From the NCBI GenBank assembly GCA_019239875.1, contig JAFAZI010000151.1:1-64000 (forward strand): 64,000 nucleotides of DNA. Direction: 5' to 3'. This DNA comes from Frankiaceae bacterium. Lineage in GTDB: Bacteria; Actinomycetota; Actinomycetes; JAFAQI01. A program made the position numbers and the translations under genes. Position 1 is the first letter of the stretch. Every line of letters begins with the position of its first letter. Below the pieces are notes generated by a model. The model worked only from the letters and a program-made list of their open reading frames with translations, was not told where the DNA came from and did not search any database. Positions 1-64,000 of the stretch are shown in pieces.

Positions 1-2
1 AG

Positions 3-401
3 AAGGAAGGTCTGATCGCCGCGTCGCGAAGCGCAGGCGGGCAACGCCGTTATGAGCGCAGCGTGCTGCGCCGGCTCGCCTTCATCCGGGCGGCGCGCAA
101 CGTCGGCCTCTCCCTTGACGAGGTGGCAGAGGCGTTGGCCCTGCTGCCGAATCAGCGCACCCCGACCCGGTCGGACTGGGCGAAGCTGTCACGGGAGTGG
201 CGGGTGAGACTGAACGACCAGATCGCCGGATTGATCGCACTTCGAGACGGGTTGGACTCCTGTATCGGCTGCGGATGCCTGTCGCTGTCGAAGTGCGCCA
301 TGTCGAACCCGGCGGACGTCGCGGCACCTGGCGGGCCGGGCGCTGTCTACCTGCCGAACTCGCTGCGCCGTCATACGATGACCGGACCGCCTCCCGCCTG
401 A
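3..401 (+). CDS. soxR: Redox-sensitive MerR-family regulator SoxR, 5' truncated by window edge
   Basis: Frame 3 open from the window edge: KEGLIAASRSAGGQRRYERSVLRRLAFIRAARNVGLSLDEV...; Fe-S motif CIGCGCLSLSKC. Confidence 0.9.
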   Translation, partial: KEGLIAASRSAGGQRRYERSVLRRLAFIRAARNVGLSLDEVAEALALLPNQRTPTRSDWAKLSREWRVRLNDQIAGLIALRDGLDSCIGCGCLSLSKCAMSNPADVAAPGGPGAVYLPNSLRRHTMTGPPPA

Positions 402-428
402 TCCGACGGACGTCAAAGGTCGTTGCCG

Positions 429-1700
429 ATGAGTGATTCCACCCCCTTCTGGGGACCCGATTTCGACGCACTGACGGCGATCGACCCCGAGATCGCGACG
501 GTGGTGACCGACGAGCTGGACCGGCTGCGGGAGGGCCTCCAGCTCATCGCCAGCGAGAACTTCACGTCGCCGGCTGTGCTGGCGGCACTCGGCTCGACGC
601 TGTCCAACAAGTACGCCGAGGGCTACCCGGGCAAGCGCTACTACGGCGGCTGCGAGGTCGTCGACCGTGCTGAGGAGATCGGGATCGCTCGGGCCAAGTC
701 GCTGTTCGGCGCCGAGCACGCCAACCTGCAACCCCACTCGGGGGCGAGCGCCAACCTCGCGACGTACGCCGCTCTCCTCGCTCCCGGCGACACCGTTCTC
801 GCGATGAGCCTGCCGCACGGCGGCCATCTGACCCACGGCAGCAAGGTCAACTTCTCGGGCAAGTGGTTCAACACCGTCGCGTACGGCGTCCGTGAGGACA
901 CGGAGCTGATCGACTACGACGAGGTGAGGGAGCTCGCGCGCCAGCACCAGCCGAAGATGATCATCTGCGGCGCGACCGCGTACCCCCGGCTGATCGACTT
1001 CGAGGCGTTCCGATCGATCGCCGACGAGGTGGGTGCCTGGCTGATGGTCGACGCCGCGCACTTCATCGGCCTCGTCGCCGGCAAGGCGATCCCAAGTCCA
1101 GTGCCGTACGCCGACGTCGTCACCTTCACGACGCACAAGGTGCTCCGTGGCCCGCGCGGCGGAATGATCGTCTGCAAGGAGGACCTGGCCGCGCGCATCG
1201 ACAAGGCGGTCTTCCCCTTCTGCCAGGGCGGCCCCCTGATGCATGCGGTGGCGGCGAAGGCCGTCGTGCTCAAAGAAGCGGCGACTCCGGAGTACCAGTC
1301 TTACGCGAAGCAGGTCATCGTGAACTCACAGGCGCTCGCGGAGGGCCTCGCTGCCGAAGGAATGCGTCCGGTGTCCGGCGGCACCGACACCCACCTGTCG
1401 CTGATCGATCTCCGCGAGACGGGCGTGACCGGCAAGGATGCCGAGGCCCGGTGCGGGGCGGCCAACATCGTGCTCAACAAGAACGCCATCCCGTTCGATC
1501 CCGAGCCGCCCGCGGTGGCCTCGGGCATCCGGGTCGGCACCGCCGCAGTCACGACGCAGGGCCTCACCGACGGCGACATGAAAGAGGTCGCCGCGCTGAT
1601 CGGGCGCGCGGTTCGCGAATCCGACGGCTCGGCTGCCGCCGAAATCAGTGCTGCGGTTGGTTCACTGGTCTCAGCCCACCCGGCATACCCCAGAGACTGA
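429..1700 (+). CDS. glyA: Serine hydroxymethyltransferase
   Basis: [12 protein letters not shown]...[41 protein letters not shown]-Lys motif [17 protein letters not shown] at 429. Confidence 0.97.
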
Positions 1701-1712
1701 GGAGGGCGGCCA

Positions 1713-2828
1713 GTGCGCGAGTACGTCCTCACGGGTGTACTCGTCGCTGCCGTCACCTACCTGCTCACGCCGTTCGCGCGACGTCTCGCGATCCGGACCC
1801 ACGCTTTCACCGAGGTGCGCGAGCGGGACGTCCACACGATCCCGACGCCCAGGCTCGGTGGGCTCGCCATGTTCGGCGGCATCTGTGCTGGGTTGCTGCT
1901 CGCGAGCCGGCTGCCGACGCTGCACCGGATCTTCCAGACCAGCGAGGTCGAGGGTGTGCTGTTCGGTGGTGGGGTGCTCGTGCTGCTCGGCGCGGCCGAC
2001 GACCGCTGGGGCCTCGACGCCCTCACCAAGCTGGCCGGCCAGATCCTGGCCGCTGGGGTCATGGTGCTGAAAGGCGTCCAGCTGCTCTTCCTGCCGATTC
2101 CGGGGCACGGCGCGCTGTCCCTCGGATCGGACCTCGGCGTACCGATCACGATCCTGTTCGTCGTGGTGACGATCAACGCGATCAACTTCATCGACGGGCT
2201 CGACGGGCTGGCCGCTGGAGTGGTCGCGATCGCCTCCCTGTCCTTCTTCGCCTACTCCTACCAGTTCTCCGTCGTCCACCATTACGACCACGCGGCCGCG
2301 CCGACCTTGCTCACGGCGGTCCTTGCCGGCGCGTGCATCGGCTTCCTGCCGCACAACTTCAACCCGGCGCGAATCTTCATGGGGGACACCGGGTCGATGC
2401 TGCTCGGCCTGGTGCTCGCCGCCGCGACGCTCAGTCTCACCGGCCAGATCGACCCGAACGCGCTGCCCGGCTTCGCCTTCGCGCCCGGGCTGCTGCCGCT
2501 GCTGCTGCCGCTGGCCGTGTTCGCGATCCCGTTCGGTGACCTCGTGCTCGCCGTCGTACGGCGCAGCCGCGCCGGCCAGGCGCCGTGGGCACCGGACAAG
2601 CGCCACCTGCATCACCGGCTCCTGACGCTGGGGCACTCCCACGCGCGGGCGGTCGTGATGATGTACCTGTGGTCGGCGCTGATCGCCGGGGGCACCGTGA
2701 CGGTCGCGCTCTCGCATGGCCGGCCGCTGCTGGTCATCTCGATGGTGCTGATCCTTGCCGCCGTGCTGATCGTCGCGGTCAACGTGCCTCGGTTGGTCCG
2801 CGCCGCCCGCTACGACGGCGACTTCTGA
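1713..2828 (+). CDS. Undecaprenyl-phosphate GlcNAc-1-phosphate transferase (MraY/WecA family)
   Basis: Multi-TM protein with TPRLGGLAMFGG, DDRWGLDALTKLAGQ, NAINFIDGLDGLAAG, NFNPARIFMGDTGSM. Confidence 0.92.
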   Translation: MREYVLTGVLVAAVTYLLTPFARRLAIRTHAFTEVRERDVHTIPTPRLGGLAMFGGICAGLLLASRLPTLHRIFQTSEVEGVLFGGGVLVLLGAADDRWGLDALTKLAGQILAAGVMVLKGVQLLFLPIPGHGALSLGSDLGVPITILFVVVTINAINFIDGLDGLAAGVVAIASLSFFAYSYQFSVVHHYDHAAAPTLLTAVLAGACIGFLPHNFNPARIFMGDTGSMLLGLVLAAATLSLTGQIDPNALPGFAFAPGLLPLLLPLAVFAIPFGDLVLAVVRRSRAGQAPWAPDKRHLHHRLLTLGHSHARAVVMMYLWSALIAGGTVTVALSHGRPLLVISMVLILAAVLIVAVNVPRLVRAARYDGDF

Positions 2829-2868
2829 CGGGCAGCGGTAGCTCCTGCCGTGGGTCACACGCGGCTCG

Positions 2869-2932
2869 CTTTCCGCGATCTGACGGCGACACGCCGATAC
2901 GCAGCGGCGTGTCGCCGTCAAGTCGCGGAAGG
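2869..2932. terminator. Long inverted repeat (26-bp stem, 2 non-Watson-Crick positions)
   Basis: ttccgcgatctgacggcgacacgccg (2871-2896) / cggcgtgtcgccgtcaagtcgcggaa (2905-2930), 8-nt loop; between the transferase and atpZ. Confidence 0.8.
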
Positions 2933-2952
2933 GTGGCGCGCCGAAACAGGGC

Positions 2953-2958
2953 TAGCGT
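2953..2958 (+). promoter_or_regulatory. Putative -10 box of leaderless promoter for atpZ
   Basis: TAGCGT followed by 6 nt (gcgggc) and GTG at 2965. Confidence 0.5.
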
Positions 2959-2964
2959 GCGGGC

Positions 2965-3237
2965 GTGAGCGAGCCCGGCAAGCAGCAGTCGATGAACCTC
3001 ACGACCCTGCTCGGAGTCGGTGCGATGTTCGGCATCTGCGTCGGCATCGGAGTATTCCTCGGCGTGCTCGCCGACAACGCGGCCGGGACCTCACCCCTGC
3101 TCGCATTGCTCGGAACCCTCGTTGGTATCTTGGGCGGTGCCGGGGGCGCATTCCAGGTCATCCGGCCCTATACCCGCAGCAGCACGGCTGCACCCCGACC
3201 AGCCGAACCAGACGACGATGTCCGATCCGACCGGTGA
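2965..3237 (+). CDS. AtpZ/AtpI-family small membrane protein
   Basis: 90 aa, two TM helices, GVFLGVLADNAAGTSPLLALLGTLVGILGGAGGAFQVIRPY; first gene of the atp cluster. Confidence 0.75.
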   Translation: MSEPGKQQSMNLTTLLGVGAMFGICVGIGVFLGVLADNAAGTSPLLALLGTLVGILGGAGGAFQVIRPYTRSSTAAPRPAEPDDDVRSDR

Positions 3238-3247
3238 GAGGAATACG

Positions 3248-3640
3248 GTGGCCCTCGACGCTCAATGGAGCGCCGTAGCGCGTGGGTATCGCAATGCGTT
3301 GATCCTCGCCGCAGTGCTCGGCGCGATCGCAGTCGGCCTCGGGTTCGCCGTTCACGAGCCACTCGTCGGGCCGTTCATCTGCGTTGGTCTCGGGCTCGGC
3401 GGCTACAACGCTCGCAAGCTCTGGAACGACACCACGTCGCTGGACCCGACGGCCGACCACCCGCGTGGCGCCGTCATGAAGACCTCCCTGTCACGGCTCG
3501 GGATCATCACCGTGTTCGCCGTCCTGGTCGCGCTGGTCTATCGCCAGGACGGCTGGGCGGTCTTCGTCGGACTCGTCGCGTTCCAGCTCGTGATGATGTC
3601 GCTGCTGGTCAAGCCGCTTCGTCGGGTGGTCGCGCCGTGA
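3248..3640 (+). CDS. AtpI-like membrane protein of the ATP synthase operon (start 3248 GTG, or 3218 ATG)
   Basis: Four-TM hydrophobic protein immediately 5' of atpB; MALDAQWSAVARGYRNALILAAVLGAIAVGLGFAVH... Confidence 0.65.
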   Translation: MALDAQWSAVARGYRNALILAAVLGAIAVGLGFAVHEPLVGPFICVGLGLGGYNARKLWNDTTSLDPTADHPRGAVMKTSLSRLGIITVFAVLVALVYRQDGWAVFVGLVAFQLVMMSLLVKPLRRVVAP

Positions 3641-4377
3641 CGCCGGCCATCGTCGCGCTGCCGGCCGCGAGCATCTCCGTCGGTGATCACCCCGAGTGGC
3701 ACTTCCTCGGGCTGACGTTCAACGTCGACACGATGTACACGACGGTGTTGGCCGCCGCGCTGACCGTCGGGTTGCTCTGGTTCGTCGCGCGCAAGGCCAC
3801 CAGCGGCGTACCAGGCCGGCTTCAGATCGTGACCGAGCTCGTGCTCAGCCAGTCGAAGGCCTACATCGAGGACGCGGTCGGGCACGACGTCCCGAAGTGG
3901 CTGGTCCCGCTCGGCGCCACACTGTTCTTCTTCATCTTGTTCTGCAACTGGCTGGCCTGGATCCCGAGCGGCCATCACCCGGAGCGCCTCGCGCCGCCGA
4001 CCGCGGACACGAACCTCGTCTACGCGCTCACGGTGACGGTGATCATCCTCTACACGTACCTCGGCGTGAAGCGGAAGGGCGGGCGTTATGTGGGGGACTG
4101 GTTCACGGTCAAGCCGGCGATCCGGCGCCCGATCCTGATCCTCGAGCAGGTCATGAACCCGCTCTCGCTCTCCCTCCGACTTTTCGGCAACATCTTCGCC
4201 GGCGGCATCATGCTGGGCGTCATCGCGCTGCTGCCGTTCTATCTGTTCCCGCTGTACGGCGCGGCGGACTTCATCTGGCGCCTGTTCGACTCCGGCCTGA
4301 TCGCCCCGATCCAGGCCTTCATCTACTCGTTCCTGACGATCTTGTACTTCGGATTCGCAACCGCGGAAGAGCACTGA
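3637..4377 (+). CDS. atpB: F0F1 ATP synthase subunit a
   Basis: EQVMNPLSLSLRLFGNIFAGGIML, PIQAFIYSFLTILYFGFATAEEH; GTG start overlaps upstream stop. Confidence 0.96.
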   Translation: MTPAIVALPAASISVGDHPEWHFLGLTFNVDTMYTTVLAAALTVGLLWFVARKATSGVPGRLQIVTELVLSQSKAYIEDAVGHDVPKWLVPLGATLFFFILFCNWLAWIPSGHHPERLAPPTADTNLVYALTVTVIILYTYLGVKRKGGRYVGDWFTVKPAIRRPILILEQVMNPLSLSLRLFGNIFAGGIMLGVIALLPFYLFPLYGAADFIWRLFDSGLIAPIQAFIYSFLTILYFGFATAEEH

Positions 4378-4404
4378 CGCGCCACCCGGCGTGTTCGCAT
4401 CTAA

Positions 4405-4674
<270 letters not shown>

Positions 4675-4683
4675 GCGGCGCTC

Positions 4684-5331
4684 GTGTCACTCGCGTCTGT
4701 CGCCGTCTGGCTGCACCTGGCCGCGGCATCACCCTCGCCGAGCCCCTCGGGGTCGGTCCTGAAGGACCAGTGCGTCGACTCCGCCACGAAGCAGGTGGTC
4801 GCGTGCCCGACGAGCAACTTCCTGGTGCCCAACGGGACGTTCATCTTCGAGTGGATCGTCTTCATCCTGCTGCTGGTCTTCCTCGCTCGAAAGGTCATCC
4901 CGCGGATCATCGCGATGATCGACCAGCGCCAGGACACCATCAAGAAGCAGTTCGACGAGGCAGAGGCGGCCAGGGCGCGGCTCGAGGCCGCTGAGCGTGA
5001 GTACTCCGAGGCGCTCGCCGAAACCCGGCGGGAGTCGACGAGGCTGCGTGAACAGGCTCAGTCGGAGCGGGCGGAGATCGTCGAGGAAGCTCGATCGGAG
5101 GCTCAGGCCCGGGTCGACGAGATGCTCGCGAGCGCGTCGGAGCGCATCGCGACCGAGCGACAGCAGGCGATCCTCGCGCTGCGCAATGAGATCGGCGAGC
5201 TTGCCACCACTCTCGCTGAACGCATCGTGCACACCTCGCTCGCCGACGATGCCCGGCACCGCCAGCTCGTCGCTGACTTCATCGCCGGCGTCGGCGCGGA
5301 ACAGACCGCGACGGCGGGTGACAACACGTAA
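4684..5331 (+). CDS. atpF: F0F1 ATP synthase subunit b
   Basis: TM segment FEWIVFILLLVFLARKVIPRII followed by long charged coiled coil. Confidence 0.95.
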   Translation: MSLASVAVWLHLAAASPSPSPSGSVLKDQCVDSATKQVVACPTSNFLVPNGTFIFEWIVFILLLVFLARKVIPRIIAMIDQRQDTIKKQFDEAEAARARLEAAEREYSEALAETRRESTRLREQAQSERAEIVEEARSEAQARVDEMLASASERIATERQQAILALRNEIGELATTLAERIVHTSLADDARHRQLVADFIAGVGAEQTATAGDNT

Positions 5332-6149
5332 TGCAGGGCGCCAGCCGTGACTCTCTCGCCGCGCTTCGCGAACAGCTCCCGACCGACGGCGAACTGACAG
5401 AGCTCTCGGAGCAGCTGTACGCCGTCGTGTCGCTGCTGACCGTGCAGGCGTCGTTGCGGCGGGCGCTGTCCGACCCGGCCTCGGCCGAGGCCACGAAGGT
5501 CGGCGTCGTCGACAGCCTGTTCGGCTCGCGGCTGAACGACGCGGCGCTTGAGCTCGTGAGGGAAGCGGCCCGGCGGCGCTGGTCGCAGCCGCGGGACCTG
5601 CTCGACTCGCTCGAGACGCTGGCCGTCGACGCCGCGCTCGCTGCGGCGGAGGGCGCCGGCGACCTCGACAGCGTCGAGGACGAGCTGTTCCGGTTCGAGC
5701 GAATCCTGGATGCCGAGCCGGAGCTGCGGGCGGCCCTGACCAACCGGAACTACCCGGCCGAGGCGAAGCAGCAGATGTTGCACCGCCTGCTCGACGGCAA
5801 GGTCAACGCCGTGACGTTCAACCTGCTCGAGCGCGCGGTCCTCGAGCCGCGGGGCCGCACCATCGAGCGGGCACTTCGCGACCTGTCGAGCCTTGCCGCC
5901 CAGCGTCGCGAACGGTTGATCGCCCACGTGACCAGCGCGGTTGAGCTGACCGAGGACGAGCAGCGAGACCTGATCGCTGCGCTCGGCCGAGCGTTCTCCC
6001 ACGACGTCCGGCTCCAGGTGGTCGTCGACCCCTCGATCGTCGGGGGGCTCACCGTTCGAATCGGCGACGAGATCATCGACGCCAGCGTTGCCCGTCAGCT
6101 CGACGAGGCGCGCCGCAAACTGACCGGCAAGTCGGGCTCACGGGCCTAG
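5331..6149 (+). CDS. atpH: F0F1 ATP synthase subunit delta
   Basis: [23 protein letters not shown]..., C-terminal [35 protein letters not shown]. Confidence 0.95.
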
Positions 6150-6183
6150 GCCGGACGACGAAACACCGATTGAGGAGCACTCA

Positions 6184-7860
6184 GTGACCGAGTTGAGCAT
6201 TCGCCCCGAGGAGATCCGCGAGGCGCTGGAGGGGATCGTCTCCTCCTACGACCCGCAGGTCTCCCGCGACGAGGTCGGCATCGTCACCGACACCGGTGAC
6301 GGAATCGCCCGGGTCGAGGGCCTGCACTCCGCGATGACCAACGAGCTCCTCGAGTTCGAAGGTGGCCTGCTGGGCATCGCCCTGAACCTCGACGTCCGAG
6401 AGATCGGCTGCGTCATCCTCGGCGAGGCGCAGGGCATCGAAGAGGGCCAACAGGTCCGTCGTACCGGTCAGGTCCTCTCGGTACCGGTCGGTGACGGCTT
6501 CCTCGGCCGCGTCGTCGATCCGCTGGGTCGCCCGCTGGACGGCAAGGGTGACATCGAGTCCAGCGAGCGCCGCGAGCTCGAGCTGCAGGCCCCCAACGTC
6601 ATGGCTCGCCAGCCGGTGAAGGAGCCGCTGCAGACCGGCATCAAGGCGATCGACGCCATGACCGCCATCGGTCGCGGCCAGCGCCAGCTGATCATCGGCG
6701 ACCGGCAGACCGGCAAGACCGCGGTCGCGCTCGACGCGATCATCAACCAGCGGGACGGCTGGAAGAGCGGCGACAAGAAGCAGATCGTGAAGTGCGTCTA
6801 CGTCGCGATCGGCCAGAAGGCGTCGACGGTGGCCCAGGTCCAGGCGGCACTCGAGGAAGCCGGCGCGATGGAGTACACCACCATCGTGGCGGCCCCTGCG
6901 GCGTTCCCGGCCGCGTTCAAGTACATCGCCCCGTACGCCGGCTCCGCGATCGCGCAGCACTGGATGTACAACGGCGAGCACGCGCTCATCGTCTTCGATG
7001 ACCTGTCCAAGCAGGCCGACTCCTACCGCAACATCTCGCTGCTGCTGCGTCGCCCGGCCGGCCGTGAGGCCTACCCCGGCGACGTGTTCTACCTGCACAG
7101 TCGCCTCCTCGAGCGTTGCGCGAAGCTCTCCGACGACCTCGGCGGCGGCTCGCTCACGGGCCTGCCGATCATCGAGACCAAGGGCAACGACGTGTCGGCC
7201 TACATCCCGACGAACGTCATCTCGATCACCGACGGCCAGATCTTCCTCGAGACGGACCTGTTCAACTCCGGCGTCCGCCCGGCGATCAACGTCGGCGTGT
7301 CGGTCTCCCGGGTCGGCGGCAACGCGCAGACCAAGGCGATGAAGGGCGTCGCCGGCCGGCTCCGCCTGGACCTCGCGCAGTACCGCGAGCTGGAGGCCTT
7401 CTCGGCGTTCGGGTCCGACCTGGACAAGGCGTCGAAGGCCCAGCTCGAGCGTGGCAAGCGGCTGGTCGAGCTGCTCAAGCAGCCCCAGTACACGCCGTAC
7501 TCGGTTGAGCGTCAGGTGGTTTCGGTGTGGGCCGGGACCTCCGGCGCTGTCGACGACGTGCCGGTCGAGGACATCTCGAAGTTCGAGCGTGAGTTCCTCG
7601 AGTACGTCGGTCGCCAGCACAAGGGCATCTACGACGAGATCCTGTCGGGCGCCAAGGTCGAGGGCGGGCTCCAAGAGTCGCTCGAGACGGCGATCGCCGA
7701 CTTCAAGAAGACGTTCGAGACCTCCTCAGGTGAGGCGATCGGCGGGGACGCCCCGAAGCCGGGCAGCGATGCCGTGAAGGCCGAGGAAAGCAACGACTCG
7801 GACGACGATGCCAGCTCCGACGCCACCGCCCCCGACGACAAAGCCTCGGCTGAGAGCTGA
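6184..7860 (+). CDS. atpA: F0F1 ATP synthase subunit alpha, with acidic C-terminal tail
   Basis: [24 protein letters not shown]-like [27 protein letters not shown]; tail [29 protein letters not shown]. Confidence 0.98.
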
Positions 7861-7868
7861 TCTGAGCC

Positions 7869-10252
<2,384 letters not shown>

Positions 10253-10325
10253 CGGGTGAACTTTTCGCGTGCCACCGCCCGCGGGGGCATCGGTGAGCGT
10301 GCGGTGTGGCTCGCGTCACATAAAT

Positions 10326-10345
10326 AGTGTCAGTTTGCTGACACT
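10326..10345. promoter_or_regulatory. Perfect inverted repeat AGTGTCAG-tttg-CTGACACT upstream of the sedolisin gene (operator or hairpin)
   Basis: 8-bp arms, 4-nt loop, about 110 bp 5' of the sedolisin start. Confidence 0.5.
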
Positions 10346-10452
10346 GGTACTTGCGCGATCGGGCCTGGGGGGCAAGACTGCGCACGAAACTCTCCGTAAT
10401 CACGGGGTGGAGGGGCGTTCCGCGCATTCAGCGGACCAAGGGGGAAAGACAC

Positions 10453-13389
10453 GTGCGAACACGCAGGATTCTGACATCAGCTGCGGCCGTGACGGTGAGC
10501 TTCGCCGTCGCGATGCCGTTCTCGGCGACAGCGTCGCCGAGCAAGGTCGCGCCAGACGGGGGGCATAAGGGGGCGGCGGCCGCGAAGCCGTACAAGTCCA
10601 TGGTGCCGATCCAGGTGCGCGACCACAGCGCTCGCAAGCTCGGCGCCTTCGGGGCCCACAAGCAGGTTCGACTGGCCATCGGCCTGAACCTGCGCCACGC
10701 GGCCAAGCTCGAGAAGTTCAACCAGGCCCTCCAGGACAAGCGCTCGCCGCTGTTCCACCACTACCTCACGGCGAAGCAGTTCCAGACGCGGTACTCGCCG
10801 TCGGCGGCGTCCCAGCGGCGCGTGGTCAGCTACGCGAAGTCGCAGGGCCTGAAGATCACCCGCCGCTACCCGAACCGTCTGATCGTCGACGTTCAGGGCA
10901 GCACGCGCCACATCGAGTCCGCGTTTGGCGTCAGGCTGAACCGTTACTCGTTGGCCGGCAAGCACTTCTTCTCCAACGACCGCGACCCGGTGCTGCCGCT
11001 CTCGCTGCGCTCTGTCGTGTCCTCGGTCGACGGCCTGAACAACCTCCAGCAGCTGACCAGCGGCGGGAACCGGGCGCATCCGCAGAACTTCAAGCGGTTC
11101 TCCCGTGGCCCGGCGGCCCGGTCAGCCGGCGCGATCCGGCACAGCGCGAGCGGCAAGGCTGCGCACAAGATGCTGAAGAGCCTCAAGAGCGGCATGCAGC
11201 CGAACGCCGCGCCTGGAATTTACGAGCCGACTGACATCTACTCGTCCGAGGCTTACGACGAGAACGCGTTGCACAAGCAGAGCAACTGCTGCAACCCGTT
11301 CCACAACCCGAGCACGCAGAGTCCGGCGCAGTCATCGATCGCGATCGCTACCGCAGGCTCGCACTCGCTCTCCGGTGACATGGCCGGGTGGAACTCGGCG
11401 TTCCCGTACATCGCGTACAGCATCAACGAGTACTACATCGATGGCACGCCGAGCTCCCTCGACTACGAGGGCACGATGGACACTGAGTGGGCGACGTCGC
11501 TCGCGAACAGCTTCGGCTGTTACTGCGACACGGCTCACATCTACCTGTACAGCGGTGTCAACGCGCAGTTCTCGACGTTCGACGACATCTACAACTCGAT
11601 CCTCACCAACAACACGGCGAAGATCGTCAGCAGCAGCTGGGGATGCGCGGAGTTCTACTGCACTCCGGACGCGACGATGAACACCGACCACAACATCTTC
11701 GCGTCGATGGCCTCGCAGGGCTTCACGTTGGTGAACTCCTCCGGTGACCGCGGTAACTTCGCCGACTGCTCGCATGTCAGCGTGTCGCATCCAGCGTCTG
11801 ACACGTACTGGCTCGCGATCGGGGCCACCAACCTCGAGCTCGGCTCCGGTCCGACCTACTCCTCGCAGAGCGCGTGGGGCGACGTCGGCAACTGCTCCGG
11901 CAACGGCGGTGGCACGGGTGGTGGTTGCAGTGCCAAGTACGCGGCACCCAGCTGGCAGTCGTCCATCTCGGGGTTCTGTGGCTCGGGGGCGAAGGCACTT
12001 CCCGACGTCTCGCTGAACGGTGACTGGTCCAACAGCCCGCAGTACGTCTACTTCAACGGGGGTTGGAGCGGCAACGGAGGCACAAGTATCTCGGCACCGA
12101 TGATGGCCGGCTTCTATGCCCAGCAGAACTCCTATGGGATCGAGCTCGGAAGCATCTGCGGTGGCGGCTCGGCGGCCTGTGCGCCGATTGGGCAGGCTGG
12201 TCCCCAGCTGCAGCTCTCGGCCAACACTCACGCGGCACAGGGCAACAACCCGATGTACGACATCACGTCGGGCTGCACGACCAACGAGATCGGCCCCGGT
12301 TTCTGCGGCGTCACCGGATACGACCGGGCTACCGGTTGGGGTACGCCGAACATGCTCCAGTTCGCCTGGGCGAACAACTACTGGAACATGCCTGAGGCGT
12401 CACCGCCGACGATCGCGTTCAGCGGCCCGAGCACGTCTGGTTGGGTCAACAGTGGGACGATCGGCTGGACCGTCACTGACCAGGGTTCGCCGGCCTCCGG
12501 CGTCGCGGGTTACACGGCTCAGTGGGACTCCGACCCCGGTGACCAGTCCAGCGAACCCACGCCGGGTCACGGCGCGACGTGGTACGACGGACCGGCTTCA
12601 GCTCACGGTGCCACCTCCGGCTCCACGAGCGCGATCAACGGATGCCACACGCTGTACGTCCGGGCGTGGGACAACATCGGTGAATCGGCCGTGAACAGCT
12701 ACGGCCCGGTCTGCCTGGACACCACGGCTCCGGCCGCACCGACGCTCAGCAAGCCGTCGTTCGTCACCGGCTCGCAGCTCGTCAACGGCAAGATCCCGGT
12801 CCATGTCACGTTCAACACCTCGGACAGCCAGTCCGGTGTTGGGAGTTCGCTGGTGTGGCACAACACCGATGGTGGGGCGTACGTGCAGGACGCCACGGTG
12901 TCCGGCAACTCTTACGACTACCAGTTGGCACCGGCGCACAACTACACCTTCGCGATCGGTACCTACGACAACGCAGGTAACTTCAGCGGGTACAGCTTCA
13001 CCTCTCAGTTCCGGCTGAAGCTGGTCCAGGAGACAGTCGCCGCCCAGGTGACCTATCCGGCTGGCACGTGGACGAGTCAGTCCGTAACGTCGGCTTCCGG
13101 TGGCAGCTTGGAGTACGCCACTGGGGCAGGGGCGCAGTCGAAGTTCACCTTCAGCGGCACCCAGGTTGCGTGGGTCGGCACAGTGAACACCAACCGCGGA
13201 TCCGCGAACGTGAGCCTCGACGGTGGCGGCGCATCTGCTGTCAACACCCAGGGCGCGTTCAAGCCACGGACGCTCGTGTACACGAAGTCGGTTGCGGCAG
13301 GAGCGCACAACATCCTGATCAGCAACCTCGGTACTGCGGGTCACCCGCGGATCGATGTGGATGCGTTTGCAGTCATCGCGCATCCGTAA
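10453..13389 (+). CDS. Secreted S53 (sedolisin/kumamolisin-type) serine-carboxyl protease with Pro-kumamolisin propeptide, Ig-like repeats and C-terminal jelly-roll-like module
   Basis: Signal peptide MRTRRILTSAAAVTVSFAVAMPFSATA; propeptide FHHYLTAKQFQTRYSPS...; catalytic ExxxD in YEGTMDTEWA; GGTSISAPMMAG; Ca site YDRATGWGTPN; C-term FSGTQVAWVGTVN..GSANVSLDGG..GAHNILISNLGTAGHPRIDVDAF. Confidence 0.92.
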   Translation: MRTRRILTSAAAVTVSFAVAMPFSATASPSKVAPDGGHKGAAAAKPYKSMVPIQVRDHSARKLGAFGAHKQVRLAIGLNLRHAAKLEKFNQALQDKRSPLFHHYLTAKQFQTRYSPSAASQRRVVSYAKSQGLKITRRYPNRLIVDVQGSTRHIESAFGVRLNRYSLAGKHFFSNDRDPVLPLSLRSVVSSVDGLNNLQQLTSGGNRAHPQNFKRFSRGPAARSAGAIRHSASGKAAHKMLKSLKSGMQPNAAPGIYEPTDIYSSEAYDENALHKQSNCCNPFHNPSTQSPAQSSIAIATAGSHSLSGDMAGWNSAFPYIAYSINEYYIDGTPSSLDYEGTMDTEWATSLANSFGCYCDTAHIYLYSGVNAQFSTFDDIYNSILTNNTAKIVSSSWGCAEFYCTPDATMNTDHNIFASMASQGFTLVNSSGDRGNFADCSHVSVSHPASDTYWLAIGATNLELGSGPTYSSQSAWGDVGNCSGNGGGTGGGCSAKYAAPSWQSSISGFCGSGAKALPDVSLNGDWSNSPQYVYFNGGWSGNGGTSISAPMMAGFYAQQNSYGIELGSICGGGSAACAPIGQAGPQLQLSANTHAAQGNNPMYDITSGCTTNEIGPGFCGVTGYDRATGWGTPNMLQFAWANNYWNMPEASPPTIAFSGPSTSGWVNSGTIGWTVTDQGSPASGVAGYTAQWDSDPGDQSSEPTPGHGATWYDGPASAHGATSGSTSAINGCHTLYVRAWDNIGESAVNSYGPVCLDTTAPAAPTLSKPSFVTGSQLVNGKIPVHVTFNTSDSQSGVGSSLVWHNTDGGAYVQDATVSGNSYDYQLAPAHNYTFAIGTYDNAGNFSGYSFTSQFRLKLVQETVAAQVTYPAGTWTSQSVTSASGGSLEYATGAGAQSKFTFSGTQVAWVGTVNTNRGSANVSLDGGGASAVNTQGAFKPRTLVYTKSVAAGAHNILISNLGTAGHPRIDVDAFAVIAHP

Positions 13390-13408
13390 CATCACCTAGC
13401 AGTTAAAG

Positions 13409-13452
13409 GTTGGGGCCAGGCCGCGAAAGCGGTCTGGCCCCAACGTCGTTTT
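13409..13452 (+). terminator. Rho-independent terminator with GAAA tetraloop
   Basis: gttggggccaggccgc-gaaa-gcggtctggccccaac followed by gtcgtttt. Confidence 0.85.
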
Positions 13453-13513
13453 CCGGTGTGATTGGCTTGAAGCCTTCGATCGGACATCACGCTCGCCGAA
13501 CAAGGAGCACCGC

Positions 13514-14083
13514 ATGCCTCGCCGAACTGCCCTGACCGTCGCCACGCTGGCGGGATCGGTCGCACTGGCCGCGGCGGCCCCGGCGGCGGGCAGCGTGCCG
13601 CATCCCGGGCACGCGACGATCACGCACGGCTCGTCGAAGATCAAGCTCTCCAAGAAGACGCGTAAGGCGATGTCGCACAAGCACTACACGCTGACCGCTA
13701 TTGCGCCGGCGAAGTACAAGAAGCACACGTTGAGATCGCCGATCAAGAGCGGGACCTATGAGAACTTCTCCGCCACGGTCAACACCGCTGGCGGCTTCCG
13801 GATCTCGCACGGTGGTACGAGCGTGTCGATCAGGAAGTTCCAGTCCAAGAGCAGCGCGGGCAGCGGCTCCGGTACGGCGATCGTCACCGGTCACGGCCGG
13901 ATCAAGGCGGTCACCACGGGCGAGCCGAGCAGCGTCGTACCTGGCAATCCCGTCCGCGCCTCTGGCTTCACCGTGACGATGGCCAAGCCGCTCGTGAAGG
14001 CACTGGACGGCGCCTTCGGAACCAAGCTGTTCAAGAAGCACGCGAAGATCGGCAAGGGCTCCGTGGTCTTCTACTACAAGTAG
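13514..14083 (+). CDS. Small secreted protein of unknown function (weak HtaA-like C-terminal pattern)
   Basis: Signal peptide MPRRTALTVATLAGSVALAAAAPAAG; C-term VTMAKPLVKALDGAFGTKLFKKHAKIGKGSVVFYYK. Confidence 0.7.
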   Translation: MPRRTALTVATLAGSVALAAAAPAAGSVPHPGHATITHGSSKIKLSKKTRKAMSHKHYTLTAIAPAKYKKHTLRSPIKSGTYENFSATVNTAGGFRISHGGTSVSIRKFQSKSSAGSGSGTAIVTGHGRIKAVTTGEPSSVVPGNPVRASGFTVTMAKPLVKALDGAFGTKLFKKHAKIGKGSVVFYYK

Positions 14084-14087
14084 CCGC

Positions 14088-14801
14088 TCACCGGCTCGGA
14101 TAGTGACGAGCCATCCAAGGGACCAGGCGAGCGGCCTCGCCGGCAATTCGCCAGTTCATCTTCGAGCTGCCGGCCCGGCGCTCATGGAAGATGATCGGGA
14201 TCTCTGCGATCCGGGCGCCGGATCTGGCGGCTCGGAGCGTCATCTCCACCTGAAATCCGTAACCGTGGCTGGCGTTCGCCTCGTGGAGCAGCGTCGCCAA
14301 CAGTTCAGTCCGCCAGGCCTTGAACCCGCCGGTGAGATCACGGACGCCGGTCCGCAGGAAGCTGCGGGCGTAGAGGTTGCCACCCCGCGACAGCACCTCT
14401 CGGCCCCCGGTCAGGCCGTCGCTGCGGCCGCCCGACACATAGCGCGACCCGATCACGAGGTCGGCATCGGCGGTCGCGTGCACGAGGCGGTCGACGTCAA
14501 CCGGATCGTGCGAACCATCGGCGTCCATCTGCAGGATCACGTCGTACGCGCCGCGGTCGATGGCGAATCCGAAGCCGGCGGCGTAGGCCCGGCCGAGACC
14601 CTCCTTGCCGGGCCGCTCCAACAGCTGGATGCGGTCGGGTGCCGCCGCGATCGCCGATCGGACCAGGTCAGCAGTGCCGTCTGGGGAGTTGTCATCCACG
14701 ATCAGGATGTCCGGCTCGACCGGCCGCTCGAGCAGCTGGTCGATCAGCTTGGGGATGGTGTCGCACTCGTTGTAGGTCGGGACCACGACCACCGAGCGCA
14801 T
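14088..14801 (-). CDS. Glycosyltransferase family 2, polyprenol-phosphate mannosyltransferase-like
   Basis: MRSVVVVPTYNECDTIPKLIDQLLERPVEPDILIVDDNSPDGTADLV...LQMDADGSHDP. Confidence 0.9.
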   Translation of the reverse strand: MRSVVVVPTYNECDTIPKLIDQLLERPVEPDILIVDDNSPDGTADLVRSAIAAAPDRIQLLERPGKEGLGRAYAAGFGFAIDRGAYDVILQMDADGSHDPVDVDRLVHATADADLVIGSRYVSGGRSDGLTGGREVLSRGGNLYARSFLRTGVRDLTGGFKAWRTELLATLLHEANASHGYGFQVEMTLRAARSGARIAEIPIIFHERRAGSSKMNWRIAGEAARLVPWMARHYPSR

Positions 14802-14873
14802 GGGGCGGAGTCTAGGAGAGCCGGCCGACGACGATCATGAAAGCCCGAAGCTCGTGGGTTGTCGCGGCGCAGC

Positions 14874-14879
14874 TAGAAT
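14874..14879 (+). promoter_or_regulatory. Putative -10 box of a leaderless promoter for atpC
   Basis: TAGAAT + 6 nt (cgtcgc) + GTG start at 14886. Confidence 0.65.
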
Positions 14880-14885
14880 CGTCGC

Positions 14886-15269
14886 GTGGCAACGATGCAG
14901 GTCCAGCTGGTGGCCCCCGACCGGATGGTGTGGTCTGGCGAGGCGGAGATCGTCCTCGCCCGCACCGTCGACGGCGAGCTCGGAATCCTCCCTCGCCACG
15001 CCCCGTTGCTCGGCGTGCTCGTCGAGAGTCCCGTGACGATTCGTCGCGAGGGTGAGGATGACTTGGTCGCGGCAGTCCACGGTGGCTTCCTGTCGGTGAG
15101 TGAGGAAGGCGTCAGCGTCCTCGCCGAGATCGTCGAGCTGTCGGACGAGATCGACGTGCCTCGCGCCCGCGAGGCGCTCGAGCGCAGCAAGGACAGCGAG
15201 GACGACGCCGACAAGGCGGCCGCTCGGCGCGCCACCGCGCGCCTGAAGGCAGCCGGCGAGTCGGTCTAG
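14886..15269 (+). CDS. atpC: F0F1 ATP synthase subunit epsilon
   Basis: MATMQVQLVAPDRMVWSGEAEIVLARTVDGELGILPRHAPLLGVL...GGFLSVSEEGVSVLAE. Confidence 0.96.
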   Translation: MATMQVQLVAPDRMVWSGEAEIVLARTVDGELGILPRHAPLLGVLVESPVTIRREGEDDLVAAVHGGFLSVSEEGVSVLAEIVELSDEIDVPRAREALERSKDSEDDADKAAARRATARLKAAGESV

Positions 15270-15874
15270 CCGCTACTTTTGGTCGCCTGCGGCTGCCACT
15301 TCACGTCGCCGGTTGCGAGGTTCGCCACGCGAGCCAGGATGAAGAGCAGGTCCGACAGGCGATTGAGGTACGTCGCGGTCAGCGGGTTCGTCGCCGCCGC
15401 CTCGGCTTCCACGACCTCCCAGGCGCGGCGCTCGGCACGCCGGGTGACGGTGCGCGCGACGTGCAGCAACGCCGCACCGGGGGTGCCGCCGGGCAGGACG
15501 AAGGAATCGAGTGTCTCCACCCGCTCGTTGTAGGTGTCGCAGGCGGACTCGAGGCGCTTGATGTAGTCGTCATCGATCCGCAGGGTCGCCCACTTGGGAT
15601 TGGGCGCGATCGGCGTGCAGAGGTCCGCCCCGACGTCGAAGAGGTCGTTCTGGATGCCGGTGAGCAGGTCGACGATGTCCGCATCGAGCTGGCCAAGCGC
15701 CACCGCGACGCCGATCGTGGAGTTCGCCTCGTCGACATCGCCGTACGCCGCAACCCGCACCGAGGACTTCGCAACGCGGCTCATGTCGCCGAGGCCGGTC
15801 GTTCCGGCGTCGCCCGTGCGGGTGTAGATGCGCGTCAGATGGACCGTCGAGGACTGTCGCTCTCGCTCCGTCAT
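15266..15874 (-). CDS. Cob(I)yrinic acid a,c-diamide adenosyltransferase, PduO type
   Basis: [55 protein letters not shown]...; start trimmed from ORF 15266..16141; TAGGGT-N7-ATG on minus strand. Confidence 0.93.
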
Positions 15875-15890
15875 GACTGCGACCCTAAAC

Positions 15891-15903
15891 GTTCGGGCCG
15901 AAC
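15891..15903. promoter_or_regulatory. Palindrome GTTCGG-G-CCGAAC in the divergent adenosyltransferase/murA promoter region
   Basis: 13-bp palindrome between the two divergent -10 boxes (15882-15887 minus; 15908-15913 plus). Confidence 0.5.
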
Positions 15904-15920
15904 CTCCTACGATGCGGAGC

Positions 15921-17186
15921 GTGGAGCAGTTCGAAGTCACCGGTGGTGCGCGCCTGCGGGGCGAGGCGACAGTCGCCGGCGCCAAGAACAGTGTGCTGAA
16001 AGTCATGGCGGCCGCCTTGCTCGGTTCCGGCACCACGCGGCTCACGAATGTGCCCGACATCGGCGACGTTCCCATCATGAGCGAAGTCCTCCGCGGGCTC
16101 GGTGCGCAGGTCAGCGGCCATGCTCCGGACATCGAGATCACTGTGCCGGAAGAGATCGGTCACGAGACGGATTACGACCACGTACGCCGGATTCGCGGAT
16201 CGGTCTGCGTCCTCGGTCCGCTGCTGGCCCGGGCCGGCCGGGCGAAGGTCGCGTTGCCTGGAGGCGATGCGATCGGCTCCCGCCAACTGGACCTGCATGT
16301 GACGGGCCTCGAGCGGCTCGGCGCCGTCTTCGACAACGCGCACGGCTACCTCGTTGCCGAGGCGGCCGACCTGCGTGGCGCGCAGATCTGGCTGGACTTC
16401 CCCAGCGTCGGTGCGACCGAGAACATCATGATGGCGGCGGTGCTCGCGAAGGGCACGACGACGATCGACAACGCTGCCCGCGAGCCGGAGATCGTCGATC
16501 TCTGCGAGATGTTGGTCGGCATGGGTGCCTCGATCGGCGGCATCGGAACGTCAACGCTCGAGATAGACGGAGTGGACTCGCTGACCCCGAGCGAGCACGA
16601 GGTCGTACCGGATCGCATCGTGGCCGGCACCTGGGCGTTCGCCGCGGCGATGACCCGCGGCGACATCCGAGTGCGTGGCGCCAGCCACAGCACGCTCGAG
16701 ATCGTGCTCGACAAGCTGACCCAGACCGGTGCGGAGGTGACGGCGTACGACGACGGGTTCGCCGTCCGCTGCGAGGATCGTCCGCGAGCCGTCGATGTGG
16801 TCACGCTGCCGTACCCCGGGTTCCCGACCGACCTGCAGCCGATGGCGATTGCGCTCAACGCCATCGCCGATGGCGTGGCCTTCGTGACCGAGAACATCTT
16901 CGAGGGCCGCTTCATGTTCATCGACGAGCTTGCGCGGCTCGCGGCCGACGTCCGTACCGATGGCCACCATGCGATCGTGCGTGGCCGGGAGCGGCTGTCC
17001 GGGGCTCCGGTTCGCGCGACCGACATCCGGGCCGGCGCCGCGCTCGTGCTCGCCGGGGTGGTGGCCGATGGCGTGACGACGGTGGCCGACGCGTTCCATG
17101 TCGACCGCGGATATCAGTCCTTCGTCGAGACGCTCCAGGCCCTCGGTGCGCAGATCCGCCGCGTCCCCGACGACGTGCTGCTGTAG
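15921..17186 (+). CDS. murA: UDP-N-acetylglucosamine 1-carboxyvinyltransferase
   Basis: [34 protein letters not shown]...; GTG 15921 is 7 nt after TACGAT; alternative ATG 15912. Confidence 0.95.
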
Positions 17187-17203
17187 GACCGCTGCGGCAT
17201 TTC

Positions 17204-17237
17204 GGGGCAAACCTGCCCCCCGCGGAAGTTTCCGCGG
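17204..17237 (+). terminator. Two abutting hairpins after murA
   Basis: GGGGCA-aacc-TGCCCC (17204-17219) immediately followed by CCGCGGAA-gt-TTCCGCGG (17220-17237). Confidence 0.65.
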
Positions 17238-17300
17238 CGAGGCAACCAGACACCGGCCTGGTGCGTCTCATACCGTGACGGGACCGTGGGACGGAGGGCG

Positions 17301-17657
17301 ATGAACTTGCGCGACACGGAGCTGACGATCTCGATCGAGATCCCGGGTGGGACGATCTGTTTGTCCGGTCGGCTGGCGGCGAGCACCGTCGCCGAGGTCA
17401 GGGCTGCGCTCGTCGCTGCGATCGGCGCCGGAACGGGAGACCTTGTGGTCGACATCGCCGAGGTGGACCTCGTCGATGCCAGCGGCCTGGGTGTCCTGGT
17501 CGGCGCGCATCGCCTCGCCATGCGTGAGGAGCGGCGCCTCGTCCTGCGTAGCGTCCCGCCACGCATCGAGCGGCTGCTCGCCGTCACCCACCTCAACCGG
17601 GTGCTGACCGTCGAGCCGGTCCTAGTTGTCGAGGACACCCAGGCGATCAGCGCCTGA
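17301..17657 (+). CDS. STAS-domain anti-sigma factor antagonist-like protein
   Basis: LVVDIAEVDLVDASGLGVLVGAHRLAM; ggaggg RBS before ATG 17301. Confidence 0.88.
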   Translation: MNLRDTELTISIEIPGGTICLSGRLAASTVAEVRAALVAAIGAGTGDLVVDIAEVDLVDASGLGVLVGAHRLAMREERRLVLRSVPPRIERLLAVTHLNRVLTVEPVLVVEDTQAISA

Positions 17658-17674
17658 CCTGAGCGGCACAGCAG

Positions 17675-18142
17675 TCAGAGGCGCAGCGGCTTGATCGGCG
17701 ACATGACCAGGGTCGGGTCGGCTCGCCAGTCGACGCCGGCGACGTCGATGTAGAGCTCGATCTCGTTTCCGTCGGGATCCTCGATGTAGAGGCTGTGGGT
17801 CACGCCGTGGTCGCTGGCTCCGAGGACAGGTACGGCGTTGGCCTCGAGCGTCCTCACTGCCTCGCGCAGCTCGTCGTCGCTGTCGCCGACCTTGAGCCCG
17901 AAGTGATACATCCCGACGCGCCTGCCGGGCGGGATCGGCGCCGCGTCGGACCCCACCTCGATCAGCAGGAGCTCGTGGTGAGTCCGGTTGGACGGAGCGG
18001 AGAAGGCCGCGATCGGCGCCCGGACGGGAGAGGTTGACCCGTCGACGATTGGACGCCAGCCCAGCACGTCTCGGTAGAACCGGGCGGACCGCTCCAGGTC
18101 GCGCACGTACAGGACGAGGTGTCCGAGCTCCTTGACCTCCAT
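17675..18142 (-). CDS. VOC-family (glyoxalase/extradiol dioxygenase-like) protein
   Basis: MEVKELGHLVLYVRDLERSARFYRDVLGW...LYIEDPDGNEIELYID. Confidence 0.88.
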   Translation of the reverse strand: MEVKELGHLVLYVRDLERSARFYRDVLGWRPIVDGSTSPVRAPIAAFSAPSNRTHHELLLIEVGSDAAPIPPGRRVGMYHFGLKVGDSDDELREAVRTLEANAVPVLGASDHGVTHSLYIEDPDGNEIELYIDVAGVDWRADPTLVMSPIKPLRL

Positions 18143-18161
18143 GGCTGATTCAAGCGATGTC

Positions 18162-18188
18162 GCCGGCCGCGGTATTCCCGCGGCCGGC
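18162..18188. terminator. GC-rich hairpin between two minus-strand genes
   Basis: gccggccgcgg-tattc-ccgcggccggc, 11-bp perfect stem. Confidence 0.65.
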
Positions 18189-18198
18189 AACAGTGAGA

Positions 18199-19290
18199 TC
18201 AACTGGTCGTGTGGAACTCGCCGGACAGCCCGTCGATTTGGTTGCCCGCGACCGAGTACTTGGTGACGATGGTGATCGGCTTGCCGATGTCGGGGATGAA
18301 CTTGATCGGCGTCTTGCCGTTCTTGAACACCGCGTTGTACTGCGTGTTCTTCACCTTGTTGGTGCAGTAGTCCGGGGTCGTCACAGTCGGCGGTCCGGTC
18401 GCCGTCCAGGTCGCTGAGCCATGGACACGGTTGTTGGCGCCGGCCAGCGTGACGGTCTTGTTGCCTTTGCGATTCTTGATCGCGAGATTCTTCACTTTGG
18501 TCTGAATCGTGTCGGTCAGGTTCGAGTGATCACTCAGCGCGTGGCTGCGGCTGACGTAAACCGTCGATGCGCCATTCTCCCGGCTCGCCGAGAGGTTGAT
18601 GTTTGCGTCGTGCTGGGCGGGGCCGTTGCCGAAGACCGATGCGAACAGGCCGGTGGAGCAGCGCGCCGGCGGGAAGTTCGACTCACAGCCGGAGGTGAAG
18701 GTCCCGTAGTCGCCGTCCAGCACACCCGTCGCGCGGAAGTGCCTGCGCTTGAGGACGCCCCAGCCGTGCTTGCCCGACCTCGTGTTGAAGGCGACAAGCC
18801 CGTTGAGCACGACGGTCCGTGTCGTGTAGGTCAGCGAGGAGCACGGCTTGCGCTGCTTGAGCTTGCCCTTCGGTGTGATCTTCAGCTTCGCCTTGCCGTA
18901 CTTCCCGAAACTCTTGCCGGTCTTGAACGTGCCCGTCCCTGCCTTCGGGTCGGCCGTGAACTGCGAGGGCGTCAGGCGGAAGCCCCACAGATGGCTCTCG
19001 TCGCCGTTCGGCAACGCCACCGTGACGTTGCCGCTCGCGGTCGCCGCTCCGCCGCCGGTGGTGTGCGGCGATCCGTAGCCGGTGAAGCTCAACTTGAACT
19101 TCTTGTGCGTGCTCGACGTCAACTTTTGGCTGTTGACGTAGAGGTAGTACGTCGACAGCTTCTGCTTCGCGACAGGCTTGACGTGGGTGGTAGCGGCTGC
19201 CGGACTGGTACCGGCGATCATGGCGCCGGCCGCGAGGCCACCCATCGAGACGATGGCGACGAGGCGGGTGCGAGCGCTGCGATACGACAT
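18199..19290 (-). CDS. Secreted protein of unknown function
   Basis: Signal peptide MSYRSARTRLVAIVSMGGLAAGAMIAGTSPAAA; no recognised domain; start trimmed to ATG 19290. Confidence 0.7.
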   Translation of the reverse strand: MSYRSARTRLVAIVSMGGLAAGAMIAGTSPAAATTHVKPVAKQKLSTYYLYVNSQKLTSSTHKKFKLSFTGYGSPHTTGGGAATASGNVTVALPNGDESHLWGFRLTPSQFTADPKAGTGTFKTGKSFGKYGKAKLKITPKGKLKQRKPCSSLTYTTRTVVLNGLVAFNTRSGKHGWGVLKRRHFRATGVLDGDYGTFTSGCESNFPPARCSTGLFASVFGNGPAQHDANINLSASRENGASTVYVSRSHALSDHSNLTDTIQTKVKNLAIKNRKGNKTVTLAGANNRVHGSATWTATGPPTVTTPDYCTNKVKNTQYNAVFKNGKTPIKFIPDIGKPITIVTKYSVAGNQIDGLSGEFHTTS

Positions 19291-19380
19291 GGTTCCCCCA
19301 GACATGAGGCTCGATCCTGGCGCCACCCTAGGCGGGTCTAACCTCGCCGTCACAAGAATGATCATGTCGGGCCGGCTGAC

Positions 19381-19417
19381 GATCCGTTGACCGGAAGACA
19401 ACCCCGGTCAACGGATC
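19381..19417. terminator. Perfect 14-bp inverted repeat downstream of katG
   Basis: GATCCGTTGACCGG-n9-CCGGTCAACGGATC. Confidence 0.75.
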
Positions 19418-19448
19418 ACAAGCAACGCAAATCGCTGCTCGCCGACGG

Positions 19449-21686
<2,238 letters not shown>

Positions 21687-21707
21687 TCACCTTGCGTCCG
21701 GCTGCCT

Positions 21708-21744
21708 GATAAGAAAAGTACGTAGTAGTTCTCACGTCGATAAG
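21708..21744. promoter_or_regulatory. katG/oxyR divergent region with two GATAAG half-sites
   Basis: GATAAG at 21708-21713 and 21739-21744, 31 bp (about 3 turns) apart. Confidence 0.4.
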
Positions 21745-21752
21745 GACACGTT

Positions 21753-22682
21753 ATGAACGGCGTCACGCTGCAGCAGCTTCGCTACGCGGTGGCGGTAGCG
21801 GAGGCGCGACACTTCGGCCGAGCGGCAGCAGCCTGCTTCGTGAGCCAGCCCGCGCTGTCCACGCAGATCCGGGAGCTCGAGGCTCGGCTCGGAGTCCAGC
21901 TGTTCGAGCGGTCGAGCCGCGGCGTGCTCGTGACTGAAGCCGGCGCGACCGTAGTCGGCCGGGCCCAGCAGATCCTGCGGGAGGTGGACGACCTCTGCGA
22001 CGCGGCGGCCGGCGCTGCCGGTGGCCTCAGCGGTCCGCTTCGGCTCGGGGTCATCCCCACCATCGCGCCATACCTGCTTCCCGCATCGGTCCGACGGGTC
22101 GCGGCCAGTTATCCGGACCTCGAGCTCTATCTGCGCGAAGACCGCACGGAGTCGCTGATCTCACTGCTTCAAGCCGGCGAGCTCGACGTGCTCCTGCTCG
22201 CGCTGCCACTGCAGCGGGCGGGCATCGAGGAGCTTCCGCTGTACGACGAGCCCTTCCTGCTGGCGGTTCCTGAGTCCCACCACCTGGCCGGGCGGCAGAG
22301 CTGCGACACGACCGCACTGGCCGACGAGCGGCTGGTCTTGCTCGAGGAGGGTCATTGCCTGCGCGATCAGGCGCTCGCGGTGTGCGAGCTCGCCGGACAC
22401 GCAGGCGGCGCGGTCGTCCAGGGGACGAGCCTGCCGACTGTCGTTCAGATGGTTCACGCCGGACTGGGGGTCACGCTGCTGCCGGAGAGTGCCGTCCTCC
22501 GGGACGTCCGATCGGGGGAGCGGGTCGCGCTGCTCGAGCTCGAACCAGAGACCCCGACTCGCACGGTCGGGCTTGCGTGGCGACGCTCGTCCGCGCGTGG
22601 CGCGAGCTACCGCCTGCTTGGCGAAGTGATTGCGGCCGCCGCGACGGAGGTGATCTCTTCGCGCGCCCTAAGGGCTTCGTAG
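21753..22682 (+). CDS. oxyR: LysR-family hydrogen peroxide regulator OxyR
   Basis: LysR HTH TLQQLRYAVAVAEARHFGRAAAACFVSQPALSTQIRELE; redox motif EGHCLRDQALAVC; divergent from katG. Confidence 0.94.
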   Translation: MNGVTLQQLRYAVAVAEARHFGRAAAACFVSQPALSTQIRELEARLGVQLFERSSRGVLVTEAGATVVGRAQQILREVDDLCDAAAGAAGGLSGPLRLGVIPTIAPYLLPASVRRVAASYPDLELYLREDRTESLISLLQAGELDVLLLALPLQRAGIEELPLYDEPFLLAVPESHHLAGRQSCDTTALADERLVLLEEGHCLRDQALAVCELAGHAGGAVVQGTSLPTVVQMVHAGLGVTLLPESAVLRDVRSGERVALLELEPETPTRTVGLAWRRSSARGASYRLLGEVIAAAATEVISSRALRAS

Positions 22683-22686
22683 TGCG

Positions 22687-24294
22687 TCAGAACCGGTTGG
22701 CGCGCCGGTCTCGCCAGCGTCGACCGTCGGGGTCGGCGAGCAGCCGGTATGCCGGCTCGGCAAACGCCCGCTGCCACCGGGAGACCGGCGCCGGGCGGTG
22801 GCGTCGTACTCGTCCGGGTGGCCGCGTCCCGACCTTGCCACCCGCATACCAAGCGTCCAGCGCGTCGGCAGCCTCGGCCCAGATTGCGAAGCCGCGTGCC
22901 GGATCGATCAAGTCGACGTCGTCGCGCGGCCGTGCGAGGTGCTCCGACCACAGCTCGAGCCGTGCCTCACGGGCGAGCCGACGAGCGCCGTCGCCATGCC
23001 CGTCGAGCTCGGTGGGCGCCCGGTCGTCGCGGGCTGGATCCAGGATTGCGCAGGTCAGCTCGCTGTCGTTCGTCCACGAGCGGCGGTTGAAGTTGTCCGA
23101 GCCGCATGTCATCCAGACGTCGTCGACGATGCAAGCCTTCGCGTGCACGTAGATCGGTACGTCGGCCTCGCTGGTCAGGTCGTAGGCCGCGAATCGGTCG
23201 GGAGCGGCCTGCTCGAGCAGCTCCAGGGCGCGCAGCTGGCCGATCCGGTTGACCGGGCCCGACACCGCGCCGTCGGCATCCGGGTATCGCGGCACCACCA
23301 CGATGACGTGGAGCTCGGGTGACCGCTTCAGCGCGTCGGCAATGCTCTGTGCCACTAGTTCCGACCACAGGTATTGGTCCTCGACATAGATGAGCGAGCG
23401 GGCCATCTGGAACGCTTTGGTGTAGGCGCGCGCAACGCTGCGCTCACCGGCAGGGGCGAATGGATATTTGTGGCGGGCGCGGCCGTAGGTACGCAGTACT
23501 TGGACGGCATGCTCGCCAGCTACCGGCGGCGGCGGGAAGCGGGTGGGCAACCGTTCAGGATGTCGAGGCATGCGGTCGATGCGCTGGATCAGCATCCGGT
23601 ACGGCGTCCGACGATCCAAGGGGTGCGGATCGTCCCAGCGTTCCGCGAAGCAGGTCATGAGATCGGCGACCACCGGTCCGTGCAGCTCGACCGCGGCGTC
23701 GTGCCACGGGGCGTGGTCGCCGTACCGCTCGTCCATCGGCTGCTGCTGCAGGTCGCCCCGGTGCAGCTCGTCATCTCGGCGGCTGTGGCACAGGTCGATG
23801 CCACCGACGAACGCGACGTCACGCTCCGGATCGTCCTTGTGCCGGATGATGAACAGCTTCTGGTGGTGGGAACCGATCCGGCGGACTCGCTGGTCGAGGA
23901 GCACTTCGGCGCCCGCTTCGTTGAGCTGCTTGCCGAGGCGCGAGTTCTCGCGGGCGCTGAATGACACGATGTCTGAGTGCGAGCGCCACACCAATCCGCG
24001 CACCTCGACGCCGCGTCGCGCGACTTCGCACAGCTGCTCGGCGACGGTCGGGCCGCCGGGGATCATCAGCTCGTCGGCATCGCCCCGCCAGTCGGTGAAT
24101 GCGATCCGATCGCCGGGTTGCAATGCTCGCAACTCGTCGTACAGGCGGCGGAAGTAATGCGCTCCATGTACGACGAGGCGCGCCGAGTTCCCCTCGGACC
24201 ACGCGACGCCAGTGGCGCGGTCATCTAGCTGCGTGGCGGCGTTGCCGCGCTCGGCCGCGGACAGGAACCAGCGTCCGATCGCCTCGTCTGCCAC
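22687..24294 (-). CDS. Phospholipase D-family protein with two HKD motifs
   Basis: SHHQKLFIIRHKDDPERDVAFVGGIDLCHSR and VHAKACIVDDVWMTCGSDNFNRRSW. Confidence 0.9.
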   Translation of the reverse strand: MADEAIGRWFLSAAERGNAATQLDDRATGVAWSEGNSARLVVHGAHYFRRLYDELRALQPGDRIAFTDWRGDADELMIPGGPTVAEQLCEVARRGVEVRGLVWRSHSDIVSFSARENSRLGKQLNEAGAEVLLDQRVRRIGSHHQKLFIIRHKDDPERDVAFVGGIDLCHSRRDDELHRGDLQQQPMDERYGDHAPWHDAAVELHGPVVADLMTCFAERWDDPHPLDRRTPYRMLIQRIDRMPRHPERLPTRFPPPPVAGEHAVQVLRTYGRARHKYPFAPAGERSVARAYTKAFQMARSLIYVEDQYLWSELVAQSIADALKRSPELHVIVVVPRYPDADGAVSGPVNRIGQLRALELLEQAAPDRFAAYDLTSEADVPIYVHAKACIVDDVWMTCGSDNFNRRSWTNDSELTCAILDPARDDRAPTELDGHGDGARRLAREARLELWSEHLARPRDDVDLIDPARGFAIWAEAADALDAWYAGGKVGTRPPGRVRRHRPAPVSRWQRAFAEPAYRLLADPDGRRWRDRRANRF

Positions 24295-24321
24295 CGCGTC
24301 AGCCTGCCACGGTGGCGCTTG

Positions 24322-25002
24322 TCACGATGTCGGCGCGTCCGCGGTTCCGGCGACGATCTGGGCCGAGCGGACGGCGTCGCCGACCAGCCGGGCCGCGAGT
24401 TCCGGCACGCTCAGCTGCTGCGTCTGCGACAGCTTCACGAGGAGACGAACGGCCGCATCTTGATCGATCTCGTAGCGGGCCATCACGAGGCCCTGCGCCT
24501 GCCCGATGATCAACTGTGCCCGAAGGGCGTCGGTGAGCTCGGTGACCCGGCGTTGCAGATCGTCTTCGCGGTCCGCGCCACTGGAACGTTCCTCCGCGGC
24601 GCGCTGCCGCGCGTCCGCCGCCTGGCGGCGAGCCTCCGTCGCCCGGCGCCGGTCGTCGAGGGAGTCGGCCCGGTCGCCGGCGGCCAGGTCGCGGTCGGCG
24701 CCGGACATGAATCTGTCGAGTGAGGCTAGAGAGTGGTCGTCAGGTCGTTCGCGGGCAGCCCGGTCGCGGCGGGAACCGCGGACATCGCGCGCGAATGCGC
24801 TCACGTCCCGGTCGGTGGCCTGCTGATCGCGGGCGTCGGCGAGCGCGTCCCGGTCCACCGCGAGCTTGTCGTGCTCGGCCGCGAACGCCTGCAACTCCTG
24901 GGGCGAAGGTGTCGCCTGAAGCGCCTGATGTTCGCGGTCACGCAGTTCGGCGTCGGCGAGGTCCAGCGTCTGCTGCCACTCGTCGAGGTCACGAGGAGAC
25001 AT
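24322..25002 (-). CDS. ANTAR-domain protein with N-terminal charged coiled coil
   Basis: ANTAR: ALRAQLIIGQAQGLVMARYEIDQDAAVRLLVKLSQTQQLSVPELAARLV; start trimmed to MSPRDLDEW. Confidence 0.85.
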   Translation of the reverse strand: MSPRDLDEWQQTLDLADAELRDREHQALQATPSPQELQAFAAEHDKLAVDRDALADARDQQATDRDVSAFARDVRGSRRDRAARERPDDHSLASLDRFMSGADRDLAAGDRADSLDDRRRATEARRQAADARQRAAEERSSGADREDDLQRRVTELTDALRAQLIIGQAQGLVMARYEIDQDAAVRLLVKLSQTQQLSVPELAARLVGDAVRSAQIVAGTADAPTS

Positions 25003-25193
25003 GATCACAAGATTCCCGAAAATCAACGCCCGCTAACCCACATGACAGGTGACGCTGATGCGGTCGGCACGAAGTCCATAGACCGTTCGGACCAAATTTC
25101 GCGTTTTGCCTCCCGGACGCTCTGCGCGGTGTAAGACTCCGCGCACATTCGTGCTCGCGCTGGGGCTGAGCACACGAGCACACGGGGCTGTAC

Positions 25194-28100
25194 ATGACGC
25201 ACTCCACACCTGCTGACACCACCGTCGTCGACAAGGTTCGGTCGCGGCGCCGCAGGACACGCATCGCCGTGATCAGCGGTGCCTTGACGGCCGCCGGACT
25301 CGGTGGGGTCTTCGGCCTCGCATCGTCGGCGTCCGCGTCGGGCCTTTCGTGCTCGATCTACTGGACGGGCGCGACGAGCAACGCCTGGAGCGCGTTGGGC
25401 AACTGGTCGTTCACCGACGGCGGTGCAGCGGCCAGCCGTATCCCGAACGCCACTGACTACGTCTGCATGTCCACGGCGCCTACCAGATCGAGCGCAACCC
25501 TTGGCGCCAACTCCACCATCGTGGGGATCAACTGGCCGCAGAGCGGCTCGGTCAACCCGAGCCTCACGGTCAGCGCTGGCACGCTCACCCTCGGCACCGC
25601 GACCACGCAGACGGCGAGCACGATCTACAGCCTGGACGACAAGAGCACCGTCACACCGATCTCGGGCGAGACCCTCGCGATCCAGAACTTCACCTTCGAG
25701 GGAATCCTCGGTGGCCCTGGTGTGACGACGGTGGCCGGAAGCACCACCACTACCAGCGCCGCCAACGGCATCCTCGGCATCTCGGGGCTTCCGGCGAAGA
25801 AGGCGCATCTGATCACGCAGGGCGCTACGACGTTCGCGAACCAGAGCTCCTACGTGTACTTCTACGGGGGCTCGACCTGGGAGAACGCTGGAACGGTCAC
25901 CCTCAATGACTTCTCGGACATGTACAACGCGGACTCCACCGACGCGAACCAGTTCACCAACGACCCAGGCGCGTCGCTGAACTACACCGCCGCGACAGCA
26001 GACGACTATGCAACGGTCGACGTTGCGGTCTACAACAACGGTGCGGTGAACCTGGGCGCCCACTCGCCGTTGTACTTCGGCCAGAACAACAATGCGACGC
26101 AGACCGACACCGGCAGCTTCACCGTCGGGGCGAACTCGACCCTGTTTCTGCCGAACACCCGCCATGAGAACTCCGGCACATCGTTCGGCGGCGCGGGAAC
26201 CGTGGACGTGACGGGCACCGACACCTTCACCTCCTCGGGCGTGACGGTCAGCCCTGGCAAGTTCCAGTTCGAGGGGACCGTCATCGTTTCCTCGGGACAG
26301 ATGCTGACGCTCGCGAACATGACATCGAACGGTGGCACGCTGCAGGGTCCCGGTGGCGTCACGGTGACCGGCGGAGCGTCGGTCAACACGATGTGGCTCA
26401 ACTACAACGGCACCGCGGCGACCAAGCTAGCGCTCGTGACCAAGGGCACAACTACCTTCACGGGCAGCACCGCCACTTACCTCTACGGCGGGTCGACCTG
26501 GGAGAACCAGGGCACGATCAATCTCGCTGACGGTGGCGGCATCTACAACGAGGACTCCGTCGACGCCAACGCGTTCACCAACGATTCGGGCGCCACGGTG
26601 AGCTACACGGCAATGACCGCCGACACCCAGGTCCACCTCGACCTGGCCGCCTTCAACAACGGTTCGGTGACGCTCGGCGCGCACTCGCCGATGTCCTTCG
26701 GGGGCGGCAACAACGCGACGCAGACCGACAGCGGCACCTTCACGGTCGGCGCGAACTCGACGCTTTTCCTCCCGGGCACCCGCCACGAGAACACCGGCAC
26801 GTCATTCGGTGGTGCAGGAACCGTGAACGTGCAGGGCACGGACACCATCACCGCGTCGAGCGTGACGATCAGCCCCGGGACCTTCCAGGTCGACGGCACC
26901 CTGGTGAGCGCGAGTGGGCAGACCACCACGTTGGCCAACCTCACGTCGACCGGGGGCAGCCTGCAGGGTCCCGGTGGCGTGACGGTCACCGGCCCAGCGT
27001 CGATCGGCGGGCTGTACCTGAACTACAACGGCACCGCTGCCACCAAGGTGCCGTTCATCACTAAGGGCACCACCACCTACACCAGCAGCGCCTATGTGTA
27101 CTTCTACGGCGGGTCGACCTGGGAGAACCAGGGCACGATCAACCTCACCGACAGCGGCGGCATGTCCAACCAGGACGCCCTCGATGCCAATCAGTTCACC
27201 AACGACTCCGGCGCAGTGCTGCAGTACACCGCCGCAACCGCGGACACGTCGGCCTATGTCGGCGTCGCAGCGTTCAACAACGGCGCTGTGAGCCTCGGCG
27301 CGCACTCGCCGATGTACTTCGGTGACAACAACAGCGCCACGCAGACCGACACGGGAAGCTTCACGGTGGGGGCGAACTCGACGCTCTACATGCCCAACAT
27401 GCGCCAGGAGGGCTCTGGCGCGTCGTTCGGCGGCGCCGGCACCGTGGACGTGACGGGCACCCAGACAATCACGGCGTCAAACGTGACGGTGAACCCAGGT
27501 AAGTACCAGCTCGACGGCACCCTCGTGGTCCCGTTGAACACGACGGCCACTCTTGGCAACCTCACGACCAACGGTGCGTACCTCGAGGGCCCTGGCACCG
27601 TCTCAGTAGCTGGTAACGCGACCATCAACGGGCTGTACCTCGACCCGAGCGCTGCCGCCGGCAAGAAGGCGCACCTGATCACGAACGGCACCACTGGGTT
27701 CGGCGGCAGCAACTATGTGTACTTCTACGGCGGTTCGACGTGGGAGAACGCCGGCACGGTCAACCTCGCAACTGGTGGCGGCGCGTCGAACCAGGACGGT
27801 TTGACGACCAACCTCTTCACCAACGATCTCGGGGCGACGGTCGCCTACAACGGCGCGACGGCCACCTCTGAGTCGGACCTGTACGTCAAGACGACCAACA
27901 ACGGCACGATCACCTCGACCAAGGGCGTCCTCGGCATTCAGACCCTGACGAACGAGACTGCTGGCGGCGTGCTCTCCGGTACCGGCACCTACAACGCCAA
28001 CGGCACGATCGGGTTCCCGGTGGCGCTCGTCAACAACGCCGCCACGGTCAACATTGGCCCGAGCGGCGTCGTCGGCACCTACGGCAACAGCAACACGAGC

Positions 28101-30611
28101 ACGATCGGCGGGATGACCACCAACTCCGGGACCTTCTCGGTCAACCGCACGCTGTCGATTCCCAAGAACTACGCGAACTCCGGCACGATCAACGTGAACG
28201 GCGTGACCCTCACCGTGACCACCCTCACGCAGACGGCGGGTACGACGACGGTCACCACCGGCGGCACCCTGCAGGGCGGCTCGCTCGGCAACGGCGCGAT
28301 CACGATCAACGGCGGCACCCTGACCGGCAACGGCTCGATCGCCGGACAGGTGTCGGGCACCGGCACGATCTCGCCAGGCCGTTCCGCGGGTCCGCTGAGC
28401 ATCGCCGCGAACTACAGCCCGGGTGCTTCCGGCACCCTCGCGATCGGCATCTCCGGTCCGTCGCAGGTGGGCACCGACTTCGGCAAGCTCGCCGTCACCG
28501 GGACCGCCACCCTCAACGGGACGCTGGCGATCCAGACGCAATCCGGCTACACGCCGCCGCTCGGGACGACGTACACGATCCTGACCGGCGGCACCGTGAA
28601 CGGCACCTTCTCGTCGATCACCGGCGCGAACCTGGCGGACCGCCAGTACCGGGCGACGTACAACGCCGGTTCTGTGGTGCTCACCGTGGTTCAGCCGCCG
28701 GCGATCACCAGCAACGCGTCGACCACGTTCACGGCGGGTAGCGCCGGGTCGTTCGGCGTGACCACCACCGGTTACCCGGCTCCAGCCCTGAGCATCGGTG
28801 GTGCGACGCTGCCGAGCGGCGTCACCTTCGTCGACAACGGCAACGGGACCGCAACGCTGTCCGGGACGCCGGCGACCGGTTCGGGTGGCACCTACCCGTT
28901 CACGATCACCGCGAACAACACCGTCAACCCGAACGCGACGCAGAACTTCACCCTCACGGTGAACGAAGCAGCGGCGGTGACGAGCAACTCGTCGACCACC
29001 TTCACCACGGGCAGCGCTGGAACGTTCAGCGTGACGACGCGGGGCTTCCCGAAGCCATCGCTGAGCAACGGTGGGGCGACGCTGCCGAGTGGCGTGACGT
29101 TCACGGACAACGGCAACGGGACGGCCACGCTGTCCGGTACGCCGGCGGCGGGGACGGGCGGCACGTACCCGATGACGATCACAGCCCACAACGGCATCGG
29201 GTCGGACGACGCGCAGAGCTACACCTTGACGGTGAACCAGCCGGCGGCAGTCACGAGCGCCTCGTCGACCACCTTCAAGGTCGGCACGGCCGGCTCGTTC
29301 GGCGTCACGTCGACCGGCTTCCCGAAGCCGGGGCTGTCGATCGGTGGGGCGACCCTGCCGAGTGGTGTGACGTTCGTCGACAACGGCAACGGGACGGCGA
29401 CGTTGTCCGGTACGCCGGCAGCGGGCACGGGCGGGACCTACCCGTTCACCGTGACCGCGCACAACGGGGTCGGCTCCGACGGGACGCAGAACTTCACCCT
29501 GACGGTGGACCCAGGCGTCACAGTCGCATCGATCTCGCCGAACGCGGCGGGGCAGGGTGCGCACCCGACCGTGACGATCACCGGGACCGGCTTCCAGAGC
29601 GGTGCGACGGTGGCGGCCTCCGGCACGGGCGTGACGTTCAGCTCGGTGTCCGTCACTGACTCCCAGCACCTGACGGCGTCGATGACGGTGGGCACGGCGG
29701 CGGCGACCGGGACGCGCAACATCACGGTGACGACGTCGACCGGGTCGGGTAGCTGCACCGGGTGCTTGACGGTGAACCCGAAGCCGACGGTGACGTCGAT
29801 GGCGCCGTCCGCGATCGGGCAGAACGCGACCGGCGTACCGGTGACGATCAGCGGCACCAACTTCGTGAGCGGTGCCAAGATCAGCTTCACCGGCGGTGCG
29901 GGCGTGACCGGGACGGTCACCAGCGTGTCAGCGACGAGCATCTCGGCGAAGGTCACGGTCAAGTCGACCGCTCCGACCGGTAGCTACACGCTGCGTGTCA
30001 CCAACCCGGACGGTGGCGCCGCCGCCTGCGCCGGCTGCCTCACCGTGAACGCGGCACCGGCCGTGACCAACCTGAGCCCGTCATCGCTGGAGCAGGGGGC
30101 GACGGGCGTGGCTGGCACCATCACCGGTTCTGGTTTCGCCAACGGCATCAAGGCCGCCTTCAGCGGACCGGGCACCGGGGTGACCGGGACTGTGAACACG
30201 GTCAGTGGCACCTCGATCGGCCTGACGCTGAAGGTCGGCGCCACGACGACACCGGGTTCCTACAAGATGACGCTGACGAACACCGACGGCGGGCGCTACA
30301 TCTGCACCAACTGCCTGACGGTCTCGGCCGGGCCGGCGATCACCAGCATCACGCCGAACTCAGCCACTCGTGGTCAGAGCAACCTGGCGTTCACCGTGAA
30401 CGGCAACCGGTTCAGCTCCGATGCGACGCTGAAGGGCCCGGCTGGCGTCACGTTCACCAACGTTGTCGTGAACGGGGCGGGCACGCAGATCACGGCCACG
30501 ATGTCTGTCACCGCAGGGGCGCCGACCGGGAGCAACAAGCCGGTGACCGTCACCAACGGGCCGATCGGCGGCTACGGCGTTGGGGTGCTCAACGGTCTGA
30601 CGATCAGCTGA
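25194..30611 (+). CDS. Giant (1805 aa) secreted repeat protein: beta-helix/autotransporter-type repeats, putative-Ig repeats and IPT/TIG-like domains
   Basis: Signal peptide RRTRIAVISGALTAAGLGGVFGLASSASA; WTGATSNAWSALGNWS; repeated Y.YFYGGSTWEN...; GGATLPSGVTF.DNGNGTATLSGTPA x3; ITPNSATRGQSNLAFTVNG. Confidence 0.92.
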   Translation: MTHSTPADTTVVDKVRSRRRRTRIAVISGALTAAGLGGVFGLASSASASGLSCSIYWTGATSNAWSALGNWSFTDGGAAASRIPNATDYVCMSTAPTRSSATLGANSTIVGINWPQSGSVNPSLTVSAGTLTLGTATTQTASTIYSLDDKSTVTPISGETLAIQNFTFEGILGGPGVTTVAGSTTTTSAANGILGISGLPAKKAHLITQGATTFANQSSYVYFYGGSTWENAGTVTLNDFSDMYNADSTDANQFTNDPGASLNYTAATADDYATVDVAVYNNGAVNLGAHSPLYFGQNNNATQTDTGSFTVGANSTLFLPNTRHENSGTSFGGAGTVDVTGTDTFTSSGVTVSPGKFQFEGTVIVSSGQMLTLANMTSNGGTLQGPGGVTVTGGASVNTMWLNYNGTAATKLALVTKGTTTFTGSTATYLYGGSTWENQGTINLADGGGIYNEDSVDANAFTNDSGATVSYTAMTADTQVHLDLAAFNNGSVTLGAHSPMSFGGGNNATQTDSGTFTVGANSTLFLPGTRHENTGTSFGGAGTVNVQGTDTITASSVTISPGTFQVDGTLVSASGQTTTLANLTSTGGSLQGPGGVTVTGPASIGGLYLNYNGTAATKVPFITKGTTTYTSSAYVYFYGGSTWENQGTINLTDSGGMSNQDALDANQFTNDSGAVLQYTAATADTSAYVGVAAFNNGAVSLGAHSPMYFGDNNSATQTDTGSFTVGANSTLYMPNMRQEGSGASFGGAGTVDVTGTQTITASNVTVNPGKYQLDGTLVVPLNTTATLGNLTTNGAYLEGPGTVSVAGNATINGLYLDPSAAAGKKAHLITNGTTGFGGSNYVYFYGGSTWENAGTVNLATGGGASNQDGLTTNLFTNDLGATVAYNGATATSESDLYVKTTNNGTITSTKGVLGIQTLTNETAGGVLSGTGTYNANGTIGFPVALVNNAATVNIGPSGVVGTYGNSNTSTIGGMTTNSGTFSVNRTLSIPKNYANSGTINVNGVTLTVTTLTQTAGTTTVTTGGTLQGGSLGNGAITINGGTLTGNGSIAGQVSGTGTISPGRSAGPLSIAANYSPGASGTLAIGISGPSQVGTDFGKLAVTGTATLNGTLAIQTQSGYTPPLGTTYTILTGGTVNGTFSSITGANLADRQYRATYNAGSVVLTVVQPPAITSNASTTFTAGSAGSFGVTTTGYPAPALSIGGATLPSGVTFVDNGNGTATLSGTPATGSGGTYPFTITANNTVNPNATQNFTLTVNEAAAVTSNSSTTFTTGSAGTFSVTTRGFPKPSLSNGGATLPSGVTFTDNGNGTATLSGTPAAGTGGTYPMTITAHNGIGSDDAQSYTLTVNQPAAVTSASSTTFKVGTAGSFGVTSTGFPKPGLSIGGATLPSGVTFVDNGNGTATLSGTPAAGTGGTYPFTVTAHNGVGSDGTQNFTLTVDPGVTVASISPNAAGQGAHPTVTITGTGFQSGATVAASGTGVTFSSVSVTDSQHLTASMTVGTAAATGTRNITVTTSTGSGSCTGCLTVNPKPTVTSMAPSAIGQNATGVPVTISGTNFVSGAKISFTGGAGVTGTVTSVSATSISAKVTVKSTAPTGSYTLRVTNPDGGAAACAGCLTVNAAPAVTNLSPSSLEQGATGVAGTITGSGFANGIKAAFSGPGTGVTGTVNTVSGTSIGLTLKVGATTTPGSYKMTLTNTDGGRYICTNCLTVSAGPAITSITPNSATRGQSNLAFTVNGNRFSSDATLKGPAGVTFTNVVVNGAGTQITATMSVTAGAPTGSNKPVTVTNGPIGGYGVGVLNGLTIS
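25851..27890 (+). repeat. Tandem coding repeats, exact 621-bp (207-codon) period
   Basis: YVYFYGGSTWEN-type unit starts at 25851, 26472, 27093 and 27714 (spacing 621, 621, 621); fourth unit partial. Confidence 0.9.
28701..29519 (+). repeat. Three tandem putative-Ig repeats, exact 273-bp (91-codon) period
   Basis: A[IV]TS..STTF starts at 28701, 28974, 29247. Confidence 0.9.
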
Positions 30612-30643
30612 ACTAGCGGCTAGCGCCGCTCGAAGGGGAGGGT

Positions 30644-30683
30644 GTGAAGGTTCCGCCACGACTGATCGTGGCGGAACCTTCAC
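30644..30683 (+). terminator. Perfect 18-bp hairpin after the giant repeat protein
   Basis: GTGAAGGTTCCGCCACGA-ctga-TCGTGGCGGAACCTTCAC. Confidence 0.85.
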
Positions 30684-30747
30684 GACTACCGCGGGACCGC
30701 CTCAGCCACCGCTGATTAGCGCGGGATCGCTGGGGTAGGCGCCGGGG

Positions 30748-31581
30748 ATGGCCGCCCAGCATGACACTGCCGACACCCCCGCGAAGCGAGCGGCGGACGA
30801 GGATCCCGGCGGGGATCCGCGAGTCGCCGACGCCTTCGACCGCATGGTCACCGAAGGCGCGCCGCGATTGCACCGCAGGCCCCCAGAGCTCCTCGCCACG
30901 GCAGCCGTCGCTGGCTTCGAGGTCTCGATCGGCGTGCTCGCGCTCATCGCCGTGACCGACGCCACCGGGAGCCAACTCCTCGGCGGTCTCGCCTTCTCCT
31001 TCGGTTTCATCGCATTGCTTCTCGGCCACAGCGAGCTGTTCACGGAAGGATTCCTCGTCCCAGTCGCCGTGGTCGCCGCCGGCGAGGCCACCGTGTGGCA
31101 GATGCTGCGGTTCTGGATCGGAGCGGCGGTCGGGAACCTGGCGGGCGGCTGGGTGCTCACCTGGATTGCGATGGAGGCCTATCCGCAGCTGCACCACGCC
31201 GCGATCACATCGGGTGCCTACTTCATCGACAACGGGATCAACATCCGGTCGCTGTGTCTCGCCGTGCTTGCGGGCGCGGTGATCACCCTCATGACGAGAA
31301 TGACGACCGGCACCGAGTCAATGCCGGCCCGCCTCATTGCGGTCATCGCCAGCGCATTCGTCCTCGCTGGCCTCAAGATGTCGCACTCGATCCTCGAGTC
31401 GTTGCTGATCTTCTGCAGCCTCCACTCGGGCGCGCCTACGTTCGGGTACGCCGACTGGGCCGGCTGGTTCGCATGGACCGTCCTCGGCAACATGATCGGC
31501 GGCGTCGGCCTGGTCACCGCCCTGCGGCTGGTCCGCAGCCGCCGGCTGGTGCAACGCCACCGGCGGGAAGCCGCGTCGTAG
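30748..31581 (+). CDS. Formate/nitrite transporter (FNT) family channel
   Basis: SELFTEGFLVPVAVVAAGEATVWQMLRFWIGAAVGNLAGG...SHSILESLLIFCSLHSG. Confidence 0.85.
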   Translation: MAAQHDTADTPAKRAADEDPGGDPRVADAFDRMVTEGAPRLHRRPPELLATAAVAGFEVSIGVLALIAVTDATGSQLLGGLAFSFGFIALLLGHSELFTEGFLVPVAVVAAGEATVWQMLRFWIGAAVGNLAGGWVLTWIAMEAYPQLHHAAITSGAYFIDNGINIRSLCLAVLAGAVITLMTRMTTGTESMPARLIAVIASAFVLAGLKMSHSILESLLIFCSLHSGAPTFGYADWAGWFAWTVLGNMIGGVGLVTALRLVRSRRLVQRHRREAAS

Positions 31582-31655
31582 GACGTACCCGCCGCGCCTC
31601 GTCGTACCGCCGGGCCGGCTCCGAGCTCCCCGCCGGCTTCGCTATGTTCTCCGCC

Positions 31656-32369
31656 ATGGTTGCTGCCACCGGCTATCAGCCCGTCACCGCTGACAACGGC
31701 GAGACCTTCGAGGCGTACTGCGCCATCCCGGACGGCGGCGGTCCGGGTGTGATCTTGTTCCAGGAGATCTTCGGGATCAACGACAACATGCGCGGCCTGG
31801 CAGGACGGTTGGCGGACGCCGGCTATGTCGCCGTCGTACCGGACATGTTCTGGCGGATCGAACGACGGTTCGAGCGCCAGGATGAATCAGGCATGGCGGA
31901 CGCGTTCGCGATGGTGCAGAAGTTCGACCCGGTCGCCGCGATCGCGGACATCCAGTCCACCCACGCTCATGTCCTCGCGATGCCGGAGTGCTCCGGGCGG
32001 GTCGCTGCGATGGGTTTCTGTCTGGGTGGCGGTCTTGCATTCGCCGCTGCGACCTCGAGCCGGGTGGACGGCCGGGGCCCCGATGCTGCGGTCTGCTACT
32101 ACGGCTCCGCCATCAACGACATGCTCGACCAGGTCGATCGCCTGGAGTGCCCGACGCTGTTCCACTACGGCGCCAACGATCCTTACATCCCGACCGAGAA
32201 GATCGCCGAGGTCGAGCAGGCCGTGGCGGGCCGACCTGGCGTGGAGTTCCATCGATACGACGCGGGTCACGCCTTCTCCAACTGGGATGCACCCTCCATG
32301 TACGTCGAGGCGGCCGCAACCGAGGCCTGGTCGCGGACACTCGACTTCCTTGGTCGCCACTTGGGCTGA
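31656..32369 (+). CDS. Dienelactone hydrolase family protein
   Basis: VILFQEIFGINDNMRGLAGRLADAGYVAVVPDMFWR...GFCLGGGLAFAAAT; TATGTT-N7-ATG. Confidence 0.9.
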   Translation: MVAATGYQPVTADNGETFEAYCAIPDGGGPGVILFQEIFGINDNMRGLAGRLADAGYVAVVPDMFWRIERRFERQDESGMADAFAMVQKFDPVAAIADIQSTHAHVLAMPECSGRVAAMGFCLGGGLAFAAATSSRVDGRGPDAAVCYYGSAINDMLDQVDRLECPTLFHYGANDPYIPTEKIAEVEQAVAGRPGVEFHRYDAGHAFSNWDAPSMYVEAAATEAWSRTLDFLGRHLG

Positions 32370-32386
32370 CTCCGCCATCGCAGGTC

Positions 32387-32436
32387 GACCTGTCCGCGCC
32401 AGAGGCGGATATGGCGACCCCTGATGCTGACAGGTC
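32387..32436. repeat. Imperfect inverted repeat with GACCTGTC/GACAGGTC outer arms
   Basis: GACCTGTC (32387-32394) / GACAGGTC (32429-32436); inner arms partly degenerate. Confidence 0.5.
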
Positions 32437-32512
32437 ATGGATCTGGGTGACCGTTGCGTGATGTGTTCGCAGGTGGCACGATCCCGGCAATTCGACTGCA
32501 TCGGGGGAGGGC

Positions 32513-33910
32513 ATGCCGGAGATCGACACGGACTACCTCGTCGTCGGGGCCGGCGCGTCCGGCTTGCCGTTCGTCGACACACTCGTATCTCTCACCGACG
32601 CCCGAGTGGTGATCGTCGACCGCGAGGCTCGGCCTGGTGGGCACTGGCTGCACGCGTACCCGTTCGTCCGGCTGCATCAGCCTTCGGCGAACTACGGGGT
32701 GGCGTCCCGACCACTCGGTACGGATCGCATCGACACGGACGGGCCGAACGCCGGCTTCTACGAACGGGCGTCGGCCCCGGAGATCGTCGAGCACTTCGGG
32801 GCTGCCCTCGATGACCTCGTCGCGTCCGGACGCGTGACGTTCCTCGGCTCGCACGAGTACCGCGGAGCGGATGCGGACGGCCACCATGTCCAGTCGCTGG
32901 AGACCGGCGAGACCACGACGATCCGGGCTCGTCGGCTGGTCGACGCGACCTTTACGGCGGCGGACATCCCCTCGCGTCACACGCCGCCGATGGCCGTGGA
33001 CGACGACGTACGGTTCGCTTCCCCGAATGCGCTTCCCGATCACGTCGACGCGCCCGCCTTCACGATCCTTGGCGCGGGGAAGACGGCGATGGACAGCTGC
33101 GTGTGGTTGCTCGAGCAGGGCATCGACCCTGGCCGGATCCGCTGGGTCAAGCCGCGCGAGGCCTGGCTTTTCGAACGCTCCTTCGTGCAGCCGCTCGACC
33201 AGGTCGCGGGATACATGCAGATGCAGGCGCACTGGGTGTCGGCATCAGCGCGCTCGACGGACGGCCGAGACTTCGCTCGCCGCCTGGGGGACGTGGGAGT
33301 GCTGGTTCGGGTCGATGAGGATGTCGAGGGCGAGGTGTTTCGCGGCGCCATCATCAGCCAGTACGAGCTTGACCGCCTGCGCACCATCGAGAACGTTGTG
33401 CGCGGACGTCGGGTCCACCGGATCACGAGCACGCATCTGGTGCTCGATGACGGCGAGATCTCCGCAGTCCCCGGTGAGGTGCACGTCGACTGCACGGCGC
33501 ATGGCGTGCCGTACGCCCCGACAAGGCCAACCTTCGCCGAGGACCGCATCACGATCGGGTACGTGACCCTCGGCATCGTCCCGTGGTCGGCGGCGACGGT
33601 CGCGGCGGTGGAAGCGATCCATGTGTCCGATGACGAGAAGAACCGGTTGACCCCGGCGATGTGCTGGACCGGCAGTACGGCGGACGTGATCGGCATGCTC
33701 CACGCGGGCATGAGCGGGCTCAGCGCTCGTGCCGCCGACCCCGCCGTCGGCGCCTGGAACGAGACCTGCCGGCTGAACCCCGCAGCGGGTGCCATGGCGA
33801 AGGCCGGCTCGGACACGGCGATCGGCGATGCGCTGACCACGATCATCACCGAGATCGGCCCGGCCCTCGAGAACCTCCAGCGCCTGGCGGGCCAACCCGC
33901 TAGTTCGTGA
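32513..33910 (+). CDS. FAD/NAD(P)-binding monooxygenase-like protein
   Basis: DYLVVGAGASGLPFVDTLVSL...EARPGGHWLHAYPFVRLHQPSANYGV; second nucleotide-binding FTILGAGKTAMDS. Confidence 0.85.
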   Translation: MPEIDTDYLVVGAGASGLPFVDTLVSLTDARVVIVDREARPGGHWLHAYPFVRLHQPSANYGVASRPLGTDRIDTDGPNAGFYERASAPEIVEHFGAALDDLVASGRVTFLGSHEYRGADADGHHVQSLETGETTTIRARRLVDATFTAADIPSRHTPPMAVDDDVRFASPNALPDHVDAPAFTILGAGKTAMDSCVWLLEQGIDPGRIRWVKPREAWLFERSFVQPLDQVAGYMQMQAHWVSASARSTDGRDFARRLGDVGVLVRVDEDVEGEVFRGAIISQYELDRLRTIENVVRGRRVHRITSTHLVLDDGEISAVPGEVHVDCTAHGVPYAPTRPTFAEDRITIGYVTLGIVPWSAATVAAVEAIHVSDDEKNRLTPAMCWTGSTADVIGMLHAGMSGLSARAADPAVGAWNETCRLNPAAGAMAKAGSDTAIGDALTTIITEIGPALENLQRLAGQPASS

Positions 33911-35240
33911 CGGCAAATACCGTCCAGGCGCCCGGGACACCCTTGAGGTCGTGGTCGCCCCTGGACTCGAAACGATGACGGGACCCCGCGACGAGGTCCA
34001 CCACGGTGCGAGAGACGAGCACCTCGTTGGGTTGCGCGAGTGAAGCGATTCGGCTCGCGATGTGCACGCCCACCCCGGCGATGTCGCGATCGATCAACTC
34101 GATCTCCCCGGTGTGCAGTCCCGCGCGGATCGAAAGACCGAGCTGTCGGGCGGCGTCGCGGATGGCGCACCCGCAGTCGATGGCGCGTGCCGGACCGTCG
34201 AAGCGCGCCAGGACGCCGTCTCCCGTCGACTTCACGCGATCACCGCGAAAGCGCTCGAGCTGGCGATCCACCATGTCGTCGTGGCGCCGCAGCACGTCGC
34301 GCCAACGCTCGTCGCCCAATGCGACAACGCGGTCTGTCGAGGCGACGATGTCCGTGAGGAGCACGGTTGCGAGCACCCGTTCGGCTCGCGGCGCACCTCG
34401 GCTACCCGCGACGTGCTGTTCGATCAGTCGTAGCGTCGCTTCGGTGTTCCCGATCCAGTACAGGTGGTCGGCGCCCTCGAGCTCGATGAGCTCCGCGTCC
34501 GGTATGTGTGCAGCGACCTGTCGTCCGAAGTGCACCGGCACGTAGGTGTTGCCCACGTGATGAAGCACGAGGGTTGGCACGCTGATGGTTGCCAGGGCTG
34601 GCCGGACGTCGACTCGACCGAGCACCAGCTGCATCGCCCGAGCGGCGCCGGGGCTCACTGAGAGCCGCTCGAGCCTCCCGAGCTGGAATCGGAACTCCTT
34701 GTTCTTCTGCTCGCTGGGGGCGACCAGCGTGACCCAATTGGCGTTGCCGGACCCCCAGAAGTCGGCAAACCTGCCGAGCAGGTCGTCGAGAAACCCGCGC
34801 TCCCATCCCTCGTAGTCCTCGTCCTCCTCCAGGCGCGCATAGGAGTCGATCAGGATCAACCCGCTGCAGCGCTCCGGATGCGTCGCGGCGAGAACAGAAG
34901 CGATCAGGCCGCCATCGCCATGGCCGATGATGACGGCGGCGCGAGAACCCGCCGCGTCAAGAACGTCAACCGCGTCTCGCATCCAGCCTTCGAGGGTGGT
35001 CAGGTCGTCCAGCGGTGCCGGGTCCGAAACCCCGACCCCACGGACGTCGAACGTGATGAGCCGGGCGAAGCGTGAGAGGTGATCCAAGAAGCTCGCAACG
35101 AGTGGGTCTTCCCACTGCCACTCCAGGTTGCTCCACCACCAGGGGATGAACATCAGGTCCACTGGCCCGTCGCCGACAACCTGGTACGCGACGTGCGCTC
35201 CTTGCTCGGTTTCGACGTACCTGGTGCGCGGCGCCTGCAT
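33900..35240 (-). CDS. Alpha/beta-hydrolase domain fused to class III adenylate/guanylate cyclase domain
   Basis: N-term VAYQVVGDGPVDLMFIPWWWSNLEWQWEDP...; C-term TVLLTDIVASTDRVVALGDERWRDVLRRHD...KSTGDGVLARFDGPARAIDCG. Confidence 0.92.
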   Translation of the reverse strand: MQAPRTRYVETEQGAHVAYQVVGDGPVDLMFIPWWWSNLEWQWEDPLVASFLDHLSRFARLITFDVRGVGVSDPAPLDDLTTLEGWMRDAVDVLDAAGSRAAVIIGHGDGGLIASVLAATHPERCSGLILIDSYARLEEDEDYEGWERGFLDDLLGRFADFWGSGNANWVTLVAPSEQKNKEFRFQLGRLERLSVSPGAARAMQLVLGRVDVRPALATISVPTLVLHHVGNTYVPVHFGRQVAAHIPDAELIELEGADHLYWIGNTEATLRLIEQHVAGSRGAPRAERVLATVLLTDIVASTDRVVALGDERWRDVLRRHDDMVDRQLERFRGDRVKSTGDGVLARFDGPARAIDCGCAIRDAARQLGLSIRAGLHTGEIELIDRDIAGVGVHIASRIASLAQPNEVLVSRTVVDLVAGSRHRFESRGDHDLKGVPGAWTVFAVTN

Positions 35241-35293
35241 TGGTCAAGGCTCGCATGCGAGGCGCATCAAGGCCGAGTCGCTTGAGGGCGCTC

Positions 35294-38263
35294 TCAGGTG
35301 GACACGTCCCACCGGCGATCGCCGGCGTACCGGCACCGCACTCCCGTGACGACCTCGTGCGACAGGTGCGCGGCGAGGTCGGGGAGCACGGCGTCGATGC
35401 GTTGGACCGCGTCGCGGATCCGCGCGGTGACGGCCTTGCGGGCTCGCTCGGTCGTGGAGCTGCCGAGCGGCCGCGGTCGACCCGCGAGGCCGCTGCTGCG
35501 GCCCAGCTCGGCGGCCAGCACGGCGGTCTCGTCGTCGACGGCGGCGACTCGCTCCGCGTCCCCGGCGCGCTCGGCCGACGCCCGCTCCGCGGCGAGCTCC
35601 TCGAGCCGTCGGCGGTAGCCCTGCGCAGCCGTGCGGTCGAGCGCCGGACCCGCGTCGGGGGCGACGGCGCCTGCCTGCATCAGGTCGAGCACATGCACGT
35701 CCTCGCGCGGCCGGCGCAGCAGCTCCGCGAGGTCGAGCAGGCCCTTGCAGTGCGGCACGGTCGCCGTACGGCCCTCCCAGGTCACCCGCCACGCAGCACC
35801 CTCACGGTGGAGGGACGTCGGAGCCCGGCGAGGGGCGGCGCCGACGCGCGCCTCCACCTGCTGGGCCTCCGCCAGAAGTGCGGCGGCGTCCGGATCGCCG
35901 AGCGCGGCTGCGAGCTCCGCAGCGACCCTCGAGTGGCAGCCGGCGAACGCCACCGCGGCACCGTTCACCCCGCACGTCCCTCGCAGCGGCCGCACGTCGC
36001 TCAGCAGCTGCTGCATGAGCGGCGCGTCGTCGAGCGCGATCGCGGCGGTGGCGAGCTCGCGCACGAAGACCGACCAGAGGTAGGACCGGTCGGACCGCCA
36101 GGTGCCGAGCTCCTGCACGACCGACACGTGGTGCCGCGCCGCCTCGAGGTCGGCCGCCCGCGCCTGGAAGCCCGCGGCCACCGCGTGCGCGTGCACTGGT
36201 GCGCCGGTCCAGTGCGCGACCGCCTCGGCCGCGAAGGACTGGAGCTCCGCGGGGTCGCTGCGCGCGCGGACCAGCTCGAGCCGCTGGGACATTCGGACGT
36301 TCGCGGTGTCCGGCTCGCGCAGGCGGCCGCCGAGCGCGGTGGCCTCGTCGATGAGCCGCTCGGCGTCTGCCAGCTCGCCGCGGAGCAGGGCCAGGCAGGC
36401 CCGGCGTGTGAGGGCCGTGTAAGCGTGCCGCGGCTCATCGAGGCCGGCGAGCACGGTGAGCGCTTCGTGGAGCACGGCGGAGAACGCGGCGCTGCCGCTC
36501 TCGAGGAGGGCGTTCGCCTGCAGCACGAGGGCCTCGGCGAGCCAGTCCGGGCTGCCACAGCGGCGGGCGAGGGCGATGAGCTCGTCGATCACCGGCACCC
36601 GTTGGGCCCCGCCGCCCGGTGACCACAGCACGTCGTGTCGCGCGAGCAGGCAGGCCCGCAGGACGGTGGGGTCGTCGCAGCCGCGCGCTAGTGCGATCGC
36701 CTGCTCGGTCAGCGGTTCGCTGCGAGAGCGCTGCTCCGGCACCGAATGGGCCAGCTCTCGTGCCAGCACCGCCGTCAGGTGTGCCGTCAAGTCGGGGTAC
36801 GACGGCCCCACCGCCGTCAGTGCGCTCTCCAGCTCCTCAACCAGCTCGTCGCGTCGCGCCGCGAAGCGGGCACCCAGCGACGCTGCGGCCAGGGCTGCAC
36901 CGGCGATCCGCACGCCGTCGGCGGCGCGGTCCGCCGCGTCGCGTGCGGCCCGCACGAGCCCGCGCGCATCGGGCAGCCGACCCGTGCGGGCCAGCAGGTC
37001 TGCTTCGTACAGCAGAACGTCGCACAGCGGTCCGTCGGGGAGCACCAGCCCGGCCTCGGCGACAGCGCCGCGCAGCATCCGTAGGTGGGCGGCAGCCTCC
37101 TCGAGCGCCAGGGCTCGCCGGTCGTCGTCGGCCGCGCGCATCGACCAGCGCACCGCGTCGGCGAGGTCAGCAGCGGGCAGGGCGAGGCGGAGGTGACGGG
37201 CGACCTCGGCCGCCGCGACCTCACCCCCGCGGTCGGCTCTGCCCGCGAGCGCCTCGGCGACCGCGGCGTGCAGGGCAGGCCCGACGGGTCTCTGCTCGAC
37301 GACGGCCTCGCGGAAGACGTCATGCGCGAACCGCACCCCCTCGCCCCGCTGCAGGAGGGCGGTCCGCATTCCCTCGTCGACCGCGCGGTCCACGAGGCCG
37401 CGGTCACCATGGACGGCGGTGAGGACGTCGACGAGCAGGGTGTTTCCGATGACCGCTGCCGTGGTCAGCACCTGCTGCGTGCCAGGGGTCAGCGCCTCGA
37501 AGCGCTGGGCGGCTGCGTGCCGCACGGCCGCTGGCAGCGCGCCGTGGTGGTCAGCGAGGGCGAGCTCACGGGTGAAGAGCGGGTGACCGCCGCCACGCGC
37601 GTGAACCCGCTCCACCAGCTCGTCGCCGGCGTCCGGCACGACGGACCGGACCAGCTGCGCCACCGCGTCCCGGTCGAGCCCCGGCAGCACCAGGTGCTCA
37701 CCGAGCGAGGTGGCGCGGTCCAGTGCCGGGGTGGCCTCCTCGGACCGGAAGGCCCCGAGCAGGGCCACCGGTGCCCGGCGGGGCCGGGACACCAGTTCCT
37801 CGAGCAGCGCCAGCGACGACGCGTCCGCCCACTGCAGGTCGTCGAGCACGAGGACGATCGGCTGCAGCTCGGCCAGGGCCTCAAGCCAGGCGACGGTGGC
37901 GTCCTGGAGCAGCAGCCGGTCGCGGTCGGTCTGCGTGCCCTCGTGGGCCTCGCCGAGCAGCGGCACAAGGGCTGCCAGCAGTCCGCGGTCGGTCCCCGCG
38001 GCGGCGCGGGCGGCCTCCAGCCCGACGCCGCGCACCAGCCCGGTCAGCGCCTGCGTCCAGGGCCAGTAGCCGGACGCGCCACTGGCCACGCAGGTGCCCC
38101 ACCCGAGCGTGCCGGCGGCGTCTTGGACGGCGGCGCGCAGCAGCGCCGTCTTGCCCATCCCGCTCTCGCCGCGCACGAAGGCACTGCCGGCGGGCAGCGC
38201 CGTGCGCAGCTGGCGGAGGGCGTCCCCCCGCCCGAACAGCTCCACAGGCCGATCCTGCCCCAT
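35294..38263 (-). CDS. STAND/AAA-type ATPase, LuxR-like large regulator without recognisable LuxR HTH; C-terminal winged-helix-like plus coiled-coil module
   Basis: Walker A RGESGMGKTALLRAAV; Walker B PIVLVLDDLQWADASSLALLEEL; C-term TVPHCKGLLDLAELLRRPREDVHVLDL...ERARKAVTARIRDAVQRIDAVLPDLAAHL; start trimmed from ORF 35294..39091. Confidence 0.85.
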   Translation of the reverse strand: MGQDRPVELFGRGDALRQLRTALPAGSAFVRGESGMGKTALLRAAVQDAAGTLGWGTCVASGASGYWPWTQALTGLVRGVGLEAARAAAGTDRGLLAALVPLLGEAHEGTQTDRDRLLLQDATVAWLEALAELQPIVLVLDDLQWADASSLALLEELVSRPRRAPVALLGAFRSEEATPALDRATSLGEHLVLPGLDRDAVAQLVRSVVPDAGDELVERVHARGGGHPLFTRELALADHHGALPAAVRHAAAQRFEALTPGTQQVLTTAAVIGNTLLVDVLTAVHGDRGLVDRAVDEGMRTALLQRGEGVRFAHDVFREAVVEQRPVGPALHAAVAEALAGRADRGGEVAAAEVARHLRLALPAADLADAVRWSMRAADDDRRALALEEAAAHLRMLRGAVAEAGLVLPDGPLCDVLLYEADLLARTGRLPDARGLVRAARDAADRAADGVRIAGAALAAASLGARFAARRDELVEELESALTAVGPSYPDLTAHLTAVLARELAHSVPEQRSRSEPLTEQAIALARGCDDPTVLRACLLARHDVLWSPGGGAQRVPVIDELIALARRCGSPDWLAEALVLQANALLESGSAAFSAVLHEALTVLAGLDEPRHAYTALTRRACLALLRGELADAERLIDEATALGGRLREPDTANVRMSQRLELVRARSDPAELQSFAAEAVAHWTGAPVHAHAVAAGFQARAADLEAARHHVSVVQELGTWRSDRSYLWSVFVRELATAAIALDDAPLMQQLLSDVRPLRGTCGVNGAAVAFAGCHSRVAAELAAALGDPDAAALLAEAQQVEARVGAAPRRAPTSLHREGAAWRVTWEGRTATVPHCKGLLDLAELLRRPREDVHVLDLMQAGAVAPDAGPALDRTAAQGYRRRLEELAAERASAERAGDAERVAAVDDETAVLAAELGRSSGLAGRPRPLGSSTTERARKAVTARIRDAVQRIDAVLPDLAAHLSHEVVTGVRCRYAGDRRWDVST

Positions 38264-38276
38264 CCAGGCCGGCGAG

Positions 38277-38299
38277 GCGTCTGGCGATCCGCTAGACGC
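38277..38299. promoter_or_regulatory. 23-bp palindromic operator candidate GCGTCTgGCGatcCGCtAGACGC
   Basis: GCGTCT-n-GCG-nnn-CGC-n-AGACGC, perfect dyad, in the 105-bp divergent intergenic region. Confidence 0.7.
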
Positions 38300-38368
38300 G
38301 ATCTGCCGCCGCCGGCTCGCAACCTGGCGCCTGTTGGACGACAGCCAGCCCTGACTCGAGGAGAACCG

Positions 38369-39226
38369 ATGACCGCCACGTTCGACCCCGTCCAGTTCAA
38401 GACGACGACCCGTGCCCAGTGGGAGGACGCGGCCGAGGCCTGGCACCGCTGGGGGCCGGCCATCGAGACGTGGACGGGCGAGGCCACCAAGGCCATGCTG
38501 GACGCAGCCGGCGTGACCACCGGGTCCAGCGTCCTCGACGTCGCTGCCGGTGCCGGCGGCCAGTCGCTGATTGCTGCCCGGCGGGTGGGTCCGAACGGGC
38601 GGGTCGTCGCCACTGACATCTCGCCGAGCATCCTCACCTTCGCGGCCAAGCAGGCGGCCGAGGAAGGGATCACCTGCCTCGAGACCGTCGAGGCCGACGG
38701 CGAGCAGCAGCAGGACACCGGTCTGCGGGGGCTCGACGCGGCCATCAGCCGCCTCGGGCTGATCTACTTCCCCGACCAGGTCGGTGCGCTGCGTGGTATC
38801 CGCGCGACCCTGCGACGCGGTGGCAGGTTCGCGACCATCGTCTACTCGACGCCGGACCGCAACGGCTTCTTCTCCGTCCCGGTCGGGATCATCCGCAAGG
38901 CAGCCGGCCTGCCTGCGCCCGGACCGGGCCTGCCCGGTCCGTTCAGCATGGGCGCTCCCGGCGTCGCCGAGCAGAAGTTCGCCGACGCGGGCTACTCGGA
39001 CATCCATGTGACGGCGATCGACTCGCCGGTCCGGATGGCGAGCGCGGCCGAGTGCCTGCGCTTCGAGAAGGAGTCCTTCGGCGCCCTGCACCAGATGCTC
39101 AGCGGCCTTGCTCCCGAGGAGCGCGAGGCTGCGTGGGCGGAGGTGGCCGAGGCGCTGACGCAGTTCGAGACCGCGGCCGGCTTCGTCGGGCCATGCGAGC
39201 TGCTGGTCGTCAGCGGCGCAGCGTGA
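38369..39226 (+). CDS. Class I SAM-dependent methyltransferase
   Basis: GSSVLDVAAGAGGQSLIAARRVGPNGRVVATDISPSIL; gaggag RBS before ATG 38369. Confidence 0.92.
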   Translation: MTATFDPVQFKTTTRAQWEDAAEAWHRWGPAIETWTGEATKAMLDAAGVTTGSSVLDVAAGAGGQSLIAARRVGPNGRVVATDISPSILTFAAKQAAEEGITCLETVEADGEQQQDTGLRGLDAAISRLGLIYFPDQVGALRGIRATLRRGGRFATIVYSTPDRNGFFSVPVGIIRKAAGLPAPGPGLPGPFSMGAPGVAEQKFADAGYSDIHVTAIDSPVRMASAAECLRFEKESFGALHQMLSGLAPEEREAAWAEVAEALTQFETAAGFVGPCELLVVSGAA

Positions 39227-39242
39227 CGTGTTCCTCCGACTT

Positions 39243-39286
39243 ACGCCCGACGACCCGCCCCCTGCCGGAGGCGGGTCGTCGGGTGT
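39243..39286 (+). terminator. 17-bp-stem terminator hairpin after methyltransferase
   Basis: acgcccgacgacccgcc / ggcgggtcgtcgggtgt. Confidence 0.75.
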
Positions 39287-39425
39287 TCGAGGTCAGGTTT
39301 GCGACAGGCCGCAGACCGTAGCCTGTCGACGCGGGTCGTCATCGCCCGGTAACAAGCCGCTGATTGCGGATCGAGACCTGACCCTCAAGCCGAAGGTGCT
39401 GGTAGCCGCCGGTTTACTCCGAACG

Positions 39426-39818
39426 CTAGGGGTATCGGCACACGATCCGTATGGATGTGCGTCGGTCCGCGCGGACACGCACGTGCTTGTCCGGGCACTG
39501 CATCGGAGCCGTGCGTCGGAGGCTTGAGGAGGGGATGAACCAATAGCCGCCATGGGGAAGAAGAACACGAAATCGGCCGTCCTTATGGACGCGAACGGCC
39601 TCCACGAAGTGTCCGTGCCGACGGATCTTCACCCACCCTTTCGCTGGGGATGGCACCTGGCCACCAGGTCCCGACGGTCCGGTGGTCTGCATAAGCCGTC
39701 CATGGACAGTGCCGTAGGACCTGGACCCGTTGGCGGCGTTTACCGCCTGCGCCGGTACGAGCGTGCATAGAACCGCGCATGTCGCGAGTGTCATCGCCTG
39801 GCTCGCAGAGGTGCGCAT
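39426..39818 (-). CDS. Small secreted protein of unknown function
   Basis: Signal peptide MRTSASQAMTLATCAVLCTLVPAQAVNA; SYGTVHGRLMQ...GWVKIRRHGHFVEAVRVHKDGRFRVLLPHGGYWF. Confidence 0.6.
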   Translation of the reverse strand: MRTSASQAMTLATCAVLCTLVPAQAVNAANGSRSYGTVHGRLMQTTGPSGPGGQVPSPAKGWVKIRRHGHFVEAVRVHKDGRFRVLLPHGGYWFIPSSSLRRTAPMQCPDKHVRVRADRRTSIRIVCRYP

Positions 39819-39880
39819 GACTATCTCCCCTTCGGCTCGGGTGACCGGTACCTCGTCATCCTCGTCGATCTCACCTCTAA

Positions 39881-39886
39881 TACGGT
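39881..39886 (+). promoter_or_regulatory. Putative -10 box, leaderless nucS
   Basis: TACGGT + 6 nt + GTG 39893. Confidence 0.55.
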
Positions 39887-39892
39887 GCGACC

Positions 39893-40552
39893 GTGCGTCT
39901 GGTGATAGCTCGTTGCTCCGTCGACTACTCCGGCAGGCTGCAGGCGCACCTTCCGATGGCGACCCGCCTGTTGATGGTCAAGGCTGACGGGTCGGTCCTC
40001 GTGCACTCGGACGCTGGCGGCTACAAGCCGCTGATGTGGATGACGCCGCCGTGCACGGTGAAGCAGGAGCCCCAGCAGTGGACGGTGGTCAACAAGGGCG
40101 AGGAGAAGCTCGTGATCACCATCGACGAGGTGCTGTCCGACGTGTCGCACGACCTCGGTGTCGACCCGGGCCTGCAGAAGGACGGCGTCGAGGCGCACCT
40201 TCAGGTCCTGCTCGCGGAGAACTGCGGCGTACTCGGTGAAGGTCTGACCTTGATCCGGCGCGAGTACCCGACTGACATCGGGCCGGTCGACCTGCTGTGC
40301 AAGGACGCCGCCGGACAGTCGGTTGCGGTCGAGATCAAGCGGCGCGGTGAGATCGACGGCGTCGAGCAGTTGACGAGATATCTCGAGCGACTCGATCGGG
40401 ACCCGTTGCTTCGTCCGGTCCGTGGCGTCTTCGCGGCACAGGAGATCAAGCCGCAGGCCAAGGTGCTCGCCGCGGCGCGCGGCATCGAGTGCGTGGTCGT
40501 CGACTACGACGTGCTGCGCGGGATCGACAACAAGGACGACCGGCTGTTCTGA
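39893..40552 (+). CDS. nucS: Mismatch-specific endonuclease NucS (EndoMS)
   Basis: [50 protein letters not shown]...[43 protein letters not shown]-terminal DDRLF. Confidence 0.95.
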
Positions 40553-40556
40553 GCCG

Positions 40557-42101
40557 TCAGGTGTTGGCGGGATAACGCGAGTACGACGGGAAGTTGCCGT
40601 ACAGCTCCTCGTCGGCATCGCCGACCGTCACCGCCTGCACCAGCAGATCGCCACCCACGAAGGCGCCCTTCCATGAGGCGCCCTTGCCGCCGAAGACCTC
40701 TTCGCGGTCGCCCCGACTTCGCGGCTTGTTGATGCCGACTTTGAAGGCCTGCAGCTGCTCGGCGACCCGCGCGCCGAAGTCCTCGTTGTCGGTGGCGACG
40801 GAGGCAACAAGCGCGCCGTTGGAGGCGTTCATGCCGGCCAGTAGCTCGTTCTCCGTGTCGACGATCACCACGCTGTCGATCGGTCCGAACGGCTCGGCGT
40901 GATGCAGCGCCCAGTTGCTCGGCGGTGCGAGGACAGCCGACGGCGCGACGTAGGCGGACGTGTCCTGACCGTCGAGGAAGCGGCCGTCGGAGACTTCACC
41001 GCGATAGAGCGGGATCGCGCCACCCGCAACCGCCGCCTCGTAGTGGCTGACGAGCTCGTCGGCTTTCGAGGCGTGAATGACAGGACCGAAATCCAGGTCC
41101 GGGAACGGGTCGAAGCTGGTCTCGACCGCGAGCGGATGCCCGAACTTCAGCGACTGCACGACCGGCAGGTACATCTCGAGGAACTCGGGGAAGAGCTCAC
41201 GCTGCACCACATACCTCGGATATGCCGTGCACCGCTGCTTCGCATACTCGAAGCCCTTCTTCAGATGCTTCGCGAGGTCCTCCCACCCCGAGAAGTCCCA
41301 GATGCCCCAGGTGTTGAGACCCTCCTGCTCGAGGAAGTGGCGCTTGCCGGTGTCGGCGAGCGTGGTGGCGGCCTTGCGTCCGTTGGCGCGACCACCCACG
41401 AACGCGAGCGCGCCGATCTCCGGCGTACTGATCAGGGCATCTCCGAGGGCGCCACCAACACCCGACACCAGCGTCACGGGCAGACCGTGGCGGCGCATGA
41501 TCGCGTGCGCCAACGTCAACGTGTGGAAGCCGCCCTGGCTCGGCGTCTTCGCCACGACCGCGTTTCCCGCGAGCGCCTGCACGAGCTCCGCGTGCACCTG
41601 CACACTCATCGGGTAGTTCCAGCTCGCGATGTTGCTGACCGGCCCGGGCAGCGGAGTGCGATCACCGATCTGGCGCTCGATCTCCTGCAAGTACCACTCG
41701 ACTCCATCGAGCGCCCGGTCGACATCGGCGCACGCAAGCCGCCAGGGCTTTCCGATCTCCCACACCAGCAGCAAGGCAAGGGTGTCCCGATGCTTGCGCA
41801 TCTCATCCACGGCCGCCTTGACCAGCGACTTGCGCTCATCGAGGTCGACGGTGCCCCAGGTCTTGTGCTCGTGCGCCGCAAGGTTGACCGCGTCGGCGGC
41901 CTGCTGCGGTGAGATACGCGGTGGGCCCTGGATCGCGGTGGCGTCCACCGGTGACACGTGATCGCCCGGGTCCCCGACCCGCTGCCACTCGCCGCCGATC
42001 AGGTTGAGGATGCGGTCGGCATCGAACGCCTCAGGAGCGATCGACCGCGCGCGGTCGTAGGCATCCGACCAGGACGTGCCCGGCTTGAGGGTGAGGGTCA
42101 T
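40557..42101 (-). CDS. Aldehyde dehydrogenase-family protein, PaaN-like (phenylacetate degradation)
   Basis: MTLTLKPGTSWSDAYDRARSIAPEAFDADRILNLIGGEW...FEYAKQRCTAYPRYVVQRELFPEF; start trimmed from ORF 40557..42851. Confidence 0.8.
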   Translation of the reverse strand: MTLTLKPGTSWSDAYDRARSIAPEAFDADRILNLIGGEWQRVGDPGDHVSPVDATAIQGPPRISPQQAADAVNLAAHEHKTWGTVDLDERKSLVKAAVDEMRKHRDTLALLLVWEIGKPWRLACADVDRALDGVEWYLQEIERQIGDRTPLPGPVSNIASWNYPMSVQVHAELVQALAGNAVVAKTPSQGGFHTLTLAHAIMRRHGLPVTLVSGVGGALGDALISTPEIGALAFVGGRANGRKAATTLADTGKRHFLEQEGLNTWGIWDFSGWEDLAKHLKKGFEYAKQRCTAYPRYVVQRELFPEFLEMYLPVVQSLKFGHPLAVETSFDPFPDLDFGPVIHASKADELVSHYEAAVAGGAIPLYRGEVSDGRFLDGQDTSAYVAPSAVLAPPSNWALHHAEPFGPIDSVVIVDTENELLAGMNASNGALVASVATDNEDFGARVAEQLQAFKVGINKPRSRGDREEVFGGKGASWKGAFVGGDLLVQAVTVGDADEELYGNFPSYSRYPANT

Positions 42102-42175
42102 GAGCACTCCACGTCGATCCAGCGAATCAGAGCCGGCCCAGCGTCTCAGACAAGTGCGACCAGGTGTCGATGTGG

Positions 42176-42643
42176 TCAGCGGTCGGCCGGCACGCCGTCC
42201 GGCCAGACATACGGCAGGTCGTCCGGCTCGTCGAACCGAGAGCCGTAGTGAGCGGGGTCCTTGCGGAGCAATGCCGACCGGTGGCTGCGGTGCACCGACT
42301 CGTCGCCGAGCCAAGGTGGTAGCGCTCCCGCGGCAGCGAGCTCGGCCTGGGTCCGCGGCGTTCGATCGATTCCTGCCGCCGCGAGGTCGTCGAGAATCTT
42401 CACCGCGCATGTGTCGGCGTACCCCCGCGCCGTCCACTCCTCGGTGATGGCGAGCCCGTACGCCGCCAGCGCCTCGGGATAGCCGCGCCACATCCGCGCG
42501 ACCGGGTGGTGGCGCCAGCCGTATCCGGGCTGCGTGATCGCGCGCATCACCTGGAGCGTCTCGACCCGTTGCTTGCCCAGCCGGCGGTCGTCCAAGGACC
42601 GAGCGGACGCGACGAAGTCGGCGTACGGGAGAAACGTCTGCAC
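42176..42643 (-). CDS. MSMEG_6728-family protein (pyrimidine-dimer DNA glycosylase-like)
   Basis: MQTFLPYADFVASARSLDDRRLGKQRVETLQVMRAI...GALPPWLGDESVHRSHRSALLRKDPAHY. Confidence 0.8.
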   Translation of the reverse strand: MQTFLPYADFVASARSLDDRRLGKQRVETLQVMRAITQPGYGWRHHPVARMWRGYPEALAAYGLAITEEWTARGYADTCAVKILDDLAAAGIDRTPRTQAELAAAGALPPWLGDESVHRSHRSALLRKDPAHYGSRFDEPDDLPYVWPDGVPADR

Positions 42644-42678
42644 CTACAAGGGATTCCCGCATGCCCGACAATGGATGC

Positions 42679-44256
42679 GTGGAGATTCGTACGACGGGCG
42701 TGGTCGGGCTGGGAACCATGGGCGCCGGCATCGTCGAGGTGTTCGCGAAGGCCGGGCTGGACGTCGTCGCCGTCGAGATCAACGACGATCTGCTCGCGGC
42801 CGGCCGGGGCCGGCTGGAGCAGTCCTTCGCCAAAGCGGTCGAGCGAGGCAAGCTGACCGAGTCGGACCGGGATGCTCACCTCGCGCGGATCCGGTTCACG
42901 ACAGACCGCGCCGACCTTGCTGCGGCCGACCTCGTCACCGAGGCGATTCCGGAGCGACTCGAGATCAAGGCAGAGCTGTTCGCCGACCTCGACCGGATCT
43001 GTCCGGCGCATACCGTCCTGGCCACCAACACCTCGTCGCTGTCGATCACCCGCATTGCGGCGTCGTCCGGCCGGCCGGACCGTGTCGTCGGCATGCATTT
43101 CTTCAATCCGGCGCCGGTGATGAAGCTGGTCGAGGTCATCAGCACGGTGATGTCCGACGCTGCCGTGGTGGACGGGGTGCGGCGGCTCGCGGAGACGTGT
43201 GGCAAGACGCCCGTTGTGGTCGGCGATCGGGCCGGCTTCGTCGCAAACGCCCTTCTGTTCGGCTACCTCAACGACGCGGCTCGTGCCGCGGAGGCCGGCC
43301 AGGCTGACGTCGCGGCCATCGACGCCGCGATCGTCGCCGCGTGCGGCTTTCCGATGGGACCGCTCACCTTGATGGACCTGATCGGGCTCGACGTCTCCCT
43401 CGAGGTGATGGAGACGCTGTTCGAGGAGACGCGTGACCAGCGGTACGCGCCGTCGCCGCTGTTGAAGCGCCTGGTCGTCGCCGGTCGGCTCGGCCGCAAG
43501 ACGGGCACGGGTTACTACGACTACGCGCAGCGGCCGCCGGTTGCGGCTCTCGACCCGGTCCAGTTCGCAGCCGGTACGCCGCGCGACGCCGCGGCGGCGG
43601 TCGCCGTGACGAGCGGCACGAAGTCCGCCGTGGTGGATGCCCTTGGCGCCACCGTGTCCGTCGTACCGGTCGAAGATGTCGGCGCGGCGGACGTTGTGAT
43701 CGTCGACGGTGGATCGCGCGCCGGCACGGCGGAGCTCGCCGCGCGTGCCGCGAGCCGGGCCAAGCCGGGCGCCGTGATCGCCGTGGCATCGACGGATGAG
43801 GCGCCCGTGGGCACGATTGCAGCGAGCCTGCCGCGGCCCGCCGACGTGGTCGGCCTCCACGTCCCACTCGCACCTAGACCTGGCGTGGTCGAGGTGGTCG
43901 CGACGATCGAGTCCGACGCCGACGCTGTCGCGACCGCCGCGGCCGTGGTGACCGGGGCGGGCCTCGTCGCGATCGCTTGTCGAGACCGGCCCGGGCACGT
44001 CGTCGAGTCGATCGTCATGCCGCACCTTGGCGATGCCGTGCGCATGGTCGACGACGGCTACGCAACCGCCGAGGACGTCGACACGGCGATGCGGCTCGGT
44101 TGCGGATACCCCGCTGGGCCGTTCGAGCTGTTGCGTGGGGTCGGTGCCGACAACCTCCGCTCGCGGCTGATCCATCTCGCGGCTGCGACGCACCGGGCAT
44201 CACTTGCGCCGTCCCCGTTGCTCGACGAGCTGGCTGCCTTCGAGTCGAGGGGCTGA
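42679..44256 (+). CDS. 3-hydroxyacyl-CoA dehydrogenase (two-lobed)
   Basis: TTGVVGLGTMGAGIVEVFAKAGLDVVAVE...ATNTSSLSITRIAA...GMHFFNPAPVMKLVEVI; start GTG 42679 or ATG 42661. Confidence 0.93.
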   Translation: MEIRTTGVVGLGTMGAGIVEVFAKAGLDVVAVEINDDLLAAGRGRLEQSFAKAVERGKLTESDRDAHLARIRFTTDRADLAAADLVTEAIPERLEIKAELFADLDRICPAHTVLATNTSSLSITRIAASSGRPDRVVGMHFFNPAPVMKLVEVISTVMSDAAVVDGVRRLAETCGKTPVVVGDRAGFVANALLFGYLNDAARAAEAGQADVAAIDAAIVAACGFPMGPLTLMDLIGLDVSLEVMETLFEETRDQRYAPSPLLKRLVVAGRLGRKTGTGYYDYAQRPPVAALDPVQFAAGTPRDAAAAVAVTSGTKSAVVDALGATVSVVPVEDVGAADVVIVDGGSRAGTAELAARAASRAKPGAVIAVASTDEAPVGTIAASLPRPADVVGLHVPLAPRPGVVEVVATIESDADAVATAAAVVTGAGLVAIACRDRPGHVVESIVMPHLGDAVRMVDDGYATAEDVDTAMRLGCGYPAGPFELLRGVGADNLRSRLIHLAAATHRASLAPSPLLDELAAFESRG

Positions 44257-44262
44257 GCGCCG

Positions 44263-44562
44263 ATGAGCCCGCGTCGCGCGAAGCGCCGCGACGACACGCC
44301 GCCGCCGCTGCGGGCGGGTGCGATCCCTCACACCGAGTCACATCCCGACGGCGACTGGGTCGTCCGGCCGGTGAGCGCTGGCGGCAAGGTCTACCGCTGC
44401 CCGGGCTGCGACCAGGAGATCAGCGCGCATCTCGCGCACATCGTGGCGTGGCGCCCGAACGACGAGGACAACCGCCGGCACTGGCACACGCCGTGCTGGA
44501 ACGCACGATTTCGGCGTGGCGCCAACATCCACCGATCGCGGAACGCGCCTCGTCATGGCTGA
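44263..44562 (+). CDS. Conserved actinobacterial small protein with putative zinc-binding CxxC..H..C
   Basis: YRCPGCDQEISAHLAHIVAWRPNDEDNRRHWHTPCWNARF. Confidence 0.7.
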   Translation: MSPRRAKRRDDTPPPLRAGAIPHTESHPDGDWVVRPVSAGGKVYRCPGCDQEISAHLAHIVAWRPNDEDNRRHWHTPCWNARFRRGANIHRSRNAPRHG

Positions 44563-45277
44563 GATCCGGGCGAACACGATCCTGCCGGCCCGCCGCGAGC
44601 CGATCACCTTGGAGACCGCCGACGGGCTGAAGCTGGTCGGCGAGCTCGCGCTGCCAGAGTCGAGACCACCGGTCGCAACCCTCGTCATGCTCCACCCGCT
44701 TCCGACGCACGGCGGGATGATGGACAGCCATCTGTTCCGCAAGGCGGCCTACCGGTTACCGGCGCTTGCTGACCTGGCCGTGCTGCGCTTCAACACCCGC
44801 GGCACCGAGAGCGAAGCCGGGCGCAGCGAGGGGTCGTTCGACGAGGGCAAATCGGAGAAGTACGACGTCGCCGCGGCACTGGACTACGTGGAGTTCCACG
44901 ACTTGCCGGAGCCGTGGCTGGTCGGATGGTCGTTCGGGACCGACCTGGCGATACGTCATGGCTGTGACCCGAGCGTGCGCGGCGCGGTTCTGATCTCGCC
45001 GCCGCTGCGGTATTCGACGGTGACCGACCTCGAGGCATGGGCCACGTCCGGTCGGCCCCTGGTCGCGATCGTGCCCGAGCTGGACGACTACCTGCGACCG
45101 GACGAGGCGCGGCGACGATTTGCCGTCGTACCGCAGGCGAAGGTCGTGGCGGTGCCCGGCGCAAAGCACCTGCTCGTCGGCTATACGGAGACCGTGCTCG
45201 ATGCCGTGGTCGGGGCGATCGCACCCGACCGCAGCCCGCTACCGCGGGAGTGGCCCGAAACGATGGGACAGCGTTAG
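44555..45277 (+). CDS. Alpha/beta hydrolase
   Basis: TLVMLHPLPTHGGMMDSHLFRKAAYRLPALADLAVLRFNTRGTESEAG...LVGWSFGTDLAIRHG. Confidence 0.88.
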   Translation: MAEIRANTILPARREPITLETADGLKLVGELALPESRPPVATLVMLHPLPTHGGMMDSHLFRKAAYRLPALADLAVLRFNTRGTESEAGRSEGSFDEGKSEKYDVAAALDYVEFHDLPEPWLVGWSFGTDLAIRHGCDPSVRGAVLISPPLRYSTVTDLEAWATSGRPLVAIVPELDDYLRPDEARRRFAVVPQAKVVAVPGAKHLLVGYTETVLDAVVGAIAPDRSPLPREWPETMGQR

Positions 45278-45308
45278 GGCTATCGCGATAACGCTGTCAC
45301 ATCGTTTC
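45257..45308. terminator. 20-bp inverted repeat (19/20) between convergent genes, 5' arm inside coding sequence
   Basis: GAAACGATGGGACAGCGTTA (45257-45276) / TAACGCTGTCACATCGTTTC (45289-45308). Confidence 0.8.
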
Positions 45309-45309
45309 G

Positions 45310-45744
45310 TCAGTGACCCGCGGCCTGGACGAGCTCGGTGAGAACGCCGCCGACACTCTTCGGATGCAGGAACGCGATCGCCGCGCCGAGCGAGCCGTGG
45401 CGGGACCGCTCGTCGATCAGTCGAATGCCGTCGTCCTTGAGCTGGCTCAGTGCCGCCTCGATGTCGACGACGCCGTAACCGATGTGGTGGACGCCCTCGC
45501 CGCGGTTGTCGAGGAACTTGCCGACCGGCGTGTCCGGTGACAGCGGTTCGAGCAGCTGCACGTACGACGCGCCGCCTGGCGCATCCGCGACGTACAGCAT
45601 CGCCTCCTTGACGCCCTGCGCCTCGTTCGTCTCGCGGCCGGCAACGGTGAGGCCGAAGGTCGTCTCGTAGAACTCGATGCTCGCGTCGAGGTTGCGGCAG
45701 GCGATGCCGACATGGTCGATGCGCGTCAGTAGCGGTGAGGACAT
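45310..45744 (-). CDS. mce: Methylmalonyl-CoA epimerase (VOC superfamily)
   Basis: [32 protein letters not shown]...[17 protein letters not shown]...GVLTELVQ. Confidence 0.9.
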
Positions 45745-45763
45745 GGCCCGTATCGTGTCAGGC

Positions 45764-46951
45764 ATGCCTGGTTCGGTGATCGTCGGTGGTGCCCGTACTC
45801 CAATCGGCAAGCTGCTCGGATCCCTTGCCGACTTCTCCGGGGCGGACCTCGGCGGGATCGCCATCGAGGCGGCACTCTCGCGCGCCGGCGTCGCGGGCGA
45901 CGCGGTCGACTACGTGATCATGGGCCAGGTCCTGCAGGCCGGTGCGGGGCAGATCACCGCGCGCCAGGCGGCGGTCAAGGGTGGGATCCCGATGACGGTC
46001 CCTGCCCTCACGATCAACAAGGTGTGCCTGTCCGGGCTGGACGCGATCGCGCTCGCCGACCAGCTGATCGCTGCGGGGGAGTACGACGTCGTCGTCGCGG
46101 GCGGCATGGAGTCGATGACCAACGCGCCGCACCTCTTGCCGGGCTCGCGCAAAGGCTTCAAGTACGGCGATGTCGCGATGCTCGACTCCATGGCGTACGA
46201 CGGCCTGTTCTGCGCGTTCGACCAGTGCGCGATGGGCGAGTCGACCGAGGCGCACAACGCCAAGCTCGACATCAGCCGCGCGTCGCAGGACGAGTTCGCA
46301 GCGCGATCCCACCAGCTTGCCGCCGCCGCCCAGAAGAACGGCCTGTTCGACGACGAGATCGTTCCGGTCGCGATCCCGCAGCGCAAGGGTGAACCCGTGA
46401 TGTTCACCACCGACGAGGGCGTCCGCGGTGACACGACCGTCGAGGGGCTGACGAACCTCAAGCCGGCGTTTGCCAAGGACGGCACGATCACCGCCGGGTC
46501 GGCCTCCCAGATCTCCGACGGCGCTTGCGCCGTCGTGGTGATGTCCAAGGAAGCGGCCGAACGCCACGGCGCCACGATTCTCGCCGAGATCGGGCATCAC
46601 GGAGTCGTCGCCGGTCCAGACGCGTCGCTACAGGCGCAGCCCGCCAACGCGATCAACAAGGCGCTGACCCGGGCAGGACTCACCGTCGCCGATCTCGACC
46701 TGATCGAGATCAACGAGGCGTTCGCCGCGGTTGGGGTTCACTCGGCGAAGCTGCTCGGCGTCGACCTCGAGAGGGTCAACGTCAACGGTGGCGCGATCGC
46801 GCTCGGTCACCCGATCGGCGCGTCCGGCGCCCGGCTGGCGCTCACGATGGTGCTCGAGCTGAAGCGCCGCGGTGGCGGACTCGGTGCAGCGGCGCTGTGT
46901 GGCGGTGGCGGTCAGGGTGACGCCCTGCTGCTCCGCGTCCCTTCGGCGTGA
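45764..46951 (+). CDS. Acetyl-CoA C-acetyltransferase (thiolase)
   Basis: [21 protein letters not shown]...[17 protein letters not shown]...[20 protein letters not shown]...[20 protein letters not shown]7-ATG. Confidence 0.95.
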
Positions 46952-46964
46952 GCCACCGCTGCGG

Positions 46965-47921
46965 ATGACCGTCGACGTCGGTGACCTCGTCACGCGGGCG
47001 CGAGCCGGCGAGCCGCGAGCGGTCGCACGGCTGATCTCGATGGTCGAGAACGCCTCGCCACAGCTGCGCGAGGTCATGGCAGCCCTCGCCCCCCACGCCG
47101 GTCACGCAAACGTGATCGGGCTCACCGGTTCGCCCGGAGTCGGTAAGTCCACGACCACATCCGTGCTGGTCGCGGCGTACCGGGGCCAGGACAAGCGCGT
47201 GGGTGTGCTCGCCGTCGATCCGTCGTCGCCGTTCACCGGCGGGGCGCTGCTCGGGGATCGGGTGCGGATGCAGGAGCACGCGACCGACCCTGGCGTGTAC
47301 ATCCGGTCGATGGGATCCCGCGGTCATCTCGGCGGCCTGTCGTGGGCGACGCCGCAAGCGGTTCGGGTGCTCGACGCAGCCGGGTGCGACGTGGTGATCG
47401 TCGAGACCGTCGGGGTCGGTCAGGCCGAGGTCGAGATCGCCTCGCTCGCGGACTCGACCGTCGTACTCCTCGCTCCGGGGATGGGTGACGGCATTCAGGC
47501 TGCGAAGGCAGGCATCCTCGAGATCGCCGACGTGTACGTCGTCAACAAGGCGGACCGCGACGGCGCCGACCACACGATCCGCGACCTGCGCAACATGATG
47601 GCGCTGGTGGAAGGCTCCGACCCACACGCCTGGAAGCCACCGATCATCAAGACCATCGCGTCGCAGGGCGAGGGCAACGAGGAGCTGGTCGCGGCCCTGG
47701 CGAAGCACCATGACTGGATGGCCGGGGCGGGTGAGCTCGACCGTCGCCGCACCGCGCGGATCGCGGACGAGATCGAGGCGATCGCGGTGACCGCCCTCCG
47801 CGAGCAGATCGGCGACCTGCGGGGTGGCAGCCTGCTCGACGACCTTGCCGGACAGGTTCTCGCGGGATCGACCGACCCGTACGCCGCCGCGGACCAGCTG
47901 CTCGCAGCGATCGCCACGTGA
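46965..47921 (+). CDS. meaB: MeaB-type GTPase chaperone of acyl-CoA mutases
   Basis: GLTGSPGVGKSTTTSVL...VLAVDPSSPFTGGALLGDRVRM...IVETVGVGQAEVEIA..VVNKADRDGA. Confidence 0.94.
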   Translation: MTVDVGDLVTRARAGEPRAVARLISMVENASPQLREVMAALAPHAGHANVIGLTGSPGVGKSTTTSVLVAAYRGQDKRVGVLAVDPSSPFTGGALLGDRVRMQEHATDPGVYIRSMGSRGHLGGLSWATPQAVRVLDAAGCDVVIVETVGVGQAEVEIASLADSTVVLLAPGMGDGIQAAKAGILEIADVYVVNKADRDGADHTIRDLRNMMALVEGSDPHAWKPPIIKTIASQGEGNEELVAALAKHHDWMAGAGELDRRRTARIADEIEAIAVTALREQIGDLRGGSLLDDLAGQVLAGSTDPYAAADQLLAAIAT

Positions 47922-47969
47922 CCTGTCAGCGTTTGCGGCGGGTGGAGCGACCGGTAACGCTGACAGGTC
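47920..47969 (+). terminator. Perfect 14-bp inverted repeat overlapping the meaB stop codon
   Basis: GACCTGTCAGCGTT (47920-47933) / AACGCTGACAGGTC (47956-47969). Confidence 0.75.
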
Positions 47970-48001
47970 GTCGGCGCTGACGCGCTTTACGATTCGGCAG
48001 T

Positions 48002-48511
48002 GTGAGCCGAGAGCCGCTGGACCTGCCGTTCGACCCGATCGAGCTCGCCGGCGAGCTGTGGGAGACGAACTTCGGTGCCGCGGCTGCGATGCGCGTCGCG
48101 ACGTCCGTGATGCGCGCGCAGCAGCTGTTGCTCTCGCGGTTCGACGCGATCCTCAAGCCCTACGATCTGACCTTCGCCCGCTACGAGGCGATGGTGCTGC
48201 TGCACTTCTCGCGATCCGGCGAGCTGCCGCTGTCGGTCATCGGCGAGCGGCTGATGGTGCACCCGACCAGCGTGACCAACACGATCGACCGGCTCGAGAA
48301 GCAGGGTTACGTCTCACGGCGGCCGAACCCCGACGACGGCCGTGGTGTGCTGGCCGGCCTGACCAAGGACGGCAAGCGGGTCGTCACGACCGCGACCGAC
48401 GCGCTCATGGCTGACGGCTTCGGGCTCGCGATGTACAACGAGAGCGAGCTCGTCACGCTGTTCGAGCTGCTCCGCACGATCCGGGTCGACGCCGGCGACT
48501 TCACCGCCTGA
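48002..48511 (+). CDS. MarR-family transcriptional regulator
   Basis: LTFARYEAMVLLHFSRSGELPLSVIGERLMVHPTSVTNTIDRLEKQGYVSRRPNPDDGRGVLAGLTKDG. Confidence 0.93.
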   Translation: MSREPLDLPFDPIELAGELWETNFGAAAAMRVATSVMRAQQLLLSRFDAILKPYDLTFARYEAMVLLHFSRSGELPLSVIGERLMVHPTSVTNTIDRLEKQGYVSRRPNPDDGRGVLAGLTKDGKRVVTTATDALMADGFGLAMYNESELVTLFELLRTIRVDAGDFTA

Positions 48512-48574
48512 CGCCGCCCGGTCCTGCACACAACTGGCGCAACTCGGGCCGTGCCGGATGCGTGCTCACGCTGA

Positions 48575-48595
48575 CGCCGCGCTTCACGCGCGGCG
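48575..48595 (+). terminator. 8-bp GC hairpin after marR
   Basis: cgccgcgc-ttcac-gcgcggcg. Confidence 0.5.
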
Positions 48596-48631
48596 GTTGT
48601 GTTCACGATCGGGCAACGTGGCCAGATTTAG

Positions 48632-48643
48632 TAGGACGTCCTA
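48632..48643. promoter_or_regulatory. 12-bp perfect palindrome TAGGACGTCCTA overlapping the -10 (TAGTAT 48642-48647) of the mutase gene
   Basis: Palindrome plus TAGTAT-N6-GTG(48654). Confidence 0.65.
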
Positions 48644-48653
48644 GTATCTGGTC

Positions 48654-50327
48654 GTGGACGCGAACGAGATCGAAGCCGGCCGCAAGCGTTGGAAGGCGCG
48701 CCACGACGAGGCGGCCAAGCGCGACGCGGACTTCACCACGCTGTCCGGCGTCGAGGTTGACCCGGTCTACGGCCCGAAGCCCGGCGACACCGTCCAGGAC
48801 TTCGAGAAGGTGGGCTGGCCAGGCGAGTTCCCCTTCACCCGCGGCCTCTACGCGACGGGCTACCGCGGCAAGGAGTGGACGATCCGGCAGTTCGCCGGCT
48901 TCGGCAACGCTCAGCAGACCAACGCGCGCTACAAGATGATCCTCGAGTCCGGTGGCCACGGGCTGTCGGTGGCCTTCGACATGCCGACCCTCATGGGCCG
49001 TGACTCCGACGATCCGCTGTCTGTCGGCGAGGTTGGCCACTGCGGCGTGGCGATCGACTCCGCGGCCGACATGGACGTGTTGTTCGCCGACATCCCGCTG
49101 GCTGACGTCACGACGTCGATGACGATCAACGGCCCCGCCGTACCGGTGTTCGTCATGTACCTCGTCGCGGCCGAGCGGCAGGGTGTCGACATCTCGAAGC
49201 TCGACGGGACGCTCCAGACCGACATCTTCAAGGAGTACATCGCCCAGAAGGAGTGGCTGTTCCCGCCGAACCCGCACCTCAAGCTCATCGGCGACCTCAT
49301 GGAGTTCTGCGACGAGAACATCCCGCGCTACAAGCCGCTGTCGGTCTCCGGCTACCACATCCGCGAGGCCGGTTCGACCGCTGCGCAGGAGCTTGCTTTC
49401 ACGCTTGCCGACGGCTTCGGGTACGTCGAGCTCGGTCTGTCACGCGGGATGGACATCAACCGGTTCGCCCCCGGCCTCTCCTTCTTCTTCGATGCGCACA
49501 TCGACTTCTTCGAGGAGATCGCCAAGTTCCGGGCGGCGCGGCGGATCTGGGCGCGATGGTTGCGCGACGAGTACGGCGCAACGGACCCCCGCGCTCAATG
49601 GCTGCGATTCCACACCCAGACCGCCGGCGTCTCGCTGACCGCCCAGCAGCCGGACAACAACGTCGTGCGGACGGCGATCGAGGCACTCGCCGCTGTCCTG
49701 GGCGGCACCAACTCGCTGCACACCAACGCTCTCGACGAGGTGCTCGCGCTGCCGAGTGAGAAGGCGGCGGAGATCGCACTGCGGACGCAGATGGTGATCA
49801 TGGAGGAGACCGGGGTCACGAATGTCGCGGATCCCCTCGGCGGCTCGTGGTACATCGAGGCGTTGACCGACAAGATCGAGGCCGAAGCCGAAACCATCTT
49901 CGCCAAGATCCGGGAGATGGGCTCCGACGGCACGATGACCTCGGGCATCCTGCGCGGCATCGAGGACGGCTGGTTCATGTCGGAGATCGCCGATGCCGCC
50001 TTCACCTACCAGAAGCAGCTCGAGAAGGGTGACAAGCGGGTCGTCGGGGTGAACGTCGCCGAGGAGACCGTCGCCGGCGACCTCGAGATCATGCGGGTGT
50101 CACACGAGGTCGAGACCGAGCAGAACCGACTGCTGACGGCACGCCGCGCAGCTCGGGATCACGCGGCCGTGCAGGCGGCGATCAACGACATGATCGAGAC
50201 GGCCAGAAGGGACGGCAACGTCGTCCCCCCCATGCTGGAGGCCGCGCGCCACGAGGCGACGCTCGGTGAGATCTGCGGTGCCCTGAAAGAGATCTGGGGC
50301 GCTTATCGAGAGCCTGCGCGGTTCTGA
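48654..50327 (+). CDS. icmA: Adenosylcobalamin acyl-CoA mutase large subunit, isobutyryl-CoA mutase (IcmA)-like; no B12-binding domain
   Basis: 557 aa; TIRQF(80)AGFGNAQQTN and IFKEYIAQ(198)KEWLFPP match ICM F80/Q198 rather than MCM Tyr/Arg; ends GEICGALKEIWGAYREPARF. Confidence 0.85.
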   Translation: MDANEIEAGRKRWKARHDEAAKRDADFTTLSGVEVDPVYGPKPGDTVQDFEKVGWPGEFPFTRGLYATGYRGKEWTIRQFAGFGNAQQTNARYKMILESGGHGLSVAFDMPTLMGRDSDDPLSVGEVGHCGVAIDSAADMDVLFADIPLADVTTSMTINGPAVPVFVMYLVAAERQGVDISKLDGTLQTDIFKEYIAQKEWLFPPNPHLKLIGDLMEFCDENIPRYKPLSVSGYHIREAGSTAAQELAFTLADGFGYVELGLSRGMDINRFAPGLSFFFDAHIDFFEEIAKFRAARRIWARWLRDEYGATDPRAQWLRFHTQTAGVSLTAQQPDNNVVRTAIEALAAVLGGTNSLHTNALDEVLALPSEKAAEIALRTQMVIMEETGVTNVADPLGGSWYIEALTDKIEAEAETIFAKIREMGSDGTMTSGILRGIEDGWFMSEIADAAFTYQKQLEKGDKRVVGVNVAEETVAGDLEIMRVSHEVETEQNRLLTARRAARDHAAVQAAINDMIETARRDGNVVPPMLEAARHEATLGEICGALKEIWGAYREPARF

Positions 50328-50344
50328 CGGCCTAGGCTCGCGGT

Positions 50345-51289
50345 GTGAGCATGCGCCCGACTGACTTCCGGATCCCTGGCGCCGTGGACTTGTCCGGCCT
50401 GCGCCGTCAGCCGTCGCCGGCCGCGCCCGGGGGCACCCCGGCCGGTGCGCCCCCGCAGGCGCCCAGCAGCGGCGTCATCATCGACGTCGGCGAAGCCAAC
50501 TTCGAAGCAGAGGTCGTCAACCGGTCGCTGCAGGTGCCGGTCATCCTCGATTTCTGGGCCGACTGGTGTGGGCCGTGCAAGCAGCTCTCGCCGATCCTCG
50601 AGTCTCTCGTGATCGAGTACGGCGGCCGACTCGTGCTGGCCAAGCTGGACACCGAAGCTGAGCAGCGGATCGCGGCAGCGTTCCAGATCCAGAGCATCCC
50701 CACGGTGATGGCCGTCATCGGCGGCCAGCCGGTCCCGCTGTTCCAGGGCGCGATGCCCGAGTCCCAGGTCCGTCAGGTCTTCGACGAGGTGCTCCGGGTC
50801 GCAGCCGCGAATGGTGTCACCGGCCAGGTGTCGGTCGAGCCCGGCGACCCGGCTCCCGAGGACGCTGGTCCTCCCGTGGATCCGGCGTACGCCGAGGCAC
50901 AGGCTGCCGCTGACCGCGGTGACCTCGACGCGGCCCTTGCGGCGTACCGTTCCATCCTCGAACGGTCCCCAGCCGACCCGGAGGCGAAGGGTGCGGTCGC
51001 GCGCTGTGAGCTCCTGATCCGGACCAAGGGCGCCGACGAGCAGGCGGTACGCCGGCGGGCGGCGGAGGACCCGGCCGATCTCGAGGCACAGATCGCGGTT
51101 GCGGATCTCGACCTGCTACGGGGAGCCGTCGACGACGCCTTCGCGCGGCTCGTCGATGCGGTCCGGGACAGCGCGGGCGACGACCGCGACCGGGTACGTC
51201 AGCACCTGCTGGGCCTGTTCGACGTTCTCGACCCCGAGGATCCGCGGCTGGCCACCGCGCGGCGAGCTCTGGCGAACGCTCTCTTCTAG
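50345..51289 (+). CDS. Thioredoxin-TPR protein (YbbN/CnoX-like)
   Basis: VPVILDFWADWCGPCKQLSPILESLVIEYGG; C-terminal TPR-like helices; TAGGCT-N6-GTG. Confidence 0.9.
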   Translation: MSMRPTDFRIPGAVDLSGLRRQPSPAAPGGTPAGAPPQAPSSGVIIDVGEANFEAEVVNRSLQVPVILDFWADWCGPCKQLSPILESLVIEYGGRLVLAKLDTEAEQRIAAAFQIQSIPTVMAVIGGQPVPLFQGAMPESQVRQVFDEVLRVAAANGVTGQVSVEPGDPAPEDAGPPVDPAYAEAQAAADRGDLDAALAAYRSILERSPADPEAKGAVARCELLIRTKGADEQAVRRRAAEDPADLEAQIAVADLDLLRGAVDDAFARLVDAVRDSAGDDRDRVRQHLLGLFDVLDPEDPRLATARRALANALF

Positions 51290-51291
51290 AT

Positions 51292-52668
51292 CTAGAACAG
51301 ATCGCCGATCTCGTCGATCACGTCCTCTACACCCTCTTCGACGTCGCCCGCGATGTCCTCGACCTCGCCGATCACATCGCCCGGTATCTCAGCGACGGCC
51401 TCGACGGCGTCGCCGACCCCCTCGAGTGCGTCACCCGCGATGTCGAACGCTCCGGCGGCCACATCGCCCACATCGTTGACCAGGCCACCGGCCACGTCAC
51501 CGACGCCACCGAGCAGGTCGCCGTCACGGAAGTCGTCCGCGGCGTTCCGGAACGCCTCGATGGTGTCCGAGCCGACGTCCTCGATGGTTCCGACGCCATC
51601 CGACAGCACGCTCTCGACGCTGGGGGCCACGGCACCGCCGACCAGGCCACCGATCTCGCCGCCGAGCAGGGTGCCGGCTGGGCCGAGCACCGAGCCGATC
51701 GTGGCGCCGGCGAGTCCGGCGACCGTGCCGATCGTGGCTGACTCGGCATCACCGAGCAGCGCGTCCGTGTTGCCCTCGACGAGGTCAGTGAGGAAGCCGA
51801 CGCCGGCGTCGATCTCGGGCAGCCCGAGTGCGTCAGCGCCGACGTCGACCGCCCCGATCAGGACCTCCTCGGCCGCTCCTTCGAAGTCGCCGTCGACCAG
51901 CGCCTCGGCCAGCCCGACCGCGGCGCCGATCGGCACCCCGGAGTCCATGAGCTCCTGCGCTACGTCGTTGGCCTCGCCCCAGGCGTCGGCCAGCGGGGTG
52001 ATGTCGAGCTGATATCCGCCGATCCGTACGTCCTCGGTCGGCGCACTGTCGGCGAAGATTCCAGTGCCGTCGCTGACCGTTGCGGATGCACCGTCGGCGT
52101 ACGTGGTCGTCATCGATCCGTCGGGGTTGATCGTCGTCACGCCTGCGTCGTCGTACGCGCCTGCCGGGGTGTAGACGGGGTCCCCGCCGTCGACCGAGGA
52201 CACCGACGAACCGTCGGGGTAGACCGTCGTGCTGATCGTGCCTCCGCCGCCTGCCGCGCCGTCGTCCCCGTAGAACTCCGGCTCGCTGCTCGCCGCGGTG
52301 GCACTAGCAGTGCCCGAACCGCCGCCCTCCCCGCCGTCCGGCAGGTGCATCGACGTGTACGGCGTCTCGCCGCTCGCGAAGTCCGACAGCAGCTCAGAAT
52401 CGGTCTTGATCGCCGCCATGTCGTTGGCGAAATCTACCTTCGCCGCCGCTGCCTCCAAGGGACCGCCGGCCCCACGGTAAGCAGACGCGTCATGGCCCAA
52501 GTCCACCACGTGGGTGACCATGTCGCTGGCGACCGCGTGCGTGACGGCGCCCGCAATGCTGCCGTCTGCTATGTCCTGGCCGAAGTGTCCGGCCGCATCC
52601 CCGAAGTGCAACGCGTCGTCAGCGATGTCTTGGATCGACGGCAGCTCGAATTCGCCGGTGTCGCTCAT
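51292..52668 (-). CDS. Acidic Gly/Ala/Asp-rich protein of unknown function with glycine-zipper segment
   Basis: MSDTGEFELPSIQDIADDALHFGDAAGHFGQDIADGS...; GTVAGLAGATIGSVLGPAGTLLGGEIGGLVGGAVAP; C-term GDVIGEVEDIAGDVEEGVEDVIDEIGDLF. Confidence 0.65.
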   Translation of the reverse strand: MSDTGEFELPSIQDIADDALHFGDAAGHFGQDIADGSIAGAVTHAVASDMVTHVVDLGHDASAYRGAGGPLEAAAAKVDFANDMAAIKTDSELLSDFASGETPYTSMHLPDGGEGGGSGTASATAASSEPEFYGDDGAAGGGGTISTTVYPDGSSVSSVDGGDPVYTPAGAYDDAGVTTINPDGSMTTTYADGASATVSDGTGIFADSAPTEDVRIGGYQLDITPLADAWGEANDVAQELMDSGVPIGAAVGLAEALVDGDFEGAAEEVLIGAVDVGADALGLPEIDAGVGFLTDLVEGNTDALLGDAESATIGTVAGLAGATIGSVLGPAGTLLGGEIGGLVGGAVAPSVESVLSDGVGTIEDVGSDTIEAFRNAADDFRDGDLLGGVGDVAGGLVNDVGDVAAGAFDIAGDALEGVGDAVEAVAEIPGDVIGEVEDIAGDVEEGVEDVIDEIGDLF

Positions 52669-52760
52669 CTGATGTCCCTCCCACCCGGATGACTGCAAAG
52701 TGTTGCCACCCGATCGGACCACGTCAACGGCTCTGTCGTCTGGCGGACTAACGTTCCGGC

Positions 52761-53540
52761 ATGGCTGAATTCGTCAATCTCGAGGTCGACGCCGCGGTCG
52801 GCACCATTCGGCTGGACCGCCCGCCGATGAACGCGTTGAACGCTCAGGTTCAGGAGGAGATCAAGGCTGCAGCGTTGGAGGTCACTCAGCGAGACGACGT
52901 CAAGGCGGTCGTGATCTACGGCGGGCCGAAGATCTTCGCCGCCGGCGCCGACATCAAGGAGATGCAGCAGGCGGGTTACGCCGAGATGGCGACCCGAGCG
53001 ACCGCTCTGCAGGCGTGCTTCCAGGCCGTCGCGCGCATCCCGAAACCAACGGTGGCCGCTGTCACGGGCTACGCACTCGGTGGTGGGTGCGAGCTGGCGC
53101 TGTGCGCGGATCGGCGAATCGCGGGGGAGAAGGCTCAGCTCGGCCAGCCCGAGATACTGCTCGGAGTGATCCCGGGCGCGGGCGGCACCCAGCGGCTGCC
53201 TCGCCTCGTCGGGCCGTCGGTCGCGAAGGACCTGTGTTTCACCGGCCGATTCGTGCGGGCCGACGAGGCGTTGCGGATCGGGCTGGTCGACGAGGTCGTG
53301 CCGGATGAGGAGGTCTACGACCGTGCCCAGGCGTACGCCGCGCAGTTCGCGACCGGCGCTTCCCTCGCGCTCAGGGCCGCCAAGGAGAGCATCGATCGCG
53401 GCCTCGAGGTCGACCTCGACACGGCGCTCGCAATCGAGAGCCAGCAGTTCGCGGCACTGTTCGCGACCGAGGACCAGGCGATCGGGATGACATCTTTCGT
53501 CGAGAACGGACCGGGCAAGGCCGCGTTCGTCGGACGTTAG
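52761..53540 (+). CDS. Enoyl-CoA hydratase/isomerase
   Basis: VIYGGPKIFAAGADIKEM..AVTGYALGGGCELALCADRRIAGEKAQLGQPEILLGVIPGAGGTQRLPRLVG; TAACGT-N6-ATG. Confidence 0.95.
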   Translation: MAEFVNLEVDAAVGTIRLDRPPMNALNAQVQEEIKAAALEVTQRDDVKAVVIYGGPKIFAAGADIKEMQQAGYAEMATRATALQACFQAVARIPKPTVAAVTGYALGGGCELALCADRRIAGEKAQLGQPEILLGVIPGAGGTQRLPRLVGPSVAKDLCFTGRFVRADEALRIGLVDEVVPDEEVYDRAQAYAAQFATGASLALRAAKESIDRGLEVDLDTALAIESQQFAALFATEDQAIGMTSFVENGPGKAAFVGR

Positions 53541-54112
53541 CTCGCGGCCCGCAGCGGCCGCATCGCGGCGGCGTACTTCGGGAGCAGCTCGTCGAGCATC
53601 ATGCCGAGCGCTTCGTCCAGTTCAGGGCTCGACTCGAAGCGGCCGTCGCGCACTCTCTCGCCAACCATCGGTACGGCGACGGCCGTGGTGAGCGGCGTCA
53701 TGCCCAGGCACGTCAACACGGGCTTGAGCAGCTGCACGGCCCGGGTCCCCGCGGCGACCCCGCCGTATGACGCGAAACCGACCGGCTTGCCGACCCACTC
53801 GTGGTGCAGGTAGTCGAGCGCATTCTTCAAGGGCGCTGTGTATCCGTGGTTGTACTCCGGCATCACGAAGATGAACGCTTCGGCGGCGTCGACAAGCTTG
53901 CTCCACTGCTTCGTGTGCTCGTGCTCGTAGCGGCGCAGCCGGGGGTGCGCCGGCTCGTCCAGCAGCGGGAGCGCGAGCTCCTTGAGGTCCACGAATGTGA
54001 CGTCGACGTCGTCCCTGTCGCGGGCTGAGTCCAGGACCCAGTGCGCGATCGGCTCTCCGGCTCGCTCGGGCCTGGTGCTCGCCAGGATGATCATCAGCTT
54101 CAGTTGCTGCAT
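53537..54112 (-). CDS. NAD(P)H-dependent FMN reductase
   Basis: LMIILASTRPERAGEPIAHWV...FVMPEYNHGYTAPLKNALDYL. Confidence 0.9.
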   Translation of the reverse strand: MQQLKLMIILASTRPERAGEPIAHWVLDSARDRDDVDVTFVDLKELALPLLDEPAHPRLRRYEHEHTKQWSKLVDAAEAFIFVMPEYNHGYTAPLKNALDYLHHEWVGKPVGFASYGGVAAGTRAVQLLKPVLTCLGMTPLTTAVAVPMVGERVRDGRFESSPELDEALGMMLDELLPKYAAAMRPLRAAS

Positions 54113-54177
54113 GACTGTCCCTTTACCCGGTAGCGAACAGCCGGAATCCGGTTGACCCTGGTAGGTACGGTCGATGG

Positions 54178-55980
54178 GTGAACGACACGGAGGGTGACTG
54201 GATCCCCGATCCGGATCACTCTCCGGAGCCAGAAGGTTTCCGCGCCCGACTCGCGGCCCTGTGGTGGCTGCGTTCCTACGCGACCCCGTGGCGCGGCCAG
54301 ATCGTCATCATGTTCCTCGCCGCCATGATCGGCGTCGCGGCCAGCACCGTCGTACCTCTCGTCATCGAGGCCATCGTCAACGGTCCGATCAAACGCGGCG
54401 ACCGCGGTGAGCTCCTCCCGATGTTCCTCGCAGTGTTCGGTCTCGGCGCGGCCGAGGCAGGGCTGATCGCCTACCGGCGATGGATCCAGTCGATCGCGGT
54501 CCTCACCATCGAGCGCAACATGCGTGACGACTTCTACGCGCATCTTCAGCAGCTGTCGGTGAGCTTTCACGACAGGTGGGGCACCGGTCAGCTGCTCTCG
54601 CGTGCCACGAGCGACCTGTCGACGATCCGACGATTCTTCGGCTTCGGAGCGATCTATCTCGTCATCAACGTCGCGCAGTACGTCGCCGTCATCATCCTGC
54701 TGATCGTCACCTACTGGCCGCTCGGCATCCTGGTTGCGGCCGGCACAATTCCAGTGATCGCGCTGTCCAAGCGGTTCGGCGCCGGCTACTCCCTGGTGTC
54801 GCGCCGGATGCAGGACCAGCAGGGCGACCTCGCGACCTGGGCCGAGGAGTCGGCCAGCGGCATCCGGGTGACGAAGGCGTTCGGTCGCGGACCCTGGCTG
54901 TCCCGTCGCTTCATGGAGCATGCCGACCAGGTCCGCACCTCCCAGCTCGACATGGTGCAGCTCCTCGGCCGGTTTTGGTCGCTGTTGATGCTGATCCCCA
55001 ACCTGACGATGGCGCTCGTCGTCCTGCTCGGCACGCTCGCGGTCGCGCACGGCGCCATGACGCTCGGCGCCCTCGTCGCCTTCGTGGCGCTGCTCGTCCT
55101 CCTGCAGTGGCCCGTGATCGACATCGGGTGGATCCTCGCGATGGCCGAGGAGGCGGCAACCGCGTCGATGCGCCTGATCGAGGTCTTCAACACGGCACCG
55201 ACGATCACCGACCCGGTCACGCCGATTCCGCTCGTCCGGCCCCGTGGCCGGCTTGCGTTTGAATCGGTCGAGTTCCAGTTCCATGACGCGGACGCGCCGA
55301 CGCTTCGCGATGTCACGCTGACGATCGAGCCCGGCGAGACGGTCGCGATCGTGGGTGCGACCGGTTCGGGCAAGAGCGTGCTGACCTCGTTGCCGTCACG
55401 GTTGCACGACGTCACTGGTGGCCGGATAACGCTCGACGGTGTCGACATCCGCGACCTCGGGCTCACCGAGCTCCGACGGGTCGTATCGACGGCGTTCGAA
55501 GACCCGGTGTTGTTCTCGATGAGCGTGCGCGAAAACCTGACCCTCGGCCGACCGGACGCAACCGATGCGGACATCGAAGCGGCGCTGGAGCTCGCGCAGG
55601 CCACCTTCGTCCACGAACTGCCATGGGGCCTCGACACTCGGATCGGCGAGCAGGGGCTGTCGCTGTCCGGTGGCCAGCGACAGCGGCTCGCGCTCGCGCG
55701 GGCTGTTGTCGCGCGCCCGACCGTGCTCGTCCTTGATGACCCGCTGTCCGCGCTCGACGTGCACACCGAAGCGCTCGTCGAACGATCACTGGCGAACGTT
55801 CTGGGTGAGACGACCGGCCTCGTCGTCGTACACCGGCCGTCGACGGTCGCTCTCGCGGACCGGGTTGCGCTGCTCCAGAACGGCACGCTCGCGGCCGTCG
55901 GAACCCACTCCGAACTGATGCAGATCCCGGCGTACGCCGAGATCCTGTCGGTCGAGGACCCTTACGAGCGTGCGTCGTGA
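54178..55980 (+). CDS. ABC exporter half-transporter with degenerate catalytic site (TM287-like)
   Basis: Walker A GATGSGKSVL; LSGGQRQRLALARA; Walker B VLVLDDPLSALD (Asp replaces catalytic Glu); TACGGT-N6-GTG. Confidence 0.93.
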   Translation: MNDTEGDWIPDPDHSPEPEGFRARLAALWWLRSYATPWRGQIVIMFLAAMIGVAASTVVPLVIEAIVNGPIKRGDRGELLPMFLAVFGLGAAEAGLIAYRRWIQSIAVLTIERNMRDDFYAHLQQLSVSFHDRWGTGQLLSRATSDLSTIRRFFGFGAIYLVINVAQYVAVIILLIVTYWPLGILVAAGTIPVIALSKRFGAGYSLVSRRMQDQQGDLATWAEESASGIRVTKAFGRGPWLSRRFMEHADQVRTSQLDMVQLLGRFWSLLMLIPNLTMALVVLLGTLAVAHGAMTLGALVAFVALLVLLQWPVIDIGWILAMAEEAATASMRLIEVFNTAPTITDPVTPIPLVRPRGRLAFESVEFQFHDADAPTLRDVTLTIEPGETVAIVGATGSGKSVLTSLPSRLHDVTGGRITLDGVDIRDLGLTELRRVVSTAFEDPVLFSMSVRENLTLGRPDATDADIEAALELAQATFVHELPWGLDTRIGEQGLSLSGGQRQRLALARAVVARPTVLVLDDPLSALDVHTEALVERSLANVLGETTGLVVVHRPSTVALADRVALLQNGTLAAVGTHSELMQIPAYAEILSVEDPYERAS

Positions 55981-57827
55981 CAACGACGGAGACCACGCCT
56001 GAGGTCGACATCGAGCAGTGGCGGGGAGTTGCCGCCGACACCGAGGACGACATCCCGGTCGCGGTGTCAGTCGTGCTCCGCCGACGCACCAGGAACCTGA
56101 TCGGCTCATTGGTCCGGCCGTACAAACGACAGGCAATCCGCGTCTTGCTGGCGATCGTGGTCGGTACGGCGGCGTCGATGGCGATTCCGGCGCTGGTCGG
56201 TATCGGCATCGACTCCGGGATCAGCGATGCCCGTCGCGGCGACCACACCACGATCGCATTGGTCGTGATCGGCATCGTCCTGTGCGCGCTCACCCAGGCC
56301 TGGCTCACGCGGGTGTTCATCCTGGGCTCCGGGCGGATCGGACAGGCCGCGGTCCTCGAGCTTCGCCGGCGCGTCTTCACGCACTTCCAAGATCTCAGCC
56401 TGTCCTTCCACGAGCGCTACACCTCGGGCCGGATGATCAGCCGGCTGACGTCTGACTTCGACGCGATCAACGCGTTGCTCGAAGCGGGCCTCGACACGTT
56501 GGTGACGTCTGTGCTGACGATCATCACCATCACCGTGATCCTGCTCGTCCTGGACTGGCCGCTCGCGCTCGTGTCGCTGGCCTCGTTGATCCCGCTGTTC
56601 TTCCTGAGTCGCTGGTACCAGCGACGATCCACCGTCGCCTATCGCAAGACGCGAGACGCGATTGCGCTTGTGATCATTCACTTCACCGAGTCCTTGCGCG
56701 GGATCCGCGCCGTGAAGGCTTTTCGGCGCGAGCCGCGCAATGACGAGATCTTCCGTGATCTCGACGAGCGCAACCGTGAGGCGATGACGGAGTCCTTCCA
56801 GCTGCTGACCGTGTACTGGCCGGGCATTCGCATGGTCGGCAACGTCACCACGGCTCTCGTTCTGCTCTACGGCGGCGACCGCGTGATCAGCGGGCACATG
56901 GGCGTCGGGGTCCTGGCCGCGTTCGTCCTCTACCTCCGGCAGTTCTTCGAGCCGATGGCTGAGGTCAGTCAGTTCTATGACTCGTTCCAAGGTGCCGCGG
57001 CCGGTATCGAGAAGCTCGCGGGCGTGCTCGATGAGACGCCGAAGGTCATCATCCCGGCCGTGTCGACCGGAGCGCCGGACGGCTTGTTCCGAGGCGAAGT
57101 CCACGTCGAAGACGTGACTTTCGGATACCGCGAGGGTCGCGAGATCGTGCGTGACTTCTCGCTCCACATTCCGGCGGGGCAGACGGTTGCACTGCTCGGC
57201 AACACCGGCGCGGGCAAGAGCACGCTCGCGCGCTTGCTGGCGCGCTTCTACGACCCGATCTCCGGAACGGTGAGCATCGACGGCGCCGACCTTCGAAACC
57301 TCTCCGAGGTCGATCTGCGCCGGGCGGTCGCGATGGTCACCCAGGAGTCATTCATGTTCACGGGCTCCGTCGCCGAGAACATCGCGTTCGGCCGTCCGGA
57401 CGCGACGCGCGCCGAGATCGAGGCGGCCGGCCGTGCGGTCGGTGTCGACGCCGTGGTGCAACACCTGCGCAATGGCTACGACGAGAGCGTCGGCAAGAAC
57501 GGCGGCCGGTTGTCCGCGGGCCAGCGTCAGCTGATCGCGATGGCGCGAGCGCTGCTTGGCGATCCCGCCGTACTCATCCTCGACGAGGCGAGCTCGTCAC
57601 TCGACGCGCCCACCGAGCGCCTCGTGCAGAACGCGCTCAAGACCGTGCTGGTCGATCGCACAGCGTTGATCATCGCCCACCGGCTGTCGACGGCCGCCAT
57701 CGCCGACCGGGTCCTCGTCATGGCCGACGGCCGGATCGTCGAGGACGGCACCCCCGCCGACCTGCTCGCCGAGGGCACCGGCGAGTACGCCGCGCTCGCG
57801 CAACAGTGGCGCCAGTCCCTCGTGTGA
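55977..57827 (+). CDS. ABC exporter half-transporter with consensus Walker B and variant signature (TM288-like)
   Basis: Walker A GNTGAGKSTL; LSAGQRQLIAMARALL; VLILDEASSSLD; GTGA overlap with upstream gene. Confidence 0.93.
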   Translation: MTTTETTPEVDIEQWRGVAADTEDDIPVAVSVVLRRRTRNLIGSLVRPYKRQAIRVLLAIVVGTAASMAIPALVGIGIDSGISDARRGDHTTIALVVIGIVLCALTQAWLTRVFILGSGRIGQAAVLELRRRVFTHFQDLSLSFHERYTSGRMISRLTSDFDAINALLEAGLDTLVTSVLTIITITVILLVLDWPLALVSLASLIPLFFLSRWYQRRSTVAYRKTRDAIALVIIHFTESLRGIRAVKAFRREPRNDEIFRDLDERNREAMTESFQLLTVYWPGIRMVGNVTTALVLLYGGDRVISGHMGVGVLAAFVLYLRQFFEPMAEVSQFYDSFQGAAAGIEKLAGVLDETPKVIIPAVSTGAPDGLFRGEVHVEDVTFGYREGREIVRDFSLHIPAGQTVALLGNTGAGKSTLARLLARFYDPISGTVSIDGADLRNLSEVDLRRAVAMVTQESFMFTGSVAENIAFGRPDATRAEIEAAGRAVGVDAVVQHLRNGYDESVGKNGGRLSAGQRQLIAMARALLGDPAVLILDEASSSLDAPTERLVQNALKTVLVDRTALIIAHRLSTAAIADRVLVMADGRIVEDGTPADLLAEGTGEYAALAQQWRQSLV

Positions 57828-57850
57828 CCCGCCGCGCCCCCGATCTTGTT

Positions 57851-57912
57851 GCCAAACCGTCTCGAATCGTTGGTTTCGTACGTCGCAAATCAACGATTCG
57901 AGACGGTTTGGC
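57851..57912 (+). terminator. 26-bp inverted repeat (22 bp perfect, extended by one G.T wobble + 3 bp), 13 nt before next start codon
   Basis: GCCAAACCGTCTCGAATCGTTGgTTT (57851-57876) / AAAtCAACGATTCGAGACGGTTTGGC (57887-57912). Confidence 0.85.
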
Positions 57913-57924
57913 GATGATGGACGG

Positions 57925-59511
57925 GTGAGTGAGGAGCCGACGACTCGGATCGAGCGCGGGTCCCATGACGCTGGCGACCAGGTTCCGACCAGGCGGATCG
58001 AGTTGCCGGATCGCGGGGAGGAGACGCGCGCACCCGGTACGCCGCCGCCGGCGCCGCGTCGTGGCCTACTGCGGCGGGTGTCGGGATATGCCGCTCGCCG
58101 GCTCGAGCACGTCTTCGGCGGGCCGGCTCGGGGGCGGGTCATGCTCGTGCTTGGTGGCGTGCTCGCCCTGTCGAGCGCCGACTCGGCGACCGTCGGCGCC
58201 GCCGCCACGCCCCTGCGAGGCGCGCTTCACATCGACAACTCGGACATCGGTCTGCTGGTCGCGGTCAACGCCGTCGTCGCCGCGATCGCGAGCGTTCCGT
58301 TCGGCGTCCTCGCGGACCGGATCCGGCGTACGACGACCCTCGGCCTTTCGATCGTGCTGTGGGGCGCCTGCATGATCTGGAGCGCGACCGTCAGCTCCTT
58401 CGGCATGCTCCTGCTGACCCGGCTCGCGCTAGGCATCGCAACGGCGTCGGCCGGCCCGGTGGTCGCCTCGATGATCGGCGACTGGTTCGCCAGCGCCGAG
58501 CGCGGAAAGGTGTGGAGCTACGTCCTGACCGGCGAGCTGCTCGGCGCCGGCGTCGGATTCGCGGTCACCGGCGACATCGCGGCGCTGTCCTGGCGTGCCT
58601 CGTTCGTCATCCTGGCCCTTCCGGCGTTCTACCTCGCCTGGCTGGTGCTCAAGCTGCCCGAGCCGGTCCGCGGCGGTGCCGGCATCATCCCGCCGGGCGC
58701 CGACGAGTTCCCGACGAAGGAGACCATCGAGCCGGTCGCCGGAGAGGACGTGGCGGCGGAGGCGGAGCTGGAGGAGACCGACGCGCAACGGGTGTCACGG
58801 GAGAAGGGGATCTCGCCCCACACCGGCGGCATCCTGACCGACGATCCGGCGGAGATGGGCCTGCGCGCCGCGACGCGATACGTCATGTCGATCCGCACGA
58901 ACGTGGCGATGATCGTGTCGAGCGCACTCTGCTACTTCTACCTCGCCGGCATCCAGACCTTCGGCGCCGAGCTCGTCCACCAGCAGTACGGCCTCAATCA
59001 GGCTCTCGCAAACGCCCTCATGCTGGCCCTCGGCGCTGGGGCGGTGATCGGTGTCTTGCTGGGCGGCCGGATCGGCGACGCCTTGCTGCGACGGGGAATG
59101 CTCAACGGGCGACTGTTGGTCGCGGCGATCTCGGCGGCCATGGCGGCGGGCTGCTTCGTCCCCGCGTTGTTGACGCATCACCCGATGCGCGCGCTGCCCT
59201 ATCTCGTGCTCGCGTCGTTCGGGCTGTCGGCACAGAACCCGCCGCTCAACGCCGCCCGGCTCGACATCATGCCGGCGGCGCTGTGGGGCCGAGCCGAAGG
59301 CGTGCGGACGTTTCTCCGTACGTCGGCGCAAGCGCTCGCGCCGGTCGCGTTCGGGGCGATGTCCGACATCGTGTTCGGCAACCGCCACGGATCGTTGCAC
59401 TGGACGTTCCTCGTCATGCTCCTGCCACTGGCCCTCGCGTCGCTGTTCCTCTTCCGCGCGATGGCCAGCTACCCCAAGGACGTTGCGACGGCGGCGGCTA
59501 GCGCTGCATGA
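57925..59511 (+). CDS. MFS transporter
   Basis: 12-TM pattern; LLVAVNAVVAAIASVPFGVLADRIRRTTTLGLSIVLWG; RLALGIATASAGPVVASMIGDWFASAERGKVWS. Confidence 0.9.
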   Translation: MSEEPTTRIERGSHDAGDQVPTRRIELPDRGEETRAPGTPPPAPRRGLLRRVSGYAARRLEHVFGGPARGRVMLVLGGVLALSSADSATVGAAATPLRGALHIDNSDIGLLVAVNAVVAAIASVPFGVLADRIRRTTTLGLSIVLWGACMIWSATVSSFGMLLLTRLALGIATASAGPVVASMIGDWFASAERGKVWSYVLTGELLGAGVGFAVTGDIAALSWRASFVILALPAFYLAWLVLKLPEPVRGGAGIIPPGADEFPTKETIEPVAGEDVAAEAELEETDAQRVSREKGISPHTGGILTDDPAEMGLRAATRYVMSIRTNVAMIVSSALCYFYLAGIQTFGAELVHQQYGLNQALANALMLALGAGAVIGVLLGGRIGDALLRRGMLNGRLLVAAISAAMAAGCFVPALLTHHPMRALPYLVLASFGLSAQNPPLNAARLDIMPAALWGRAEGVRTFLRTSAQALAPVAFGAMSDIVFGNRHGSLHWTFLVMLLPLALASLFLFRAMASYPKDVATAAASAA

Positions 59512-59523
59512 ACGCCCTCCGGG

Positions 59524-60015
59524 TCAGCGTCCCGTCGTACCGTCGATCAGCTCGCGGAGGATGTCGGCATGGCCGGCGTGGCGCGTCGTCTCGCCCGTGA
59601 CGTGCGCAACCACCCACCTGACGCTGTGGCGGCGGTCGGCTGTGGGGATCGCCATCAGCTGGTCGAAGTCGGTGATCGACCGCAGCAGGTCGTCACTCGC
59701 CGCGATCGCATCGCGATAGTCCTGCAACACGGCCGCGGCGGGTCGGTCGGCTGGTACCGCCATGCTGAAGTCGAAGTCGTCCTGGCCGATGCCACCGACG
59801 TGGTAGCCGAACCAGTAGCGCTCGGCATCGGTCAGGTGCTGGACCAGTCCGAGTAGCGACGTACCTGTGTCGACCATGACCCGCCGGAGGTCGTCCTCAC
59901 TCAGGCCGTCTGTCTTCTTGATCACGCACTCGCGGGCGAAGGCGAGAAACGCAAGCGCGGTGTCGATCTCGCCGTCGTCGTTGCGGGGGACCGGTTGCCG
60001 CTGTGTCTCCGCCAC
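59524..60015 (-). CDS. DinB-family protein
   Basis: GLSEDDLRRVMVDTGTSLLGLVQHLTDAERYWF...VRWVVAHVTGETTRHAGHADILRELIDG; GTG 60015 with TAGATT-N7. Confidence 0.88.
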   Translation of the reverse strand: MAETQRQPVPRNDDGEIDTALAFLAFARECVIKKTDGLSEDDLRRVMVDTGTSLLGLVQHLTDAERYWFGYHVGGIGQDDFDFSMAVPADRPAAAVLQDYRDAIAASDDLLRSITDFDQLMAIPTADRRHSVRWVVAHVTGETTRHAGHADILRELIDGTTGR

Positions 60016-60025
60016 CTGTCGAAAT

Positions 60026-61531
60026 CTATTCGTCGATGACGAGATCCGTCGTGGCCGTGTGGCGGTCCAGGAATGTGTAGACGTCTGTCGTGTCGACGCC
60101 CGGGAAGGTGCCCGGCGGTAGGGCGGCGAGCAGGTGAGTGTGCGCTTTGGCCGATGGCCAGGCTCGCCCACTCCAGCGTTGGAGCTGCTCCTCCGGCGGA
60201 CGGCGGCAGCAGGCCATCGCGGGACATGTCGACTTCCGTCGCCGATGGGTGTCGGAGTGGCGGAACCACTTCGCGTGCTGGAAGGGCACTCCGACACAGA
60301 CGGCGAACTCACCACCGGCCCCGGGTTGCACGTGCGCCGTGCAGAAGAAGGTGCCCCCTGGGGTGTCGGTGTACTGCGCATACGTGCCGTACCGCTCGGG
60401 CGCGGTGAACACCTGGCGGGAGGAGTACTCGCGGCAGGCCACCTGCCCCTCGATCGCACCGGTCATGTCGGTCGGAAACGCCAGACCGTCGTTCTCGTAG
60501 GCCTTGTAGATCGTGCCGCTCGAGTCGGTGCGGCTGAAGTGCACGGGGAGGTCGAGGTCACGGGTGGCGAGGTTGGTGAAGCGGTGCGCCGCCGTCTCGT
60601 GCGACACCGCGAAGACATCACGCATGTCCTCGATGTCGATCGCGCGGTCCCGCTTCGCCTCGGTGAGGAACCGGACCGCGGCCGCTTCGGGCACCAGGGT
60701 CGCGGCCGCGAAGTAGTTCGCCTCGACACGCTGGCGCAGGAAGTCCGCGAAGTCGGTGGGGTCGGTGTGCCCGAGCGCGAAGTGTCCAAGGGTCTGGAGT
60801 ACGACGTACCGCGGATCGTGGCCGTGAGGCTGCTGCGGCATGAAGATCCGGCGGTGCTCGAGGTCGGTGACCGACCGGGTCGACTGCGGCAGATCCGTGA
60901 CGTTGTGCAGCGAGAACCCGAAGTGGGCGGCCAGCTCGCTGATCAGCCGCTGGGGGAGCGCGCCGCCGGTGTAGTTGACTGCCTTCAGCGCCTGGCCGGC
61001 GGCCTGCTCGATCTCGGGGAAGTAGTTGTCGACGCTGCGCATGTGCCGGCGGAGCTCCACGTTGGCCTGCCGGGCGGCCTCTGGAGTCGCGGCGAAGCGG
61101 GCGTCACGGCGGCGCAGCTCGTCGTGCAGGGCGACAACGTGCTCGAGGACGTCGGTCGGGATCCGCGGACTCGGACGCAGCGCCGGCAGCCCTAGCGACG
61201 CGAAGGCGGACTCGCGCTGCGCACGCTCCAAGGCGATCTCGAGCGAGGCCCGCCGGCTCGGTGGCTCAGGCCGGAGCAGATCCTCGACCGAGACCTCGAG
61301 CGCCGCGGCGATGCCTTGCAGCAGCGACAGCCGGGGTTCGCGCCGACCGTTCTCGATCATCGACAGGGCCGAACTCGCCGAGCCGACGGCGTCAGCCAGC
61401 TGTGCGAGGGTCATGCCGCGGCCGCGACGTAGATGGCGGATCCGCTGGCCGAGCGTCACGATGTCGAGCCGAACCCCCGCTGGCGGTTCCGCCGTCTCGC
61501 TCGGGGTCGTCTGACGCACGTTCTTCAGCAT
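60026..61531 (-). CDS. ramB: RamB-like regulator (XRE HTH + degenerate ImmA/IrrE-type + ScfR C-terminal domain)
   Basis: LGQRIRHLRRGRGMTLAQLADAVGSASSALSMIENGRREPRLSLLQGIA; QTLGHFALGHTDP; divergent from aceA. Confidence 0.85.
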   Translation of the reverse strand: MLKNVRQTTPSETAEPPAGVRLDIVTLGQRIRHLRRGRGMTLAQLADAVGSASSALSMIENGRREPRLSLLQGIAAALEVSVEDLLRPEPPSRRASLEIALERAQRESAFASLGLPALRPSPRIPTDVLEHVVALHDELRRRDARFAATPEAARQANVELRRHMRSVDNYFPEIEQAAGQALKAVNYTGGALPQRLISELAAHFGFSLHNVTDLPQSTRSVTDLEHRRIFMPQQPHGHDPRYVVLQTLGHFALGHTDPTDFADFLRQRVEANYFAAATLVPEAAAVRFLTEAKRDRAIDIEDMRDVFAVSHETAAHRFTNLATRDLDLPVHFSRTDSSGTIYKAYENDGLAFPTDMTGAIEGQVACREYSSRQVFTAPERYGTYAQYTDTPGGTFFCTAHVQPGAGGEFAVCVGVPFQHAKWFRHSDTHRRRKSTCPAMACCRRPPEEQLQRWSGRAWPSAKAHTHLLAALPPGTFPGVDTTDVYTFLDRHTATTDLVIDE

Positions 61532-61535
61532 AGGT

Positions 61536-61553
61536 GAAGAATCCCAATTCTTC
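61536..61553. promoter_or_regulatory. Inverted repeat GAAGAAT-ccca-ATTCTTC next to ramB start codon
   Basis: 7-bp perfect arms, 5 nt upstream of the ramB ATG. Confidence 0.6.
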
Positions 61554-61658
61554 TCGCTTAGTGCACCGCATTATGGGCACGCCTTGACGCAATGATTGAA
61601 ACACCAAAGGAAGTTCACTCAATAGTGTCTTCGACAAGACAACAAGAGGAGCGATCCC

Positions 61659-62951
<1,293 letters not shown>

Positions 62952-63064
62952 GCCGAAGGCGAAGTGAACCAGTGGCCACAGCCACTAAGAGCCGCTTGAA
63001 CTCACAGCTCGTGCGCAACCCGCAACTGGCACCTCACATTCAGCCCAACAGATGGAGGCACCAC

Positions 63065-63241
63065 ATGCGTCGCTGTAACGGACGGCTCTTCGACGGAAGC
63101 GCCTGCAACAACCTGCTCGTCGAGTGCGACGACTGCAAGCACTCGGGCTGCCACGGCGACGGCTGCGACTCGCAGCTGTTCGCGTCGGCGGTCTGCGACT
63201 GTGGCTCGCGAAAGCCGCAGCTCGCGACCGCCGCAGCCTAA
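63065..63241 (+). CDS. 58-aa cysteine-rich miniprotein (8 Cys) with internal duplication
   Basis: MRRCNGRLFDGSACNNLLVECDDCKHSGCHGDGCDSQLFASAVCDCGSRKPQLATAAA; ggagg RBS 7 nt before ATG. Confidence 0.75.
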   Translation: MRRCNGRLFDGSACNNLLVECDDCKHSGCHGDGCDSQLFASAVCDCGSRKPQLATAAA

Positions 63242-63250
63242 GCGGTAACC

Positions 63251-63300
63251 AACCTGTCCGTGTCTCAGCTCGCTTCGGCCGGCTGAGGCACGGACAAGTT
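63251..63300 (+). terminator. 19-bp inverted repeat closed by C(UUCG)G tetraloop
   Basis: AACCTGTCCGTGTCTCAGC (63251-63269) ... gcttcggc ... GCTGAGGCACGGACAAGTT (63282-63300). Confidence 0.85.
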
Positions 63301-63410
63301 GCGTCAGTGGGCGCGGTCGACGCGGTATGTGAAGACTGCGGCGGAGCGGGCTACGGATAGGTCTTCACAAATCGGGCGGGTGGCCCCGAGAACCGAATCA
63401 GTTTCGGCGG

Positions 63411-63426
63411 TTGCTAGATTTAGCAA
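63411..63426. promoter_or_regulatory. Inverted repeat TTGCTA-gatt-TAGCAA upstream of etfB
   Basis: 6-4-6 perfect dyad, 60 bp 5' of the etfB start; further IR GTGAAGAC (63329) / GTCTTCAC (63361). Confidence 0.45.
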
Positions 63427-63485
63427 GGAGTTCACGCTCGCGTGACCCTTGAATGTCCCTTCCAGCAGGAGGTCGGCCGCCGGCC

Positions 63486-64000
63486 ATGAACATCGTCGTG
63501 TGCGTAAAGCAGGTGCCCGACACCTGGGCTGAGAAGAAGCTCAGCGACTCCGACAAGACCGTCGACCGCGAAGGCGTCGAAGGCGTCATGAACGAGCTCG
63601 ACGAGTACGCCGTCGAAGAGGCGCTGCGGATCAAAGAGGCGAGCGGCGGCGAGGTCACCGTCCTCACGATGGGTCCGGAGAAGGCCGTCGAGACGATCCG
63701 CAAGGCGCTGTCGATGGGCGCCGACCAGGCGGTCCACCTCGTGGACTCCGGCCTGCACGGGTCGGACGCGCTAACGACGTCGTATGCCCTCGCAAAGGCC
63801 CTCGAGACGATCCCTCACGATCTGGTGATCCTCGGTGTCGAGTCGACCGATGCGCGGATGAGCGTCATCCCCGCGATGCTCGCCGAGCGCACGGGCGCGG
63901 CCCAGCTGACCTTTGCTCGCAAGGTCGAGGTAGGGGATGGCACGGTGAAGATCGAGCGCCAGACCGATACCGGATACGACGTCGTCGAGGCGGCCACCCC
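63486..64000 (+). CDS. etfB: Electron transfer flavoprotein beta subunit, 3' truncated by window end
   Basis: MNIVVCVKQVPDTWAEKKLSDSDKTVDREGVEGVMNELDEYAVEEALRIKEASGGEVTVLTMGPEKAVETIRKALSMGADQAVHL; absent from the ORF track because no stop lies inside the window. Confidence 0.95.
   Translation, partial: MNIVVCVKQVPDTWAEKKLSDSDKTVDREGVEGVMNELDEYAVEEALRIKEASGGEVTVLTMGPEKAVETIRKALSMGADQAVHLVDSGLHGSDALTTSYALAKALETIPHDLVILGVESTDARMSVIPAMLAERTGAAQLTFARKVEVGDGTVKIERQTDTGYDVVEAAT

Follow-up and report, generated by a model that had tools for sequence, protein, structure and literature searches.

In a Frankiaceae genome we find a STAND-type ATPase gene and a class I SAM methyltransferase gene that diverge from a short intergenic region, are conserved as a pair among relatives, and share a putative operator with fixed spacing that has no other credible copy in the genome and is missing, together with the ATPase, from a relative that keeps the methyltransferase. 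We consider it reasonably probable that this locus is a dedicated two-gene switch, in which the STAND-ATPase would bind the direct-repeat operator and control the methyltransferase gene as well as its own. The arrangement is ordinary in outline (a divergent regulator and its target), real and conserved. Two parts of it are unusual: the layout of the operator and an unnamed domain at the C-terminus of the ATPase. Literature searches found no description of the ATPase–methyltransferase pair or of that domain.

The locus lies in a stretch of 64,000 nucleotides (hereafter the window). The ATPase, a putative regulator of 989 aa, is encoded on the minus strand at 35294..38263 (ORF and translation, Pfam, and orthologues) with its ATG at 38263. 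The methyltransferase (285 aa, Methyltransf_25/UbiE-like; ORF, Pfam, and predicted fold) occupies 38369..39226 on the plus strand, and its ATG at 38369 is preceded by a Shine-Dalgarno region, GAGGAG, recognized from the sequence at 38357..38364 (plus strand). With both start codons located, the divergent ORFs and the 105-bp gap between them are as an earlier note on this DNA had claimed, and its description of a 989-aa minus-strand product and a plus-strand class I methyltransferase agrees with the ORF calls and Pfam. The methyltransferase matches Methyltransf_25 (E 1e-14), has the Rossmann SAM-binding fold and motif I, and yields a predicted structure with a pLDDT of 95. Its closest folds are the small-molecule methyltransferases TmtA/GtmA, OxaG, and RebM; it resembles these UbiE/Methyltransf_25 enzymes in fold and SAM motifs, but at just 15%–23% identity. 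To judge from the model, it probably acts on a small molecule.

Protein searches of related genomes and genome contigs returned eight loci with a close relative of the ATPase: our own, G001, G045, G024, G063 (Geodermatophilus obscurus), G064 (a Frankiaceae MAG; same contig as G068), G065 (Geodermatophilus chilensis), and G366. The ATPase relatives are 49%–63% identical, apart from G366, where a contig end cuts the ATPase and identity is 39% over the N-terminal part. Rather than being seldom adjacent with an unconserved palindrome, the outcome that the earlier note had set against its proposal, the two genes are divergent neighbors in 8/8 loci (methyltransferase orthologues at 64%–78% identity), and the motif between them is conserved and tracks the ATPase. 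More distant ATPases, at ~33% identity and below, have other gene contexts. Six methyltransferase-only relatives lack both the ATPase neighbor and the operator arrangement. One of them is G328, whose methyltransferase is 87% identical to that of G065 and is nested within the clade of paired loci, without ATPase and without operator. Two changes are required to place the pair label on the methyltransferase tree, which we read as a single gain and, in G328, a single loss. By the evidence of these sequences, G328 lost the ATPase and the operator together, and the operator goes with the ATPase.

An inverted repeat does lie at 38277..38299, where the earlier note had reported one, and it reads GCGTCTGGCG-ATC-CGCTAGACGC. 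It is not the perfect palindrome, symmetrical at all arm positions, that had been described: the 10-nt arms around the 3-nt center pair at 9/10 positions (90% complementary), the exception being a g/t mismatch at arm position 7. The exact site matches only itself in the window. Comparable inverted repeats number 90 in the window versus 47–83 (mean 60) in 20 Markov-1 simulations, and an equally good 8+1+8 palindrome arises in 332/500 shuffles of the intergenic region itself. Because repeats of such quality are common both in the window and in the simulations, the isolated palindrome is not above chance, and this one site alone proves nothing. What is above chance is the conservation of motif and spacing between orthologous pairs.

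The eight intergenic regions, anchored on the third site, align without gaps from the palindrome to that site, save for a one-base aligner shift in G366. They share a gap-free 60-bp block of fixed layout: the palindrome TCTGGCGAnTCGCCAGA, CTKSCG at 22 bp, and TCTGGCGCC at 43 bp after the first CTGGCG. In our sequence the conserved palindrome core, comprising site 1 and the right arm, is TCTGGCGATCCGCTAGA (38280..38296; neither strand assigned); half-site 2 is the degenerate CTGCCG (38303..38308, plus strand), 22 bp after site 1; and half-site 3 is CTGGCGCC (38324..38331, plus strand), exactly 43 bp after site 1 and identical at each position in 7/8 or 8/8 loci. The word CTGGCG recurs three times, and once inverted, within the operator, and sites 2 and 3 each consist of one direct half-site and are not palindromic. 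Mean information over the eight loci is ~1.0–1.2 bits in the sites versus 0.26–0.58 in spacers and flanks; the three half-sites form the conservation peaks, the highest being at the isolated half-site 3. The spacing of one 6-mer pair is preserved in 6/8 loci against a maximum of 3 in 2,000 shuffle sets, a comparison that treats the loci as independent and is therefore an indication, not an exact probability. From these alignments the putative operator probably consists of repeated protein-binding sites in a conserved cluster. The earlier note's regulator–target module with an operator thus stands as to the divergent pair and the shared conserved motif, whereas its palindrome is imperfect and only part of the operator.

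The operator appears to serve this locus only. Allowing up to two mismatches, the genome contains four other sites, all inside open coding frames, and matches overall (27) are barely above the control (19); among the sites examined at this threshold we found no second credible copy. Across 395 genomes the composite pattern recurs at this locus in G024 and is otherwise at background level. A wider regulon was rejected on these grounds.

The ATPase has a Walker A motif (GESGMGKT) and a Walker B region (VLVLDDLQWAD), both kept in the orthologues, and matches AAA_16 (E 4e-20) as well as AAA_22 in Pfam. As expected of a LAL protein, the AAA/STAND ATPase with its two Walker motifs is N-terminal, and in size, ATPase type, and long helical middle region the protein is like the LAL/MalT family of LuxR-type large ATPases. 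Unlike them, it is missing the LuxR/GerE helix-turn-helix: Pfam gives no GerE match in the full ATPase or in 18 C-terminal domains, so a LuxR helix-turn-helix was rejected and the label LuxR-like, used in the earlier note, gives way to AAA_16/AAA_22. The N-terminal OmpR and BTA domains of SARP/AfsR-type regulators were not detected either, as the AAA domain stands at the very start of the protein and Pfam returns no Trans_reg_C or BTAD match.

The candidate DNA-binding domain is the C-terminal one (about aa 815–989; 35297..35820, minus strand), proposed from predicted fold and profile comparison. It recurs in many actinobacterial ATPases. Our own genome encodes several further, distant AAA_16 ATPases (G000:C173:9392-12430 and others), and the C173 protein carries the same domain. 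No Pfam model covers it and no PDB sequence match is convincing; comparison with Trans_reg_C and the Pfam DNA-binding families gave no match with or without its insertion, and nothing useful came from profile searches of Pfam and the PDB once the inserted hairpin had been removed. AlphaFold2 predicts (pLDDT 87) the order b-b-b-a-a, a two-helix hairpin insert, a long basic helix, and a terminal b-hairpin, which fits the OmpR/PhoB winged helix (N-terminal sheet, a1-a2-a3, terminal b-hairpin). In a Foldseek search of the PDB, eight of the 11 best matches are OmpR/SARP-type (BaeR, AfsR, PhoB, YycF, SaeR, EmbR, and PhoP), none being significant (best E only 0.12). Comparison by hhalign with 13 OmpR-type domains of the same genome, insert removed, gives a colinear alignment with P 0.003 and a probability of only 10%. 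The model is suggestive, though no proof, of an OmpR/SARP-like winged helix that carries a helical hairpin as an insert. Whether this amounts to a new family of DNA-binding domains, built as an OmpR-like winged helix that a helical-hairpin insertion interrupts, we regard as close to evenly balanced, leaning slightly against. The domain is likely the cognate DNA-binding part, and therefore the factor that the earlier note had left without a name may not be a third party.

PimR and AfsR are NTPase-containing regulators whose target sites are direct repeats within promoter regions (PMC5930380, PMC10936776), and because they bind direct repeats, the operator described here fits an OmpR-like domain. 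The counterparts of PimR are reported to have three direct heptamer-like repeats between regulator and target genes, and PimR itself uses a SARP DNA-binding domain on repeats 11 bp apart (PMC5930380). Our locus is like PimR and other SARP-LAL regulators of Streptomyces in combining a large NTPase-type regulator with repeats in the regulator–target intergenic region. It differs in that the repeats are 21–22 bp apart, wider than the SARP 11 bp, that one repeat lies within a palindrome, and that the sole candidate for DNA binding is an unnamed domain at the C-terminus. AfsR (SARP-NOD-TPR) places a STAND-type NTPase and an OmpR-type DNA-binding domain on direct repeats, and ATP relieves its inhibition (PMC10936776). 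The likeness extends to the STAND-type NTPase and, as a predicted candidate here, the OmpR-type domain on direct repeats, but the domain order is reversed and a SARP/BTA domain was not detected.

We propose that the ATPase is a STAND-type one-component regulator, in which an AAA_16 NTPase at the N-terminus is followed by a long sensor region in the middle and a winged-helix-like domain at the C-terminus. Several protomers of the ATPase itself would bind the operator, each on one CTGGCG half-site, the half-sites being spaced ~two helical turns apart. It would most likely act as an ATP- and ligand-dependent activator of the methyltransferase gene, and would also control its own gene, which starts ~14–45 bp from the palindrome. 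The substrate of the methyltransferase might perhaps be the molecule that the ATPase senses.

A separate transcription factor whose gene lies elsewhere, such as a GntR-, TetR-, or MarR-type dimer, could bind the palindrome and control both genes, with the ATPase as a signaling partner or coregulated enzyme. Site 1 does resemble the operator of a dimeric repressor, and the ATPase is without a recognized DNA-binding domain. However, sites 2 and 3 are not palindromic, such a factor would serve a single locus because the genome has no other credible copy of the operator, and the operator is lost along with the ATPase; we think this reading rather unlikely. It is decidedly improbable that the pair is conserved but the intergenic conservation reflects only core elements of two promoters. 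A GGGTGA-like stretch is conserved ~12 bp beyond site 3; this and the location ~40–60 bp ahead of the methyltransferase start would suit parts of a promoter. A word found three times and once inverted is, however, unlike known -35/-10 pairs, and relatives with the methyltransferase alone do not have the conserved arrangement. An RNA hairpin, as a 5' leader element or bidirectional terminator, is very improbable: our copy would form a 10-bp stem with one G-U pair, but stem-breaking changes in other loci are uncompensated, covariation is no better than in shuffles, Rfam gives no match, and conservation is highest at the isolated third half-site. It was disfavored for its want of covariation and of an Rfam match.

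If the C-terminal domain of the preferred switch is indeed a new DNA-binding family, the large and widespread group of actinobacterial STAND ATPases now named only "ATP-binding protein" would become direct regulators of transcription, and the methyltransferase pair would be the first example of such ATPases with a defined operator. In many actinobacterial genomes there are several large STAND ATPases that carry this domain and have been assigned no output. A pair with one target and a short, well-defined, and conserved operator offers a simple test case for these ATPases as regulators, for the target of the domain, and for the signal of the NTPase.

Several features around the locus deserve mention. 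A LipJ-like alpha/beta-hydrolase fused to an adenylate cyclase (33900–35240, minus strand) follows immediately downstream of the ATPase, is encoded on the same strand, and is separated from it by 53 bp; it matches the NCBIfam LipJ model with E 8e-126, yet falls under the model cut-off. Neither it nor other window neighbors are conserved at the relatives' loci checked, and a larger conserved cluster including it was rejected, as it is absent from those loci. At 25194–30611 (plus strand), a 1,805-aa ORF with a signal-peptide-like N-terminus, many imperfect Gly/Thr/Ser-rich repeats, and no Pfam match looks, from its sequence, like a giant secreted repeat protein. Beyond the methyltransferase, two ORFs (130 and 265 aa; 39426–40618, minus strand) have no Pfam or NCBIfam matches. 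Among the relatives, the ATPase gene of G. chilensis (L071 / L069) contains one in-frame TGA, which may mean that it has recently become a pseudogene or that the assembly is in error. In G038, whose locus has the methyltransferase only, a small DUF1059 gene sits just upstream of it, and a similar C-terminal sequence occupies the same place in G061 (L039 about 1318–1473; L077 upstream of 2376), the DUF1059 gene being a possible alternative partner of the methyltransferase.
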